Assembly (NCBI GenBank): GCA_945643635.1
Contig: CALZFC010000093.1
Coordinates: forward strand, 1,276,001-1,340,000
Direction of reading: 5' to 3'
From: Allodiplogaster sudhausi
Lineage: Eukaryota > Nematoda > Chromadorea > Rhabditida > Diplogasteridae
DNA length: 64,000 bases
Made by a program: the position numbers and the translations under genes. The notes under the pieces are model-generated. The model searched no databases, had not been told where the DNA came from, and saw only the letters and a program-made list of their open reading frames with translations. This document shows positions 1-64,000 of this stretch, one piece after another. Position 1 is the first letter of the stretch. Every line of letters starts with the position of its first letter.

Positions 1-915
1 CACCAGAACAATGAAGAACATTCGGACATTGAAAGTCCCGGTCGAAATTGTTACAGCAAAAAGATCGGAGAATGAAAGTTCGTCGAAGCACATGTTCCCA
101 CCCATGTCACAATTAAATACCTTTCCGTTGTCAATCTTGGCCGGCATTCCCAAGCGCGCCCTAATGCCCGCGGCGTTCTTGTCCCACAGTGCCATGAGAC
201 GAACGAGGATGGAGAGCGCTTGCATCGTCGTGAAGCAGTAGCCTCAAAGAAAGACCGCATCCTTTCGAGATCAAAATTTTTTTATATTTTTTTTAAACAA
301 TAATTTAAATTGGATATTTGAGTTTCCTGCCGTCACAACTTGATATTTCTGGCGCGTTCCCTTACATTAAGGGTGCAAAAAATTCAGCCTTAAACTCGCG
401 CCATTTTGCCTGAAACAGGAGGAGAGAGAGCATGTGTTTTAAGGAGAAGTGACTACAGTGGTCATGAAAATTCAAACGCTTTACGGTTGGACTAGGTCAA
501 AAAAGGTAGCGAGTTACCCTGATCTTTAAACTCGTCCTTTAGAGCTTTAGCCACGTCCACGAACCATAAGGACGGCTGAGCTGCGACAACTGAAGAGCGC
601 CTACTTTATATCGAAGAAGTTAAGATAACGTGAGACAGGAATTCAGAGAGAAGAGAAGAGGTGGGAGAAGGAAACGAGAGTGACAGAGAAAGAGAGAGAT
701 TGCTGAAGAGAAGAGAGAGAGAGAGAAAGAAAAAGATAGAAAGAGAGAGAGAGAGAGAAAGAGAGAAATAGAGAAGCAGACCGATTCGCTCTCCGTCTGC
801 TTCCTTCCTGAGCATGGCCTCGACGTGGCAGAGCGCGACATCACGAACGTCGACCATTGGATACTGAAGAGCCGGGATGGCAGGCAGCTCGCAGCACAGC
901 ATTTGTCGGATCAGC

Positions 916-956
<41 letters not shown>

Positions 957-967
957 TAGAAAAAAGT

Positions 968-999
<32 letters not shown>

Positions 1000-2471
1000 T
1001 AGAAAAAAGTGAGAGAGAGAGTGAGAGAAGGAAGGAGAGAACGAGAAAGAGAAACGAATAATGCTGCAGAAAGCCTCTGAAAAGCGTACCGTAACACTGG
1101 TGCCCTGCTCATCAATGAGTGGCGGTCCCAGCACGAAGCCCGGATTGATGACGGAGAGGACAAAGTGGTGGTTGTAGCCTGAGGCCTGCAACTGACGATG
1201 GTAGTCCCACGCCGCACGCTCCGCCTCCACCTTACTCTTCGCGTAGAAACTCACCTAAATTATTTGAGGAATGGATACATTTGAAGCAAGTCTAGAATAC
1301 GGTCGATTTAAGTTTAAGAATAATTATAACCTACATACGTTATTTTAGAGAAAAATTGTTCATATATGTATTTAATTTAAAAATTCTTCAATTAGGCTAT
1401 TTTTACTCATCTCACTAACCCCGCTGTCATCCGTATTCGTCCACATTGTCTCGTCAAATGTCTGATGAGGAGATTGTCCCTCTGAAGGTCAGCGGCATTT
1501 AGTCAGTGCTTTACGACGTTTACGAAAAGAATATTTTAAAATATACAGAATTCATAAAATGGCCTTTTTTTATACTTACCCATAATGGCGACTGTGCTGG
1601 ATGTCAAGACCACCTTTCGTATGGAACGGACTTGAGCGCATGCCTAGGATGATATTTTAGAGAAAAGTTAAATATTAATTTTTTTTAAGTGCCTATAGCC
1701 GATTATTGCAAACAATGATTCTGTCTACTTATTTTTCTAACAATATGAAAACAACCATTAATTAGAAGGAAAATAAAATAATGTTCATCAGATGACCCTG
1801 AACACGTTCATCGTCCCTTCCACTGCAATTCGGACGCAGCTCTCATCGGAGGACATTGGAAAGCTGCACAAAGTCACAGCCAGAGAGGGCGCTGTGAGAG
1901 ACAGAGAGAGAGGGGGGGGAGAGAGAGAGGGAGTTAAAGAGAAAGAGAAGGAAAGAGAGAGACATAAAAATAAAAGAGAGATACAAAGCATGAATAAAAA
2001 AAGAACTTATAATGCTTGAAAACGATAAGCTTCGAGAAAGAAAATGCCGAGGAAGTCATCTTAATTCTTTCGGGATCGCCATCTCTAACCTTTCCCATCC
2101 GTCCTCATTCGTCAGATCTGCTTCGAAAAGCTCAAGGCGCCCGTCGACATTCAACGCGCGGATTGGATCGACCTACATCTTTTTTAAACGAAAATGCCTA
2201 GATAAATACAAAAAAAAACTTAATTTACGAAAATGCCTAAATTAATGCAAATAACAAATAAAAATTCATGAAACTGCCTACATACATAAATAAAAACAGA
2301 AAGACGAATTTCCTCCTCTTACATAAATACGAATTTTGCTTCAACTTCCCTCTACCTTTGCCTTGTTCTTGAGCGATCGGACGGTGCCGCGGACGCGGAA
2401 GCCGCGACGCAGCAGCTCGCGCACCACGTGAGAGGCCACGAAGCCGGACGCACCCGTCACCAGGACAACTT
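1..2471 (-). CDS. Extended SDR, dihydroflavonol-reductase-like oxidoreductase (3' end outside window; possibly broken)
   Basis: Predicted NAD(P)-dependent reductase of the extended short-chain dehydrogenase family, DFR/3-beta-HSD-like. Exons read on the minus strand: 2471-2356, 2172-2090, 1891 or 1863-1797, 1643-1580, 1481-1420, 1254-1090, 914-782, 242-121; the rest lies beyond base 1. Seen: the Rossmann motif TGASGFVASH in the first exon, AVEGTMNVF before the core strand, VVLTSS (catalytic Ser), YAKSK (catalytic Tyr and Lys) and NPGFVLGP. Splice phases fit at every junction except the third exon. With its best acceptor (1891) that exon encodes the expected GCDFV but loses frame after about 8-11 missing bases where the family has HVASP. 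With acceptor 1863 the frame is restored but about ten conserved residues are skipped. The first coding exon and start codon were not found. It is either a recent pseudogene or an internally shortened enzyme; substrate unknown. Confidence 0.72.
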
Positions 2472-3532
2472 TAAAGGAGCTCGCAGTTGGTTTTCATAAC
2501 TCACAGACACAGAACACACCGAAAATGAAAAAGAGGAACATAGACTGAACACAGCCAACGACAGCATTAATCTTTTCATTAAACAAACTAAAACATGCTG
2601 ACGAGTATATGCCGGTTGCCTTGGAGCCGTGGCTTCGCTCGATTTCATCTCCTGCTTCGATAGAATCAAAAGAATGTATATTTGGAATTAATTATTTCAC
2701 TTCGCCTTGCAAAGATTGGCGCAATTCGGTTTAAAAATTGATTTTAAAAAGAAGAAGAGAAAGGGTACTTGCGAGCGAACAAATGGCTGCCTGCCATTTC
2801 AGATGAGAATTTCCGCTCTGCTCTTTCTGCCCTTACTTTTATTTACTTTTATATATTTCACAAGCTGCTCTCGCTTATACACAAAGTACAGACGATAATT
2901 GCGCTGCTATGCTCAAGGGGCTCATTTTCTCCTTTCTCTTTTTCTCTAGCATTCTCTCTGTTCAGCTTGTTTCTTCTCTCTTTCTATGCATCTCACCGCC
3001 TCCCTCTCTCTCTCGTCTCTCTCTCTCTTGCTCTCACACACTCTCCATCTCTCCCTCTAGCCTTTTTCGTCCCAACTCTGTGCTCGAGAGTGCTCTGCTT
3101 TCTTTCTTGAGCAGAGAACGAGAGAACGCGCTGGTCACACGATGATAATGGCTATTAAAAATAAAAATAAAAACCTAAGAGACCAAACAGTTTAATATTT
3201 ACATAAATAAACATAAGTAGCATTAAATGGTGACGAAAAGGAACGAATCGAATAAATGAACTAATAACTTATTAAACAGTTGGTGTGATGTTTAGTACTA
3301 AAGCAAACGAAAAAAAAAAATTTTCAAACACGTATCTGCTGGCAGCATTGCTGATTCCGCCATAATCAACGGGGTAGTTCAGTGATAATGACTGGGGTCT
3401 CTGAGGTCCTGCCACAGAATAACTACGTTCTAGTCAGTGAGAATCTTCACGGTCAGGGCTGCTGATATGATATTTGTTCTCTCTCTCTCTTTATCTCTCA
3501 TTCCCTATTTCTCTCTCTCTCTATTCCTCTCT

Positions 3533-3572
<40 letters not shown>

Positions 3573-4095
3573 CTCATACTCTCTCTCTATTTCTCTCTTT
3601 ATCTCTCTCTCTCATTGTCAGATTCTGTTACTCTCTGATAATGCAGGCTAAAGAACAAAAGACAGTGCAAAATGTTCCAAGGACTCCTGATTTGTCAGCA
3701 TTCCACATGTTCCAAGAATCAATGGGCATGTAGAAAAATATTGAGAATTTATGTACATTTCTTCACATACTCTAGCTTTGAAGAAAGGTACATAAATTGA
3801 GTATTTCAATTACGATATATGTACAGTGCAAAATAAACACATTAAAAAGTAAATCTGACTATTGATAAAGAGACCTCGATCACCCTTCTCGTTCTTTATT
3901 TCTCTCAAAACTTAAGAAATAGAAAATGGCTTCCTTATCTAGGCTCGGGTTTGATGTTCGCCTTGTTTATACATTTAGAAGCGTATGATGTAAATAAAAC
4001 AGGATGCTATCTCCCCTCTCTCTGTCTCTCTGTCTCTCTCTCTCTTATCGACTACTTGATTGATGTCTTGAGCCATGATCCATCTCTGATTCCAG
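2472..4095. other. Intergenic, low-complexity DNA
   Basis: No gene is recognised. The stretch holds pyrimidine-rich DNA around 2930-3110 and a (CT)n block around 3478-3620. Near 3370-3440 there is a short tRNA-like piece with an A-box-like TAGTTCAGTGATAATGA and no convincing B box. The missing first exon of the upstream SDR gene could lie here, but no ATG exon with matching phase could be singled out. Reading frames here are products of the CT repeats. Confidence 0.5.
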
Positions 4096-4221
4096 CACCC
4101 TGGTCGACCAGCCTGACATCCACTTTTACAAGGGCATTCGATTCGTCGACAACCACAAGAACGATAAGAATCTGCCGTGCAAGACGAGGAGAGATCAGGA
4201 GCGAGCGGCCGTTGCGGATCA
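4096..4221 (+). CDS. Exon-like reading frame, unknown product
   Basis: A 126-base stretch with non-repetitive, balanced codon content lies between a good acceptor (TTCCAG) and a possible donor (GTTAAT). Read with a 1-base entry phase it gives 41 residues rich in charged amino acids, including the segment DIHFYKGIRFVDNHKND and then QERAAVAD. The composition looks like real protein rather than microsatellite translation. No partner exon could be joined by phase and no family is recognised. It may be a relic exon carried in the repeated block that follows. Confidence 0.25.
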
Positions 4222-4375
4222 GTTAATTTATTCATTTCATTAATATTTAAGTTCCCTCAGCCTAGTTTGATATCTGTTTGAACTTGAAAAAAAAGTCGAT
4301 CTTGTACACAAACGCCATGCATGCGAATTTCTCAGAAAAGAATCATTTGATTGATTCGAAGTGAAGAGGGCAAGT

Positions 4376-4421
<46 letters not shown>

Positions 4422-4589
4422 GTCTCCTTTTCTATATCTTTAAAAAAACTTTTTTACATTTTGACTTGACTTGTCATAGACGAAGAGACAAAGCAACATC
4501 ATCTCGTCGTCCTCTTTCATACTAACAAAACATTCCAGGTAATAAGCGACACCGCAATAATTTTTGGTAAAAAACACCTTTATTCATAA

Positions 4590-5144
4590 CAGTTCTCTCT
4601 TATCGCAATTTGTGGTGCTACCTTTGCCACCTTCTCTGACTCATCAGCGCATTTGTCGCACTTTCTGTCTCTCTGTCTCTGTCTCTATACTTCTCTCTCT
4701 CTCTCTTTCTCTCTCTGTAGTTCTCTTGCTTTCTCTCTTCTCTCTCTCTCTTTCTCTTTCTCCCAACCCCATTCTCTCTCCCTTGCTCGCTATCCTTTCT
4801 GCTTCTCAATCTTTCCTCATGCTCATCACATCGTTTGATCACTCGGCTCCTTCCATCACCCATCTAGTGCTTTTTCATAATTTTTGAGAAACTGAAAGTA
4901 AACACTTATATTATAATTTCAAGCAGAGAGGCAGAATTTCTTTCCAGCGAAAAAATATAGTCTTTTTTTGAATTTGCAGCGGTGCCAAGTGCCTCCACTC
5001 TAAATGTCTCTCACACTCGTTCTCTCTCTCTCTTTCACTCTCTTTCGTTCTCTTTCCCTCTCTCTCTTTCGCTCTCTCTCTCTCGCTCTCTCTCACTGGC
5101 CCTCTCTCGCTGTCTAAGAGAGTGAGAAAGAGAAGGAGGAAGAG

Positions 5145-5185
<41 letters not shown>

Positions 5186-5200
5186 TCGGAAACTGTCCGC
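4590..5200. repeat. Segmental duplication block, copy 1
   Basis: This stretch resembles 7330-7920 in order and content: a segment ending in a GCACATTTGTC-like motif (GCGCATTTGTCGCAC versus GCACATTTGTCAGAC), a CT tract, then shared text around ATAATTTTTGAGAAACTG/ATAATTTTTAAGAAACTG, TTTCAAGCAGA, GCGGTGCCAAGTG/GCGGTACCAAGTG and GAAACTGTCCGC. The resemblance resumes after the MITE (5780-5960 against 8035-8240). The copies are clearly diverged, so the event is old. Similarity was judged by eye. Confidence 0.65.
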
Positions 5201-5286
5201 TTGTCGTCCCCGTTATATTCATTTAAAAGAAATTTTGAATGTCCTACTCTCATCTGCAGTTAATTACTTTGTGTTTTGAACACGTA

Positions 5287-5766
5287 CAGTCCCGCCCAAC
5301 ATTTCAGGTACATAAATTAATTAGTTTAATTAGATTAATTTAAATAATTTCAATTATTAGGCACTTTTACACAGTACCTTGTGTTTGTAAGGGTGGTTTT
5401 TGAAGTGCTGAACAAGTACATACAGTCAGATTTTAAAAAGAATCTCAAATGACCGTTTAAGATCGAATTCGGCCGGTTTTGGGAGGGTCATGACCGTCTT
5501 TTAGGTGCTGTCGATCGTGTGTTTTCGAAGGCACCTAAAACACGGCCATGACCCTTCTAAAAACGGCCGAATTCGTTTTTAAACGGTCATTTGAGATTCT
5601 TTTTAAAATTTGACTGTATGTACTTGTTCAGCATGTCAACAACCACCCTAGCAAACACAAGAAACTGCGTAAAAGTGCCTAGTATGGCTCAAATTCCAAT
5701 TGAAATTATTTAAATTAATCTAATTAATCTAATTAATTTATGTACCTGAAATGTTGGGCGGTACTG
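5287..5766. mobile_element. 480-bp full-length palindromic MITE, TA-flanked (Tc1/mariner type)
   Basis: The whole 480-bp segment is an inverted repeat. The left arm begins CAGTCCCGCCCAACATTTCAG and the right arm ends with its near-perfect complement, with TA immediately outside both ends (5285-5286 and 5767-5768). The arms (about 235 bp each) match through the centre near 5525, with a few substitutions. There is no coding capacity. CAGT ends, TA duplication and near-complete palindromy are the pattern of mariner/Tc1-mobilised MITEs. It interrupts copy 1 of the local segmental duplication and is absent from the matching place in copy 2 (about 7990-8040), giving an empty-site comparison inside this window. 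Confidence 0.85.
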
Positions 5767-6485
5767 TACGTCATCATCTAAGGAATATCTTTTTATTAAT
5801 ACTTGATAATTCCCGATTCTTCGGCTGCTCTCATAAACAGAGCTTGATGATTTTCCCGCATAGAACGGGAAAGTGAAAGAAAGAGGAATGCTTCATCTTT
5901 GATGGATTGTCTTACACATGGAGACTACAATCGAGTAGTTCTCGCGGCACGTTGGATTTTACGGATATATTGATGACGAAACCCTTTTTTTTATTTTTTT
6001 AAAAATTTTCTTCCTTACTTCCTTTTATCGCTTCTCTTACATACTTGCAGATGTCCGAAGAGAGAGTATTTGGGTGTCTGTGAAGGAACAAACAAGAAAG
6101 GAGAACGAACGCAAGAGTGATCGTGCCCCGTCGTGCCGGCTTCTTCTTTGTTCTGGACGGAGAACGCGTAACTTTTCCGCGGTCTACATCTTCCAATCGC
6201 TCGCGCTCTCCTCTTCGTCCTTCCGCAACGGAGAGTCAAGCAAAATGAGGTTTCTTTCTTTTTTACTACTAGAGAAGGAATACTGCTCATTAGTGCTTCT
6301 TCCTAAGCTCCCTACAAATTGAACGCTATCTACATATCTACTGATATTGTGCATCCTTAAAATGTTGTGAAATCCCAGTACGGCTTCTGATGTTGTGACA
6401 ACTATTGGTCATATGCAGAAGAATCATTGATCTTTTCATGTCTGTCTCTGTGTGCTTGCTAACTTCTAGCTCTCTCTCTCTCTCG

Positions 6486-6516
<31 letters not shown>

Positions 6517-6527
6517 CCTCCTTACAG

Positions 6528-6729
6528 ATATTCCTCGAAGAAGTCAGTGTCGGAGGAGTCAACCGATATCATCAAGCCTGTTTCCGGGAAGGAGATCAAA
6601 ACCGACAATCAATATTCGGTCTCCCCCAATACTGTAAATACCTTAGCCGCATCCGTCGTTTTCAATGGTATTTTTCTTGTGTATACTGACAGGGATTCTG
6701 CAAGACATGTCGCCATATGCGAAGAATAA
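6528..6729 (+). CDS. Exon-like terminal reading frame, unknown product
   Basis: Directly after a CT tract and a TTACAG acceptor, an open frame of 66 codons runs to a TAA. It reads as serine/threonine-rich protein (segment SEESTDIIKPVSGKEIKTD) followed by a short hydrophobic stretch (LAASVVFNGIFLVY). No family is recognised and no upstream exon could be joined. It may be a true last exon of an unknown gene or chance. Confidence 0.22.
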
Positions 6730-7059
6730 TTATTAAATATTCTTGCCTCTGAAAAAGCGTCCATGATTGTTGCGACCATTAAAATGTGTTGCTGTTAGTT
6801 ACTTGTCTGTACTGCTCATATACAGCTAGGAAGTGCCCGGAACGATCCTTAAGCTGTACTTTATTTAGTTATGCTAATGGGCTGTCTGAATTATCTCAGA
6901 AAAAAGTTTCCCCACTCTGCCCATCATCAGATTCTATGTTGCTTGGCTCGCTGCAAATAAAAAATTTCCCCCCTCTGCCCATCATCAGATTCTCTGTTGC
7001 TTGGCTCGCTGCAAATAACTGCCGCGATATCCAACAAAGTTTCCGCCTGATAATTTTTG

Positions 7060-8240
7060 GTTAAAAAATGTCTCTGATTGTGATCACTGAATATCTTTGT
7101 ATTCGAATAAAAGTCAATGCGACTCTTCTTGGAGGTGTTCTTCATAGCTCTCGCACGTAAAAATGATTCAAAATGTGGAAGGAAGTCGACGATGAAAAGA
7201 AATCATACCTTCTCTTTACAAATTGATTGGAAGTGCAGACAGTAAGGAAGGAGAGTGAGAAACAGAGAGAAAAAGAAAGAGAGAGAAAGAGAAGGAGAGA
7301 AAGAGAGAAATGAGAGAGAGAATAAGAAATGTTAAAGAAACTCCAGGTGTTTTTGCTCCCATCTCCCTGTGCAACATTCACTGAGTCAGCCAGCACATTT
7401 GTCAGACTTTCTACCCCTCTCTCTCCTTCTCTCTCTCTCTCTCTCTCTGTCTCTAATTCTCTCTCTTTCTTTTTCTCTTTCTCTTTCTCTCCATTTCTCT
7501 CTATCTCTTTCTCTCTCGCTCTCTTTCCTTTCTGTTTCTATATCTCTCCTCTTGCTCACCATATCCAACTAGAGTTCCTCCCTTCGCCCATCTACTTCTG
7601 CCGCTGTTGTGCTGTTGCATAATTTTTAAGAAACTGAAAGTAGATAAAATGATATTATTTCAAGCAGAAGAGCAGAATTTTCCCCGACGAAAAAAATTTA
7701 GCCATTCAAAATTTGGAGCGGTACCAAGTGTCTCCACTGTTTTTATCACTTACACTGGTTCTTTCTCTTTGTCTCTTTCTCTCTCTCGTTCTGTATTGTT
7801 CTGTCCCACTGGCCATTTCATGGGCATAAGCGATTCGATCGAGAAGCAGTCTACCTGAAAGGGTTGAAGCGAGAGAGAGAGAGAGAGGGAGAGAGAAAGT
7901 TTCAGAAACTGTCCGCTGTTATGTGGAGCGAACAGTTCATTGCTTTTTTTTTTACATCCCTCTCTTTCTTCCAGTTTTTTTTTTTATAAAATCTGCTATT
8001 TAGTCAATTTAATTATTTATTTATTCCCTACAAATATTGTTCTTCATCATGTAAGGAAAATATTTTTATTCATACTGCACAATTCCAGGTTCTAGGCTGC
8101 TCTCGTACACAGAGCATGGCGATTCCGGCATACAACGGGAGAAAGAGGAATACATCAGTGCTGGACTTACTTATACAACACGACGTGGAGTCTCCGATCA
8201 AAGAGATCTTCTCTTGGACGCGAGGTTCATTAGACTTTAT
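7060..8240. repeat. Segmental duplication block, copy 2 (start of a third copy at 9180-9470)
   Basis: The part at 7330-8240 matches 4590-6000 around the MITE. The part at 7080-7350 (motifs TATCTTTGTATTCGAA, AGGTGTTC, AAAATGATTCA, CTTTACAAATTGATTGGAA, then a GA tract) matches 9185-9390. These are diverged direct repeats in the same orientation, consistent with an old tandem triplication. No gene was identified inside them. Confidence 0.6.
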
Positions 8241-8370
8241 ATGACTATTTTCTCATAATATAATGCAAGAGCCACTTATACATCGTTTATAAACCTACCC
8301 TACTTCGCAAACGTTGTTCTTGTATGTATGTATGTATGTAGGATCTATTCTTTAGCAGTGGTTTCAATGA

Positions 8371-8502
8371 GAGTCTACTTCCACCCCAACGAAGCGATTG
8401 ACTCCTACTCCTCTCGACGAACCGAACCCATTGGAATTCAACATTGTCCAGAGAACGCATAAAACCATAAGCCAACTCCTATCCAAGCACTTGCCACGCT
8501 AA
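8371..8502 (+). CDS. Exon-like terminal reading frame, unknown product
   Basis: A 43-codon frame ends at TAA. It is proline/threonine-rich at first (STPTKRLTPTPLDEPNPLEF) and then amphipathic (RTHKTISQLLSKHL). It could begin at an AG acceptor inside 8345-8371. Codon content looks protein-like and the frame is not from a microsatellite, but no family or neighbouring exon is recognised. Confidence 0.25.
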   Translation, partial: ESTSTPTKRLTPTPLDEPNPLEFNIVQRTHKTISQLLSKHLPR

Positions 8503-9828
8503 GATAGCCTTGAATGAATGTATGAAGCAATTCGTAAAGATACTTTTGATCTTGCGGAGGGAAAAATTAACCATTAGGGTTCTACTTGATCCCACGACAA
8601 TGTCGGTGAATGATCATGCTTAGATTATCTTATCATTTTAATCTAACCATATTTAGATTCCTTTATACATGAAAACCGTATCCCTTCATTTAATGCTAGT
8701 GCACTAACCAAAGTTTAGTGTTGTCTTTGAAGTTAACTGTGAATGTGAATGTTGCTATTAGCTTTATCACTCGTATACTGCTTATATGGAATGATGTCGA
8801 TTAAAACGCTAACCTACAACATATCTCGATTTTCAGTAATAACGATGAAACTGGTTTTTCATCGGCATTCTTCATTTAATAAGTTGTAATCCGTTGAAAT
8901 AACTTCTAATGGAAAGGGTTTACTATATAGTTCCGTGTGGTAAGCAATATTAGACAAGTAATACAGGAGTGAGAGGTCATTAATTTATTGGTTTGATTTT
9001 GCTATTGGTCCCTCGAGGGACCTTTTGACCTATTTAGACACGTAAAGAATGTCATATATGAAATGTGTACTTAATTTTTTATATCTGGAAATGCATCGAT
9101 CTTAAAGATAAGTGGAATATAGTTTAAGTTCTCAGGAAAAAAAAATAATTTTTTTGATGAAGATATGACTCTGAGAACTCGATATCTTTGTTGTTTGTAT
9201 TCGAACGAATGCCTCTGGTTGCAGGTGTTCGTCATTGCTCAGGCACACCAAAATGATTCAGAGGTGGAAGAAGCCTTCACTTTACAAATTTATTGGAAAT
9301 GAAAGAGTGTAAGGAGATAGAGAGAGAGATAGGAAAAAAAAGAATGGGACAGATAGAAAGAGAGGGAGAGAGAGAAATTAAGAAAGGTTGAAGAAGACAC
9401 ATTCTTTGACTCATCATAAGTCCTAGGAGCAAATTTGATTGGGCGAGGAGGATTTGGCATAAGCATATAGGCACTGACAGCTAAAACTTTCCTTTTTTAG
9501 TTACTAATGGTGAGATTCCAAAATCAGGGAGGACAATGAGAAAGCGGCGAAAATTGCACGCGGAAAGCTTTATGTTCTGTAACAAGTATCTCGTTCATTT
9601 GTATTTTAGTCTTTTTCCTTTTTCGTTATTCATGAGGAAAGCGTAGAAATGTCATTTGAGCCTCCTCTTTGGCTTCATTTTTACTTCTGTGAAATTCTTA
9701 CTTGTGATGAGGGGTTTCAAAGGCAAAAGTGGGGAAAAAATGTTTTTATTCGCAAAGTATTGAATGATGTTCGTTATAAACGTAGCTGCGGAAGAAGCGA
9801 TTCATACATCCATACTTTATTATTCTTT
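8503..9828. other. Intergenic, AT-rich
   Basis: No gene is seen. It contains the partial third copy of the duplicated block (9180-9470) with a GA tract at about 9310-9375. The remainder is unique-looking AT-rich DNA without supported frames. Confidence 0.5.
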
Positions 9829-12231
9829 CTACATCGAGAAGTGTGAATGCATTGCTAGAACGATAATTGTGTTCTGTGATCTTCTCCGGGCGCTCCGATA
9901 AATCATGGACACCGTCCGGCGATACGAGGGCGTAAAGAAAAATAAGGCGAGAAGATGACTCAGGCTCACGAAAGAGAAGAAATGCAAGGACAGCATTGCG
10001 AGGACTGTAAAAGGAAATTCGGCGAATGGACAATACAATTTTTGTACGAATTTTCTTCTTATTAGCATGTCTGAAGCATGAAAGGTATTCATTTGGCATA
10101 AGGTTTTTTGTTAAGAATAAAATTCCACTCTAAACGTACAATCGTTTTCAGAACCCGTTAGCTGGACGGTCTGCCAAGAAACGAGAGGAACAGCGTAGAG
10201 TGTGCTTGGAAGCAAGGCCTAGAATTATAACTTTTTTCGTTTGAGTAGAGTTGCAGAACCACTGGGGAGCTAAAGTTTTTTAGCTTGAGAAAATGTTGCA
10301 TTCATTTTGCAGACAATTTCTAAATAGCGAAAAAAATTAAGTCAGGCTTAAGTCAACTGTTATGGTTGGACGAATAAGTCACAGCTCTATGTAAATGTTG
10401 TAGGTTTGAATTGATTCGTTCGTAAACAGAGTTATCTTTCATCCGCAGTGAAAAAGAATTTAAAAAATGGCATCGCGAAGAATTAGTTCATTTTGTTTCA
10501 GTCGAGATATACATGACGGATATGGGCCGTAAATTGGTGAAAATCAACGGAAAACATCCATGGATTAGTAAAGCATCAGAAGATGCTCCTCAAACTACTG
10601 TAGATATTGAGTGTACCTGTGCGATGAGCGCCCTCGTCATGCTTCTGTGATAATTCTTGGATCGCTCGCTCATCTGGCCACCGAGTGCCGTGCGAATCGT
10701 GTAGAAAGTGTGCCAGGACAAGAAGACAACGGCCGGCAAAGCAACCATGAGGCAGCTGGCAACGACCACTAAAGTCATCAATTAGAAGTTAATTATTATA
10801 ATCATTTGTTTCGTTTCATCACTTAAATTCGCTTTCGTAAGGTTAGAAAAAGATGCGTTTTGATTTAAGCACAAAAAAAAAACATTTTTTTAGCCGCTTG
10901 AAAAAAAAAATTTCATTACTCGCAAGTGCGTAGATAAATCCGTCGTAAAAGCACGTTGTTTTCGGTAGCATTGAAGAAAGGGACGTTGAATGCATTGAAG
11001 TGTTTCTCAATTCGACGATCCGCTAAATGTAATCTCAAGCGGTATGAATAGACATTTACTAGCAAAAACAAACAAAAACTAAATTATATGTAGTTATGTT
11101 AAAACTTTGCGCTATCACCATAAATAAGATTAAGCGGTGCATTTCAATTCCTTTAGCCGCTAATATCTCGCTACCACAAATGGTGAGAGATTCGCACTTT
11201 TCATGTAAGGAAGGGAGTTGTTGAAAATAGCTGGTTCTCTAGTTTCGTAGTTGTGTCCAACCTCGGTAAGGAAGGACTCGAGCTCATTGATTGGCATACA
11301 GCTGAGAAGATAAGCTGGAGGAATTGCGAAGATTGGCGGAACGAGCATGCAGCAACGGATCACGCGATTCTGCCATTGGCTAAGACGCCAACGTGAACCA
11401 GGCAATTGGACGGCCTCCAAGATTAAATTAGAACGATCATAGAAAAATTATTAGCCTTGAATTGCCGCATTTATCTTAGAACTAGCGCGTGCTATTTCTT
11501 ACATATAGGTCACACAAACAAATAATTAATGGAGTAACCTGATGCCGATAGAGAAAGCAGCAGCAGAATGCTGGCAAAGGGAGATAAATTCCGACAAGGA
11601 AGAAAAGCTAAATGGAGATGTTTTTTTTAAAAATGTTTATAACATATTTTATGTTTTTATATTTATTCTCACCATCAGCTGTAAAATATAGATGAAAAAT
11701 TGACTAGAAGATTATTTGCTAGAAACATCACTCTGTGCTAACAACGCGTATATCGGCAGACACGGAGAACGAGGAGAGCACGCCGACGGAGACAATGCAA
11801 GGGAGAGGCGGAAGCATACGAATCATCGCCAGCCAATTCACGGTCATATCCATCAAGAAGGTCGACAACTGGCATAATTGTATGCTCATATTACTGATTA
11901 TAGGAGCAAAACTTTATTTGAATTCGCCGGGGGCCCCGTGGGACTTGGCCTGGGGGATGGCCCGCACTACTACGAGCCTGGCATGGATGAGCCCAGCCAT
12001 TACTGGCTCGGGTCGCCAGTACAAGTATTGTTTAGTAAATTTTTTTTAAATAGCAACTTGCCACAAGTATAATGAGGAACTTCTTATAAGTTGCCGAAGC
12101 CGAGCCACTATGACAGAGGATAAAGTAGAGCGAGCCAGCATGGAGAATCATAGAGATCACCACCATCACGCAATCCGACCAGAAGGCGGCCGAATACAGC
12201 GAAGGACTCGGGAGATGCGCCCGGGTATTCA
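9829..12231 (-). CDS. Srh-like seven-transmembrane chemoreceptor, frame intact across eight exons
   Basis: Candidate nematode serpentine receptor of class H or a close relative, expected in the ciliary membrane of chemosensory neurons. Exons: 12231-12065, 11868-11743, 11607-11539, 11414-11175, 11022-10920, 10768-10617, 10218-10155, 10004-9829. Splice phases agree at every junction, giving about 364 residues. Seen in order: TM1 with hydrophobic core and YFILCH, TM2 with LSTFLMDMTVNWL and LPPLPC, TM3 ending CFLYRHQ, a long exon with a hydrophobic segment and C-x-P loop, TM5 followed by the MSERSKNYHRSMTRALIAQ loop, a short TM6 exon, and TM7 with LSLHFFSF then TPSYRR. The MS...Q loop and the H...P-YR ending are typical of the Srh/Str superfamily. 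The first exon read enters with phase 1, so the ATG may be split (A|TG) with an unseen 5' exon. A GC-rich insert of about 110 bp sits in the intron at 11905-12020. Confidence 0.8.
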
Positions 12232-12560
12232 CTGAAATTTACTCAAGAAATTTGCAGATTTTAACATATTTTGCATTATGTAGTACAGAAGCTTATTGTG
12301 AATTACTATAGGAAGTGCCTTTAGAACCGACCATGAGAAGTTGTAAAGACAAACGAAGGAAGCCGCCGACTCAACCATTCTCTTATTGCGTCAAACATTA
12401 ATTAAGTGCCTAGCCTGAACATGCAAGTATTCATGAATGACTGTAGATTCGGGTGAGCAATAGGCACCTAAATTATTAAATAGTATTTAAAAAATTACAA
12501 TAAAAAAAGGGCTTGAACGAGCTCAAAGTTACTCTTGTACATTGAAAATAATTTTTTTAC

Positions 12561-13780
12561 CTCAACACACCTTGCCGAAGCAGACTCTTTCTCGCTTTTT
12601 TCAGCTGCCTCCGTAAAAGTAATTGCTACTTGCATTTGCACTAATATATTTCTCACGATTACTTGACTGCTCATGGTTACCAGGTCAGCAATAGAAGTTC
12701 GTAAATAGGAATGAACTCCTTTCCAATTTCCGAATGAGTTTCTAGTTTCAAACATACTACAATTCCGTGTTCATAAATACATATACATACATGTTTTAAT
12801 AAAATCTGGAAATTTTAAAAGAGGGAGGATGGCGCAACTTTTCAAAAGATTCTTCAAGCTATGTATTAATACGTATGCAATCACACTATTTTTTCTTCTC
12901 AATCTTGCTACACTAACTACATGTTGCGAGCAAGTAGTAATTTCATGGTAATACATGCACATAAATCAACTTTGTCTTAAAGGGCAATAGTTCAAATTGG
13001 CGCGGCCTTTGTTATTTTCATGCAGCGAAATTATGCGGCCTGTAAAAAAGCACGCGAGATTAAGAGTTACTATTACCCAGAATGACCAAGAATTGGTAGC
13101 GGCATTCTATTTTTCTCTTTCGCTTGCCTGTTTTGAGAGACGCGACGACAATGGTCAGGAAACTAGAAAAAAACTTCGGTTAAGTTTCATGCTCCTTTAA
13201 AAGAAGTCCCACAATTTTTTCGAGGTTTATGATCGTACCTCACATATCTAGTTAATTCTAGCCATTTTTCATACCAGCTGCCTCGGTAAAACTATGATTA
13301 TAATTGCCATCTTCGCTTGTCACACGAGCTCTTTTTTCTGGTGCCAGCTGAAATACATTGAAATGGATCATGAAATCTGTAACTTATAATTAGGAAAAAA
13401 ATTCGGTCTTTTCACTTCTTGAAAGAAAAAGATCTCTGACATGAAGCACATAATTGCATTTCGAGCAAACTACAAATACCAAAAATAGCTTAATTTTCTG
13501 CTAATAAAATGATTAAATGTAGATATTAATTTATGCTAATCCTGTAGAGGTTTGAAAGTCAATTATGTGGATTATGCAAGAAATTTGGCCACTTCATGAA
13601 TTTGAGAATTCTTGACATCTCTGATCTTTTATTCACCGGTATGTAATCAAACTCCTTAGGTTCGTCCCTGTTGTGTGGTTGTGCTTGGGAATGGGAAACT
13701 TGCGCTAGGACCCTTTTTATCAACAACTTCCTGACATCAACAATAAAATAGGTAGAGAAATGGGAAGAGAGACAGTTCAC
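12561..13780 (-). CDS. Possible multi-exon gene, unknown product
   Basis: Three protein-like pieces lie on the minus strand: about 13697-13635 (segment DEPKEFDYIP before a GTGAAT donor), 13347-13275 (after TTTCAG, containing GNYNHSFTEAA before GTATGA) and 12755-12561 (ATG-led, containing AITFTEAAEKSEKESASA before GTAAAA). Two of them share the F-T-E-A-A element, suggesting an internal exon duplication. Junction phases could not all be reconciled and no family is recognised. It may be a small unknown gene or degenerating exons; low confidence. Confidence 0.25.
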
Positions 13781-13789
13781 TGTGTGCGC

Positions 13790-15942
13790 AACATGGCCGA
13801 CTGACTTATGAAGTCAAACAAAAGCCAGGTAGGTAGAACAGTGCTTACGAGGAACAATAATTACCACCAAACAATGTTATAATAGCGGCATTCATAAAGT
13901 ACCCAACTCGGCAATTCAAATATAATAAGAGGGTAAGAATTAGATATGAGGGGAATCATCGAGACAGGTAAAATTCAAACTTTGCAATGGCCGCCACTAT
14001 ATTGTACTTTTTATAGTCAACATTGGATTTATCTTCTGAGTAACTTCATTGGTGAGTATGGCAAAGTGAATAGTTATACTTTTTTTAAACTAGCTAGCTG
14101 GGAATTGGGATGCGGAAAAATAGAAGAAAATTCCATAGAAGCAGTGTGGCACCAACACACGCAAAACAATTTTGTCGTTTTTTCCCAGGGTCGCAAAAGG
14201 TCAAGGACATTTTGTAGTTGTGGCGTTTTCGGCGTCACGAAAACTACAAAATAGGTTAGGAATCTCAAGATATATTTGAACCTCATTTTGTTTAATCCAA
14301 ACAAATACTTTTCCGTGTGCCAAAAACTCAATCTTGAATTCGCCTGTCACACGAATGAGAGATCATGCGATTTAGAGAAACTCGACTATAATAGGCAATA
14401 GATTACGGTTGGCATTCATGCTCCTTCAATACAATATTTCAAGTGTTTTCAAGTATTTACATATTTCGCTTTTGTGCTACTTACAATTTTAATTTGCGAG
14501 CGAGAATTGACATTGTTAAAAATTACTTACCAGCAATAGTGCATAATACTTACAACATAGTTGTACTTTATATTTCTACCATTTTAAATGTATCAATGAG
14601 ATAATAAATCCAATGGATGAACATTGGATTTATTATCTTGTTGATACATTTAAAATGGTAGAAAATATAGAAGAGAGAGAGAAATTACAGAGAGAAAAAG
14701 GAAAGAACTGAGTCCTTCGCACTGTGCCTTGCTTATCTCAATAGCATTTGAAAGTTGTTTCCTCAGGGCACGTTCGTCTATCTTTCTTGGAAGTAGTTCG
14801 ATATCGCACTTTCCGTTTCTAGTTATCTTTCTCATCATCATTCTTAAAGATCCCGAGATTCTGGCATTTTCTATCATAACATCTGCATGAAATTAGCCCG
14901 TATTTCAGTCTGTCACTTAGTATGACGATTGAAATGCTAATCGCACTATTTAGAAGCCATATAACGTTATTTCGTTCATGTATTATGAAGCTCCATGTTT
15001 TCTGCGCCCTACATTGGGCGAGTTCGACATCTAGATCGCTCGGCGCAGACTGCACGATATGCGTTGCAGATACGAAGGGAGAGTGAAAATAAGAGAGAGT
15101 GTACGAGAGAGGAAGAGAGAGAAAGATAGAACGAAAAAAAACAACTCGTAAGTAGTTCACTGAAAGCAATGGGCCATTTTACAACGCCTAAATAATTTCG
15201 GAAGTTCCTGCACTTTTCCCTTTCGACATATCTTTGACTTGATCTATCTGCAGCAGACTCTTAATCAGCCTTCCATATGCCTACTTATACTTTCTTTTTC
15301 TGACGCTCTCTTTCTCTCTTCGCTCTATTCATGCCCATTTCACTCTCGTTCTCTCTCTCCTTTTTTTATCTGATCTCTTTCTCCCTTTCTCTCTCTCTCT
15401 CTTCCTCTCAAACTCCTTCTCTATGTAGCTGTCTCTCTATCTTTCCCTCCCTATCTCGGTCTCAATCTTCTTCTCTTGCTCTCTCTCGCCCTCAAACTTC
15501 TCTCTCTCTCTCTCTCTCTCTGTATTCTCCACAACACACTCTTTAATGGTAGTCTCCTCTTCACGTGTGCCTCCTTCTTTCCAGTTCATCTTTACCAGAG
15601 CACCGCTGAGCGTCTCACTGTGAGCGATGAAGTCCCGTCATTAATGTGAAGGCCACTACTCATCTAACGAACATATTTATGCATCTCAAAAACGCTTTAC
15701 TTCTTTTTTGCTCAGTTATTTTTTGCTCTTTTTTGGAGTCAACGTTTAAAAAGAATGTTTTACGACTTTAAACAGTTTAAGAAAAATCTCTATTAATTCT
15801 TTAACTGTTTATATTGCCCAGACTTTGTCTGTTAGATAAGCGCAAATATACCCGATATCAACGTCCCAACCGTATCGTATATGCTTTCCGCTATGGTATT
15901 TCTTTTTTATATTTTAATATTGACTAATTAGCAAGAGAGAAA
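13790..15942. other. Intergenic with a hairpin and CT/GA tracts
   Basis: This stretch holds the inverted repeat at 14569-14669. It also has a minus-strand frame at about 15169-14820 with a hydrophobic segment (WLLNSAISISIVIL), which could be a relic membrane-protein exon, and CT tracts at 15300-15540. A possible promoter for the thioesterase lies within 15560-15942, but no convincing element could be named. Confidence 0.45.
14569..14669. repeat. 101-bp hairpin (about 47-bp arms)
   Basis: The arm starting TATATTTCTACCATTTTAA is complementary, with three or four mismatches, to the arm ending TTAAAATGGTAGAAAATATA. The loop is about 6 bases near 14618. It may be a small foldback/MITE or a transcribed hairpin; no protein is coded. 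Confidence 0.8.
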
Positions 15943-16604
15943 ATGCCCGCGGCAGCAGCCACTGCTCTCGACCTCTCAACGAGCCAAGAAGAAGACGAGC
16001 GCCTCCTCGCAAAGGTCGCCGAAGAGTTCGCCGTGCTCGCCGATGTCGACGACTTTAATCGTGTAGCGGCAAAGGTAAATTGTTATTTTAAATTTCCCGC
16101 CATGACAACAATTCAAACACTTTTCCCCCCCTTTTTTATGACATTTAACATCGCCATCCTCTTTTGAAGGTTCGCCCACTTTCCGCTTCGCCAGGTTGTC
16201 TCGTCTGCGAGCTCGTCGTTGGCAAGGAGCATGTCAATGCGAAGGTGCTTATTTGAGAGTGTCTGAAAATAGTCTTTTGGAAAATTTGAATTTCCCGCCC
16301 ATGACTCGTTTTGCGCCTGATTCAGGGCACATTACACGGTGGCTTCTCGGCTGCGCTCGTCGATGTCGTGACGGCGCGTGCCATGGGCATGCACGTACGA
16401 GAGAATGCCATGGCTTCAGTCGAGATTGCGGCCAGGTGGGGGCGGGGGCTATTTTTAGTGCGGATTACGGTAGGGGTATTTTTTAATTTTAAATAAAGAA
16501 AATATTTTCAGCTACATTCTGCCTATCATGCTCGACGAACGAATCGAAATTGTCGCCACAGTGCTTAAAGTCGATATGCTTTTATATTTTTCTCACTCTC
16601 ACTC

Positions 16605-16647
<43 letters not shown>

Positions 16648-16923
16648 ATGTCTCCTTTACATTTTTTTCCCTCTCAACTCCTCTTCTCTCACTCTCACCA
16701 TCAGCATTTCTCTATCTCTGTCTCTTTATCTCGCACTTTCTAAATTTCTCTTGCTCTTTCTCTCTCCCTCCCCTTCTCTCTCCAGGTTGGCCGCTCTCTC
16801 ATCTTCACCGACATTGAGTTCCGAAAGGAGGACTATCGTATCGCTGTCAAGGGCAAGCACACCGCGGCGATTCTGCCGGGAGAGCCGCCTCGCGATTCGG
16901 CCGGCAGGCCTATACAGTACTAG
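15943..16923 (+). CDS. ACOT13/THEM2-like acyl-CoA thioesterase, hotdog fold, complete
   Basis: Hydrolyses fatty acyl-CoA thioesters to free acid and CoA; relatives of this PaaI/ACOT13 group act as tetramers in cytosol and mitochondria. Five exons, all in phase: 15943-16074, 16170-16244, 16326-16435, 16512-16569, 16786-16923, giving 170 residues. Seen: HVNAKGTLHGGFSAALVD, carrying the Asn, the HGG turn and the Asp of the hotdog active site; then MASVEIA (the Ser region), SYILPIMLDERIEIVATVLK and GRSLIFTDIEF, matching the last strands of the fold; then KGKHTAAI near the end. The N-terminal extension of about 50 residues is longer than in the 140-residue mammalian enzyme. Exon 4 ends at a GTCGAT donor; the following intron carries a (CT)n tract of about 200 bp. 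The start is the first ATG after an in-frame upstream stop. AATAAA-like signals follow near 17184. Confidence 0.93.
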
Positions 16924-18822
16924 TCTCGGTACAATGATAAGAGATCAGAGATCATAGATCATTGATCATTGATCAAAGTTCACAGAACATAAATTATTGA
17001 TCACAGATGCTACTTACATCAATCATAATCATAATCATAATCATAATCTATAACGTATTATTTATTGACGAGTATACATACATACTTCTGACAATGAATG
17101 GAATGCGCCTCCTCAAATGTCCATCAAAGTTGTTGATGGCATATGATAATATGATATTTATTATGAGTGCTGATATTAAACTCTAAATAAAATGTCTTGG
17201 ATATGTATTAAGATTTGAAATGCGATGACAACCGGAGAAGAAAATTTTTATTTCACACGAGATGGATTGCCTTAATTAGGGCTCGGATAAGAAGAACTTT
17301 AGCATTAGTTCAAGTGTAGTTGAAGGAATAGTTCAGCTGGACAAGAAAGATTCACTCTAATACATGACAAACAGAGCCCTGTAAAAATGCACTTACACAA
17401 GTTTTGTGCCCCTTTCTCTGTGGCATTCTTGCTCTCATCAGACGCAACTTCTTGATTTTATCATTTGTTATAGTATAATGCTGTTGAATATCTTCTTCTT
17501 TTTCTTGCCTGTCACGATAACGGTGGATCATTGATCATAGGTAATTTAATAGGACATGTGAAATAGAATTAATTATCATGTATTCTATTAGATCTGCGCA
17601 TCCTCTCACGCTAATTCGCACTTGCCACAAGCGATCTCGTCATTTTGAATGCGCCACTCGGCTCTGCAATTACTTACTGCAGCAATATTTATTACCAATT
17701 CATTTTTAGGTGATAAAAGTAAAAAAAGATCAGTTTTTCATTTCTGCATCTCTTCGACTCCTCGAAAACATCAACAGTAATGCCTTCCTATATCTCCTGC
17801 TGTTGGCCACAGTTGAATTTCGACCAGCCTTCAGAAGGCCATTCATTGTTCGGTTAGAAATAATAGCACGCCCATTTTCACTTAACGAATCTTCCAGTGG
17901 TTCCTGCAAAGGTTCCAGAACATTATGAGAGGGTCAAGGTCTGCCCGGGCTTGGGAACATTCCAGGATTTTTAGAGTTCTGCTAAGACCGCTTAAACTTA
18001 CTTTTCGGAAGCTTCCGAAATCATCCGGCTCCTCCGCCCGATCTGGAGGACATTCCAGACGATTTCGAAATTTCAACTTTAGCCCGGGTTATGGAATTTT
18101 CAAGAAGATAACGGTAGGGGGCGTATTCAATTCCAATCACTTAATTCTTCATACGACCGCAGCAATGTGTGAACAAATGTTTTTTTTCTAAAATAAACAA
18201 ATTGAGATACAATAAAACAAAATATTCGTGCTTCACTTCTGCATTTTCATCACTTCAAATACAAACAGGATCATATGTATCAGCCATGCTGGTATCATTA
18301 TTTGGAATAAATTTGTATTTTGGTCGAGTTGGTCAGGATTAAGAATCTCTATCACGAGTCAGTAGTCAAAAGAGTGTATTCCCCCCTTTTGTCATTCAGT
18401 TAAGACAAGAAGGGGAGGTTGTCTGCCGTAGACGTGATACATTTAGTGGGAAAATAGTATCAAGAATTTCTTGTTCAGACCGTATGTAGCATACGTGTGA
18501 CTTTGGCGTTGTTCAACTCATTGTCTAGCGTCAACGAATAATTGAAACAAGGAAAAGATACTTCCTGGTGTCGTGTCGGTCTGTGTTTTATAGTTGCGCC
18601 AAATTTTGGCTTCAGAATTGTTGGGGAAAAACCTACAAAAAAAATATATACATACGTAAAAATCAATTCGTCTTATTCCTGTGCAAATTATGTCCATTGC
18701 TGTCTCTTTAGTCCTTCCACGATATCTCTTCTATTTTTTTGTTTTCGAGTGCTTTTTATCTTTTTTTAAATATATTTTTTGAAATCATATTCCTCATGAT
18801 CAATCTCTTCTTATGTTTCAGA
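16924..18822. other. Spacer with relic receptor tail and duplicated upstream block
   Basis: A short CATAAT microsatellite occurs at 17023-17047. At 17595-17680 there is a relic of the receptor-family tail: read in one frame it gives LATSDLVILNAPLGS, like the tail at 24260-24310. From about 17920 to 18820 the sequence is a diverged copy of 21790-22620 (shared GAATTTTCAAGAAGAT, GACGTGATACATTTAGTGGG, TTGTCTAGCGTC, AATCAATTCGTCTTAT). The relic tail implies that another receptor copy once stood upstream of the first one now visible. Confidence 0.6.
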
Positions 18823-19083
18823 ATGCTGGACTCAGACTCAATTCCCTTGGCCCTCGGCATTTCCATTCCTCTCTTCTGGCGCTTCACTTTCATGGTCACA
18901 TGCGGGGTTGCGATCTTTCTCAACATCTTCTTTTTGGTTTTGTAATATCGCTTCTCAAGCGAAACGACAGCGTCGACGGGTTAGTCCACTCTCTTTGTCT
19001 CTCTCTCCCTCTCTCTCTCTCTCCATCACTCTCTTTGTCTCTCTCTCCCTCTCTCTCCATCACTCTCTTTGTCTCTCTCTCTT

Positions 19084-19118
<35 letters not shown>

Positions 19119-20017
19119 CTCTCTCTCCATTTTCAGGTACCGCCGTGTCCTTGCGCTCTTTGCATGTTCCGATATTTACTACTCGCTGGCGCTCATGGCT
19201 GCTGCTTTTATCTGTCATAGATTTTTTATCTCCATTTCCCCCCTTGATCTTTCTCTTTGTTACGATAGAAACTACGAGAGTTCATGTCCGATCTCAACAG
19301 TTCGAATCTCTCTAGCTTTTTTTACTACGTTCTGAGTTGAGAGAAGAATTTACATATACGTAGTTGTAAGTTTAAATGTACATAGATATATAAAAAAATT
19401 TTGATGCTGACTAACATAAATAAAAAAATTAGTCTCAATTTTTTTAGCACTATCGCATAATGCCCGGCGCGATTCTAATCGTCGACATGTTCGGAGTCAC
19501 TTTCTCCACCGACACCAACTTAATCCTCTTCGCTGATATCTTCGCCTACTTCCTCTGCATTGTTGTGGTAGATTATTATTTCTGTTATCATGTTAATATC
19601 GTGCGTCCTTTACTAATGACAATAAGCATAGTATGAATGACATTATTTGACTTATTTAAAACTTTTACTTCGTTGCAGCCTGACATCGGTTTTGTCTACC
19701 GCTTTTTGTTAATCAAAAGGTAACTATAAAATTAGTCTTTCGAAAAGTAACTCTATTTTCTAATTTAAACTTGGTTTCAGATATCGATCGATCTCAATTT
19801 TTTACCGGAATGTACCATTCGCTATTTTCATCGTTGGAGTGAGAGATGGAATTAAAAATCGTAGACACAATGCTGCCGCCGTTGCTAAGTCTCCTTTTTT
19901 TGGGGGATGACGTGAGGGGGGACTTGACGAGGTAGTTTGCCTGATTCTCTCAAAAATCGTGCCGCGATGTACATACATATCTATTCTCATAGCCCACCTC
20001 GGTGTGACTCGCTAAAG

Positions 20018-20246
20018 CATCTGGGAAGAGAATCCCATCCTGAAGGGTGGAAGAAGAGCGAGAGAGTGTTGTGGGGGAGAGAGTTTTCGCTCAGCTCGGG
20101 GGAGAACCATGGACTCGATGACCTAGGCTTATTGTTAGCCAGACATTGTGGGGGTGCACTCTGCTCGCTCTTCTACCAACTGAGTGAACACTCTCTCTTC
20201 CTCAACACTCTCTCGCTCTTCTTCCACCCAACAGGCATCCCAGATG
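20018..20246. repeat. Inverted-repeat insert with tRNA-like core (SINE candidate)
   Basis: The arms 20018-20092 and 20190-20246 are largely complementary (shared GGTGGAAGAAGAGCGAGAG and AGTGTTG). On the minus strand, the interior reads CACTCAGTTGGTAGAAGAGC, close to a tRNA A box/D arm. It then has GGCTAACAATAAGCC, which folds as a 4-bp stem with a 7-base loop, and TAGGTCATCGAGTCC, a weak B box. This suggests a tRNA-derived retroposon with foldback ends inside the receptor intron. No functional tRNA is claimed. Confidence 0.45.
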
Positions 20247-20319
20247 TATGGGGCGAGCTAGATATGAGATGCATCGCACTTTTTGAGAGGACACCAACCT
20301 ACCTCGCCTGGCTCCCCCT

Positions 20320-20320
<1 letters not shown>

Positions 20321-20353
<33 letters not shown>
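20321..20353. repeat. Uninterrupted 33-base poly(C) tract
   Basis: A run of 33 C residues, so G33 on the minus strand, in an intron of receptor copy A. Long mono-G tracts can form quadruplexes and in C. elegans depend on the DOG-1/FANCJ helicase for stability. Run length is prone to assembly error. Confidence 0.9.
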
Positions 20354-20354
<1 letters not shown>

Positions 20355-21716
20355 AGACAAGAAGGCGACTCTACTAATTTCTTTAATCGAACAAAGACGA
20401 CCAATAATTCAGCAATTTGTAGATCTAATCTTAGATATTTAAGATATTATTATATGTACATGTCGACATAAATTACTACTGGAAAATTTAATGATCTTAC
20501 CATTAGATTCTACTATGGACGGCGCTGCTTTCTGCAGCCGGAATGTTGATGTATGCGCCAGAAGAAGGCTTCTACGAGAGAATGACCGCTATCGGAGCAT
20601 TGCAGTATAATTATCCAGTCGTTGGACTCGAGAGCAAACGAGTTCGCAAAAGATGGAATCTTTTTTTTTTTGCTGACAAGGAGAGAAAGAATCTTTGCGT
20701 TTATATATATTTATTTATTCATTTGTACATTGCGTTTAATGATGTGACAACATTACAATGACTTGTCAGATGCAAAAAATTCCCGTTGAAGGATTAAATA
20801 TTGTGAAGAATAATTTAAAAAAAAATATGATAGAAGGGAGGGGGATAAGGGAAACTGATCCTCCGAGTCTCCTGGCATACGACCGAATTGAACGGGGTGA
20901 GCGACTTCCTGAGAGTGGGCAACGCCAAACAGCACTTGAGGAGAGTGCTAAAGCCAACATACTAAGAGGACCCGGAGGGCAGCTGGGTCGATTGAGAGAG
21001 GGGTGAAAGAGAGAAGTATGCTTGTGTAACCGGAAGTTGTAGAGAAATGTGCTGTCGTATTTATTGAGTCTTGCAGATGGGCAGGCAGAAAATACTTCTT
21101 TTTCTGCTCGTCTTCATGGCCGAGTTCGCGATGCTCGTTCTCATGGTCTTCTGCGGCGTGGCTGTCCTCCTCGAAGTCAAGGCTTCCTCGATGTCTGCTC
21201 AAGCAAAGCGCATGCATCGCAGGGCACTGCTCATGCTCACTCTACAGGTAGAGAATCTTTTGCGATTAAAAATTTAAATTTCCCGCAATGACCAGTAATC
21301 ACTTTTTTCCAAGTTCTAATTTACTTCATCCACTAAAGGCAGTCCTTCCTGCTCTCTGCGCATACGCGCCCTTCTTCGAGATGATGTTGTACATCTTCCT
21401 GGAGATACAACAAAAGCTGCACACGGACCTCCTCCTGGCCCTGCCGCCCCTCCTCAACCCACTCATCGTCCTCACTCTCACCTCCAAGTACTCCGCTGCT
21501 CTCCGCTCTACTCTCTCCTCCTGCAGGAGTGGCAAGGTCTCGGCGAGGTCTCGTCCACTTTGGCGCTGTTGCCCCTTAGACTGCAACTCACTGCCGTCAG
21601 GTACCTCAACGACCCTTTGGCGCCATCGCAGAACCTTCAAAGAACTAAAAAAAAAACATCGAAGAACCACAAAAATTTATTTTTTTAATTTCATTGAACT
21701 GCAGATATGCAATTAA

Positions 21717-22640
21717 TTAGCATTTATTCTACTAGATCTTCACCTCTTCTACCGCTAATTCGTACTTGTCACAGCCATTTTCTCCATCTTCTATTCACCT
21801 CTGAGGAGTCTCGGGCTTGGAATCTTTTAACATTCCATGATTTTTCGAAATTGACCGAGTTCTGGAAATTGTCTGGCTCGTCCACCCGATCCGGGGAAGA
21901 TTCGAAAAGATTTCGGAAATGGCGACTTTTGCCCGGGTCATGGAATTTTCAAGAAGATTACGGTCTCTTTTTACTTCTTCACTTCTCTAGTTTCTCTTTC
22001 TCTCTATTTCCTTCCTTTGCGTTACTAGTTGTATCTTCTTTGACTATTCATTATTCTTCTATTCTATTGTCCTTTCTAAGGAGTGGATTATCAACATATA
22101 TAATAAATGTGCATCTTACTCGAGGTAGCCAATGTTACAACTGTTTATCACGAGTCAATAGTGAATAGAGCGTGTGCCTCCATTTGTCATTCAGATAAGA
22201 CAAGAAGGAGAGGTTGACAGTCATAGACGTGATACATTTAGTGGGAAAATATTATCAAGTATTTCTATCTTGATGCATATTTACATATTTACATATATGT
22301 AAATATGCATCAAGATAGAAGTTTGGCATTGTTCAATCCCACGCTGGAGAAATGTGTACATTGTCTAGCGTCTACGAATAGTTGAAGTGAGGAAAAATAT
22401 ACTTCCTGTTTTTGTGACGATCTGCGTGTTACAGTTGCGCGAAATGTTGGCGGTAGAATTGGAAAAAATATATACGTAAAAATCAATTCGTCTTATACCA
22501 GAGGAAATTGTGTCCATTGCTGTCTCTTTAATCCTTCCATCTATATCTCTTCTATCTTTTGTTTTCGAGTACCTTTAATTTTTATTTTTTTATATATTTC
22601 TTGAAATCATATTCATCATGAAAAATATTATCAACATCTT
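21717..22640. repeat. Duplicated receptor downstream/upstream spacer, second copy
   Basis: It begins with the diverged receptor tail (about 21740-21810) and then parallels 17580-18820 base for base in long stretches. A third, shorter and more diverged version follows at 22640-22990 (shared GTTCAATTCAACGCTTG, CGAATAGTTGAAGTAAG). It links receptor copies A and B as products of tandem duplication that included about 1 kb of 5' flank. Confidence 0.7.
22263..22320. repeat. Perfect 26-bp-arm hairpin
   Basis: TTCTATCTTGATGCATATTT... is exactly complementary to ...AAATATGCATCAAGATAGAA around a centre at about 22292. It sits in the duplicated spacer at a point where copy A (near 18460) has no such palindrome, so it arose or inserted after the duplication. 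Confidence 0.85.
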
Positions 22641-22995
22641 CTTCTAGCATACATATGTACGAGTGTGTGACTATAGCATTGTTCAATTCAACGCTTGACC
22701 AGAATTGTATTGTCTACATATATGTATCTTACCTTTACGTCTTGCCTCAACGAATAGTTGAAGTAAGAACAACAGATTTAATGGTTTTTGTCTCACTCTG
22801 GCAGTGAGTGTTGTGGAAAACTCACGATCATTTAGAAAAAAATGAATGCTCCTGTTTCCGAGCAAATTGTCCCCATTTCAGTCTGTTTATTCTTTCCACG
22901 ATATGGCTCTCTATCGAATCTTATGTTCTCGATTAATTATTAAGTATTTTTATCGTACAATCACATTTACCATGATATCAATCATAGCATCCCAG

Positions 22996-23104
22996 GATGC
23001 TAGACTCGGACTCAATTCCGACTCAATGCAAGACTCGGACTCAATTCCGACTCAATGCTAGACTCGGACTCAATTCCGACTCAATGCTAGACTCGGACTC
23101 AATT
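22996..23104. repeat. 29-bp minisatellite, four units, resembling the receptor start-codon region
   Basis: Four near-identical 29-bp units begin ATGCTAGACTCGGACTCAAT; the second has ATGCAAGAC and the last is cut short. The unit matches the first 23 bases of receptor exon 1 at 23228 (ATGCTGGACTCGGACTCAAT) with one or two substitutions. Confidence 0.9.
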
Positions 23105-23226
23105 ATAGATGTACATATTTCCTCTCGCTGACATAATTGCATGCTTCTATGGATGTACATATGCAGAAGTGAAACGTGTAGTAGGAAAATGTTATCAAGA
23201 TTTTCTTAGTTAAAGCGTATGTACAG

Positions 23227-24315
23227 GATGCTGGACTCGGACTCAATTCCCGTGGCCCTCGGCATTTCGATTCCTCTCTTCTGGCGCTGCACTGGTCGCA
23301 TGTGGGTTTGCGATCTTTCTCAACATCTTCTTCTTCGTTTTTGTCATGTCGCATGGCAAGCGAAACGACAGCGTCGACGGGTTATTCTCTTAGCAATACA
23401 AAAAGCTCTTTCCTACATTTTTTTTGGAAGAAAACGTGGGAATAAAACAAAAATAAAAATAATCTTAAAGAAAATCAGTGGGCATGCATGTTTCACCTTT
23501 TCTAGAAAAAAAAATCACTCTCTTGCTGTACAGGTACCGCCGTGTGTTGGCGCTCTTTGCATGTTCCGATATTATTACTCACTTGCATTCATCGCGGCCG
23601 CTCCGGTTGAGTATTTAGACTATTATATTGTAGATATCCTTTTCTTCCATTTTCGTTTCCAAGAAAAAAAAATTTAGATGTACTTCGTTCATACCAGACA
23701 AATTTTGATGCAGCCTAAATGATTATCTTCTTACATGAGATACATATCTCCATCCACAAGACAACGACCGCATTTGCTTGCAGATGGACAGCCAAAAAGC
23801 ACTCGTGTTCGTGATGTTCCTGTTCTTGGCCGAGTTCGCGATGCTTGCACTCATGGTCTTCAGTTGCGTGGCTATCCTGAACGAGGTCAAGGCATCCTCG
23901 ATGTCTGCTCAAACAAAGCGCATGCATCGCAGGGCATTGCTAGTGCTCACTCTACGCTTATGTTAGCTTTTTCGATTTGAATTTAAATTTCCCGCCATGA
24001 CCAATAATCAATTTTTTTTATGTTTTAGTTAATCCACTGCAGGCACTCCTTCCTGCTCTCAGCATCTACGCGCCCTTCTTCGAGATGGAGTTGTTCCTCT
24101 TCCTGGATATTGAGCAAAAGTTGCGCACGGACCTCCTCTTGTGCCTGCCGCCCCTCCTGAATCCGCTCATCGTCCTCACTCTCACCTCCAAGTACTCTGC
24201 TCGACTCCGCTCTGCGTTCACCTCATGCAAGAGCCAGTCACCCGGTCATTGGCAGTTGTCACACGCGGCCTCTTCTACTTCGATGCGCCACTCGGCCATA
24301 CAGCGAAGCAACTAA
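23227..24315 (+). pseudogene. Str/Srd-like 7TM chemoreceptor, copy B, internally deleted pseudogene
   Basis: Homologous to copies A and C, but only four of eight exons remain: exon 1 (23227-23380), exon 2 (23534-23605), exon 7 (23784-about 23954) and exon 8 (24043-24315). Exon 1 lacks five bases after the IPLFWRCT region, shifting frame. Exons 3 to 6 are absent between 23606 and 23783. Exon 7 (MDSQKALVFVMFLFLAEF, then SSMSAQTKRMHRRALLVLTL) ends in CTACGCTTAT instead of CTACAG|GTA, so its donor is destroyed. Exon 8 still reads well (IYAPFFEMELFLFLD, LLNPLIVLTLTSKYS) and continues into the tail peptide VVTRGL without the spacer seen after copies A and C. These are several independent lesions, so this is a clear pseudogene. 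Confidence 0.85.
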
Positions 24316-25713
24316 CAGTAAGGATATTATGCAAATCTATTCGGTCGAATGCAATCTAAAGAACGTATTAATAAAGATGATGGGAATAAGAAAGAATTAT
24401 CGATGAGTTCTCATAAAGCTTATTGCATGAAGATGTGGCCCTTACAAAGACTTCAGCAATATGTATTTCCAAAATGTTTTTTGAAAAACTTTGCAAAATG
24501 TGATGAAAGTTTTTTTTAAACCATTTTTTCACTTCTCTTTTACATTATATTTACTATGTACATGACTTTGATTGTAGACGGTAACTTCTACAATGTCCGA
24601 ATGTCAACACGCCATATCTCTATAAGTGATGTGGCATCTTAATCGATTCAACTAGATAAAGAAATAAATAGATAGTAGATAAATCGAGATAGGCTAATGG
24701 TTTGCACAGACAAAACGAAGATAGGAAAGGAAATCGAAGAAGCAAATGAAAGACTGATTGCGATAGTTGAGAGAGCAAAATAGAAACAAAAGTTTTAACG
24801 ACCTGTCCAGATAGATCAGACAGAGAGAAATATGTTACATGTTAAAAATACACATTTTCATTACGTTGTTGCAAAGCAGATCAATGAATGAATGAATTAA
24901 TTAATTCATGTGGTAAACAAATAGTAATAATGGTAAGGATATTATGCAAATCTATACGGCCGAATGCAATCAATAGAACGTGATAATAAATAATAACGGG
25001 ATTAAGGAACAATTAACGATGAGTTCTCATAAAGCTTATTGCATGAAGATGTGGCCCTTACAAGGAATGCTAGATTACATAATCACTATTTCAATATTTG
25101 TCTCTGTAAAGAGCATGGGATGTAAATCCTTTAAATGATTAATATTTTCCAATGTTGTCCGAATAATATTGTTTCCAGCAGACGATTTTTTTCTTCTTCA
25201 CTTCCTTTCCTGTACACAAAAGAAAGCGTAGTTGTGAAGTGAAAGTAGGCGTGAGGTTACTTCTGAGGAAACTACGGCCTTATAAAGGATGGTCAATGTT
25301 CAAGTTTGGCCTGTTATACTACCAGAAGCAGGAGACATGGAAATGCAGCGTTGACGTTTGAGAGGAGTCGAAAAAGATGTAGAAGTGTATACCTAAATCA
25401 TTCAAAAACTTTTATCATTAATTGTCAAATTTTCCTTAGAAACACGTTGCAAGGAAATAGTGCTGCACTCATCAGGTCAGTTTTCACTGTTGTATGGCCG
25501 AGAGGGGCATCGAAGTTGAAGAGAACACTTGTGACAAGTGCGAATTCGCGTTAGACGATGAGGTAATCTGGCAGAGTAAACGCACAAATTAATAATATTT
25601 CAAGTTTTATTAAATTAGCCCATGGTCTATTAAATATATGTGACTGTTCGTTCAATCTAGTCCTTGAAATATTCAGCAATGGCATGAAAGGGCGATGAGG
25701 TCCCTGATGGTAG
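24316..25713. repeat. Spacer with a 130-bp direct repeat and a relic receptor tail
   Basis: Bases 24318-24450 recur at 24933-25065 with about 10-15% differences; both contain TAAGGATATTATGCAAATCTA and ATGAGTTCTCATAAAGCTTA. At about 25555-25480 on the minus strand a receptor-type tail peptide occurs (ALVTSVLFNFDAPLGHTT), belonging to copy C. No other gene is seen; ATTAATTAATTAATTCATG near 24895 is low-complexity. Confidence 0.65.
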
Positions 25714-27826
25714 TCAGTGGGCAAAAGCGCCAAAATGGACGAAACAAACCGAGACCTTGCCACGAATGCAGGAGTTGAAAGCAGAGCGGAGACTTGCGGA
25801 GTACTTGGAGGTGAGAGTGAGGACGATGAGCGGATTGAGGAGGGGCGGCAGGGCCAGGAGGAGGTCCGTGCGCAACTTTTGCTGTATCTCCAGGAAGACG
25901 TACAACTTCATCTCGAAGGACGGCGCGAAGACGCAGAGAGCAGGAAGGACTGTCTGGAATGGATCAATTAAATTAAAAGAAAGATAATTATTTACTGGTC
26001 ATGTCGGGAAACTTAATTCAAATCTAAAATAGCTACCTGTAGAGTAAGCACAAGTAGTGCCCTGTGATGTATGCGCTTTGCTTGAACGGACATCGAGGAA
26101 GTCTTGACTTCGACAAGGACAGCCACGCCGCAAAAGACAATGAGAGCCAACATCGTACACTCGGCCAAGAACAGGAACAGCAACATGAGCATTTTCAGCC
26201 TGTCCATCTTCAAGGGTCAAATTGCGCTACTTCCGATTGCACACATATAAAACAAAGATTTTCTCTCATCAAAAGATTCTCTATCTTTTGTGAACCCGTT
26301 TCCTCTCGAGTCCAATGACTGGACAATTGTACTGCAATGCTCCAATAGATGCCATTCTCTCGTAGAAGCCTTCGACTGGCGCGAATATCAGCATTCCAGC
26401 TGCAGAGAGAAGCGCCGTCCATAGAAGAATCTAATGGTATCATCATTATTTACTTTATTTTTCCTGTAGGAATAATGTCTTAAATATCTCCGATTATATC
26501 TACGAATTGCAGAAATTATCTGTCACCTCTTTGCGTATAAAGAAGTTAGCAAATATCCTTTACTTTTCGTTGGTGAGGTGAGGGGAGCCCGCGAGGAACA
26601 TAAGAGATGAAAACATTGTGCGTTTTTGAGAGAATAAAAAACCTCGCTCGCCGAGCTCCCCTCAATTCCCCCTAAAATTGGAGACTTTATTAGTTTCCTA
26701 CTCATTCTCTAACCCCAATGACGAAGATAGTGAATGGTATGTTCCGGTGAAAAATAGAGATCGCTCGATGTCTTAAACAAAGTTTAAATTAGATAATAGA
26801 ATTTCCTTACAAATGAACAAGTTTACAGTTACCTTTTGACTAGCAAAAAGCGGTAGATAAAGCCGGCGTCAGGCTGAAATGAAATTAAAGCTTTAAAATC
26901 TTCTGCGCTGTGTAATCTTAAATGACGAGACGGTTAGGGGCTCAAAAGCGTTCTAAAATGTGTGTTATTCAGAAGAATCGTGTCATAGAATAAGGTCACA
27001 TTCATTCTATGCTTATTGTCACACGATGGTGTCTATGACATTTTTTTTATGTGAAAAGAAATGATTAAAAGGAGAACCGGAAGGAGTGAGTTATACTGCA
27101 AAATATATGAATTATAACATTTAAAAAAAATGTACCACAACAAGGCAGAGGAAGTAGGCGAAGGCACCTGCGAAGAGGTTGTTTCACTGGAGAATGCGAT
27201 TCCGAACATGTCAATAATCAGAATGGAACCGGGCATCGTACGATAGTGCTAGAAAGGAGTTTGTATTTAGGATGCATCAAAAGTTGTCCTGTATGTACAT
27301 ATCAACATATAAATTTGCGCCAATAAATCCCTTTTACAACTCAGAATGTAGTGACTGTAACAAAGTGTAAAATAGTACTTAACCGGAGCGGCCGCGATCA
27401 ACGCAAGTGAATAGATAATATCGGAAGACGCAAAGAGCGCCAGCACACGGCGGTACCTGAAAGGAGACCTAGGGCCCGACGGCCTAAGCCGATTCAGAAG
27501 TTTTGCCGTATTTCGTCTAACCCACAAAATATGGGTCGGCCAAAAATTTTTTAGTGTAGCTTTTTGCCATGCTCACACGCTCTTTTACCAGAAGAAGGTC
27601 AAGAATGTTCCTAATGAACTACTTACTGGACGTAGAATCATTCCGGGCAGGGCTCCATTAATACTAACCCGTCGACGCTGTCGTTTCGATTGCCAAAAGA
27701 CATGACAAAAACGAAGAAGAAGATGTTGAGAAAGATCGCAACCCCGCATGTGACCATGAAAGTGTAGCGCCAGAAGAGTGGAATGGAAATTCCGAGGGCC
27801 AAGGGAATTGAGTCCGAGTTGTGCAT
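25714..27826 (-). pseudogene. Str/Srd-like 7TM chemoreceptor, copy C, nearly complete, 7-base deletion in exon 3
   Basis: Inverted relative to A and B. Exons: 27826-27669, 27456-27384, 27248-27136, 26873-26833, 26771-26714, 26430-26296, 26207-26037, 25953-25714. Exon 4 (41 bp), exon 5 (58 bp) and exon 7 (171 bp) equal those of copy A exactly. Seen: MHNSDSIPLALGISIPLFW, TM1 through VMSFGNRNDSVDG, YRRVLALFASSDIIYSLAL, PDAGFIYRFLLVKRHR, the loop APVEGFYERM, SSMSVQAKRIHHRALLVLTLQ and LLNPLIVLTLTSKYS. Exon 1 is intact, but exon 3 is 113 bp against 120 bp in A. The seven missing bases around 27178 shift the frame before AYFLCLVV. If that deletion is real the gene is dead; otherwise this is the best functional candidate of the family. 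Confidence 0.78.
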
Positions 27827-28108
27827 GCTGTACAAACTCTTTAACTTAGAAAATCTTGAAAATATTTTTCTACAACACGTTTCACGTTTGCATACATCCA
27901 TTGAAGCATGCAATTATGTTAGCGAGAGGAAATATGTACATCTATAATTTGTTAAAGCATACAGAGGAGGCATGGAAACTTTTCTATGTTGTCGGTGATG
28001 TGAGTAATTTTAGTTTTTTTTTCTATATTTATAAGCCTGCATCATTTTAGCCATATAAATCTTAAATAGTACTTTGTCGTTGAGAGAAGAAGGTACTAAA
28101 TATATGTA
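27827..28108. other. Spacer between receptor copy C and the foldback element
   Basis: AT-rich 5' flank of copy C. It shares ATGCATGCTTC/ACATAATTGC-type text with 23100-23220 (upstream of copy B) in inverted orientation, so the duplicated block includes about 250 bp of flank. It ends at the TA (28107-28108) that precedes the foldback terminus. Confidence 0.5.
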
Positions 28109-28339
28109 CAGTGATGTACCGCCAAAGTGGCCGATTTGTACCGCAGCGCGCGCAATGTTCCAAATGGTACGCAAGAAAGTTCTCGGCGTACAGGCCACCA
28201 AATAAAGAGATCTATACCCTATTCGAATCCCCATTCTCTTCCACACACAGCACACAATGTCTTAAAATGTAAATTTCAACTTTATTTCATAAAATAAATC
28301 GGGCGGTAAATGCAGTAGAAAGCTCAATTTGAGTTTTCA

Positions 28340-28723
28340 CTACCACACTTTACACCGAAATACACCGAATAAACGACACTTCAGCATCATAGAATCAAGC
28401 AGCATTTTCGAAAAAGTTAGCTCTGTTTTTGATAGTTTCGTTGTTCTTCTTGGGGTTTTGTCTGAATTCTTAAGATTATTATTTGATACAACGCTAGTAA
28501 CGCTCGGAATGTTTGGAACCACCTTCGGGGAAGTGCTGAACCTGTTGATGTGATATTTTAATATCTTGTTGCCACGAACATGCTTGATTCTTCGAGTACT
28601 CGAAGAGTAGTTTATTCCCATTCTATTGAGGCTTAGAGCGGCTTGGTCATCTACGCTGCTACTCCGCTCTGTGTGGATTGGGAAGGGCAGAGGCTGACTG
28701 TCGAAACGATTCGCATTCATCAC
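28340..28723 (-). other. 127-codon frame in the left arm (same protein as 40595-40978)
   Basis: ATG-led frame beginning MMNANRFDSQPLPFP, serine/asparagine-rich, ending FRCKVW and a stop, followed outward by AATAAA within about 60 bp. The right-arm copy differs at three positions (D to V, S to G, D to G), all amino-acid changing. There is no similarity I recognise to Tc1/mariner transposases (no D-D-E/D blocks, no helix-turn-helix seen). It could be a last exon of a captured gene or simply open by chance. Confidence 0.35.
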
Positions 28724-29599
28724 GGTTAGCTGCGTTCTATTTCAGTTATTGTTGTTGTTGTTTTTTCTCTTTTGGGCTTGAAGTGATATTTATTATATCC
28801 ATGATTAATCACTAGAGCTATGCTAAGTGCTGGGGCTTATTTAAACGATGTTTTGCTCAATTCGAATTCCTTCGAGGCGGCTACCACTCTGCTCCGTTTG
28901 GCTTGGAAATTGCGGCGGCAGTCTTCAAGGACGATTCGTGCTGATCAACGTTAGCTGCTTTCTATTTAAGTTATTGTTGTTGTTTTTCTCATGTTACGCT
29001 CCAAATGATGCTACCATAGCAATGGTTCGTTAATGGAGCTATGCTAAATGCCCGGAAATATTGAAATGCAGTTTCGCTCGAAATTTATTTTACTTTTTAC
29101 CTACTGCCTCCGAAAATTAAGTCTGAATTACGAATGAAGCTTGTATTCGTGTTCTACGCTTTAAATAATTGTTAAACAATTGTGGAGCTGATGGTGAGGA
29201 TATTATGTCATGATTAAAATATGTTATCCCACTGATGAGTGACTTTTTATTTCTTGTCATCGTATTCAGAAATCCGTGCTGCTGCGTAAATGATGCGTGG
29301 ATTGGTCCGGCCTCGATGTTGCGTCGAATCAAGTGCAACCGAGCTCCGCGGCCAATCTGTTTGCCCTTGCAAACTGCTTGTCAGTCTTAACTTTTAAATT
29401 AAAATATTCCATAAATCAGACCCATCGAAAATGATGACCATTCATTATTTGCCGGACTACTGTATTCTGGAAGTGCGGTAGATTGGATTACGGTACATAT
29501 TCATGCGATAAATAACTTTGTTTACGTGTATTGCCACCTAAATAAGAAAGATAGAATAGTAACGCGGATGTAACTTATTCGCTATAAATTATCATTTTT

Positions 29600-30056
29600 A
29601 TATCACTTATTTATTTCTTGAATGGTTTCTTAGATTGATCTTTTTGAAGGAACGTCTCCACTCTTGGCGGTTGCTAGGATGTTGTAGTCGGCCCGAGCGA
29701 AGGAAGCTCGCAATCTCTGCCACGCTCGCCTCGCATGGGCTCGCCAAGTACTGTTAGTCTTTACGTTTTATTTTCTGTTAAAAGCCTTTTGCTGTATCAA
29801 CTCCCTTAGCAGCCGATATGCGATGATTTTTTTCTTTATTCAGTATAAACAGCGCACATTTTATTAGCTGACAAGAGCATACATTCAAGAATGATTACCA
29901 GTTTGTGTTACTTATTCCTTGGTTACCAGGTGGTTTCCGCTTCCGAAGACACTGACCGAAAGGCAACTGCGGCTCGACAAGGCTCCTTCCCTCCCTCTCT
30001 CTCTCTCACCCTCCTCTCTCCCTCGCCTTCTCTTCCACATCGCGAGCATGCTCACC
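29600..30056. repeat. 454-bp block present only in the left arm
   Basis: In the left arm, TTATCATTTTTATATC is followed by about 454 bp ending ...CACCTC before GAGTTTGC. In the right arm the complement of ATATC is joined directly to GAGTTTGC at about 39717-39722. The deleted or inserted piece contains one more copy of the module found elsewhere in the arms (TTTTTGAAGGAACGTC, GTAGTCGGCCC). TC is shared at both edges, as expected for a small-homology deletion from the right arm. Confidence 0.75.
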
Positions 30057-31241
30057 TCGAGTTTGCTCTCAGACTACCGTTAGTCTTTATGTTTTCTATT
30101 AGGAATGCTTTTTTCTCTGACAAAACCCTTCGGGACCTTTGTCCTTCGCGTTATTTTAACTATTTTTTTCTATATGATCATATTAGAATGCATACGAACT
30201 TGTGTTACCTTTGCGCACGGGAAAAATGCAATGACAACATTAACAGTAGTGATTTTATCAAAAGAATACCACTCAGAGACTAGTTTATTGTTCTTGTTGC
30301 ACATAAGTTATTCCTTGGTTGTCAGGCTGGTTTCGCTTGGGAAGACGCTGAACACACGTCAACGGCAGCTCGGCAACAGCCCTCCTGCCCTTCCTCTCCC
30401 CATCTCCCACCCTAGTTCTCCTCTCTCTCTCTCGGTCTCTCTCTCTCACTCTTTCTCGCTCTCTCTCCCTCTCTCGCTCTCGCTCTCTCTCTCTCTCTCT
30501 ATCTCGCTGTCCATTGATTGTAGGATGAAAACTGTGGTCTATCTTGTTTCCGTATTTTCTTTGTGTTTCGTGAATTAATGAATTTATAAAGCTTCATGAT
30601 TAATGGATAGACACGCGGTGTTGAACAGACTGAAAAGGAAAGAAGTAAAGGAAAAGGCATGATTGGGAGACAAATCGTGATAGGGAGACAAAGCAAAACA
30701 GAGAGGGAGCAACCAGGGAGCTGCTGAACATGAAGCTTGAAGACTGGGATGAGGAGATGAGGAGCACTGGTAAGAATTGAAAGAGGGGGAGCGGAGGAAG
30801 CAGGCGAATTGGGCCCGACATGATTATGTCATTGAAGACATTCCAATTTGATATTTTGTGAAATCTTTCACGCAAAAGTGGCGGCCCCGAACTCTCGCGC
30901 TCCGCGCACCACAGTGAGGCTCTTACCTACACACTACACGGTCACTTGCATATTACTGGCCGAACACTTACTCAGAGAAACTGTATGCCCAGTTTTATAG
31001 GAAACACCCTCAGAGCCAGCTAGCGTTCTCCACAACGGAACGTGATTTCCACCGTGATTATCAACACGCGTTAATGGAAAGATTACCTCTTACTTGAAAC
31101 TCATTGTCCAGTGCTCTTTCTTCCCTCTCCCTCTCTCTCTCTCTTTCTCTCTCTCTAGATCTCTCTCTCTCCATCTCTCTCTGTCTGCTTCTCTCTCTCT
31201 CTCTCTCTCTGCCTCTCTCCCTCGCTGTCTGTCTCTCTCTC

Positions 31242-31286
<45 letters not shown>

Positions 31287-31687
31287 AGTCTCGCTGTCCA
31301 TGGATTGTAAGATGAGAAATGTCCTCTCACTTGTTTCCGTGTTTTCTTTGTGTTTTGTTGATGAAACTTATCGTTAGACAAGCGTTGTTGAACAGACTGA
31401 AAAGGAAAGTAAGGAAAAATAAGAAAGCTATAGAGATAAAGTATGAAAGAGAGAGAAAGCAAGACAGGCAACAGCTACTGAACATGTAGTTGGAAGACTG
31501 GGAAGAGGAGAGGAGCAGAAGTTGATTGACCATGAGAAGAGAAGCGGATCAGTGGAAACAAGCAGAAATTAACGGGCACGATATAATTTTGTTGTCCAAA
31601 GGCATTCCAAGCTGAAATTTTGTGAAATCTTTCACGCAAAAGCATCCTTCAAGAGTCGGCCTCGAACCCTCGATCCTTACGCACCAC

Positions 31688-31702
31688 GGGGGGGGGGGGG
31701 GG
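31688..31702. repeat. G15 tract in the left arm (C16 partner at 38061-38076)
   Basis: A G run follows a tRNA-like block (GTTCGAGGCC on the complementary strand). The right arm has the mirror-image run of 16 C. The one-base length difference between arms is typical of homopolymer drift. Confidence 0.85.
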
Positions 31703-31901
31703 CTAACCTACACACCACACTGTCACATGCAGCTTACATGTTGAACACTTACTCAGAGAAACTGCTTGCTCAGTGTATAGGAAACACCCTCAGCCAGCTA
31801 GCGTTTTTTCACCACAATAGAGAGTGATTTTAACCGTGATTATCTACACGCGCTAATGGAACTATTTCTCTTACTTGAACACATTGTCCAGTGATCTTTC
31901 T

Positions 31902-31950
<49 letters not shown>

Positions 31951-34255
31951 CTTTCTCCCTCTCTCTCTCTCACTGCAAGTCTTCCCTTTAAGCTGCCTCG
32001 CCACCCTCTCGTATATCATTCTGCAATCTTTCAGTCATCGACTTCTCAGCTCACAATCAGTTCTTGACAGGACAGGCCTTTTCTCATCCAGCACTGAAAA
32101 AGTAAAGTGGGCGGATATATTGCTCACAGATAGCCTTCTGAACCCTTGACGTTGTCCTGTGAAGGACGTTGTTGGTTAATTATTTTTCAACGATTTTGAT
32201 TTTTGAATGCTGTAAAAGCTCTTCATTATCTCTGCTTCTCTACCATACACTTTACACAACTGCACATTAGATAAACTAGCAGTAAGGAAAGAGGGAATGA
32301 GGTAGAAATAAGATAAAGGGAAAGGGTAGATAGGGAGAGAGAAAGAGAACGAGAGAGATACCAGGCACCAGCGAGCATGCAGCAGAAGAAGAGAGAGAGA
32401 GAGAAAGAACGAGAGAGAGAGAGAAAGAACGAGAGAGAGAGTGAGAGAGAGAGCGAGAGCGAGAGAGAGAGAGAGAGAGAGAGAGATTAAAACAGTGAGA
32501 GAAAGAGAGCACTGGACAGTGATTTCAAGTTAGGAGATACCTTACCATTAGTAAGCATGAGTGTGCGGTGTGCGGACGAGCGCCTTTCTGCTGATGGAGT
32601 CAGCTTGAGTTTGAGTTCACTCGCGTCTGTTGCTTCTGCATGAAGTTCTCACGGAATTTCATCCATAGTAGGATAGAGAGAGAGTGAGAGAGGGAGAGAG
32701 AGAGAGAGAGATACAGAAAGAGAGAGAGAGAGAGAGATAGCGAGAGAGAAAGAGAGAGAGAAAGAGATCTAGGAGGATAGAGAGAGATGGGGAGAGGAAG
32801 GGAAGGATGATTATTGCCGAGCTGCGTGTGCCCTCCGGTCAGCGACTTCGGAAGCGAGCCAGCCTGACATTCAAGGAATAAGTTATGTGCACTCCCAATC
32901 AAGTATTTCAGAATTAACCTAATAGCAAGAGTAGAAACTCTAGCCAAACTAGGAGCATTTTGTAATTTGGATTGAAATCCTCATAATAAAGACATATTTT
33001 TTACTTATTGGGCAAACAAATCTTAATAGGCAACTTATTAGACAAAAAAAATTGGCTCGAATTTCGACCAAACAAAAGTTAGGCTAATTCTGAAAAAAAA
33101 AAGCAACCATAAGAATGTTTTAGACGCATTTCCGTAAAAGTAGCACAAAATCGAATGCACTAGAGTATACTCTAGGAAGGTTATTTATACAAAATGTGAA
33201 GACTAACGGAAGTTTGCGAGGAGGTCAGATGTTCAGATTCCTTGGCTGGGGCAGACAACGACCTCCTTGGCAAGACTGAAGGCGACCCTTCAAAAAATCA
33301 ATCAGGGAACTCACTTAAGAAAAATTATTGTAATTGAAATGAAAGATTCATAGCGAATAAGTGATAATCGATCTAGTATTCTGCTTTTCTTATTTAGCTT
33401 CAAATAAAAGTAAATGAACTTAAGTTACGTTTTAACTACAGTAATCAAGCACACAGTACAGTAAAAACTCAAAAGTGAATGTATAATATCTTCAATGAGT
33501 ATACTTTAAGGATCAGTTTAATGTAATACCAAAGGACTAACAAGTAATTTGCCAGCCATTTGAAGAGTGCAGAGGAGGAAAGAGTGGCAGGCAGATTGGG
33601 AGAGAGAGAGAGAGATGGGCAGAGGTAGGGATGGAGCACTCTTGTCAAGCTGCAGTTGCCGAGTCATCAGCGTCCTCCGAAGCGGAACCAGCCTGACAGC
33701 GAAGAAATAAGTTATGGGCAACCATAAAAATAATCTAGTATTCAGTCTAGATGGCATTCTATTGACAAAATACCAAAATATGAACATTTTCATGTTTCAT
33801 TTTCCCTGTGCATAGCTCATATAAGATATTGAAGAAAAAATACACTAAAAATAGGCAAAGGCGTTTTCAAGAGTTTTGCTAGATGAAAAGGTTTAATAGC
33901 AATTCTAGATGTAAGTTATGCCAACAAGCAGATATGATTTGTGAAAATTACCCATAATTTATAAACCATGTGCTGTGATTAAAAAAAAAAGAAATGTCAG
34001 AACTAACAGTAATTTGTGTGCACTCGAGGCGAGTCTGGCAGTGATCTTCACATTTCTGGCTGGGCCGACTACGACCTCCTTGCAACCGGCAAAGTGGATG
34101 CGATCCTTCAAAAAGAAGAATCTAAGAAAAAATTTGTTATTAAAATAATATATTCATAATAAATAAGCTGCAATCACTGCAATAATCCGCAACTACAAAA
34201 TAGACAGACAAGTGGGGTTAAAAATACTGAAAAGAAAGAGGGGAAAGTGAGAGAG

Positions 34256-34384
34256 AGAGAGAGCGAGAGAGAGAGGGAGAGAGAAGGAGAGAGAGAGAGA
34301 GAGAGAGAGAGAGCAAGATAGAGAGGGTAGAGAAAGAGTGACATAAAAGCCAGCGAGTATTTAGCAGAAACAAGAAAGAGACAC

Positions 34385-34437
<53 letters not shown>

Positions 34438-35461
34438 ATAGAGAGAGCGCTGGGCAATGAATTTTAATTTTAGCCGATTGTTGCATCCCGTGAGGGCTGC
34501 TTTTGTGTGAATTCTTTCAAGGTATTCCAACCGTGAGGAAAAAAGGTGGAGGAAGAGATAAGAAGAGAGAGCAACGAGTTCAAGGAGTTCTATGATTTGC
34601 GAAGATTACCATAATCTGCAGTCCACGTGATGTCACTTAAAAAAGAAATGTCGGGACTAACGGTAGTTTGCGTGCCCAATCAAGGCGAGTCTGGCCACGA
34701 TGTTCAAATCCTTGCAACCGGCAAACTGGAGGAGATCCTTCAAAAAGAGCAATCTAAGAAATAATTCTAGAAATTAATAAATGATATTCAAATGACACAT
34801 TCAAAACGAATAAGTTGCAATCGCGTTTGCATTGTACCTTTCTTATTTAGCTGGAAATAAACGCAAACAAACTTATATTCACCTTGAATATCTACCGTAA
34901 TCCAATATACCAAACTATCCAGCCTACAGTAATCCGACAAGAAAATGAATTCTCAGCACTTTTGATGAGTTAGATTTATTGAATATTTTTATTTAAAAAG
35001 CGAGGACTAACATGCAGTTTGTCGGGGCAAACAGTTCGGCCAACAGTGTGTTCGGGTCCACTGTTCTCGCCGGCATTCGAGGCCGGGCCTAGCCATCCAT
35101 CATTTTCGCAGCAGCTGAACACGGCAACAAGGAATTCAAAATCATTCATGAGTTGGCTAACACCTCTCAACCATGATGCAATATCCTCTTCTCCACATCG
35201 TAACGGCTAAACCAGTGCTGAACAAGGTCTGGTTCCAGCCCGGGGGGGGGAGGCACAAAATTAAAAATGTCTCATTCGATTAAACAAACACACACATAAA
35301 TGGAGAAGTGTCTAAGGGAAAAAAAGGGGGTCAAACGATTCTGAGCAGGCTGGGGCGGTGGGGCACGGCGCAGCACAGACTTTGTTCAGCACTGGGCGAA
35401 AGAAATCTATTCAAACAGCAATACACTTTTGAAAGAAAGCACAAAAGGCATTTACTTCTTC
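34256..35461. repeat. Unpaired centre of the foldback element, with a diverged copy of the outer right arm
   Basis: The centre does not pair with itself. Its part 34790-35200 runs parallel to 39720-40160 of the right arm (GAATAAGTTGCAATC / GAATAAGTTACATCC, ACCGTAATCCAAT, CAGTTTGTCGGGGCAAACAG / CAGTTTGCAAGGGCAAACAG) at perhaps 75% identity. A module at 34560-34760 resembles 33950-34120. The centre is therefore older and more diverged than the arms. It also contains a G10 run near 35240. Confidence 0.65.
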
Positions 35462-37212
35462 TCTCTCCCTCTCTCTCTCGCTCTCTCTCTCTCACTTTCC
35501 CCTCTTTCTTTTAAGTATTTTTAACCCCACTTGTCTGTCTATTTTGTAGTTGCGGATTATTGCAGTGATTGCAGCTTATTTATTATGAATATATTATTTT
35601 AATAACAAATTGTTTCTTAGATTCTTCTTTTTGAAGGATCGCGTCCACTTTGCCGGTTGCAAGGAGGTCGTAGTCGGCCCAGCCAGAAATGTGAAGATCA
35701 CTGCCAGACTCGCCTCGAGTGCACACAAATTACTGTTAGTTCTGACATTTCTTTTTTTTTTATCACAGCACATGGTTTATAAATTATGGGTAATTTTCAC
35801 AAATCATATCTGCTTGTTGGCATAACTTACATCTAGAATTGCTATTAAACCTTTTCATCTAGCAAAACTCTTGAAAATGCCTTTGCCTATTTTTAGTGTA
35901 TTTTTTCTTCAATATTTTATATGAGCTATGCACAGGGAAAATGAAACATGAAAACGCTCATATTTTGGTATTTTGTCAATAGAATGCCATCTAGACTGAA
36001 TACTAGATTATTTTTATGGTTGCCCATAACTTATTTCTTCGCTGTCAGGCTGGTTCCGCTTCGGAGGACGCTGATGACTCGGCAACTGCAGCTTGACAAG
36101 AGTGCTCCATTCCTACCTCTGTCCATCTCTCTCTCTCTCCCAATCTGCCTGCCACTCTTTCCTCCTCTGCACTCTTCAAATGGCTGGCAAATTACTTGTT
36201 AGTCCTTTGGTATTACATTAAACTGATCCTTAAAGTATACTCATTGAAGATATTATACATTCACTTTTGAGTTTTTACTGTACTGTGTGCTTGATTACTG
36301 TAGTTAAAACGTAACTTAAGTTCATTTACTTTTATTTGAAGCTAAATAAGAAAAGCAGAATACTAGTTCGATTATCACTTATTCGCTATGAATCTTTCAT
36401 TTCAATTACAATAATTTTTCTTAAGTGAGTTCCCTGATTGATTTTTTGAAGGGTCGCCTTCAGTCTTGCCAAGGAGGTCGTTGTCTGCCCCAGCCAAGGA
36501 ATCTGAACATCTGACCGCCTCGCAAACTTCCGTTAGTCTTCACATTTTGTATAAATAACCTTCCTAGAGTATACTCTAGTGCATTCGATTTTGTGCTACT
36601 TTTACGGAAATGCGTCTAAAACATTCTTATGGTTGCTCTGGTTTTCAGAATTAGCCTAACTTTTGTTTGGTCGAAATTCCAGCCAATTTTTTTTGTCTAA
36701 TAAGTTGCCTATTAAGATTATGAGGATTTCAATACAAATTACAAAATGCTAATAGTTTAGCAAGAGTTTCTACTCTTGCTATTAGGTTAATTCTGAAATA
36801 CTTGATTGGGAGTGCACATAACTTATTCCTTGAATGTCAGGCTGGCTCGCTTCCGAAGTCGCTGACCGGACGGCACACGCAGCTGGGCAATAATCATCCT
36901 TCCCTTCCTCTCCCCATCTCTCTCTCTCTCTAGATCTCTTTCTCCCTCTCTCTTTCTCTCTCGCTATCTCTCTCTCTCTCTCTTTCTGTATCTCTCTCTC
37001 TCTCTCTCCCTCTCTCACTCTCTCTCTATCCTACTATGGATGAAATTCCGTGAGAACTTCATGCAGAAGCAACAGACGCGAGAGAACTCAAACTCAAGCT
37101 GACTCCATCAGCAGAAAGGCGCTCGTCCGCACACCGCACACTCATGCTTACTAATGGTAAGGTATCTCCTAACTTGAACTCACTGTCCAGTGCTCTCTTT
37201 CTCTCACTGTTT

Positions 37213-37248
<36 letters not shown>

Positions 37249-37305
37249 CTCGCTCTCTCTCTCACTCTCTCTCTCTCTCTTCTTCTGCTGCATGCTCTCT
37301 CTCTT

Positions 37306-37346
<41 letters not shown>

Positions 37347-37818
37347 CTTTCTCTCTCTCTCTCGTTCTTTCTCTCTCTCTCTCTTCTTCTGCTGCATGCT
37401 CGCTGGTGCCTGGTACCTCTCTCGTTCTCTTTCTCTCTCCCTATCTACCCTTTCCCTTTATCTTATTTCTACCTCATTCCCTCTTTCCTTACTGCTAGTT
37501 TATCTAATGTGCAGTTATGTAAAGTGTATGGTAGAGAAGCAGAGATAATGAAGAGCTTTTACAGCATTCAAAAATCAAAATCGTTGAAAAATAATTAACC
37601 AACAACGTCCTTCACAGGACAACGTCAAGGGTTCAGAAGGCTATCTGTGAGCAATATATCCGCCCACTTTACTTTTTCAGTGCTGGATGAGAAAAGGCCT
37701 GTCCTGTCAAGAACTGATTGTGAGCTGAGAAGTCGATGACTGAAAGATTGCAGAATGATATACGAGAGGGCGGCGAGGCAGCTTAAAGGGAAGACTTGCA
37801 ATGAGAGAGAGAGAGAGG

Positions 37819-37861
<43 letters not shown>

Positions 37862-38478
37862 AGAAAGATCACTGGACAATGTGTTCAAGTAAGAGAAATA
37901 GTTCCATTAGCGCGTGTAGATAATCACGGTGGAAATCACTCTCTATTGTGGTGAAAAAACGCTAGCTGGCTGAGGGTGTTTCCTATACACTGAGCAAGCA
38001 GTTTCTCTGAGTAAGTGTTCAACATGTAAGCTGCATGTGACAGTGTGGTATGTAGGTTAGCCCCCCCCCCCCCCCCTGTGGTGCGTAAGGATCGAGGGTT
38101 CGAGGCCGACTCTTGAAGGATGCTTTTGCGTGAAAGATTTCACAAAATTTCAGCTTGGAATGCCTTTGGACAACAAAATTATATCGTGCCCGTTAATTTC
38201 TGCTTGTTTCCACTGATCCGCTTCTCTTCTCATGGTCAATCAACTTCTGCTCCTCTCCTCTTCCCAGTCTTCCAACTACATGTTCAGTAGCTGTTGCCTG
38301 TCTTGCTTTCTCTCTCTTTCATACTTTATCTCTATAGCTTTCTTATTTTTCCTTACTTTCCTTTTCAGTCTGTTCAACAACGCTTGTCTAACGATAAGTT
38401 TCATCAACAAAACACAAAGAAAACACGGAAACAAGTGAGACCACATTTCTCATCTTACAATCCATGGACAGCGAGACT

Positions 38479-38531
<53 letters not shown>

Positions 38532-41209
38532 GAGAGAGAGACAGACAGCGAGTGAGAGAGGCAGAGAGAGAGAGAGAGAAGCAGACAGAGAGAGATGGAG
38601 AGAGAGAGATGGAGAGAGAGAGAGAGAAAGAGAGAGAGAGGGAGAGGGAAGAAAGAGCACTGGACAATGAGTTTCAAGTAAGAGGTAATCTTTCCATTAA
38701 CGCGTGTAGATAATCACGGTGGAAATCACGTTCCGTTGTGGAGAACGCTAGCTGGCTCTGAGGGTGTTTCCTATAAAACTGGGCATACAGTTTCTCTGAG
38801 TAAGTGTTCGGCCAGTAATGCAAGTGAACGTGTAGTGTGTAGGTAAGAGCCTCACTGTGGTGCGCGGATCGCGAGAGTTCGGGGCCGCCACTTTTCCGTG
38901 AAAGATTTCACAAAATATCAAATTGGAATGTCTTCAATGACATAATCATGTCGGGCCCAATTCGCCTGCTTCCTCCGCTCCCCCTCCTTCAATTCTTACC
39001 AGTGCTCCTCATCTCCTCATCCCAGTCTTCAAGCTTCATGTTCAGCAGCTCCCTGGTCTCTCCCTCTCTGTTTTGCTTTGTCTCCCTATCACGATTTGTC
39101 TCCAAATCATGCCTTTTCCTTTACTTCTTTCCTTTTCAGTCTGTTCAACACCGCGTGTCTATCCATTAATCATGAAGCTTTATAAATTCATTAATTCACG
39201 AAACACAAAGAAAATACGGAAACAAGATAGACCACAGTTTTCATCCTACAATCAATGGACAGCGAGATAGAGAGAGAGAGAGAGAGAGCGAGAGAGGGAG
39301 AGAGAGCGAGAAAGAGTGAGAGAGAGAGACCGAGAGAGAGAGAGGAGAACTAGGGTGGGAGATGGGGAGAGGAAGGGCAGGAGGGCTGTTGCCGAGCTGC
39401 CGTTGACGTGTGTTCAGCGTCTTCCCAAGCGAAACCAGCCTGACAACCAAGGAATAACTTATGTGCAACAAGAACAATAAACTAATATCAGTCTCTGAGT
39501 GGTATTCTTTTGACAAAATCACTAATGTTAATGTTGTCATTGCATTTTTCCCGTGCGCAAAGGTAACACAAGTTCGTATGCATTCTAATATGATCTTATA
39601 GAAAAAAAAAGTTAAAATAACGCGAAGGACAAAGGTCCCGAAGGGTTTTGTCAGAGAAAAAAGCATTCCTAATAGAAAACATAAAGACTAACGGTAGTCT
39701 GCGAGCAAACTCGATATAAAAATGATAATTTATAGCGAATAAGTTACATCCGCGTTAGTATTCTATCTTTCTTATTTAGGTTGCAATACACGTAAACAAA
39801 GTTATTTATCGCATGAATATGTACCGTAATCCAATCTACCGCACTTCCAGAATACAGTAGTCCGGCAAATAATGAATGGTCATCATTTTCGATGGGTCTG
39901 ATTTATGGAATATTTTAATTTAAAAGTTAAGACTGACAAGCAGTTTGCAAGGGCAAACAGATTGGCCGCGGAGCTCGGTTGCACTTGATTCGACGCAACA
40001 TCGAGGCCGGACCAATCCACGCATCATTTACGCAGCAGCACGGATTTCTGAATACGATGACAAGAAATAAAAAGTCACTCATCAGTGGGATAACATATTT
40101 TAATCATGACATAATATCCTCACCATCAGCTCCACAATTGTTTAACAATTATTTAAAGCGTAGAACACGAATACAAGCTTCATTCGTAATTCAGACTTAA
40201 TTTTCGGAGGCAGTAGGTAAAAAGTAAAATAAATTTCGAGCGAAACTGCATTTCAATATTCCCGGGCATTTAGCATTGCTCCATTAACGAACCATTGCTA
40301 TGGTAGCATCATTTGGAGCGTAACATGAGAAAAACAACAACAATAACTTAAATAGAAAGCAGCTAACGTTTATCAGCACGAATCGTCCTTGAAGACTGCC
40401 GCCGCCCTTTCCAAGCCAAACGGAGTAGAGTGGTAGCCGCCTCGAAGGAATTCGAATTGAGCAAAACATCGTTTAAATAAGCCCCAGCACATAGCATAGC
40501 TCTAGTGATTAATCATGGATATAATAAATATCACTTCAAGCCCAAAAGAGAAAAAAACAACAACAACAATAACTGAAATAGAACGCAGCTAACCGTGATG
40601 AATGCGAATCGTTTCGACAGTCAGCCTCTGCCCTTCCCAATCCACACAGAGCGGAGTAGCAGCGTAGTTGACCAAGCCGCTCTAAGCCTCAATAGAATGG
40701 GAATAAACTACTCTTCGAGTACTCGAAGAATCAAGCATGTTCGTGGCAACAAGATATTAAAATATCACATCAACAGGTTCAGCACTTCCCCGAAGGTGGT
40801 TCCAAACATTCCGGGCGTTACTAGCGTTGTATCAAATAATAATCTTAAGAATTCAGACAAAACCCCAAGAAGAACAACGAAACTATCAAAAACAGAGCTA
40901 ACTTTTTCGAAAATGCTGCTTGGTTCTATGATGCTGAAGTGTCGTTTATTCGGTGTATTTCGGTGTAAAGTGTGGTAGTGAAAACTCAAATTGAGCTTTC
41001 TACTGCATTTACCGCCCGATTTATTTTATGAAATAAAGTTGAAATTTACATTTTAAGACATTGTGTGCTGTGTGTGGAAGAGAATGGGGATTCGAATAGG
41101 GTATAGATCTCTTTATTTGGTGGCCTGTACGCCGAGAACTTTCTTGCGTACCATTTGGAACACTGCGCGCGCTGCGGTACAAATCGGCCTCTTTGGCGGT
41201 ACATCACTG
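35462..41209 (-). repeat. Right arm of the foldback element
   Basis: Inverted copy of 28109-34255, with the same order of modules, the C16 tract, tRNA-like segments at about 38040-38120 and 38825-38890, and the outward frames 39979-40200 and 40595-40978. AATAAA occurs at 41032-41037 reading outward. It lacks the 454-bp block. CT/GA tract lengths differ from the left arm. Confidence 0.8.
40595..40978 (+). other. 127-codon frame in the right arm
   Basis: Mirror copy of 28723-28340, reading outward toward the element end, with two adjacent ATGs at the start. The upstream 200 bp (40300-40460) is a diverged tandem copy of the region just before and within this frame (ACAACAACAATAACTTAAATAG / ACAACAATAACTGAAATAG), and that copy is not open. 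This makes a conserved protein less likely. Confidence 0.35.
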
Positions 41210-42286
41210 TACATGCATACATACATACAATAGTTAATTTTCTACACGTGAGATTTAAAATGAATACAATTCTGAAATGATTGCATAAAATCGTTCAAAC
41301 TTTCTGGATCTACGTTTTACAACGAGACGAAATGATCCAGGCTTAGTTAGAAAAACGACATGTTAATTATCCGCCGGAGACCTCCTTTAAAGATCACGGT
41401 GGAAAGCAGGCAGAGGTGGCGGGAACATGGGAATGAATTGAATTGCTGGTACTTTCTATTATCTGCTTGTTGAAGTGAGCATGTTTTTTTTCTACATAGA
41501 TATATTCAATAGCCTACTTCTTTCTGTAAATCATCGAACTATGAGAGTCGTCTGGCAAGCGCAAATAAACTAATAGAAATTAAATAAACGCTATTAGTAA
41601 TCTTGCTAGTTGCCCGACTGGCCAGGGTTTATTTATCGATTTATCGCCATCAAATAGTTGATGCATTCATAAATATTCAATATTTATGAATGCATTAAAT
41701 ATTCTTCAACTCATTGATGTTTTCAATGTTGTTGGCCCGTTTACAGCATAATATTCACTTGAACAGTCAAAAATTTTGTTTTGAGACTGATGGTAAAGGA
41801 GGTGAAGAGAAGAGACAGAAATCCCTTCTTTTCACCCCTCCTTTTTAATAATTGCCATCTTCCGGCAACGGATTTCCATTTGGGAATGGCATCATGACGT
41901 CTTGATGAATGGTGTAGTGGTTACGATCCAGGCGACGGTCCTAAGTGCGCGAGTTCGAGTCTAGCAGCTGCATGAAAGTAGCTCATCCTTGCTCTGCGAG
42001 CGGTGGCTGTCGTGGGAGCGGAGTACGCTCTGCTCCCGCGACGTTGTCCTGCCACGATGAACAGTGCTGGCCTCTGTGGCATTCTCTTTTCTCTTGCTTC
42101 TTCCCTGTTGTCTCGCTGGTCGCAAGAATATGATTACAAGGAAATAAAAATTTGCGGCTCTCCGATCCATGGAAGATTCTGTGATGGCACGTAAAGGCCT
42201 TTGAGGTGTCTGATGACAGTCAGCCTTCAAACGCGACAGGGCAACAGCACACCAAAGGGGACGAGAGACAAACCGAGGCCTTGCAA
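41210..42286. other. Spacer with small palindrome and tRNA-like element
   Basis: A short perfect palindrome lies at 41660-41696 (AATGCATTCATAAATATT and its complement). At about 41907-41972 the plus strand has TGGTGTAGTGGTTACGA and, 27 bases on, GAGTTCGAGTCTAGCA. These are spaced like tRNA A and B boxes but lack a pairing acceptor stem. The following GC-rich 41995-42060 can fold (GGGAGCGGAGTACGCTCTGCTCCC). This is best read as a tRNA-derived SINE remnant. No protein gene is seen. Confidence 0.5.
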
Positions 42287-42483
42287 CTAACTCCTGCGGA
42301 ATCTAAGAGCAGAACGGAGAACGGCGTAGTATTTGAAGGAGAGAGTGAGGACGATGAGCGGATTGAGGAGGGGCGGCAGGCACAAGAGGAGGTCCGTGCG
42401 TAGCTTCTGCTCCATCTCCAGGAAGACGTACAACTCCATCTCGAAGACGGGCGCGTAGATGCAGAGAGCAGGAAGGACTGACT
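42287..42483 (-). pseudogene. Orphan last exon of the Str/Srd-like receptor family, copy E
   Basis: After a CACTCCAG acceptor the frame reads SVLPALCIYAPVFEMELY, then LRTDLLLCLPPLLNPLIV, and stops after LRFRRS. This is exon 8 of the receptor family of copies A-C. No exon 7 or other receptor exon is found upstream on this strand (42484-44400); instead there is a short palindrome and a long CT tract. It is a solitary relic, separated from copy C by the foldback element. Confidence 0.85.
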
Positions 42484-42614
42484 GGAGTGGATCAATTAAA
42501 TTAGAAAAAATTATTGAGTTTTGGTCATAGCGGGAAATTTAAATTTTGAATCGCAAGAGAGAAAAAGAATTGATTGTTAGTCAAGGCGGGATGTCGAGTG
42601 ACATCCCGCCTTGA

Positions 42615-42681
<67 letters not shown>

Positions 42682-44485
42682 GATCTTTCTCTCTTCTTCT
42701 CTCTCTCTCTCTAACTCTCTCTCTCTCTTTCTTCTATCTCTCTTTCTCTGGTCTATTTCTCTCTCTCCCTCTCTCTCTCTCGGTGCTTACATCCTCTGCA
42801 AAATAATGCATATATAAGAGAAGCACACGGTAAACTAAGGCTTCGTAGAAATAAAATAAATAAAAATAAAAAAATAATATATTCTTCAAAAATAAATAAG
42901 TAAAATTAAATGTCAAAAAATAAAAGTATTAAAAGCCCTCTCTCATCCTTTCCTCATTAATTGGTCAGCACCCTATACTATAACCACGTTGATCTAAATA
43001 CGCCCGACCTCGGTTGCGAGATTTGGTGACCTTCTTGTGCTTTCTTTTGGGAAGTTGATGGATGAATACTATCTTTTAGAATATTTACAAGCAATTGCAA
43101 AGCGTTGAGTGTCCTCGGCACTCTACGGGCCTTGGGGCTTTCGCCCCAATGCCCGTAGAGTGCCGAGGACACTCTAACGGCCATTTCTCATTTTATGGGT
43201 AAAACGATTTGGCTCTTCGTCAGGCTTTGGTAAAAGTTTTCTCTGGCATATTCAATTGGTTGTACTATACCCCTCAATTATTCTCTATTTACGACCGGGC
43301 ATCGAACCAAGACCTCCAGCACAGATAGATGCGCTCACTCACACTACTCTACACTAACCGTGCACTCGGTGCATTTATTTCATCCAGAGATCGAGAACTG
43401 CCTGAGATGCTCCGAAGAAAGTCAACCACCGGTTCAGAGTGGCCCTCACATTACTGATTTTAATAATCTATGTACAAGCATCTTTCAGAAAATACATTAA
43501 TTCTTCTCTGTGCAGATATTAGAGTAAATCAACTAAAACGAAATTCCTTCCTGTCAGCATATTAATTGCGTTCCATATAAAAAATAACTTAACAGAAAAG
43601 CTTTCAAACGGGACATTCTTCTTCCTAAGAATGAAACCTGAGTCGGAAATAGAATTGACGAATAAAGTCTATCATGAGACAGTGAGAGAGGGAGAGAGAG
43701 AGAGAGAGAGTTGGGGAGAGAGAGAGAAGAGAGAAAAGAGAAAGAGAGAGAGAGAGTTGGGGAGAGAGAGAAGAGAGAAAAGAGAACGAGCGAGATGAAT
43801 GGGGTAATGACCAGAATAATCTTGGCAGGCAAGGAGAAAAAGACGATACATATGTATACAACAAATGGGCCAATTAAATCAAAACGTTGCCCTTGCGCGC
43901 AAAAATGATGCCTTTGCCCAAGGGTCACTACAAACGTGTGCATTTATACATCTCTAGTTGAAATGTACATAAGTGAGCATATCTCTTGTGTGAATCTTTG
44001 CCTAGCTAAAGCGATTCCTTCATCTGCATACTTTCACTTATACTAGATTCCTTCTCACCCGAGCGCCCTGTAAAACGACCAAACTCGTGAAATACACAGT
44101 CTCCTCCCGTCTACATGGCCGGACAACTGATAAAATCCAGCACCCTTTCCCGGCAAAAATAATTAGGAATATTTTACATACAGATTATCTCCCGTTCATA
44201 AAATACGAATTCCACAATATTCTGCAACATGTTTCTTGTAAACTGATTTATTGTGTCACTGAAATCGTTCGTTTAAAATACTTTTATCCGTGGTAAATTA
44301 ATAGATAAGTCAGTACAAAAGATACGATATAGAGTAACAGAATTGACAATATGTATCATTAGAAAGCACAATTTAAGAGCATGAAAGATGAGATATGTCG
44401 GAATGGATAGAAACAACTTCCAGAGATCAGTCAGCAGTGATATAGACCCCTTAATCCCTTGGGGGTCCCTTCTCCCCCCCCCTTT
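42484..44485. other. Spacer with two strong hairpins, CT/GA tracts and a tRNA-like element
   Basis: Perfect 16-bp palindrome at 42580-42615 (GTCAAGGCGGGATGTC / GACATCCCGCCTTGAC), (CT)n at 42615-42780, long hairpin at 43107-43174, and GA tracts at 43683-43795. Minus-strand 43355-43290 contains GGTTAGTGTAG and, further on, CTTGGTTCGATGCCCGG, a tRNA-like A/B-box pair. No supported gene was found. Confidence 0.55.
43107..43174. repeat. 68-bp GC-rich hairpin with 24-bp perfect outer stem
   Basis: GAGTGTCCTCGGCACTCTAC at the left is exactly complementary to GTAGAGTGCCGAGGACACTC at the right. The perfect outer stem is 24 bp, and an inner TTGGGGC/GCCCCAA stem continues it to a 4-base loop. It could form a stable RNA hairpin of about 33 bp with one mismatch. 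Unknown function; possibly a MITE, terminator-like structure or small-RNA precursor. Confidence 0.85.
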
Positions 44486-44753
44486 TTACATCAGAATAAT
44501 CTTCTCGTTCTCGACGTGTTCACGTACAGATTCGAATGGAATGCAGTGAATCGTATCGCGGGCCAGTTTGATGATCAACTGAATTCATTCAATTAATTCA
44601 CTCAATTCTTTTGACGATCAGCTGAATTCATTCAAGTCTTTTCCATGACAATGATATTAATATGATAATATGATTACTAATGATATATAATATCATTTAA
44701 TTAGTTCACAATATGAACCTCTCTCACCTTTTTTTGCAAACCAGCAAAGAGTG

Positions 44754-44786
<33 letters not shown>

Positions 44787-45529
44787 TCTCTGCCGCTCTT
44801 TCTCTCTCTCTCTCTCTCATTTCTAACCTCTCCATTCGGGTCCTCTGGATCTGGAATCGCAACGTCCTCCGTTTCATCTGCGACAACCTTAGAGTGACTT
44901 CGTAGATTTATCAATACAATTAGTTGACTGCAATTAGTTGATATCTGTTCGATTCTCTCATCCGTTTTCTCCTCCCTTTCATTATCACCCGTTCTCTATC
45001 TCTTCTCTTCTATTTCTCTCTCTCTCTCTCACACACTCTCTCTCTCTCTCTCTCTCTCTTCTTTTACATTCCCCTATCTCTCTCTTCCATTTCTCTCCCC
45101 TCCCTCTATCTCTCTTCCATTTCTCTCTCTCTCTAACCTGCGCAAAGCATCTCTCATGCGTGAGTCTGTGCTGGGGCCTCGGAATGGTCTGGAGTGATGG
45201 AGGGAGTGCGCCGAGGAGCGACGCGTGCATGAGGCGCGCCTCCGCGTTCAGGAAGGCGATCGTGAAGGTCTCAAAGGGAAATCTTTTTTTTTTTAATTCT
45301 ACCGTAATCTCTGTCTCTCTGTGTTTATATGCAAGAACCTAAACTCTACCGTAATCTCTCCGTCCATGTTTGCACTCAAAGTCTAAGACAAAAGGGAAGC
45401 CCTTCGCAATCAGCTCAGCACAAGTTGTTATGAATTCCACACTGTCGCCATCATATTATTGCGTTCCTGACATTTCTCAAAATTCTTTCCTCTCTCTCTC
45501 TCTCTCCTGACATTTCTCAAAATTCTTTC

Positions 45530-45564
<35 letters not shown>

Positions 45565-47326
45565 TCTATCTCTGTTTAATCCGTTCATGACATCCTGAAA
45601 GAATTGCCTAAAAGACATGTCCTTTAGATTTTGACTCCTTATAATAGACTACGAAAAAAAATTAAGATGTTAAAAATATTTTTTTATTATTTTACATTTT
45701 TTATATCAGAAAATAGAAATAGATAAATGCGCACCTTCTCGTTTTCGCTAAGCAACTCCTTCTCGCCGGCTGCCATGCGAGTGTCGTGCTCCTGAATTAT
45801 AGATTACATTTAAAATAAATAAAAAGAATAACAAAACTAGAGAAACAAATAATAATATCTACGCTGGTAACAATATCATAAACTATTTTACTGCAAATCA
45901 CGATCAATCACTCGGTGGTCTTCACTGAGTAATAATAATGCTAATAACAATCCACAACTAAATAAATAAGTGAATAAACAAATAAATAAGTGAATAAATA
46001 AAAAAAACTAAATAAATATCCGACTAATCACCCCTTCCCCAACCTTCAAGAAGACTCCGGGATGAGTTTCAATCTTGACGAGTCTGATTCTGGCGTAATC
46101 TGCAAGGAGATATTGGACTCGCAGCATCTCGAGCCGGTGAATCGAAGTCGACGCTTTGCCCTGGAAAGTCATCGTCTTTCAAGCTTTATATTCTCTCTCT
46201 CTCTTTCTCTCTCTCTCTCCCTCTCTTTTCTCTAACCCCTCTCTCTGGCCTTCTGTCTTTCTCTTATTCTCTCTCTCTTCATTCCTCTCTATCTTGATTT
46301 CTCCACCTATCTCCCTTTCTCTTTCTTTTCTCCATTCCTAATAGATTTTCTCCCGCTCCTGTTCAAATAGAAGCTCATTTGTGGCAACTCCATTAACACT
46401 TTTTTTCATTTCTGCTCTAATTTTCCCCAAAACTCCCAAAAAAGGGTCTTCTCGTGAACTCAAAAAAGCTTTTTCTACATTATAACTTCTTCTTTTGGCG
46501 AGACAGAAAAGAAGAAGAATACAAAAAAAAACTACCTTATTTCTAGGCGCCGTAGTTGCCTCGTTAATCGAGTCCACTTGCTCCTGTGGAAAGCATATGA
46601 ACTTACTTTCCATCAATCCAATTCTCATGAAACAAAGAAATCGTTTAAATTGGCATTTCATTGAAAAACAGTTTCTTTTTCTTCATTCTATTAGTTATCA
46701 ACATTCCGGAATGAATATTATTTTTCTTAATTAAAAAACTTTCTTGCCTGTAAACAGGCGACAAGATCGAAGCGATGAGGAAGCAGAGTGGGAACGGCGC
46801 GCTCGTTCAGCCAAGCAACGCGCATCTCAGAGAGAACCTCAAGAGTCTTGATGGAGAGAGAGAGAGAGAGGAACGAATTTGAAAGAAAGAGAGAGTTAAA
46901 TAGAGAGAGAGAAGAGAGAGAGAGAACTATAGAAAGAGAGAGAGAGAGGAGTTAAATAGAAAGAGAGAGAAAGAGAAGCTGAAAAGGCACCAGTGGAAAA
47001 TGAATCATCGGGTTTTAAAAACTGCATGTGTGCTTTTTTTTTTTAGTATTACTTGAACCATAATATCTATTAAAAAATTTTTTTAAACCTGGCTGAAAGC
47101 CATTTTCGTTAGTCATTTTTAGTGCCACAGTACCCGAGTGAGTCATTTCTAGTGTTACAGTACCTGAGCCGGAGTGACGTACTCTTCGTCTTCATCGTCG
47201 ACACTCGCGAGCGCAGGGCCGATCCTCTGAGAAGAGTCAGCGGCTTGGCTCGAGGAGAGAGGAGGGGCAGAGTCAATTGCACTCGACGCAGGCGCGGAAC
47301 TCAGCTCGGTCAGGGCTGGAGAATCC

Positions 47327-47414
<88 letters not shown>

Positions 47415-47525
47415 ATGCACGAGTTATATAAAGCTACTGACGTCCTCTCCCACCAGCATGGCCATTGCCTCGTCCTCTTCAAGCATATCGGAAGACATCT
47501 TCAAGGAGGAAACTTCCAAGGACAT
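44486..47525 (-). CDS. sld-5: GINS complex subunit Sld5 (GINS4), complete
   Basis: Subunit of the GINS tetramer (Sld5-Psf1-Psf2-Psf3), part of the CMG helicase that starts and drives chromosomal DNA replication in the nucleus. Nine exons, all in phase: 47525-47442, 47325-47164, 46846-46748, 46583-46536, 46160-46044, 45791-45735, 45269-45138, 44887-44828, 44578-44486, giving 283 residues. Seen: an acidic N-terminus with DDEDEEYVTPAQ, then the helical A domain (EMRVAWLNERAVPTLL and EMLRVQYLLADYARIRLVKI, equal to the ERIRYVLSSYLRCRLMKIE region of the human protein), LLGALPPSLQ, and a C-terminal B domain ending HCIPFESVREHVENEKIILM. The N-terminal extension makes it longer than the 223-residue human protein. 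The start is the first ATG after an in-frame TGA. Intron 3 uses a GC donor (CAG|GCAAGA). Introns carry CT/GA tracts. Confidence 0.93.
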
Positions 47526-48082
47526 CACATCCTCCACTCATTGTGATTACTGTATTTGAGGTTGTTACAGTACTCGACTGGGACGATTAGTATCCCTAGC
47601 AAGGGTGGTCAGCCCGGGCCCGCTGACGATGTTTACGGGTCCGGGTATAACATAAATTGGCGGGCCGAGCCGCATAGAATAAGGCCCCGGCCTGGGGAAT
47701 GGTCAGCTAGGCCCAGGCCGGTTTTTCCCACCCCTGATTCCTACTACATTTTCATCCTCGTGGAGAAACTTATGCCCTTTCAGAAGACAAAGTCAAATGT
47801 ATCGCTTACGACGTTAACGATGCTTCCCCGGAGCGATCATTTCCAAAATTAACATAGACATCATGAAATAGTTTATTGCAGCAAAAAAAAAAGTTGATTT
47901 TTTAGACAAGATTCATTGCAGAAAACAACTGTTTGAAATGGTTGAGAAAAACAATGAAAAGGGATGATTCGTTAAATTCACGGCCATTCAGTCAAGATAC
48001 TGTTTTTCAACAAAAACAAATTGCGAATAAGAATGAGGCATAGAAGAGAAGAGAGAGGGAGAGACAGAGAAAGAAAGAGAGC

Positions 48083-48123
<41 letters not shown>

Positions 48124-48723
48124 CAAACGAAAAAGACAGCAAAGTTAACATCGCAACTCTTGTGCCACAAAGATCCACCGAATACAGCATAGAGAAAGAG
48201 ATCTCGCCTATAAATGTGGCTTACTTAAAAAATATATATAATTTAGAGGATCAAGATAAATAGTCTAGTTGAAAAGTTGTAATTGCCTCAAGGTATAAAT
48301 ACTAATGTAAGATAACAATGAATAACATTAGAGAAAAACACAGCGAGAAAACACACAATTGATGGGAAAAACGTGGCTAATAATGTCCAATTAATAGGCA
48401 ACAACGATTGTAATTGTTTAAACTAAGTTAAAAAATTGTAATATGAATTAAAAAAAAAACTCGTATGTGTTTAATGATGAATGCGAATGGTTGAAATTGG
48501 ACAGGTTGAATTAGCCACTCAAAAGGAAATAATAATGGTAGGTTCAGAGGTCACAATTTAGAGGATGAATTGTATATTTAAAAAAGAAAACAACATCTAT
48601 TAGTTGTTGAGTCTGCATCTTGAAAAAAAAAACAAATCGAAGAGAAAATAGCACCATATAAAAAGAAAACTTGCTGCGGCTCCATGGAATGAAGAGTCCA
48701 CCTTCCCTTCTCCATTCCATAAA
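47526..48723. other. Spacer between sld-5 and swsn-1
   Basis: Both genes are on the minus strand 1.2 kb apart, longer than the usual 100-bp operon gap, so co-transcription is not suggested. At 47605-47735 there is a GC-rich segment with imperfect inverted ends (GGGTGGTCAGCCCGGGCC against GGCCCAGGCCGGTTTTTCCCACCC) in AT-rich surroundings, probably an old mobile remnant. A GA tract lies at 48040-48120. Confidence 0.5.
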
Positions 48724-49329
48724 TCATTCCTTTTGCGCAGAGTCTTGCGGTGGCCCTCCTGAAATATGTGAGATAAATACAAATATAACGAGATAAATAG
48801 AAAAAGAGAGAAATAGAAAATTCCAGAAACAATAATAATAATAATTCTTATGAAAGTAGTTTTTGATAAAAATTAGATAAAACTTTAAGGATAATAAGAC
48901 AATCGATAAATAAAACGAAATCTAGTTTTTGAAGTAGCCAATAAATTAAGTAAATAAAAAAATTATAAAATAAATAACGAAATAAAACTACCGTACCATG
49001 ATGCATGGGCGGAGGCGCTGTATCAGCCGCTTCACTGGTTGCAGCAGAAGAGACAGCCGGGTTGGAGGGCGGGGCCGAAGTGGGCGGAGCTTGCTGCGGA
49101 GGGGCCGGGCCGGTTGGGGGCGGGCCGTATGAGCCGGGAGGCGGGCCGTAGCCCTGCGGAGGGTAGCCACCGGGATAGCCCTAAGAGTAATTGTAATTAA
49201 CGCTTGTTCTTTAAATCTGTTATACTCACTATCTAACTCTCTTTCTCTCTCTTTCTATCATTCAATCTCTCTCTCTATCTCATCTATCTCACTTCATTTT
49301 TTTCTTTCTGTTCCTCTCTTTCTCTGTTC

Positions 49330-49362
<33 letters not shown>

Positions 49363-52324
49363 CGTTTCATTCTTTCTATACTGCTTCCTCTCACTCTGCT
49401 GTTCATCCATGTATATCTCTCAATACTTCTTATGGAAATCATCTATCTCTCCCTCTTTCTCTCTCTTCTCCTTTTCTCTCTCGCTAATCTCTTTTTTCCT
49501 CTCTCTCTCTCACATTCCTCCTCCTACTCTCTCTCTCTCCACCCCTCACCTGATAATGTGGCGGAGGCATTCCCCTTCCATACGGGGACGCTGCTGCTCC
49601 TGGCGGGGGTGCAGCCCCATAGGGTGCTCTTCCCTGTGGCTGTCCTGCGTAGGGGCTGGCTGCAGCGGGCGGTGGCCCGCCTGCGCCCGGATACGGCCCC
49701 CTCTGCTGGCCATAGTATGCGGAGGCTGGCGGAGCCTGCGGAGCACCCGGAGGCTGCCCGGTCGGCGCCTGGCCTGGGTAGCCTGGGTGACCTGAAAAAT
49801 ACGTTTTTTTGTGGCCTAAAAAGTATGTTTTCTCTCTCTTTCGCCTCCCTTTCCCTCCCCCTCTCTCTCTCTTTCTCTCCCTTCTCTTCTCTCTCTTTCT
49901 CCTCTCTTTCTCTCCCCCTATCTCTCTTTCTCTCCCTCCCCTTTTCTCTCTTTCTCCTCTCTCTCTCCCCCTCTTTCTCTCCCTCCCCCTCTCTCTTTCT
50001 CACTCTCCCTCTCTCCAACCTTGTGGCGGATACTGTCCAGGATAGTGCTGCGGCGGGTAGCCTCCATATCCATGCGGCGCGTATTGAGCTGGCGGATAGC
50101 CGGTTGGGGGTGGGGCGACTGGCATGCCGGGAGGGGGCGGGGCTTGGCTGGGTGGGGGCGGGGCTTGCTGTTGCTGTTGTGGCTGTCCTTGTTGCTGTGA
50201 CTGCTGCTGCTGTTGTTGTTGTGGGGGTGCCTGCGGGGGCTGCTGAGGTGGCTGATGAGGTGGCTGCTGAGGGGGCGGGGCTTGTTGCTGGTGTTGAGAC
50301 TGGGCCTGGGATTGGGATTGCGATTGAGCCTGTTGATGATCCTCGGCCGCCGGTCCCTTTTCTGGCGCCGGAGAAGGCACAGCGGCCGCGGCCGCAGCTG
50401 CGGCAGAGGGGGCGCCAGCCATCGCGCCCGAGCCCATCTGCAGCTGCTGCGGCTGTGGCGGGCCGGAGACCTCGAAGCCCGGCGGGAGGCCCGGTGGAAG
50501 CTGACCAGAAGCGACCATCTTAAGAAAAAATCTTAATAATTTATTTTTTCCCCTTTCTTGTGAAATTCATTTCAGAGAAATCAACACGAATTCCAAAAGC
50601 AAAACCCATGGATGGCTCTCTAAAATGACATATATCGAGCCTAACAATAAGAAGCTCTACCTTGTAATGCGCGTCGTGCTTCGTGCGGTGCTCGAGATAC
50701 CGTAGCTGGTCCATGTGGAAGGACTGGCGCTCCAGTATCAGCTGCTGTCGCTGGTACTCCAGCTGAAAGAGAGCATTCCTATCTCCATAGCTCTCTCTCT
50801 CTCTCTCTCTCTAAAATCTATTTGTCTGATCTCTCTCCTCTCAGTTGTCTCTTTCTCTCTATTTCTACCCATGTCTCTCACCATCTCTGTCTCACCATCT
50901 CCCCGTCTCCATCTCTCTCTAGCTCTCTACCATACCTTCCCTCTCCCTCCACTAACCGATTCCCTCTCCTTGTCCATGATTGCCTCCAGCTCATCAAAGT
51001 GCCTCAGCTTCATCTCCAGCTTCTTCATCTGTGTCTCCACGAGTTGTGCCACGAGCGATTTGATGCGACGTTCCTCGATTGTTGCCAAATGCTGAAATCA
51101 CTCCAAATTAGTCTTATTCTTTAAGCTCCTTTAAACAAATTTCAGTCCCAAACTTTTTATTCTCTAGAGTTTCTTAAATAACTTTAACAATTTACCATTA
51201 GTTATTCAAACCAATAGTTAAATAGGTTTTATTGGGGTTAAAGCAAGCGTCTAAAGGATGCTGCATTCTTTAAAAATAAAATTGTTTTCTTATTACCAAG
51301 TTCCCAGTGAATCCCATTGCCATTCTAGTCCTGACTGATTCTCCTTTTACATTGCCGTATTTTTCCATATTTAGTATTCTTTTTAAGCTACTTGGAAGCT
51401 CCTTCCACAGTATACAACTCTACCATTCATATTCCTCTTACAGTACTCTTCACTCGTACCGTACCCTCCCCAACCAACCTTGGCCTTGACTGCCGCAGCA
51501 CCGAGTGCCGCTGCAGCAGCAGTTTGAACTGCCTCGCTGATTGCCCTCTTGGCCTTGTCTGAAATCAGCGTGGCAGTCACTTTATTCGTGCAATTCTTGG
51601 GTTTTTAAAAATAACAAATCCCATTATTATTATCAAGGAAGCTATCAAGAAACCTCTTGAATTAAAAAAAAGAAGAAAAGTGTAATTTTCGATTAATGTG
51701 TTAAAGTTCTTACAGAAAGAAAAAAGGAGGAACCACCGCCCCAAAAAAACTGACTCGGCAGATCTTTCTCATTCTCTGCTGCGTCCGTTGCCTGCTCGGT
51801 CGACTTCTCCTTCTCTTCTCCGCCAGTTTCCGCCGCCGCGGCGTCCCCAGAGCCCGCCGCTCCGCCCTCCGATGTGTCCATCTTTTCCGCCGCGGTCGCG
51901 CCTTCTTTGGCAACATCTGAATTTTAATAAAAAATTTTTAGGACTTATAGTATATTAAATGTATTCACACAAATATACAAATCATTTTGCGGCATTTGGA
52001 GCATAACAAAAAGGAAATTGGTGTTAAATTCAAGTTCTTTTAAGTGTAACAAGGCAATATATCAATACTGGGTGCAAGTAAATGCGTAAATAACTAAATG
52101 ATTAAATAAATAAAGTAAAACTAAATGAATAAACAAATAACAAAAGAAAGAAATTAGTTAATTAATTAATTGATTAATTAATTAATTAATTAACAATACC
52201 TTGCTCGTCCGCGATCCCGCTCTTGGCCAGGCCGACAGAGCCGTCGATCACGCCCGTCTTTGCGTAGTGCTCTTGCACATTGCGGACGTGCGCCTCCAGA
52301 ACGAGAGGAGGAACCTAAGAGAGC

Positions 52325-52358
<34 letters not shown>

Positions 52359-52417
52359 GCGCGAGAGAGATGATAAAGAAGAGAGAGACATGGAAGAGAA
52401 TGGCTGGCAAAGAAAGG

Positions 52418-52455
<38 letters not shown>

Positions 52456-55400
52456 GAGAGATCTCATCTCTCACCTCATCCTTAATCTTGCCAAACTCTT
52501 CAATGGCCGCTTTGGTGGCCGCCGCAGCGACTCGTGGATCAACCACAGAAGCGAGGAAAGCCACAGTGGACATGACCGGGTTGCCCGTCTGCGAGAAGGG
52601 CACTGGCTGGTAGGCGAGCGGGCCTGTGGAGAAAGAAGCAATTTATATCAGGGAATAAAAGTCACTGTCGAGTACCCAGAAAATTAAGAGTGGGGAAGGA
52701 CGAATTGGGCCCAGAAACCAGGGTGGGTCTTAAATGTAACTCAAAAACAAGATGGGGTGGGGCTTTGGGAAGGCCCAAAAAAATCAGGGCTGGTGAGCCA
52801 AATCGACGACAGTACCTTTCTTCCCCTGATTCATATCAATTGAAGTAAATATAACGTTAAAATATTTGATGTCTAAAAGTATTGTGATATTTTAAGGGAT
52901 TGCTCTGTTTATCAGAGAGCACTTATATGATAAACATACGAATCCTTTAAAATATGACAATAAATTTAGATATCATTATTGCTTTTACACTACTTAGAAA
53001 AATATTATATGTCTTACTACAAATTAGTGTTATTTTCTAAACTCTTAAATTAACTTTTTATAGTGAGATCAATTACAGTAACCCACCTAGCACCGCTGCG
53101 CCCTCGACTCCCTCGTCTAGGTAGGGATCTTGAATCGGCAGTTGAAGGAAGCGCATAATGCACTCGTCCTGCGTTCGGGTCCCGACGTGATCGGACACCT
53201 GCACATCAGAATAATTAGATTACTGTAGCCAACACATGGAGTCGATTCTACGGCACAACAGCACCCAAAATCGATTTGTTGATATATTCCTTCTTTATTT
53301 TATTTTTTTTTTGACCTCAGCAATTCATTATCTTTAAGAGAAGTCAATCATTGTCCACCTATGCCCCCCTCGCCACCCAAATTCCCTCGCACAAACCTTA
53401 TTCCAGTCGTCCTTGAACATCTCGAGCCCCTCCAGCAGAAGGAGCGTCTCCTGGTCCGACCAATCGCGTCCCGGCGCTGCTCCCTTGACCTGGAGGAAGA
53501 AAATAAAAATCTCCTTTTCTATTTCTCTCGCTCTCTCTCCATCTCACTCTCGCTCTCTCTCTAGCTCTATATAACAGCAAACCTCTTTTATCTCCCTCTT
53601 TTTCTCTCTCGCTCTCTCTCGCTCCCTTACCTTCATGGCCGCCAGCTGCCTCGCGTACATATCCGTCTTCAACCCCACCGCTCCAAGCTTCTCTGCTGCC
53701 GCGATGGCGCTCTTCTTGATTCCTTCCTTGCTGTCTGCTCCTCCCTCTGCGTCTTCGTAATCTTTGCCGGTCGCACTCTCGTCCTTCTCGTTACTGGCTG
53801 CCTGAAAAAAAATCAACTTATTAAAGCAATTTAATAAGTGCTATACTCGTCATATGTTAATTCACACTTAAAACAGCTTTTTAGACCATCAACTCAACAA
53901 TCCCTAATCAGTTTCTTTTTTACAAAAAAATATTCCTTGTGTGTCAGAAATGAAATATTTTGAGTATTTTTCTTCCTTTTTTCTCTCGCCAAACCTCTCC
54001 ATCCTTCTTATCGTCTCCTTCCTTCTTCGCATCTGCCTCTTTCTTCTCGGAATTCGCCATCATGATCGGTGGCTTCTTCTCGCCAGTCTGACGAAATTAT
54101 TAAATGTATTAGCATAAAATGAAAAAGATTTTGCTGATTAAAATAACATCCGTAAAAATACAAATATATAAAGTTGTTCTCTGCAGTTGCACGATACACG
54201 AGTTTTTCGGTTCAGCAAGAAGTCAGAACAGACCGCGTGTCTCTCTTCATCGAACAACAGAGGAGAGGAATTGAACCCGGGTCGCTCGCGCCGCATTCTC
54301 ACATTGATACCAATATACTAGCCGATGACCAAACTTTCCATCCCTCCCATCTATTACGGAAGAACTTCGTTCAATCACTGATGATCTGGGGATGGGGACA
54401 AAAATAGTGAAGAAGACAATATCCTCCACTACCGAATGGCGAGCCAGTAATAGAATGGATCATACTGTAGAAGTCACTGTTTAAGTAAATCCCGCCTATT
54501 CTTGATTGCTGAAAGAATGAGTAAACTCACAACAAATCCGGCCGGAAGAGGATTCACGGGTTGAACGCCCATCGGCGTGTCCGCGAGGACCATAAAGTGA
54601 GAAGTGGGCGGTGGTGCAACGGGCGTTGGGCGGCATTCGGAGTCAACCTAAAGAAATATTCATCGAATGGTTACGAAATACAAAATATGTATATATATTT
54701 TATTGAACAAATGCAAAACATTTCAATGCAACAAATAATGCTCCTTATCCTTATTTTGAATAAAAAATAGACAAACAAACACTTGACTTTCAACAACTCG
54801 AAACCGCTAAATAACTTGTTCAGTTGAGAAAAAAAACATCTAATCGAAATGGATGGCTTCTAACCTGATAGTTGATCAGACCCCATTGCTCGAGGAAAGC
54901 GTGAACTCTGCAAATGAACAAGGCTTAAATTAATCAAAAAAATTAAAAAAGTTTTAATTTTATTTTAAATACAGAAAAACAAAGTCAATTGTGGAACACA
55001 GTAAATCAAAAACTAGTATTAAATTACATATTTACAGAGGCGTTTTTTCCAGAATTTTTTTCTTCTTCTTTTCCATGTGGTTCAGTAACGCTCTGTTTGA
55101 CTGCATAGCAACCTTAGAATGGAGCATATGTCTCCGGCCAGATTGCGACGGCACGCTGTTGCCGAGAGGTATTCGTACGGATTCAGTCGGTACGTGTCGA
55201 TCATGAAGTTACGGAAGGCCAGGTATCTGTAGAGGAGATACGGTATTTGTCTACTTCAACTGTAAAACCCAAAAAAAAAATCACACTTCCAGTATATTTT
55301 ACGTTTTAAAAATTCGACTTTTTCTTCTATTTTTTCCTCTCTTAAATATCTTTTTTTAGTGTAAAATCCCTTAGTTAGAGCTGGAATTGAATGGAAAAAA

Positions 55401-57161
55401 CACTCGTACACTTCGGGCGTCTTGCTCTTGTTTCTGCCGTTGAAGAACTCGGGTATTCCTCGACGCTCGATCTGGTGGACGGCGTTGTAGTCGAACCAGG
55501 CCGAGTACGATGGAACAATGATGTAGTGCGTCTGCTCGATCGATGCTGTCGGCTCCTTAAATAAATTATTATTTTTATCTCTTTCTTTTTAAATCAATTT
55601 TAATCGATTAGTGATTAAGATTGATAACGATAAAAATAATCTCCTTTTTTTCCTTTCTTTTATTCCATCGTCACAATTTTTTCCATACTTCAACTATTGT
55701 AAGACTTCGTAGCTTTTCTCTCTTTTTTTAGCCAAGAATTGTTTTTTTGCTCCTCACGATGATCTCTAAATAGCGCATTAATTGAATGGCTTTTCCTCCC
55801 TAATTTTTGACGAATTCTCATACATTGCCTTCTGAAAAGTAGCAAGATTGCGACTGTAAATCTGTGGCTTTCTCTTGAAAGAGCAAGATATTATCTCAAA
55901 CATTTCGCTTCTAGAATTCGCATCAAATGCTAAAAGAATTACCCTGTTGGCCGCGTTGTTGGTGTCCTTGCTCTCTTCATCCAGATCGGCGAGCTTTGTA
56001 TTCTTCGGAGCCGTAAACTCGGCATCCTTTTCTTTCCCTGGAATTTAGATATTACTTCATCTGAAATTCTAAATTATTAGAATAGCTGAATGCATGATTT
56101 TATAGCCTACATCATTACTAGATAATAGTGAATTCAACAAGGACTTTCACTGATATTCATCAGCTCCGCATTGAATTTTGAGGCCATTTTCCGTCCCACA
56201 CGTTGTATTACAGATGTAAGGAGATTCCATCCTTTTGAAACTAAAATTACCAATAGATGATGCTCTTTGACCTTCTCATCGCCACAGTTAAATTAACGGA
56301 GCTTCGAGAACCGAGCAAGAATGGTTCGGAGAACAACTCTGGGCTAGGCGCCGGTCATTTGGAAAGCTACTGAGGAGGTAGAACAAAGCTACAAATCGCC
56401 TTCCATCCAGCAAAGGTTCAGAAAATGAATGCATTTACAGCGTTTGCGAGATATTCTTCCCCGCATATTGATAGGCCAGGGATAAAAAGGTACCTTCGAT
56501 TTCAAATACCCACTCAGACTATGAGCCTCGATATGACCATTCCGCACGCTCACAGATGCTGTCTTCCGAATCCTGTTTTACTCTGACTCAACACTGGTTT
56601 CGGCGTCCCGAAACTCACTACCACACAAAGTTTTCATAAAGTGGGTATTTCTTCCTTCGGTAACTCCTCTTACCCTTGGGCACAGGGACGGGCGCTACTC
56701 CGCCAGGGGCTGCGCCTCCTCGGCTGCCCTCGTCATCGTCCACGTCCATGACATCGACGTCCTCCTCTTGCGCCTTGCGCTTCGTTCTGTAAATATAAAT
56801 TGACATTTATTTCATTCTATTTTATCTCACAATGAAAATGGAACCATTCTACTACTTTCTTTTTCTTTTCATGAGATCACCAATTATTTCGAATCACATA
56901 TCTATCTAATAATAAAAACATATACTGTTGTCAAAATAAAGGAAAACAGAGTTAAAAGTAGAAGAAGAAGTTGACAAATATATTATAATAAAGGTATCAG
57001 AATATATGGTGTTATTACATAAGAAAAAAAGGGAAAAAAGGAAGCTGATAAATATATTATTATCCTCGTAAAAGATAAGAAACGCACCCCTTGCGCATTG
57101 CTGATGTGGGCGGAATGGTTGCGGGCTGAAGTAGCACGGGGGGCAAGCCTGCAAAAAGCAT
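48724..57161 (-). CDS. swsn-1: SWI/SNF core subunit SMARCC/SWI3 family, complete, 21 exons
   Basis: Scaffold subunit of BAF/PBAF ATP-dependent chromatin remodellers (human BAF155/170, fly Moira, C. elegans SWSN-1). Exons: 57161-57088, 56786-56674, 56037-55943, 55555-55410, 55226-55113, 54907-54865, 54647-54531, 54087-53995, 53801-53631, 53489-53397, 53198-53087, 52623-52475, 52314-52200, 51916-51755, 51558-51479, 51091-50957, 50762-50661, 50518-50020, 49791-49550, 49180-48997, 48758-48724; all in phase, 957 residues. SWIRM about 103-195 ([41 protein letters not shown]); SANT about 333-385 ([35 protein letters not shown]); [16 protein letters not shown] motif ([19 protein letters not shown]) near 405; coiled coil about 560-640 ([20 protein letters not shown]); Gln/Pro/Gly-Tyr-rich tail 640-957. 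The MarR/BRCT/chromo N-terminus of vertebrate proteins is absent, as in worms. Start ATG 57161 is the least certain point; an upstream 5' exon is possible. Confidence 0.95.
54195..54430 (-). repeat. tRNA-like retroposon remnant in a swsn-1 intron
   Basis: On the minus strand, GGTCATCGGCTAGTATATTG and, about 35 bases further, ACCCGGGTTCAATTCCTCTC resemble the D arm/A box and T arm/B box of a tRNA. The expected anticodon stem does not pair well. The segment lies in the 443-bp intron between the exons ending at 54531 and beginning at 54087. This is a SINE-like relic rather than a working tRNA. Confidence 0.45.
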
Positions 57162-58840
57162 CTTATCACCATGGAAACGGCTGCAAAGAAGTGCACGAAA
57201 ATATACGTAAAAACGCCATATAATTTGGAGAAGGTGCAAACTGGTCCAAGGCTTCAAAACATTGTGGTTTAAAAAAGGGGAGAAGGAGGATGGAAAGTGG
57301 AAGCGTTGCGGCTACGCGTTGCGGTTGGGGACGCTTGGATGGGAGGTGAAAAGTGGAGCAAGGAAGGAGAGAGTGGCCAGATAGAGGGAAGCATGGTGAG
57401 AGAGGGAAAGGAGGCTCGAGAAAAGACGAAAGAGTACGGAGGACTGAGAGGGTGACGCGAAAGGAAGAAAAAGCGGGGCCTAACAGGCCTCGGTGCTCCA
57501 GAGCAACGGCCTTTGTTGCAATCTCTCAACGAGTCAGACGACGAGAGAGCAGCGAGAGAGTGTGAGAAAGGAAGAGAAGAGAGACAACTAGACAGTGGCC
57601 GCCACATCGATGCGACCACGGATGGCAAGAGAGAGCAAAGAGGAGAAAGAGAAAGCAGACGGAAAAAGAAGTCAAAACGGCGCGAAACTTTTAAACTCGC
57701 TCTTCCACGTCTAATTTAACGTCTAAGCATGAAAAGAGGGGTTTTAGAGAAACCTCAACAACACGACTGAGCGCGGATTTCGAGTCAACTGAAAATGAGC
57801 TGGTAAAAAGCAATTGCATAATTGTAGGCAACAAGAAGACCAAACTAGTGCGAATTGGGATCATTACCAGCACGAAGGGTGTTAGAATAAATTTAAATGG
57901 AAAATTAATTGAAAGGAACATGGATAACAACGAAGACAACTTGGCTTTTAACTTGCACAAAAATAAATTAAATTACGAAACTCTGCATTGTAGTGTAAAT
58001 GTTTTAGTGTACTTTCTGTAGCCTGTAGGGGCAGATCTGTTTTTGTAATAATCACTTTACTTCATTTCGAATTCAAGGTCACACGATACATTACATTATT
58101 TGTTCGATTTTCGCCACCTGAACTTTATTTACACTTTCAGGAAGTTTTTTCTTTATTGTTTACCGTTTAGCGACTTTGTTTTCTTAGTCATTGTTTCTTG
58201 AGCCGTTGTGCTTGTGCTGAATGCGGTTGCTATTCGTTTGCTATTCGCATATGCCCGAATCCGGAGTTATGTTTTTATAAGAATTAAGAATTTGTTCTTG
58301 CCACCCTTCTGCTAGTCGATCGTCCACAACGTTTTCTCCACATTCCGCTCTACTCGCCGCTGTCCACTGCGAGTTTAACGAGCCAGTTGTCAGGGTGGAA
58401 AGCAATGATTCATGGGCTTATACGTTTCCAAACTTCCAGTGCTCCTTCAAGAAGATCTGTTTCTCTTCATTATACCTACTCCATTTCCATTCTTTTCCAT
58501 TTGTAAAACAAAGCAGATTTGATCTCTTCGCTTTGTCTGAACACTGTTCAGTGAGGAGATTTTTCGCTCACATTTTGCCTTCGTAGTCTCTGCTTGATGT
58601 TTTTTTAAGTGTACGGTTTATACTTTTGAAAAAATTATTCTGGGGAAAAAATGATGAATATTATCACGAATAGCGATAAAGGGAAAGAATAACTTTTTCC
58701 TGCTCAACTTAAAAACTATGGTTGTTTGCAATTAGTCCTCCACTGTTCGTCTTTCTTTTGGTATTCTTTGTGATTTGTCTGCCTGTTCCAAGTACTAGGC
58801 AATTGATCACGGTTCACCTTTCAATTTTAATTAGTTTCTT

Positions 58841-58880
<40 letters not shown>

Positions 58881-58881
58881 T

Positions 58882-58913
<32 letters not shown>

Positions 58914-59253
58914 CGTCCTCCCTTTCCGTAAAACCAGCTTTACCCGCTGCCCGGTCCTTCAAATCCTCATGTTCGCTCGATATCTCAGCTGCTAAAATAT
59001 TACATCACTTTGACGTATAATGCCTTTTCGTCAGGAATAGATCTAGTCTTTCTCATAGTTATGACTTCGTCAGGACGTGGGAGCGATGTTGTTGTGGCCA
59101 GTTGCCGCAGTCTTCTGCTTCTTTTCCCCCTCCCACCCCGCTGTTCACTCTCTCTCTCATCTCTAGCTGTCTGTCCCTCTCTCCTTCTCTTTCTCGCTCG
59201 CTCGCCCTCTCACTCTCTCCCTCTCCCTCTCTCTCCCTCTCTCTCCCTCCCTC

Positions 59254-59308
<55 letters not shown>

Positions 59309-60561
59309 CCCTCACTCCGGCCAACTCCTTGCCCGCCGTCTGTCTCCTGATACGTTCACCGCCTCTCTCTCTCTTTGTGTGTGTGCAAAGTGTGATTTGA
59401 AAGTTAGGCTAGAAGAAGAGCGATCTCTGCTTCTTCCTTTTAGAGAAGAACTTTATTTAGGTCGCCGCCTCTTACCTGCTTCCCCCCCCCCCTCTCGTAT
59501 ACTTTTATCAAATCCAGCTGACAAAAAGTTTCCATGAAGTTTATATTATTATAAAGTCCTAAAAAGAAAAAAAAGATGTGAAAAGTCATGTGAGCAAGGT
59601 GCAATGGAAAGAGCTTGTTTACTATATTCGCTTCATTGACTTTGTTCACTCGGATCCGTGGTTGGATTTTCTATTCAGCTCTTGTTTCTTGTTTGGAGTG
59701 ACCAGGTTTAGAGGAGCATATCTACAACACGTGCTATCTATTCCTATGTCCGAGGCAAAAGGCGGGAATTCAAACGCGAATATTTTTGGCTTCTTTAAAC
59801 TCCGTCTGTCTAGCCATACATATTTGCCCTACGTTTCTTCACGTTCACGTGAATTCCACCTTCTTTCTTGCACTCCAAACGTCCTCGCTAAAGTTTATTA
59901 TCATCCAATCAACGGCCATGCTCTGCATTCTTCCCTGTTTGATACCACGCAGAAATGATACCACGCACAAAGTCCAGAGAACTTCACTTGCTTTTGAACT
60001 AAAACTACTAGGCATATTATATTCTAGAAAGCCGATGAACATGGCGAGAATAAGCCGAGTAATATATGAAGAATTTTAGAGATGGTTTTTTTTTCTTGTC
60101 TTTTCGCAAGATATATTTTCTCTTGTTATTCACCCTCTTCTCCATGCTCCGTTTCTTTTTTTCTCCATTCTATTTTCGGATGCACTTTCTGTCTACATTT
60201 TACACTGTTTCTGTGCTTTGCTCTGCACATTTGACAACTTCCTCTATCTCGTTGTGGACGTTCTTCGAATTCTGTTCACCTTGCAAGTATTTCTTTCTCT
60301 CCGTCTCTAACCTCTCCCTGTCCCTATCTCCCATTCTATACAACTACCCTTGTTTATTTTTTTCTTTGGTTCTTCCCTGCTCATTATGTCTCGTTCTGCC
60401 ACATTTTTTTAGCACTCCACTCTCTCATTTTTCTGTCCTTTCCCTTCCATCTCTCCCCTTCTCTCCCTTCTCTCTCCCTATCTCTCTCCCCTTCTCTCTC
60501 TCTCTCTCTCCCTCTCTCTCTTTCTCTCTCTCTCCCTCTCATCTTTCTCTCCTTTTCAGCC
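57162..60561. other. Divergent intergenic region between swsn-1 (-) and the acyltransferase (+)
   Basis: The genes point away from each other, so this holds both promoters. 57260-57720 is purine-rich and GC-richer, next to the swsn-1 start. 57720-58700 is AT-rich without supported frames. CT tracts lie at 58845-58915, 59140-59305 and 60425-60550. A 126-codon frame at 59578-59958 has no recognisable features and is not called a gene. The acyltransferase ATG sits two bases after a CTCCTTTTCAG acceptor, so a trans-splice site or a 5' UTR intron lies here. Confidence 0.5.
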
Positions 60562-63500
60562 ATGTTCCTGTACCTTTTCTACCTCTTCTACTCCTCCTTC
60601 CTTCCCCTCATCTCCAACATCATTCTTCTCTGCATTTTCCTCGGTGCTACGGGCGCCTCCCTCGGCATTCGCGATTTCTTCGTTGCTTGCCTCATCAGGG
60701 TCTTCGAGGTGGGATTTTTTTTATTGAGATATCGTTTATTTATTTATTTATGTTTTTTTTTTAAATATATTTTTTTAAATTTTATTTTTAAAATTAATTT
60801 TTAAAAACATTTTCTTTAGTGTTAGAACTATGTTTTATAAAAAAAAAATATTTTTTTTCCTGATGAAATTAATGGAAACGTTTGAATTCGATTTTTATTT
60901 ATAACAGAAAATAATGTATATTTTCACAGTGGGGCTCCACTCTCGACCTGCCTCCAAGGGAAGACGAACAAGAGGAAGAAGAAGAAGGAGAGGTGGTGGA
61001 AGAGGAGGATGAGAAGCATCCCGAAGACCCGGCGAGTATCGGATGCGGTGGATGTGTCCATGACATCAGCAGTCCCGGAGGAACGGCAGAAGAAACGAGG
61101 CCACGACTAAGGAAATGCCCGTCATCATCGAACAACTTGCGTAAGTTATCGATTAACCTTAATTTGCATTAAACAAAACTCAGATTTGAATTCCAGCCTT
61201 TTTGCCGTAACACAAGGGACGATATAGCATGTGATTTATGGAGGATGGACTGGAATGGTCTTAAAAATAGAATTTTTTTTATAGATATGTTTAGTGTCCC
61301 TTTAACAAATTTTTAGATAAATATATTACAAGCACTGTTCTCGACCTACAATAAATTACAATTATGAAATTAATTTTTTTAACACACTTATAATCCTTGG
61401 ATAAGTAAGAGCAAGTTATAATTTTTTTATTAAAATAAAAAAATCTAAAAGTATAAAAATAAATAAAAATTATTTTTGTATTAGGAATCATCGAACGCGA
61501 GCACTCCGAGTTGATTGAGACAAAGCTGGCGGGTCAGGACCGAAGAGCGTACCCGGGCAGCATCTCTCTCCTCGTTGATGACACACTCGACTTTATCGCG
61601 GTAGGGCAAAAGGGATCTCAGGGTGACCACCCCCTGGGTTTAGAGTGGGTTGTCAACCCCCCCCCCCTAGGTTTGGAGTTTGTATTCGACACCCCACTGG
61701 GTTTGGAGTGGGTAGTCGACCCCCCACTGGGTTTAGAGTGGGTAGTCGACCACGGTTTGAATTGGTAGTCGACCCCCCACTGGATTTAGCGTGGGTAGTC
61801 GACCCCCCACTGGGTTTAGAGTGGGTAGTCGACCCCCCACTGGGTTTAGAGTGGGTAGTCGACCACTCCCTGGGTTTAGAATGGGTAGTCGACCACGGTT
61901 TGAATTGGTAGTCGACCCCCCACTGGATTTAGCATGGGTAGTCGACCCCCCACTGGGTTTAGAGAGGGTAGTCGACCACCCCCTGGGTTTAGAATGGGTA
62001 GTCGACCACCCCGTGGGGTTAGAATTGGTAGTCGACCCCCCACTGGGTTTAGAGTGGGTAGTCGACCACCCCCTGGGTTTAGAAAGGGTAGTCGACCACC
62101 CCGTGGGGTTTGAATTGGTAGTCGACCCCCCACTGGGTTTAGAGTGGGTAGTCGACCCCCCACTGGGTTTAGAGTGGGTAGTCGACCACCCCCTGGGTTT
62201 AGAAAGGGTAGTCGACCACCCCGTGGGGTTTGAATTGGTAGTCGACCCCCCACTGGGTTTAGAGTGGGTAGTCGACCCCCCACTGGGTTTAGAGTGGGTA
62301 GTCGACCACCCCCTGGGTTTAGAAAGGGTAGTCGACCACCCCGTGGGGTTTGAATTGGTAGTCGACCCCCACTGGGTTTAGAGTGGGTAGTCGACCCTCC
62401 ACTGGGTTTAGAGTGGGTAGTCGACCACACCCTGGGTTTAGAAAGGGTAGTCGCCCACCCCGTGGGGCTTGAATTGGTAGTCGACCCCCCACTGGGTTTA
62501 GAGTGGGTAGTCGACCCCCCACTGGGTTTAGAGTGGGTAGTCGACCACCCCCTGGGTTTAGAAAGGGTAGTCGACCACCCCGTGGGGTTTGAATTGGTAG
62601 GCGACCCCCCACTGGGTTTAGAGTGGGTAGTCGACCACCCCCTGGGTTTAGAAAGGGTAGTCGACCACCCCGTGGGGTTTGAATTGGTAGTCGACCCCCC
62701 ACTGGGTTTAGAGTGGGTAGTCGACCCCCCACTGGGATTAGAGTGGGTAGTCGACCACCCCCTGGGTTTAGAAAGGGTAGTCGACCACCCCGTGGGGTTT
62801 GAATTGGTAGTCGACCCCCCACTGGGTTTAGAGTGGGTAGTCGACCCCCCACTGGGTTTAGAGTGGGTAGTCGACCACCCCCTGGGTTTAGAAAGGGTAG
62901 TCGACCACCCCGTGGGGTTTGAATTGGTAGTCGACCCCCACTGGGTTTAGAGTGGGTAGTCGACCCCCCACTGGGTTTAGAGTGGGTAGTCGACCACCCC
63001 CTGGGTTTAGAAAGATTAGTCGACCACCCAGTGGGGTTTGAATTGGTAGTCGACCCCCCACTGGGTTTAGAGTGGGTAGTCGACCACCCCCTGGGTTTAG
63101 AATGGGTAGTCGCCCACCCCGTGGGGCTTGAATTGGTAGTCGAGCCCCCACTGGATTTAGAGTGGGTAGTCGACCCCCCACTGGGTTTAGAGTGAGTAGT
63201 CGACCACCCCCTGGGTTTAGAAAGGGTAGTCGACCACCCCGTGGGGTTTGAATTGGTAGTCGACCCCCCACTGGGTTTAGAGTGGGTAGTCGACCCCCCA
63301 CTGGGTTTAGAGTGGGTAGTCGACCACCCCCTGGGTTTAGAAAGGGTAGTCGACCACCCCGTGGGGTTTGAATTGGTAGGCGACCCCCCACTGGGTTTAG
63401 AGTGGGTAGTCGACCCCCCACTGGGTTTAGAGTGGGTAGTCGACCCCCACTGGGTTTAGAGTGGGTAGTCGACCCCCCACTGGGTTTAGAGTGGGTAGGC

Positions 63501-64000
63501 GACCACCCCCTGGGTTTGGGTGGGTGCACCCGGCAATACCACGTTATCATTCTTGAAATGGAAACAACTTTCTTGACATGCCAGCTCAATGGCAATTTCT
63601 TTTGGAAGCACTCATAGGACTCAGCCGTAATATGCATCGTTTTATGTTTATAGTTTTTTTTTCCTTTTCCTTCTCGTTGGGTTGCTTGTTCTTTGAAGTG
63701 ATTTGTGGGTTGTTAGCCCAAAGTACGATCAATTTTTTTTACGTTGCTGTGAAGTATTAAATAAAAGGTACAATTCTTGGCGCATAATTGATTCGAAATT
63801 TGGAACATATATTATTTTTCGTAGAGGTAATAAAATTATTAATACTATTTTATATTGATAAAAAAAAAATTATATGTAAAATTAGAAAATATATAAATTA
63901 AAATAAATTGAGATTATAGATTAATTATTCCCAGGCCGGCATCGAATCTATCATCGAAGACCAAGTGACGTCACGCTTCTCGGCAGAGCAACTTCCGTCG
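60562..64000 (+). CDS. acl-4/acl-5: GPAT3/GPAT4-type glycerol-3-phosphate acyltransferase, N-terminal part (runs off window)
   Basis: ER enzyme that acylates sn-glycerol-3-phosphate to lysophosphatidate, the first step of glycerolipid synthesis. Exons in window: 60562-60708, 60930-61140, 61485-61600, 63935-64000 onward; phases agree. The N-terminus has a long hydrophobic segment (residues about 5-30) then GASLGIRDFFVACLIRVFEW, matching SFGIRKLYMKTLLKIFAW of the human GPAT4 (AGPAT6) group. An acidic Glu-rich stretch unlike the vertebrate protein follows. Then DDTLDFIA joins AGIESIIEDQVTSRFSAEQL across intron 3, matching the FYFCRKGMETIMDDEVTKRFSAEEL region. The acyltransferase HX4D motif would lie beyond base 64000. 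Intron 3 (61601-63934) contains the 30-bp satellite. The start ATG lies directly after a TTTTCAG acceptor, consistent with spliced-leader addition. The acl-4 and acl-5 paralogues cannot be told apart from this part. Confidence 0.85.
61622..63520. repeat. 30-bp minisatellite with 90/120-bp higher-order organisation, about 63 units, intronic
   Basis: Units share the core GGGTAGTCGACC and differ in a diagnostic segment: TTTAGAGTGG, TTTAGAAAGG or TTTGAATTGG, and in CCCCCC, CACCCC or CCGTGG at the joint. From about 62040 to 63380 they follow a regular order of three or four unit types, giving 90-bp and 120-bp super-units that are almost identical to each other. The edges (61622-61900 and 63400-63520) are less ordered. 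Each unit carries GTCGAC. Because 30 is a multiple of three, long reading frames run through both strands; they are not genes. Confidence 0.95.

Follow-up and report, generated by a model that had tools for sequence, protein, structure and literature searches.

A 13.1-kb foldback element with two like ends in a TA-inserting transposon family of the nematode Allodiplogaster sudhausi

We describe a very large foldback element of a TA-inserting transposon family in Allodiplogaster sudhausi. The element, here called C93, spans positions 28109-41209 (13,101 bp) of the window, i.e., the 64,000-nucleotide stretch of contig CALZFC010000093.1 that was analyzed; other copies and loci are given similar handles. 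Ordinary members of the family have an R end that can be distinguished from an L end, whereas C93 carries the R type at both ends and lacks an L end. We consider it probable (about 0.7) that C93 is a TA-site insertion of a mirror-image family member, in which the R half of an R-L member was copied twice in inverted orientation, with replacement of the L end, and which a Tc1-type transposase is predicted to have moved in trans. The sequence shows directly that C93 is a TA-flanked insertion with a matching empty site, that it belongs to a family with two distinguishable kinds of end, that both of its own ends are of the R kind, and where its parts were fused.

Structure and insertion site of C93

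Each end of the element carries inward-facing CAGTGATGTACCGCC with TA outside, and the CAGT-type termini and coordinates given in the initial annotation agree with the sequence of both ends. The TA duplication that it proposed is borne out by a paralogous locus on contig C30, the kind of empty site for which it had suggested a search: this locus has matching flanks and one TA but lacks the element. The joined C93 flanks match C30:2487561-2487866 end to end at 96%, and the empty site reads ATATATG-TA-CATGCAT across the insertion point. C93 is thus an insertion with TA duplication rather than an assembly fold. An 8- to 10-bp target duplication of the Tm1 or Mutator type is absent, as the empty site shows TA only, and the flanks of C93 itself are not mirrored and bear no sign of inverted copying. 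The features are as follows (el, position within the element).

28107..28108, no strand: left TA of the duplicated target site (target sequence, TGTACA); single TA in the C30 empty site
28109..34290, + strand: left arm, 6,182 bp, an R-type end and then most of an ordinary element; from alignments, end typing, and tree
28109..28643, + strand: terminal segment el 1-535, common to both end types in ordinary members; about el 1-535 is matched at both ends of other copies
29605..30056, + strand: 452 bp present in the left arm only; from arm alignment and comparison with C49
34291..35454, no strand: unpaired center, 1,164 bp; from arm alignment
34709..35454, + strand: segment el 6601-7346, after which the L end follows about 190 bp further on in ordinary members; from C42, C345, and C295
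35450..35460, no strand: fusion junction; from comparison with ordinary copies and locus scoring
35455..41209, - strand: right arm, 5,755 bp, which repeats the left arm in inverted orientation and likewise has an R-type end; from alignments, end typing, and tree
41210..41211, no strand: right TA of the target-site duplication; from the sequence and the C30 empty site

The paired arms make up 88% of the element, and inverted repeats of this length are a Foldback-type structure, in the descriptive sense of that class. The arms had been described as pairing over their full length of about 6 kb. Two main blocks do pair (28104-29604 with 39713-41214, 99.0% over 1,502 columns; about 30057-34286 with 35458-39714, 95.1% over 4,324 columns; gaps counted in both), but the 452-bp stretch has no partner. 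Because el 762-2359 is matched as a contiguous stretch in C49, this difference suggests a later deletion from the right arm. The unpaired center, placed initially at 34.2-35.5 kb with a length of 1.2 kb, is present with slightly corrected limits. In a global alignment of the arms that set the 452-bp stretch aside, the 5,664 aligned bases include 88 mismatches (1.55%), and there are 157 gap columns; by 500-bp bin, divergence is 0.4 to 1.8% in 10 of 12 bins and >4% in the other two. The motif GTACCGC occurs at 28116 and 28138, within the terminal segment, and these copies are possible transposase sites.

At the junction, CATTTACTTC is followed by AATTCCC (or AACTCCC) in ordinary copies but by TTCTCTCTCCC, the arm's CT tract, in C93; the fusion point can be placed to within a few bases. 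Among the 40 of 225 candidate loci that were scored, both sides of the fusion are covered in C93 only.

The family and its end types

At ≤2 mismatches, the 351.8-Mb genome contains 222 matches to the 21-base terminus with TA and none to a reversed-pattern control, so the C93 terminus is not a chance sequence. This abundance answers the call in the initial annotation for a search for other genomic copies and removes the objection, raised there, that no further copy might share the terminus. Exact termini number 87, and 62 of these make up 31 inward-facing pairs with a median size of 7.6 kb (range, 3.5 to 23.8 kb; 24 of the 31 at 6.4 to 10.3 kb). When neighboring exact termini lie ≤25 kb apart (33 pairs), 31 pairs face inward, none outward, and two in the same direction. 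TA adjoins the termini of all copies read except one C10 end (TT), in a search pattern that itself included TA and allowed 4 mismatches. The genome also contains arrays that carry the nematode SL1 leader without mismatch.

End typing of 21 complete copies, with counts biased by the choice of copies for their likeness to the C93 R terminus, gave 12 R-L members (C264, C82, C42, C49, C295, C59, C6, C1, C345, C283, C51b, and C19), one R-R member (C93), two L-L members (C7 and C26), one copy with two R-like ends (C43), and five that were not fully scorable. The type of C43 is uncertain, as its two ends match R-derived and L-side queries alike. In a tree of termini, the two C93 ends are sisters, as are the two C43 ends, and the four ends of C7 and C26 fall in one group; five of the 12 R-L members (C19, C82, C295, C6, and C283) have both ends in one large half of the tree, on separate sub-branches. 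Among the 40 of 79 candidates scored in a search with the R arm, two full matches occur in C93 alone and one each in six others. Foldbacks have arisen more than once in this family, with at least two forms that are independent of each other. Nonetheless, the full-length R-R form is a single-copy derivative as scored and 12 of the 21 copies have unlike ends, so C93 does not yet represent a class of its own.

The counterpart foldback with two L ends is 6.6 kb in length, and its copies at C7 and C26 are 99.4% identical over 6,613 columns. Its 26-base L-L junction occurs at exactly these two loci (≤3 mismatches; control, 0). At C7, the mirror symmetry extends 519 bp past the termini into flanking host DNA; at C26, the foldback with the C7 junction lies at a different TA site, and its flanks are not mirrored. 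Together, these observations suggest that foldbacks of the family are likely born by inverted copying and later transpose as foldbacks. C7 is likely the birthplace of the L-L foldback and C26 its daughter, although the mirrored flanks of C7 could alternatively reflect an earlier palindrome that was struck at its center.

Transposase candidates

The ten C93 open reading frames tested, of 40 listed, have no Pfam match at E 0.01, which fits a nonautonomous element, as initially proposed. A Tc1-like transposase relic, a 185-amino-acid exon that is 98% identical between the two copies, lies inside C82 and C19; these elements are collinear at 95 to 98%, and each contains the exon internally. The relic matches PF01498 with an E value of 1.3e-5 and a score of 25.8, below the Pfam cutoff of 31.5, and is truncated, with the catalytic middle missing on three-frame reading. 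No intact enzyme of the relic lineage and no enzyme known to act on the family termini was found, nor any relic copy of >49% identity beyond C82 and C19; a protein search detected no relative at E 0.001 among 57 candidates, and a PDB sequence search returned nothing below E 0.19. In the stretches tested, no TA-bracketed inverted repeat (20-base arms, ≥16 matches) marks the C19 relic as a nested small Tc1 element, although a nested origin is conceivable if one end has been lost. The assignment to the Tc1/mariner type made in the initial annotation draws support from the TA, the CAGT ends, and this truncated relic, but not from an intact enzyme.

Two other candidates were considered. DUF1280 proteins, matched in C113 and C268, were rejected as likely passengers: only 2 of the 112 genome matches fall within any of the 32 element spans examined (the 31 exact pairs and C268, with an estimated second end), and the two proteins are distant relatives (21% identical over 143 amino acids, E 1e-6). 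A second transposase group (47 to 49% identical; C1:7798563 and others) is a possible but unsupported mover of the family. Its downstream homology at C1 stops at about L038:5629, and in the parts searched the sole inverted match is weak (16 of 20 bases) and lacks CAGT, and the GTACCGC motif does not occur.

Proposed origin of C93 and alternative explanations

We propose that an ordinary R-L element was excised or broken and that its broken end, with the roughly 535 bp that R and L termini have in common, would have been repaired off an R terminus instead of the L terminus. Synthesis would then have proceeded about 6 kb inward, and the new strand would have been joined, in the arm's CT tract, to what was left of the element at el 7346. 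With two intact termini, the product would stay mobile, and its insertion would have been carried out in trans by a Tc1-type transposase, predicted to be encoded elsewhere in the genome. The foldback with two L ends supports both steps, inverted copying and transposition: the mirrored flanks of C7 are what would be expected at a site of inverted copying, and the unmirrored flanks of C26 are what transposition would be expected to leave.

C93 might instead derive from two sister copies of an ordinary element that came to face opposite ways when one inserted into or next to the other, after which deletion of both L ends left an R-R unit. Nested insertions are known in the family (C82 holds several, and two family termini in C49 are only 36 bp apart), yet a 501-bp piece of the C93 R arm matches six other copies at 90 to 93%, so that arms only 1.55% apart would require two very recent sisters. 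The empty site moreover has one TA for the whole unit, and the mirrored flanks of C7 are not predicted by such a history, which we regard as unlikely. Less probable still is a history in which the inverted repeats grew stepwise through numerous small conversion events, a mode suggested for some Foldback-type elements. Internal inverted arms of differing age do occur in relatives (84% identity in C345 and C113, about 92% in C295, C6, and C283, and 94% in C59), but the broadly even divergence of the C93 arms and their one sharp breakpoint point to a single event. Long palindromes are classical artifacts of assembly or reads, and some contigs of this assembly end at round-number sizes. Nevertheless, an artifact is very improbable, given unmirrored flanks that join cleanly at the empty site, a 1.16-kb unpaired center with family sequence, in its usual order, on the right, arms that differ in 88 substitutions and an indel of 452 bp, and an independent foldback at two loci.

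As to the enzyme, a transposase of another TA-inserting group may have moved the family, with the Tc1-like exon of C19 and C82 as a passenger. The missing catalytic middle, the subthreshold PF01498 score, and the restriction of close relic copies to two elements would suit this reading, to which we give about the same low weight as to the sister copies. Against it stand the internal position of the exon in both collinear elements, the lack of bracketing repeats in the limited test, the Tc1 pattern of TA and CAGT ends, and the poor showing of the other candidate, DUF1280.

Comparison with known elements

CAGT-type ends with a TA duplication are the Tc1/mariner pattern, and Galileo has a target duplication longer than the TA of C93. 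Tc6 of Caenorhabditis elegans is a palindromic element of the Tc series; Tc4 and Tc6 are about 1.6 kb in size, with arms of <0.8 kb, and the target of Tc4 is TNA. These nematode elements resemble C93 in being foldback or palindromic and are set apart from it by size and, for Tc4, by target; the reference list of PMC6829131 names Tc4 as a fold-back element. Members of the Tc1/mariner group are generally 1.3 to 2.4 kb with one transposase gene (PMC6875036), a size that is typical rather than strictly defining. For the DD(E/D) transposase with paired helix-turn-helix motifs that marks the superfamily, the relic is a candidate trace. C93 shares with them the TA duplication, terminal inverted repeats, and CAGT-type ends, and two of its relatives contain the Tc1-like relic, but the paired copies exceed the usual size, and C93 has no recognized gene.

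Galileo of Drosophila (P superfamily) includes ordinary and foldback-like copies in one family; its longest inverted repeats arose partly via recruited inner sequence, and repair of one end on the other has been proposed (TIR1-F1-F1-TIR2; PMC3573991). The C93 family likewise has ordinary and foldback forms and a proposed repair off the other end. However, Galileo terminal inverted repeats reach about 1.26 kb (PMC3573991), compared to about 6 kb in C93, and its transposase is P type, whereas the relic found here is Tc1-like. In Tm1 of Meloidogyne (Mutator/Foldback), a nematode family with composite inverted repeats of variable length, most target duplications are 9 bp long and the transposase is of the Mutator type (PMC3169594), in contrast to the TA of C93. 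Among the matches listed in a literature search whose coverage leaves out most subscription journals, no title or abstract opening described a foldback of this size with a TA duplication.

Implications

The family offers a natural series, from ordinary R-L members through a likely birthplace (C7) and likely daughter (C26) to a giant R-R element with its empty site, that allows the birth of foldback transposons to be traced at single-base resolution. C93 extends the size of foldbacks within a TA-inserting family to 13 kb. It is conceivable, though doubtful at present, that a TA-inserting Tc1-type lineage repeatedly converts itself into palindromes (R-R or L-L, up to 13 kb, and still jumping) as a normal life stage, through postexcision repair in which one end is copied onto the other and two intact termini are retained. 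In maize, Mu killer, an inverted duplication derived from a transposon, is known for silencing MuDR, with a hairpin RNA proposed as the means (PMC3440606); C93 resembles it as a transposon-derived inverted duplication. If transcribed, the palindromic copies would yield long hairpin RNAs that would feed host RNA interference against the family. This raises the testable idea that a nematode genome may itself produce the long hairpins that trigger a response against one of its transposons.

Results

We conclude that the 13,101-bp mirror-image element of Allodiplogaster sudhausi (C93; other C-numbers denote further contigs of the genome and the family copies on them) is genuine and represents a very large foldback within a TA-inserting family, present in single copy among the loci scored. 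The initial annotation placed its ends at 28109 and 41209 of the window, with TA outside both and arms surrounding a centre, and all of this holds. The left arm (6,182 bp, versus 5,755 bp for the right) carries 452 bp at window 29605-30056 that its partner lacks; with these left-only bases set aside, the arms differ at 88 of 5,664 aligned bases. The 452-bp difference is likely due to a deletion in the right arm, because element positions 762-2359 are matched in one piece by C49. The window also holds a tandem array at 61625-63525 (30-bp unit, ~64 copies, with periods of 90 and 120 bp as well).

An empty TA site, which the initial annotation had suggested seeking, is present on C30 (fetched stretch L044; L-numbered stretches have their own numbering), where the sequence reads through with a single TA. 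When 150 bp of each C93 flank was joined around one TA, the product matched C30:2487561-2487866 end to end at 96%. This match, with a single TA across the site, argues that the foldback is no artefact. The single TA also means that the matching bases outside CAGT (ATGTA/TACAT) are the target itself, TGTACA. L044 aligns with the left flank over 517 columns (96.5%, 12 mismatches) and with the right flank over 566 columns (90.8%, 22 mismatches); the C93 flanks and C30:2487200-2488250 are paralogous host sequence, with 91-96% identity between the two contigs over ~1 kb. Since these host paralogues differ more than the two arms do (1.55%), the comparison weakly suggests that the mirror form is younger than the host duplication.

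Further copies with the C93 terminus, another expectation of the initial annotation, were found: the 21-base terminus occurs 222 times in the genome at no more than 2 mismatches (103 forward and 119 reverse; the control gave none), with the exact ...CCAAAA inner ending in 62. When the 87 exact ...CCAAAG termini were paired with neighbours no more than 25 kb away, 31 pairs faced inward, none outward, and 2 in the same direction. Lengths of the inward pairs range from 3,476 to 23,759 bp, with a median of 7.6 kb, and 24 of the 31 lie at 6.4-10.3 kb. C82, the longest at 23.8 kb, is a collinear counterpart of C19 (10.3 kb) that additional segments, including a LINE, have lengthened.

Other repeats were seen in the same genome. 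A small element of ~400 bp on C5 (L036:1003-1406) has one end, CAGTGATGTACCGCCAAAA, of the exact ...CCAAAA type, and small elements with this end are possibly miniature relatives of the giant ones. Nested in the C51 family member (L029:8249 to L030:6094) is a 7.6-kb element with TACAGTCCCGCTCAAC ends, a Tc1-like open reading frame (L030:1250-1687), and inverted repeats of 2 kb that are 98.9% identical; it is a second large CAGT-ended family. The 376-bp repeat at L038:6298-6673, with recurring copies mostly 96-99% alike and often in inverted pairs spanning ~1.5 kb, is another inverted-repeat element family. Tandem arrays carry the exact 22-base leader GGTTTAATTACCCAAGTTTGAG every ~452 bp and align with the whole of Rfam SL1 at 36-44 bits, against a gathering score of 75; we read them as a sign of a nematode host. 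In the SL1 clusters at C1:10181736-10196947 and C7:10304-26621, orientation flips midway and spacing is similar; they are possibly one region assembled twice.

The two termini of ordinary members have ~535 bp in common, beyond which they differ as an R side and an L side. With C264 supplying the R reference and C42 the L reference (two ends that therefore match themselves), 12 of 21 complete copies score as R-L (C264, C82, C42, C49, C295, C59, C6, C1, C345, C283, C51b, and C19), C93 is R-R, and C7 and C26 are L-L, counts that are not frequencies because copies were selected by likeness to the C93 terminus. Both ends of C43 are R-like, yet both match the L-side query too; scores are absent for both ends of C10, C259, and C113 and for one end of C322 and C243. 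In a terminus tree of the copies other than C10, C113, and C259, the C93 ends are sisters, as are those of C43, and all ends of C7 and C26 fall into a single group. Seven R-L copies (C51b, C1, C49, C42, C264, C59, and C345) are split between the two halves of the tree, and five (C19, C82, C295, C6, and C283) have both ends in one half, on separate sub-branches.

With nested inverted matches of 60 bp or longer counted, the share of each copy that is paired at ≥90% identity is 88% in C93, 72% in both C7 and C26, 47% in C43, and 34-45% in C295, C6, C283, and C59. It is 57% in C10 and 18% in C259 (both short), 22% in C51b (mainly the nested element), 3% in C113, and 0% in C264, C82, C42, C49, C1, C345, C322, C243, and C19; internal arms at 84% occur in C345 and C113. 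Foldback formation in this family is a recurrent process.

No Pfam match was found for 10 tested C93 open reading frames of 40 listed. C19 and C82, collinear at 95-98% over the compared length, both contain a 185-amino-acid exon (98% identity between the two, with one stop in the C19 copy) that matches HTH_Tnp_Tc3_2 (PF01498; E = 1.3e-5, 25.8 bits, below the cut-off of 31.5). The exon stops just past FTDE, the Asp of which we take to be the first catalytic-like Asp. The catalytic middle of this relic appears to be gone, as the open stretch that follows is similar only to the C-terminal end of a relative at C1. With the relic incomplete and the next best genome matches at 47-49% identity, mobilisation of the family in trans by a Tc1-type enzyme stays a prediction. 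DUF1280 (PF06918) reading frames occur at 112 genome places (longest, 1,081 amino acids; many >600 without stops), spread genome-wide like a mobile-element protein.

Discussion

The order of sequence at the C93 centre bears on how the foldback formed. In C42, element positions 6601-7350 are followed by ~190 bp and then the L terminus, an order also found in C345. C93 keeps this order up to CATTTACTTC; from there it enters the arm's CT tract with the reading direction reversed, and arm sequence continues outward as far as another R terminus. The junction query was scored at 40 of 225 candidates, and C93 is the only one of these to span all of it; the other scored loci end within ~14 bases of the junction or start at it. 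Two full R arms occur only in C93 among 40 scored of 79 candidates, with one full arm each (90-93%) in C51, C246, C90, C105, C49, and C1. The foldback was likely made by inverted repair copying.

An L-L foldback of 6.58-6.60 kb with 2.38-kb arms is the same at C7 and C26 (99.4% identity over 6,613 columns), and its junction occurs at exactly these two loci in the genome. The C7 inverted repeat extends into the host flank:

C7:1763649-1772428 (L034, L045, L046), mirrored host DNA around the L-L foldback, ~519 bp either side

It runs for 519 bp on one side and 516 bp on the other, at 98.5%, before ending; the C26 repeat goes only ~35-43 bp past the element, into TA-rich sequence. We infer from these flanks that C7 is the site of inverted copying and C26 a transposed daughter. 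Alternatively, the mirrored C7 flanks would be a pre-existing palindrome with TA at its centre.

The Galileo account (PMC3573991) proposes that longer repeats arise from repair of one end on the other, a mechanism the same in kind as the inverted repair copying proposed for C93. Tetris (PMC4079207) is a foldback with 8-10 bp duplications; the comparison also took in Tm1 (PMC3169594), Bari (PMC4877112), Incomer (PMC6875036), Mu killer (PMC3440606), Tc4 (cited in PMC6829131), and Tc6. What the A. sudhausi genome adds is the size of the foldback, its TA target, and a putative pair of birthplace (C7) and daughter (C26).
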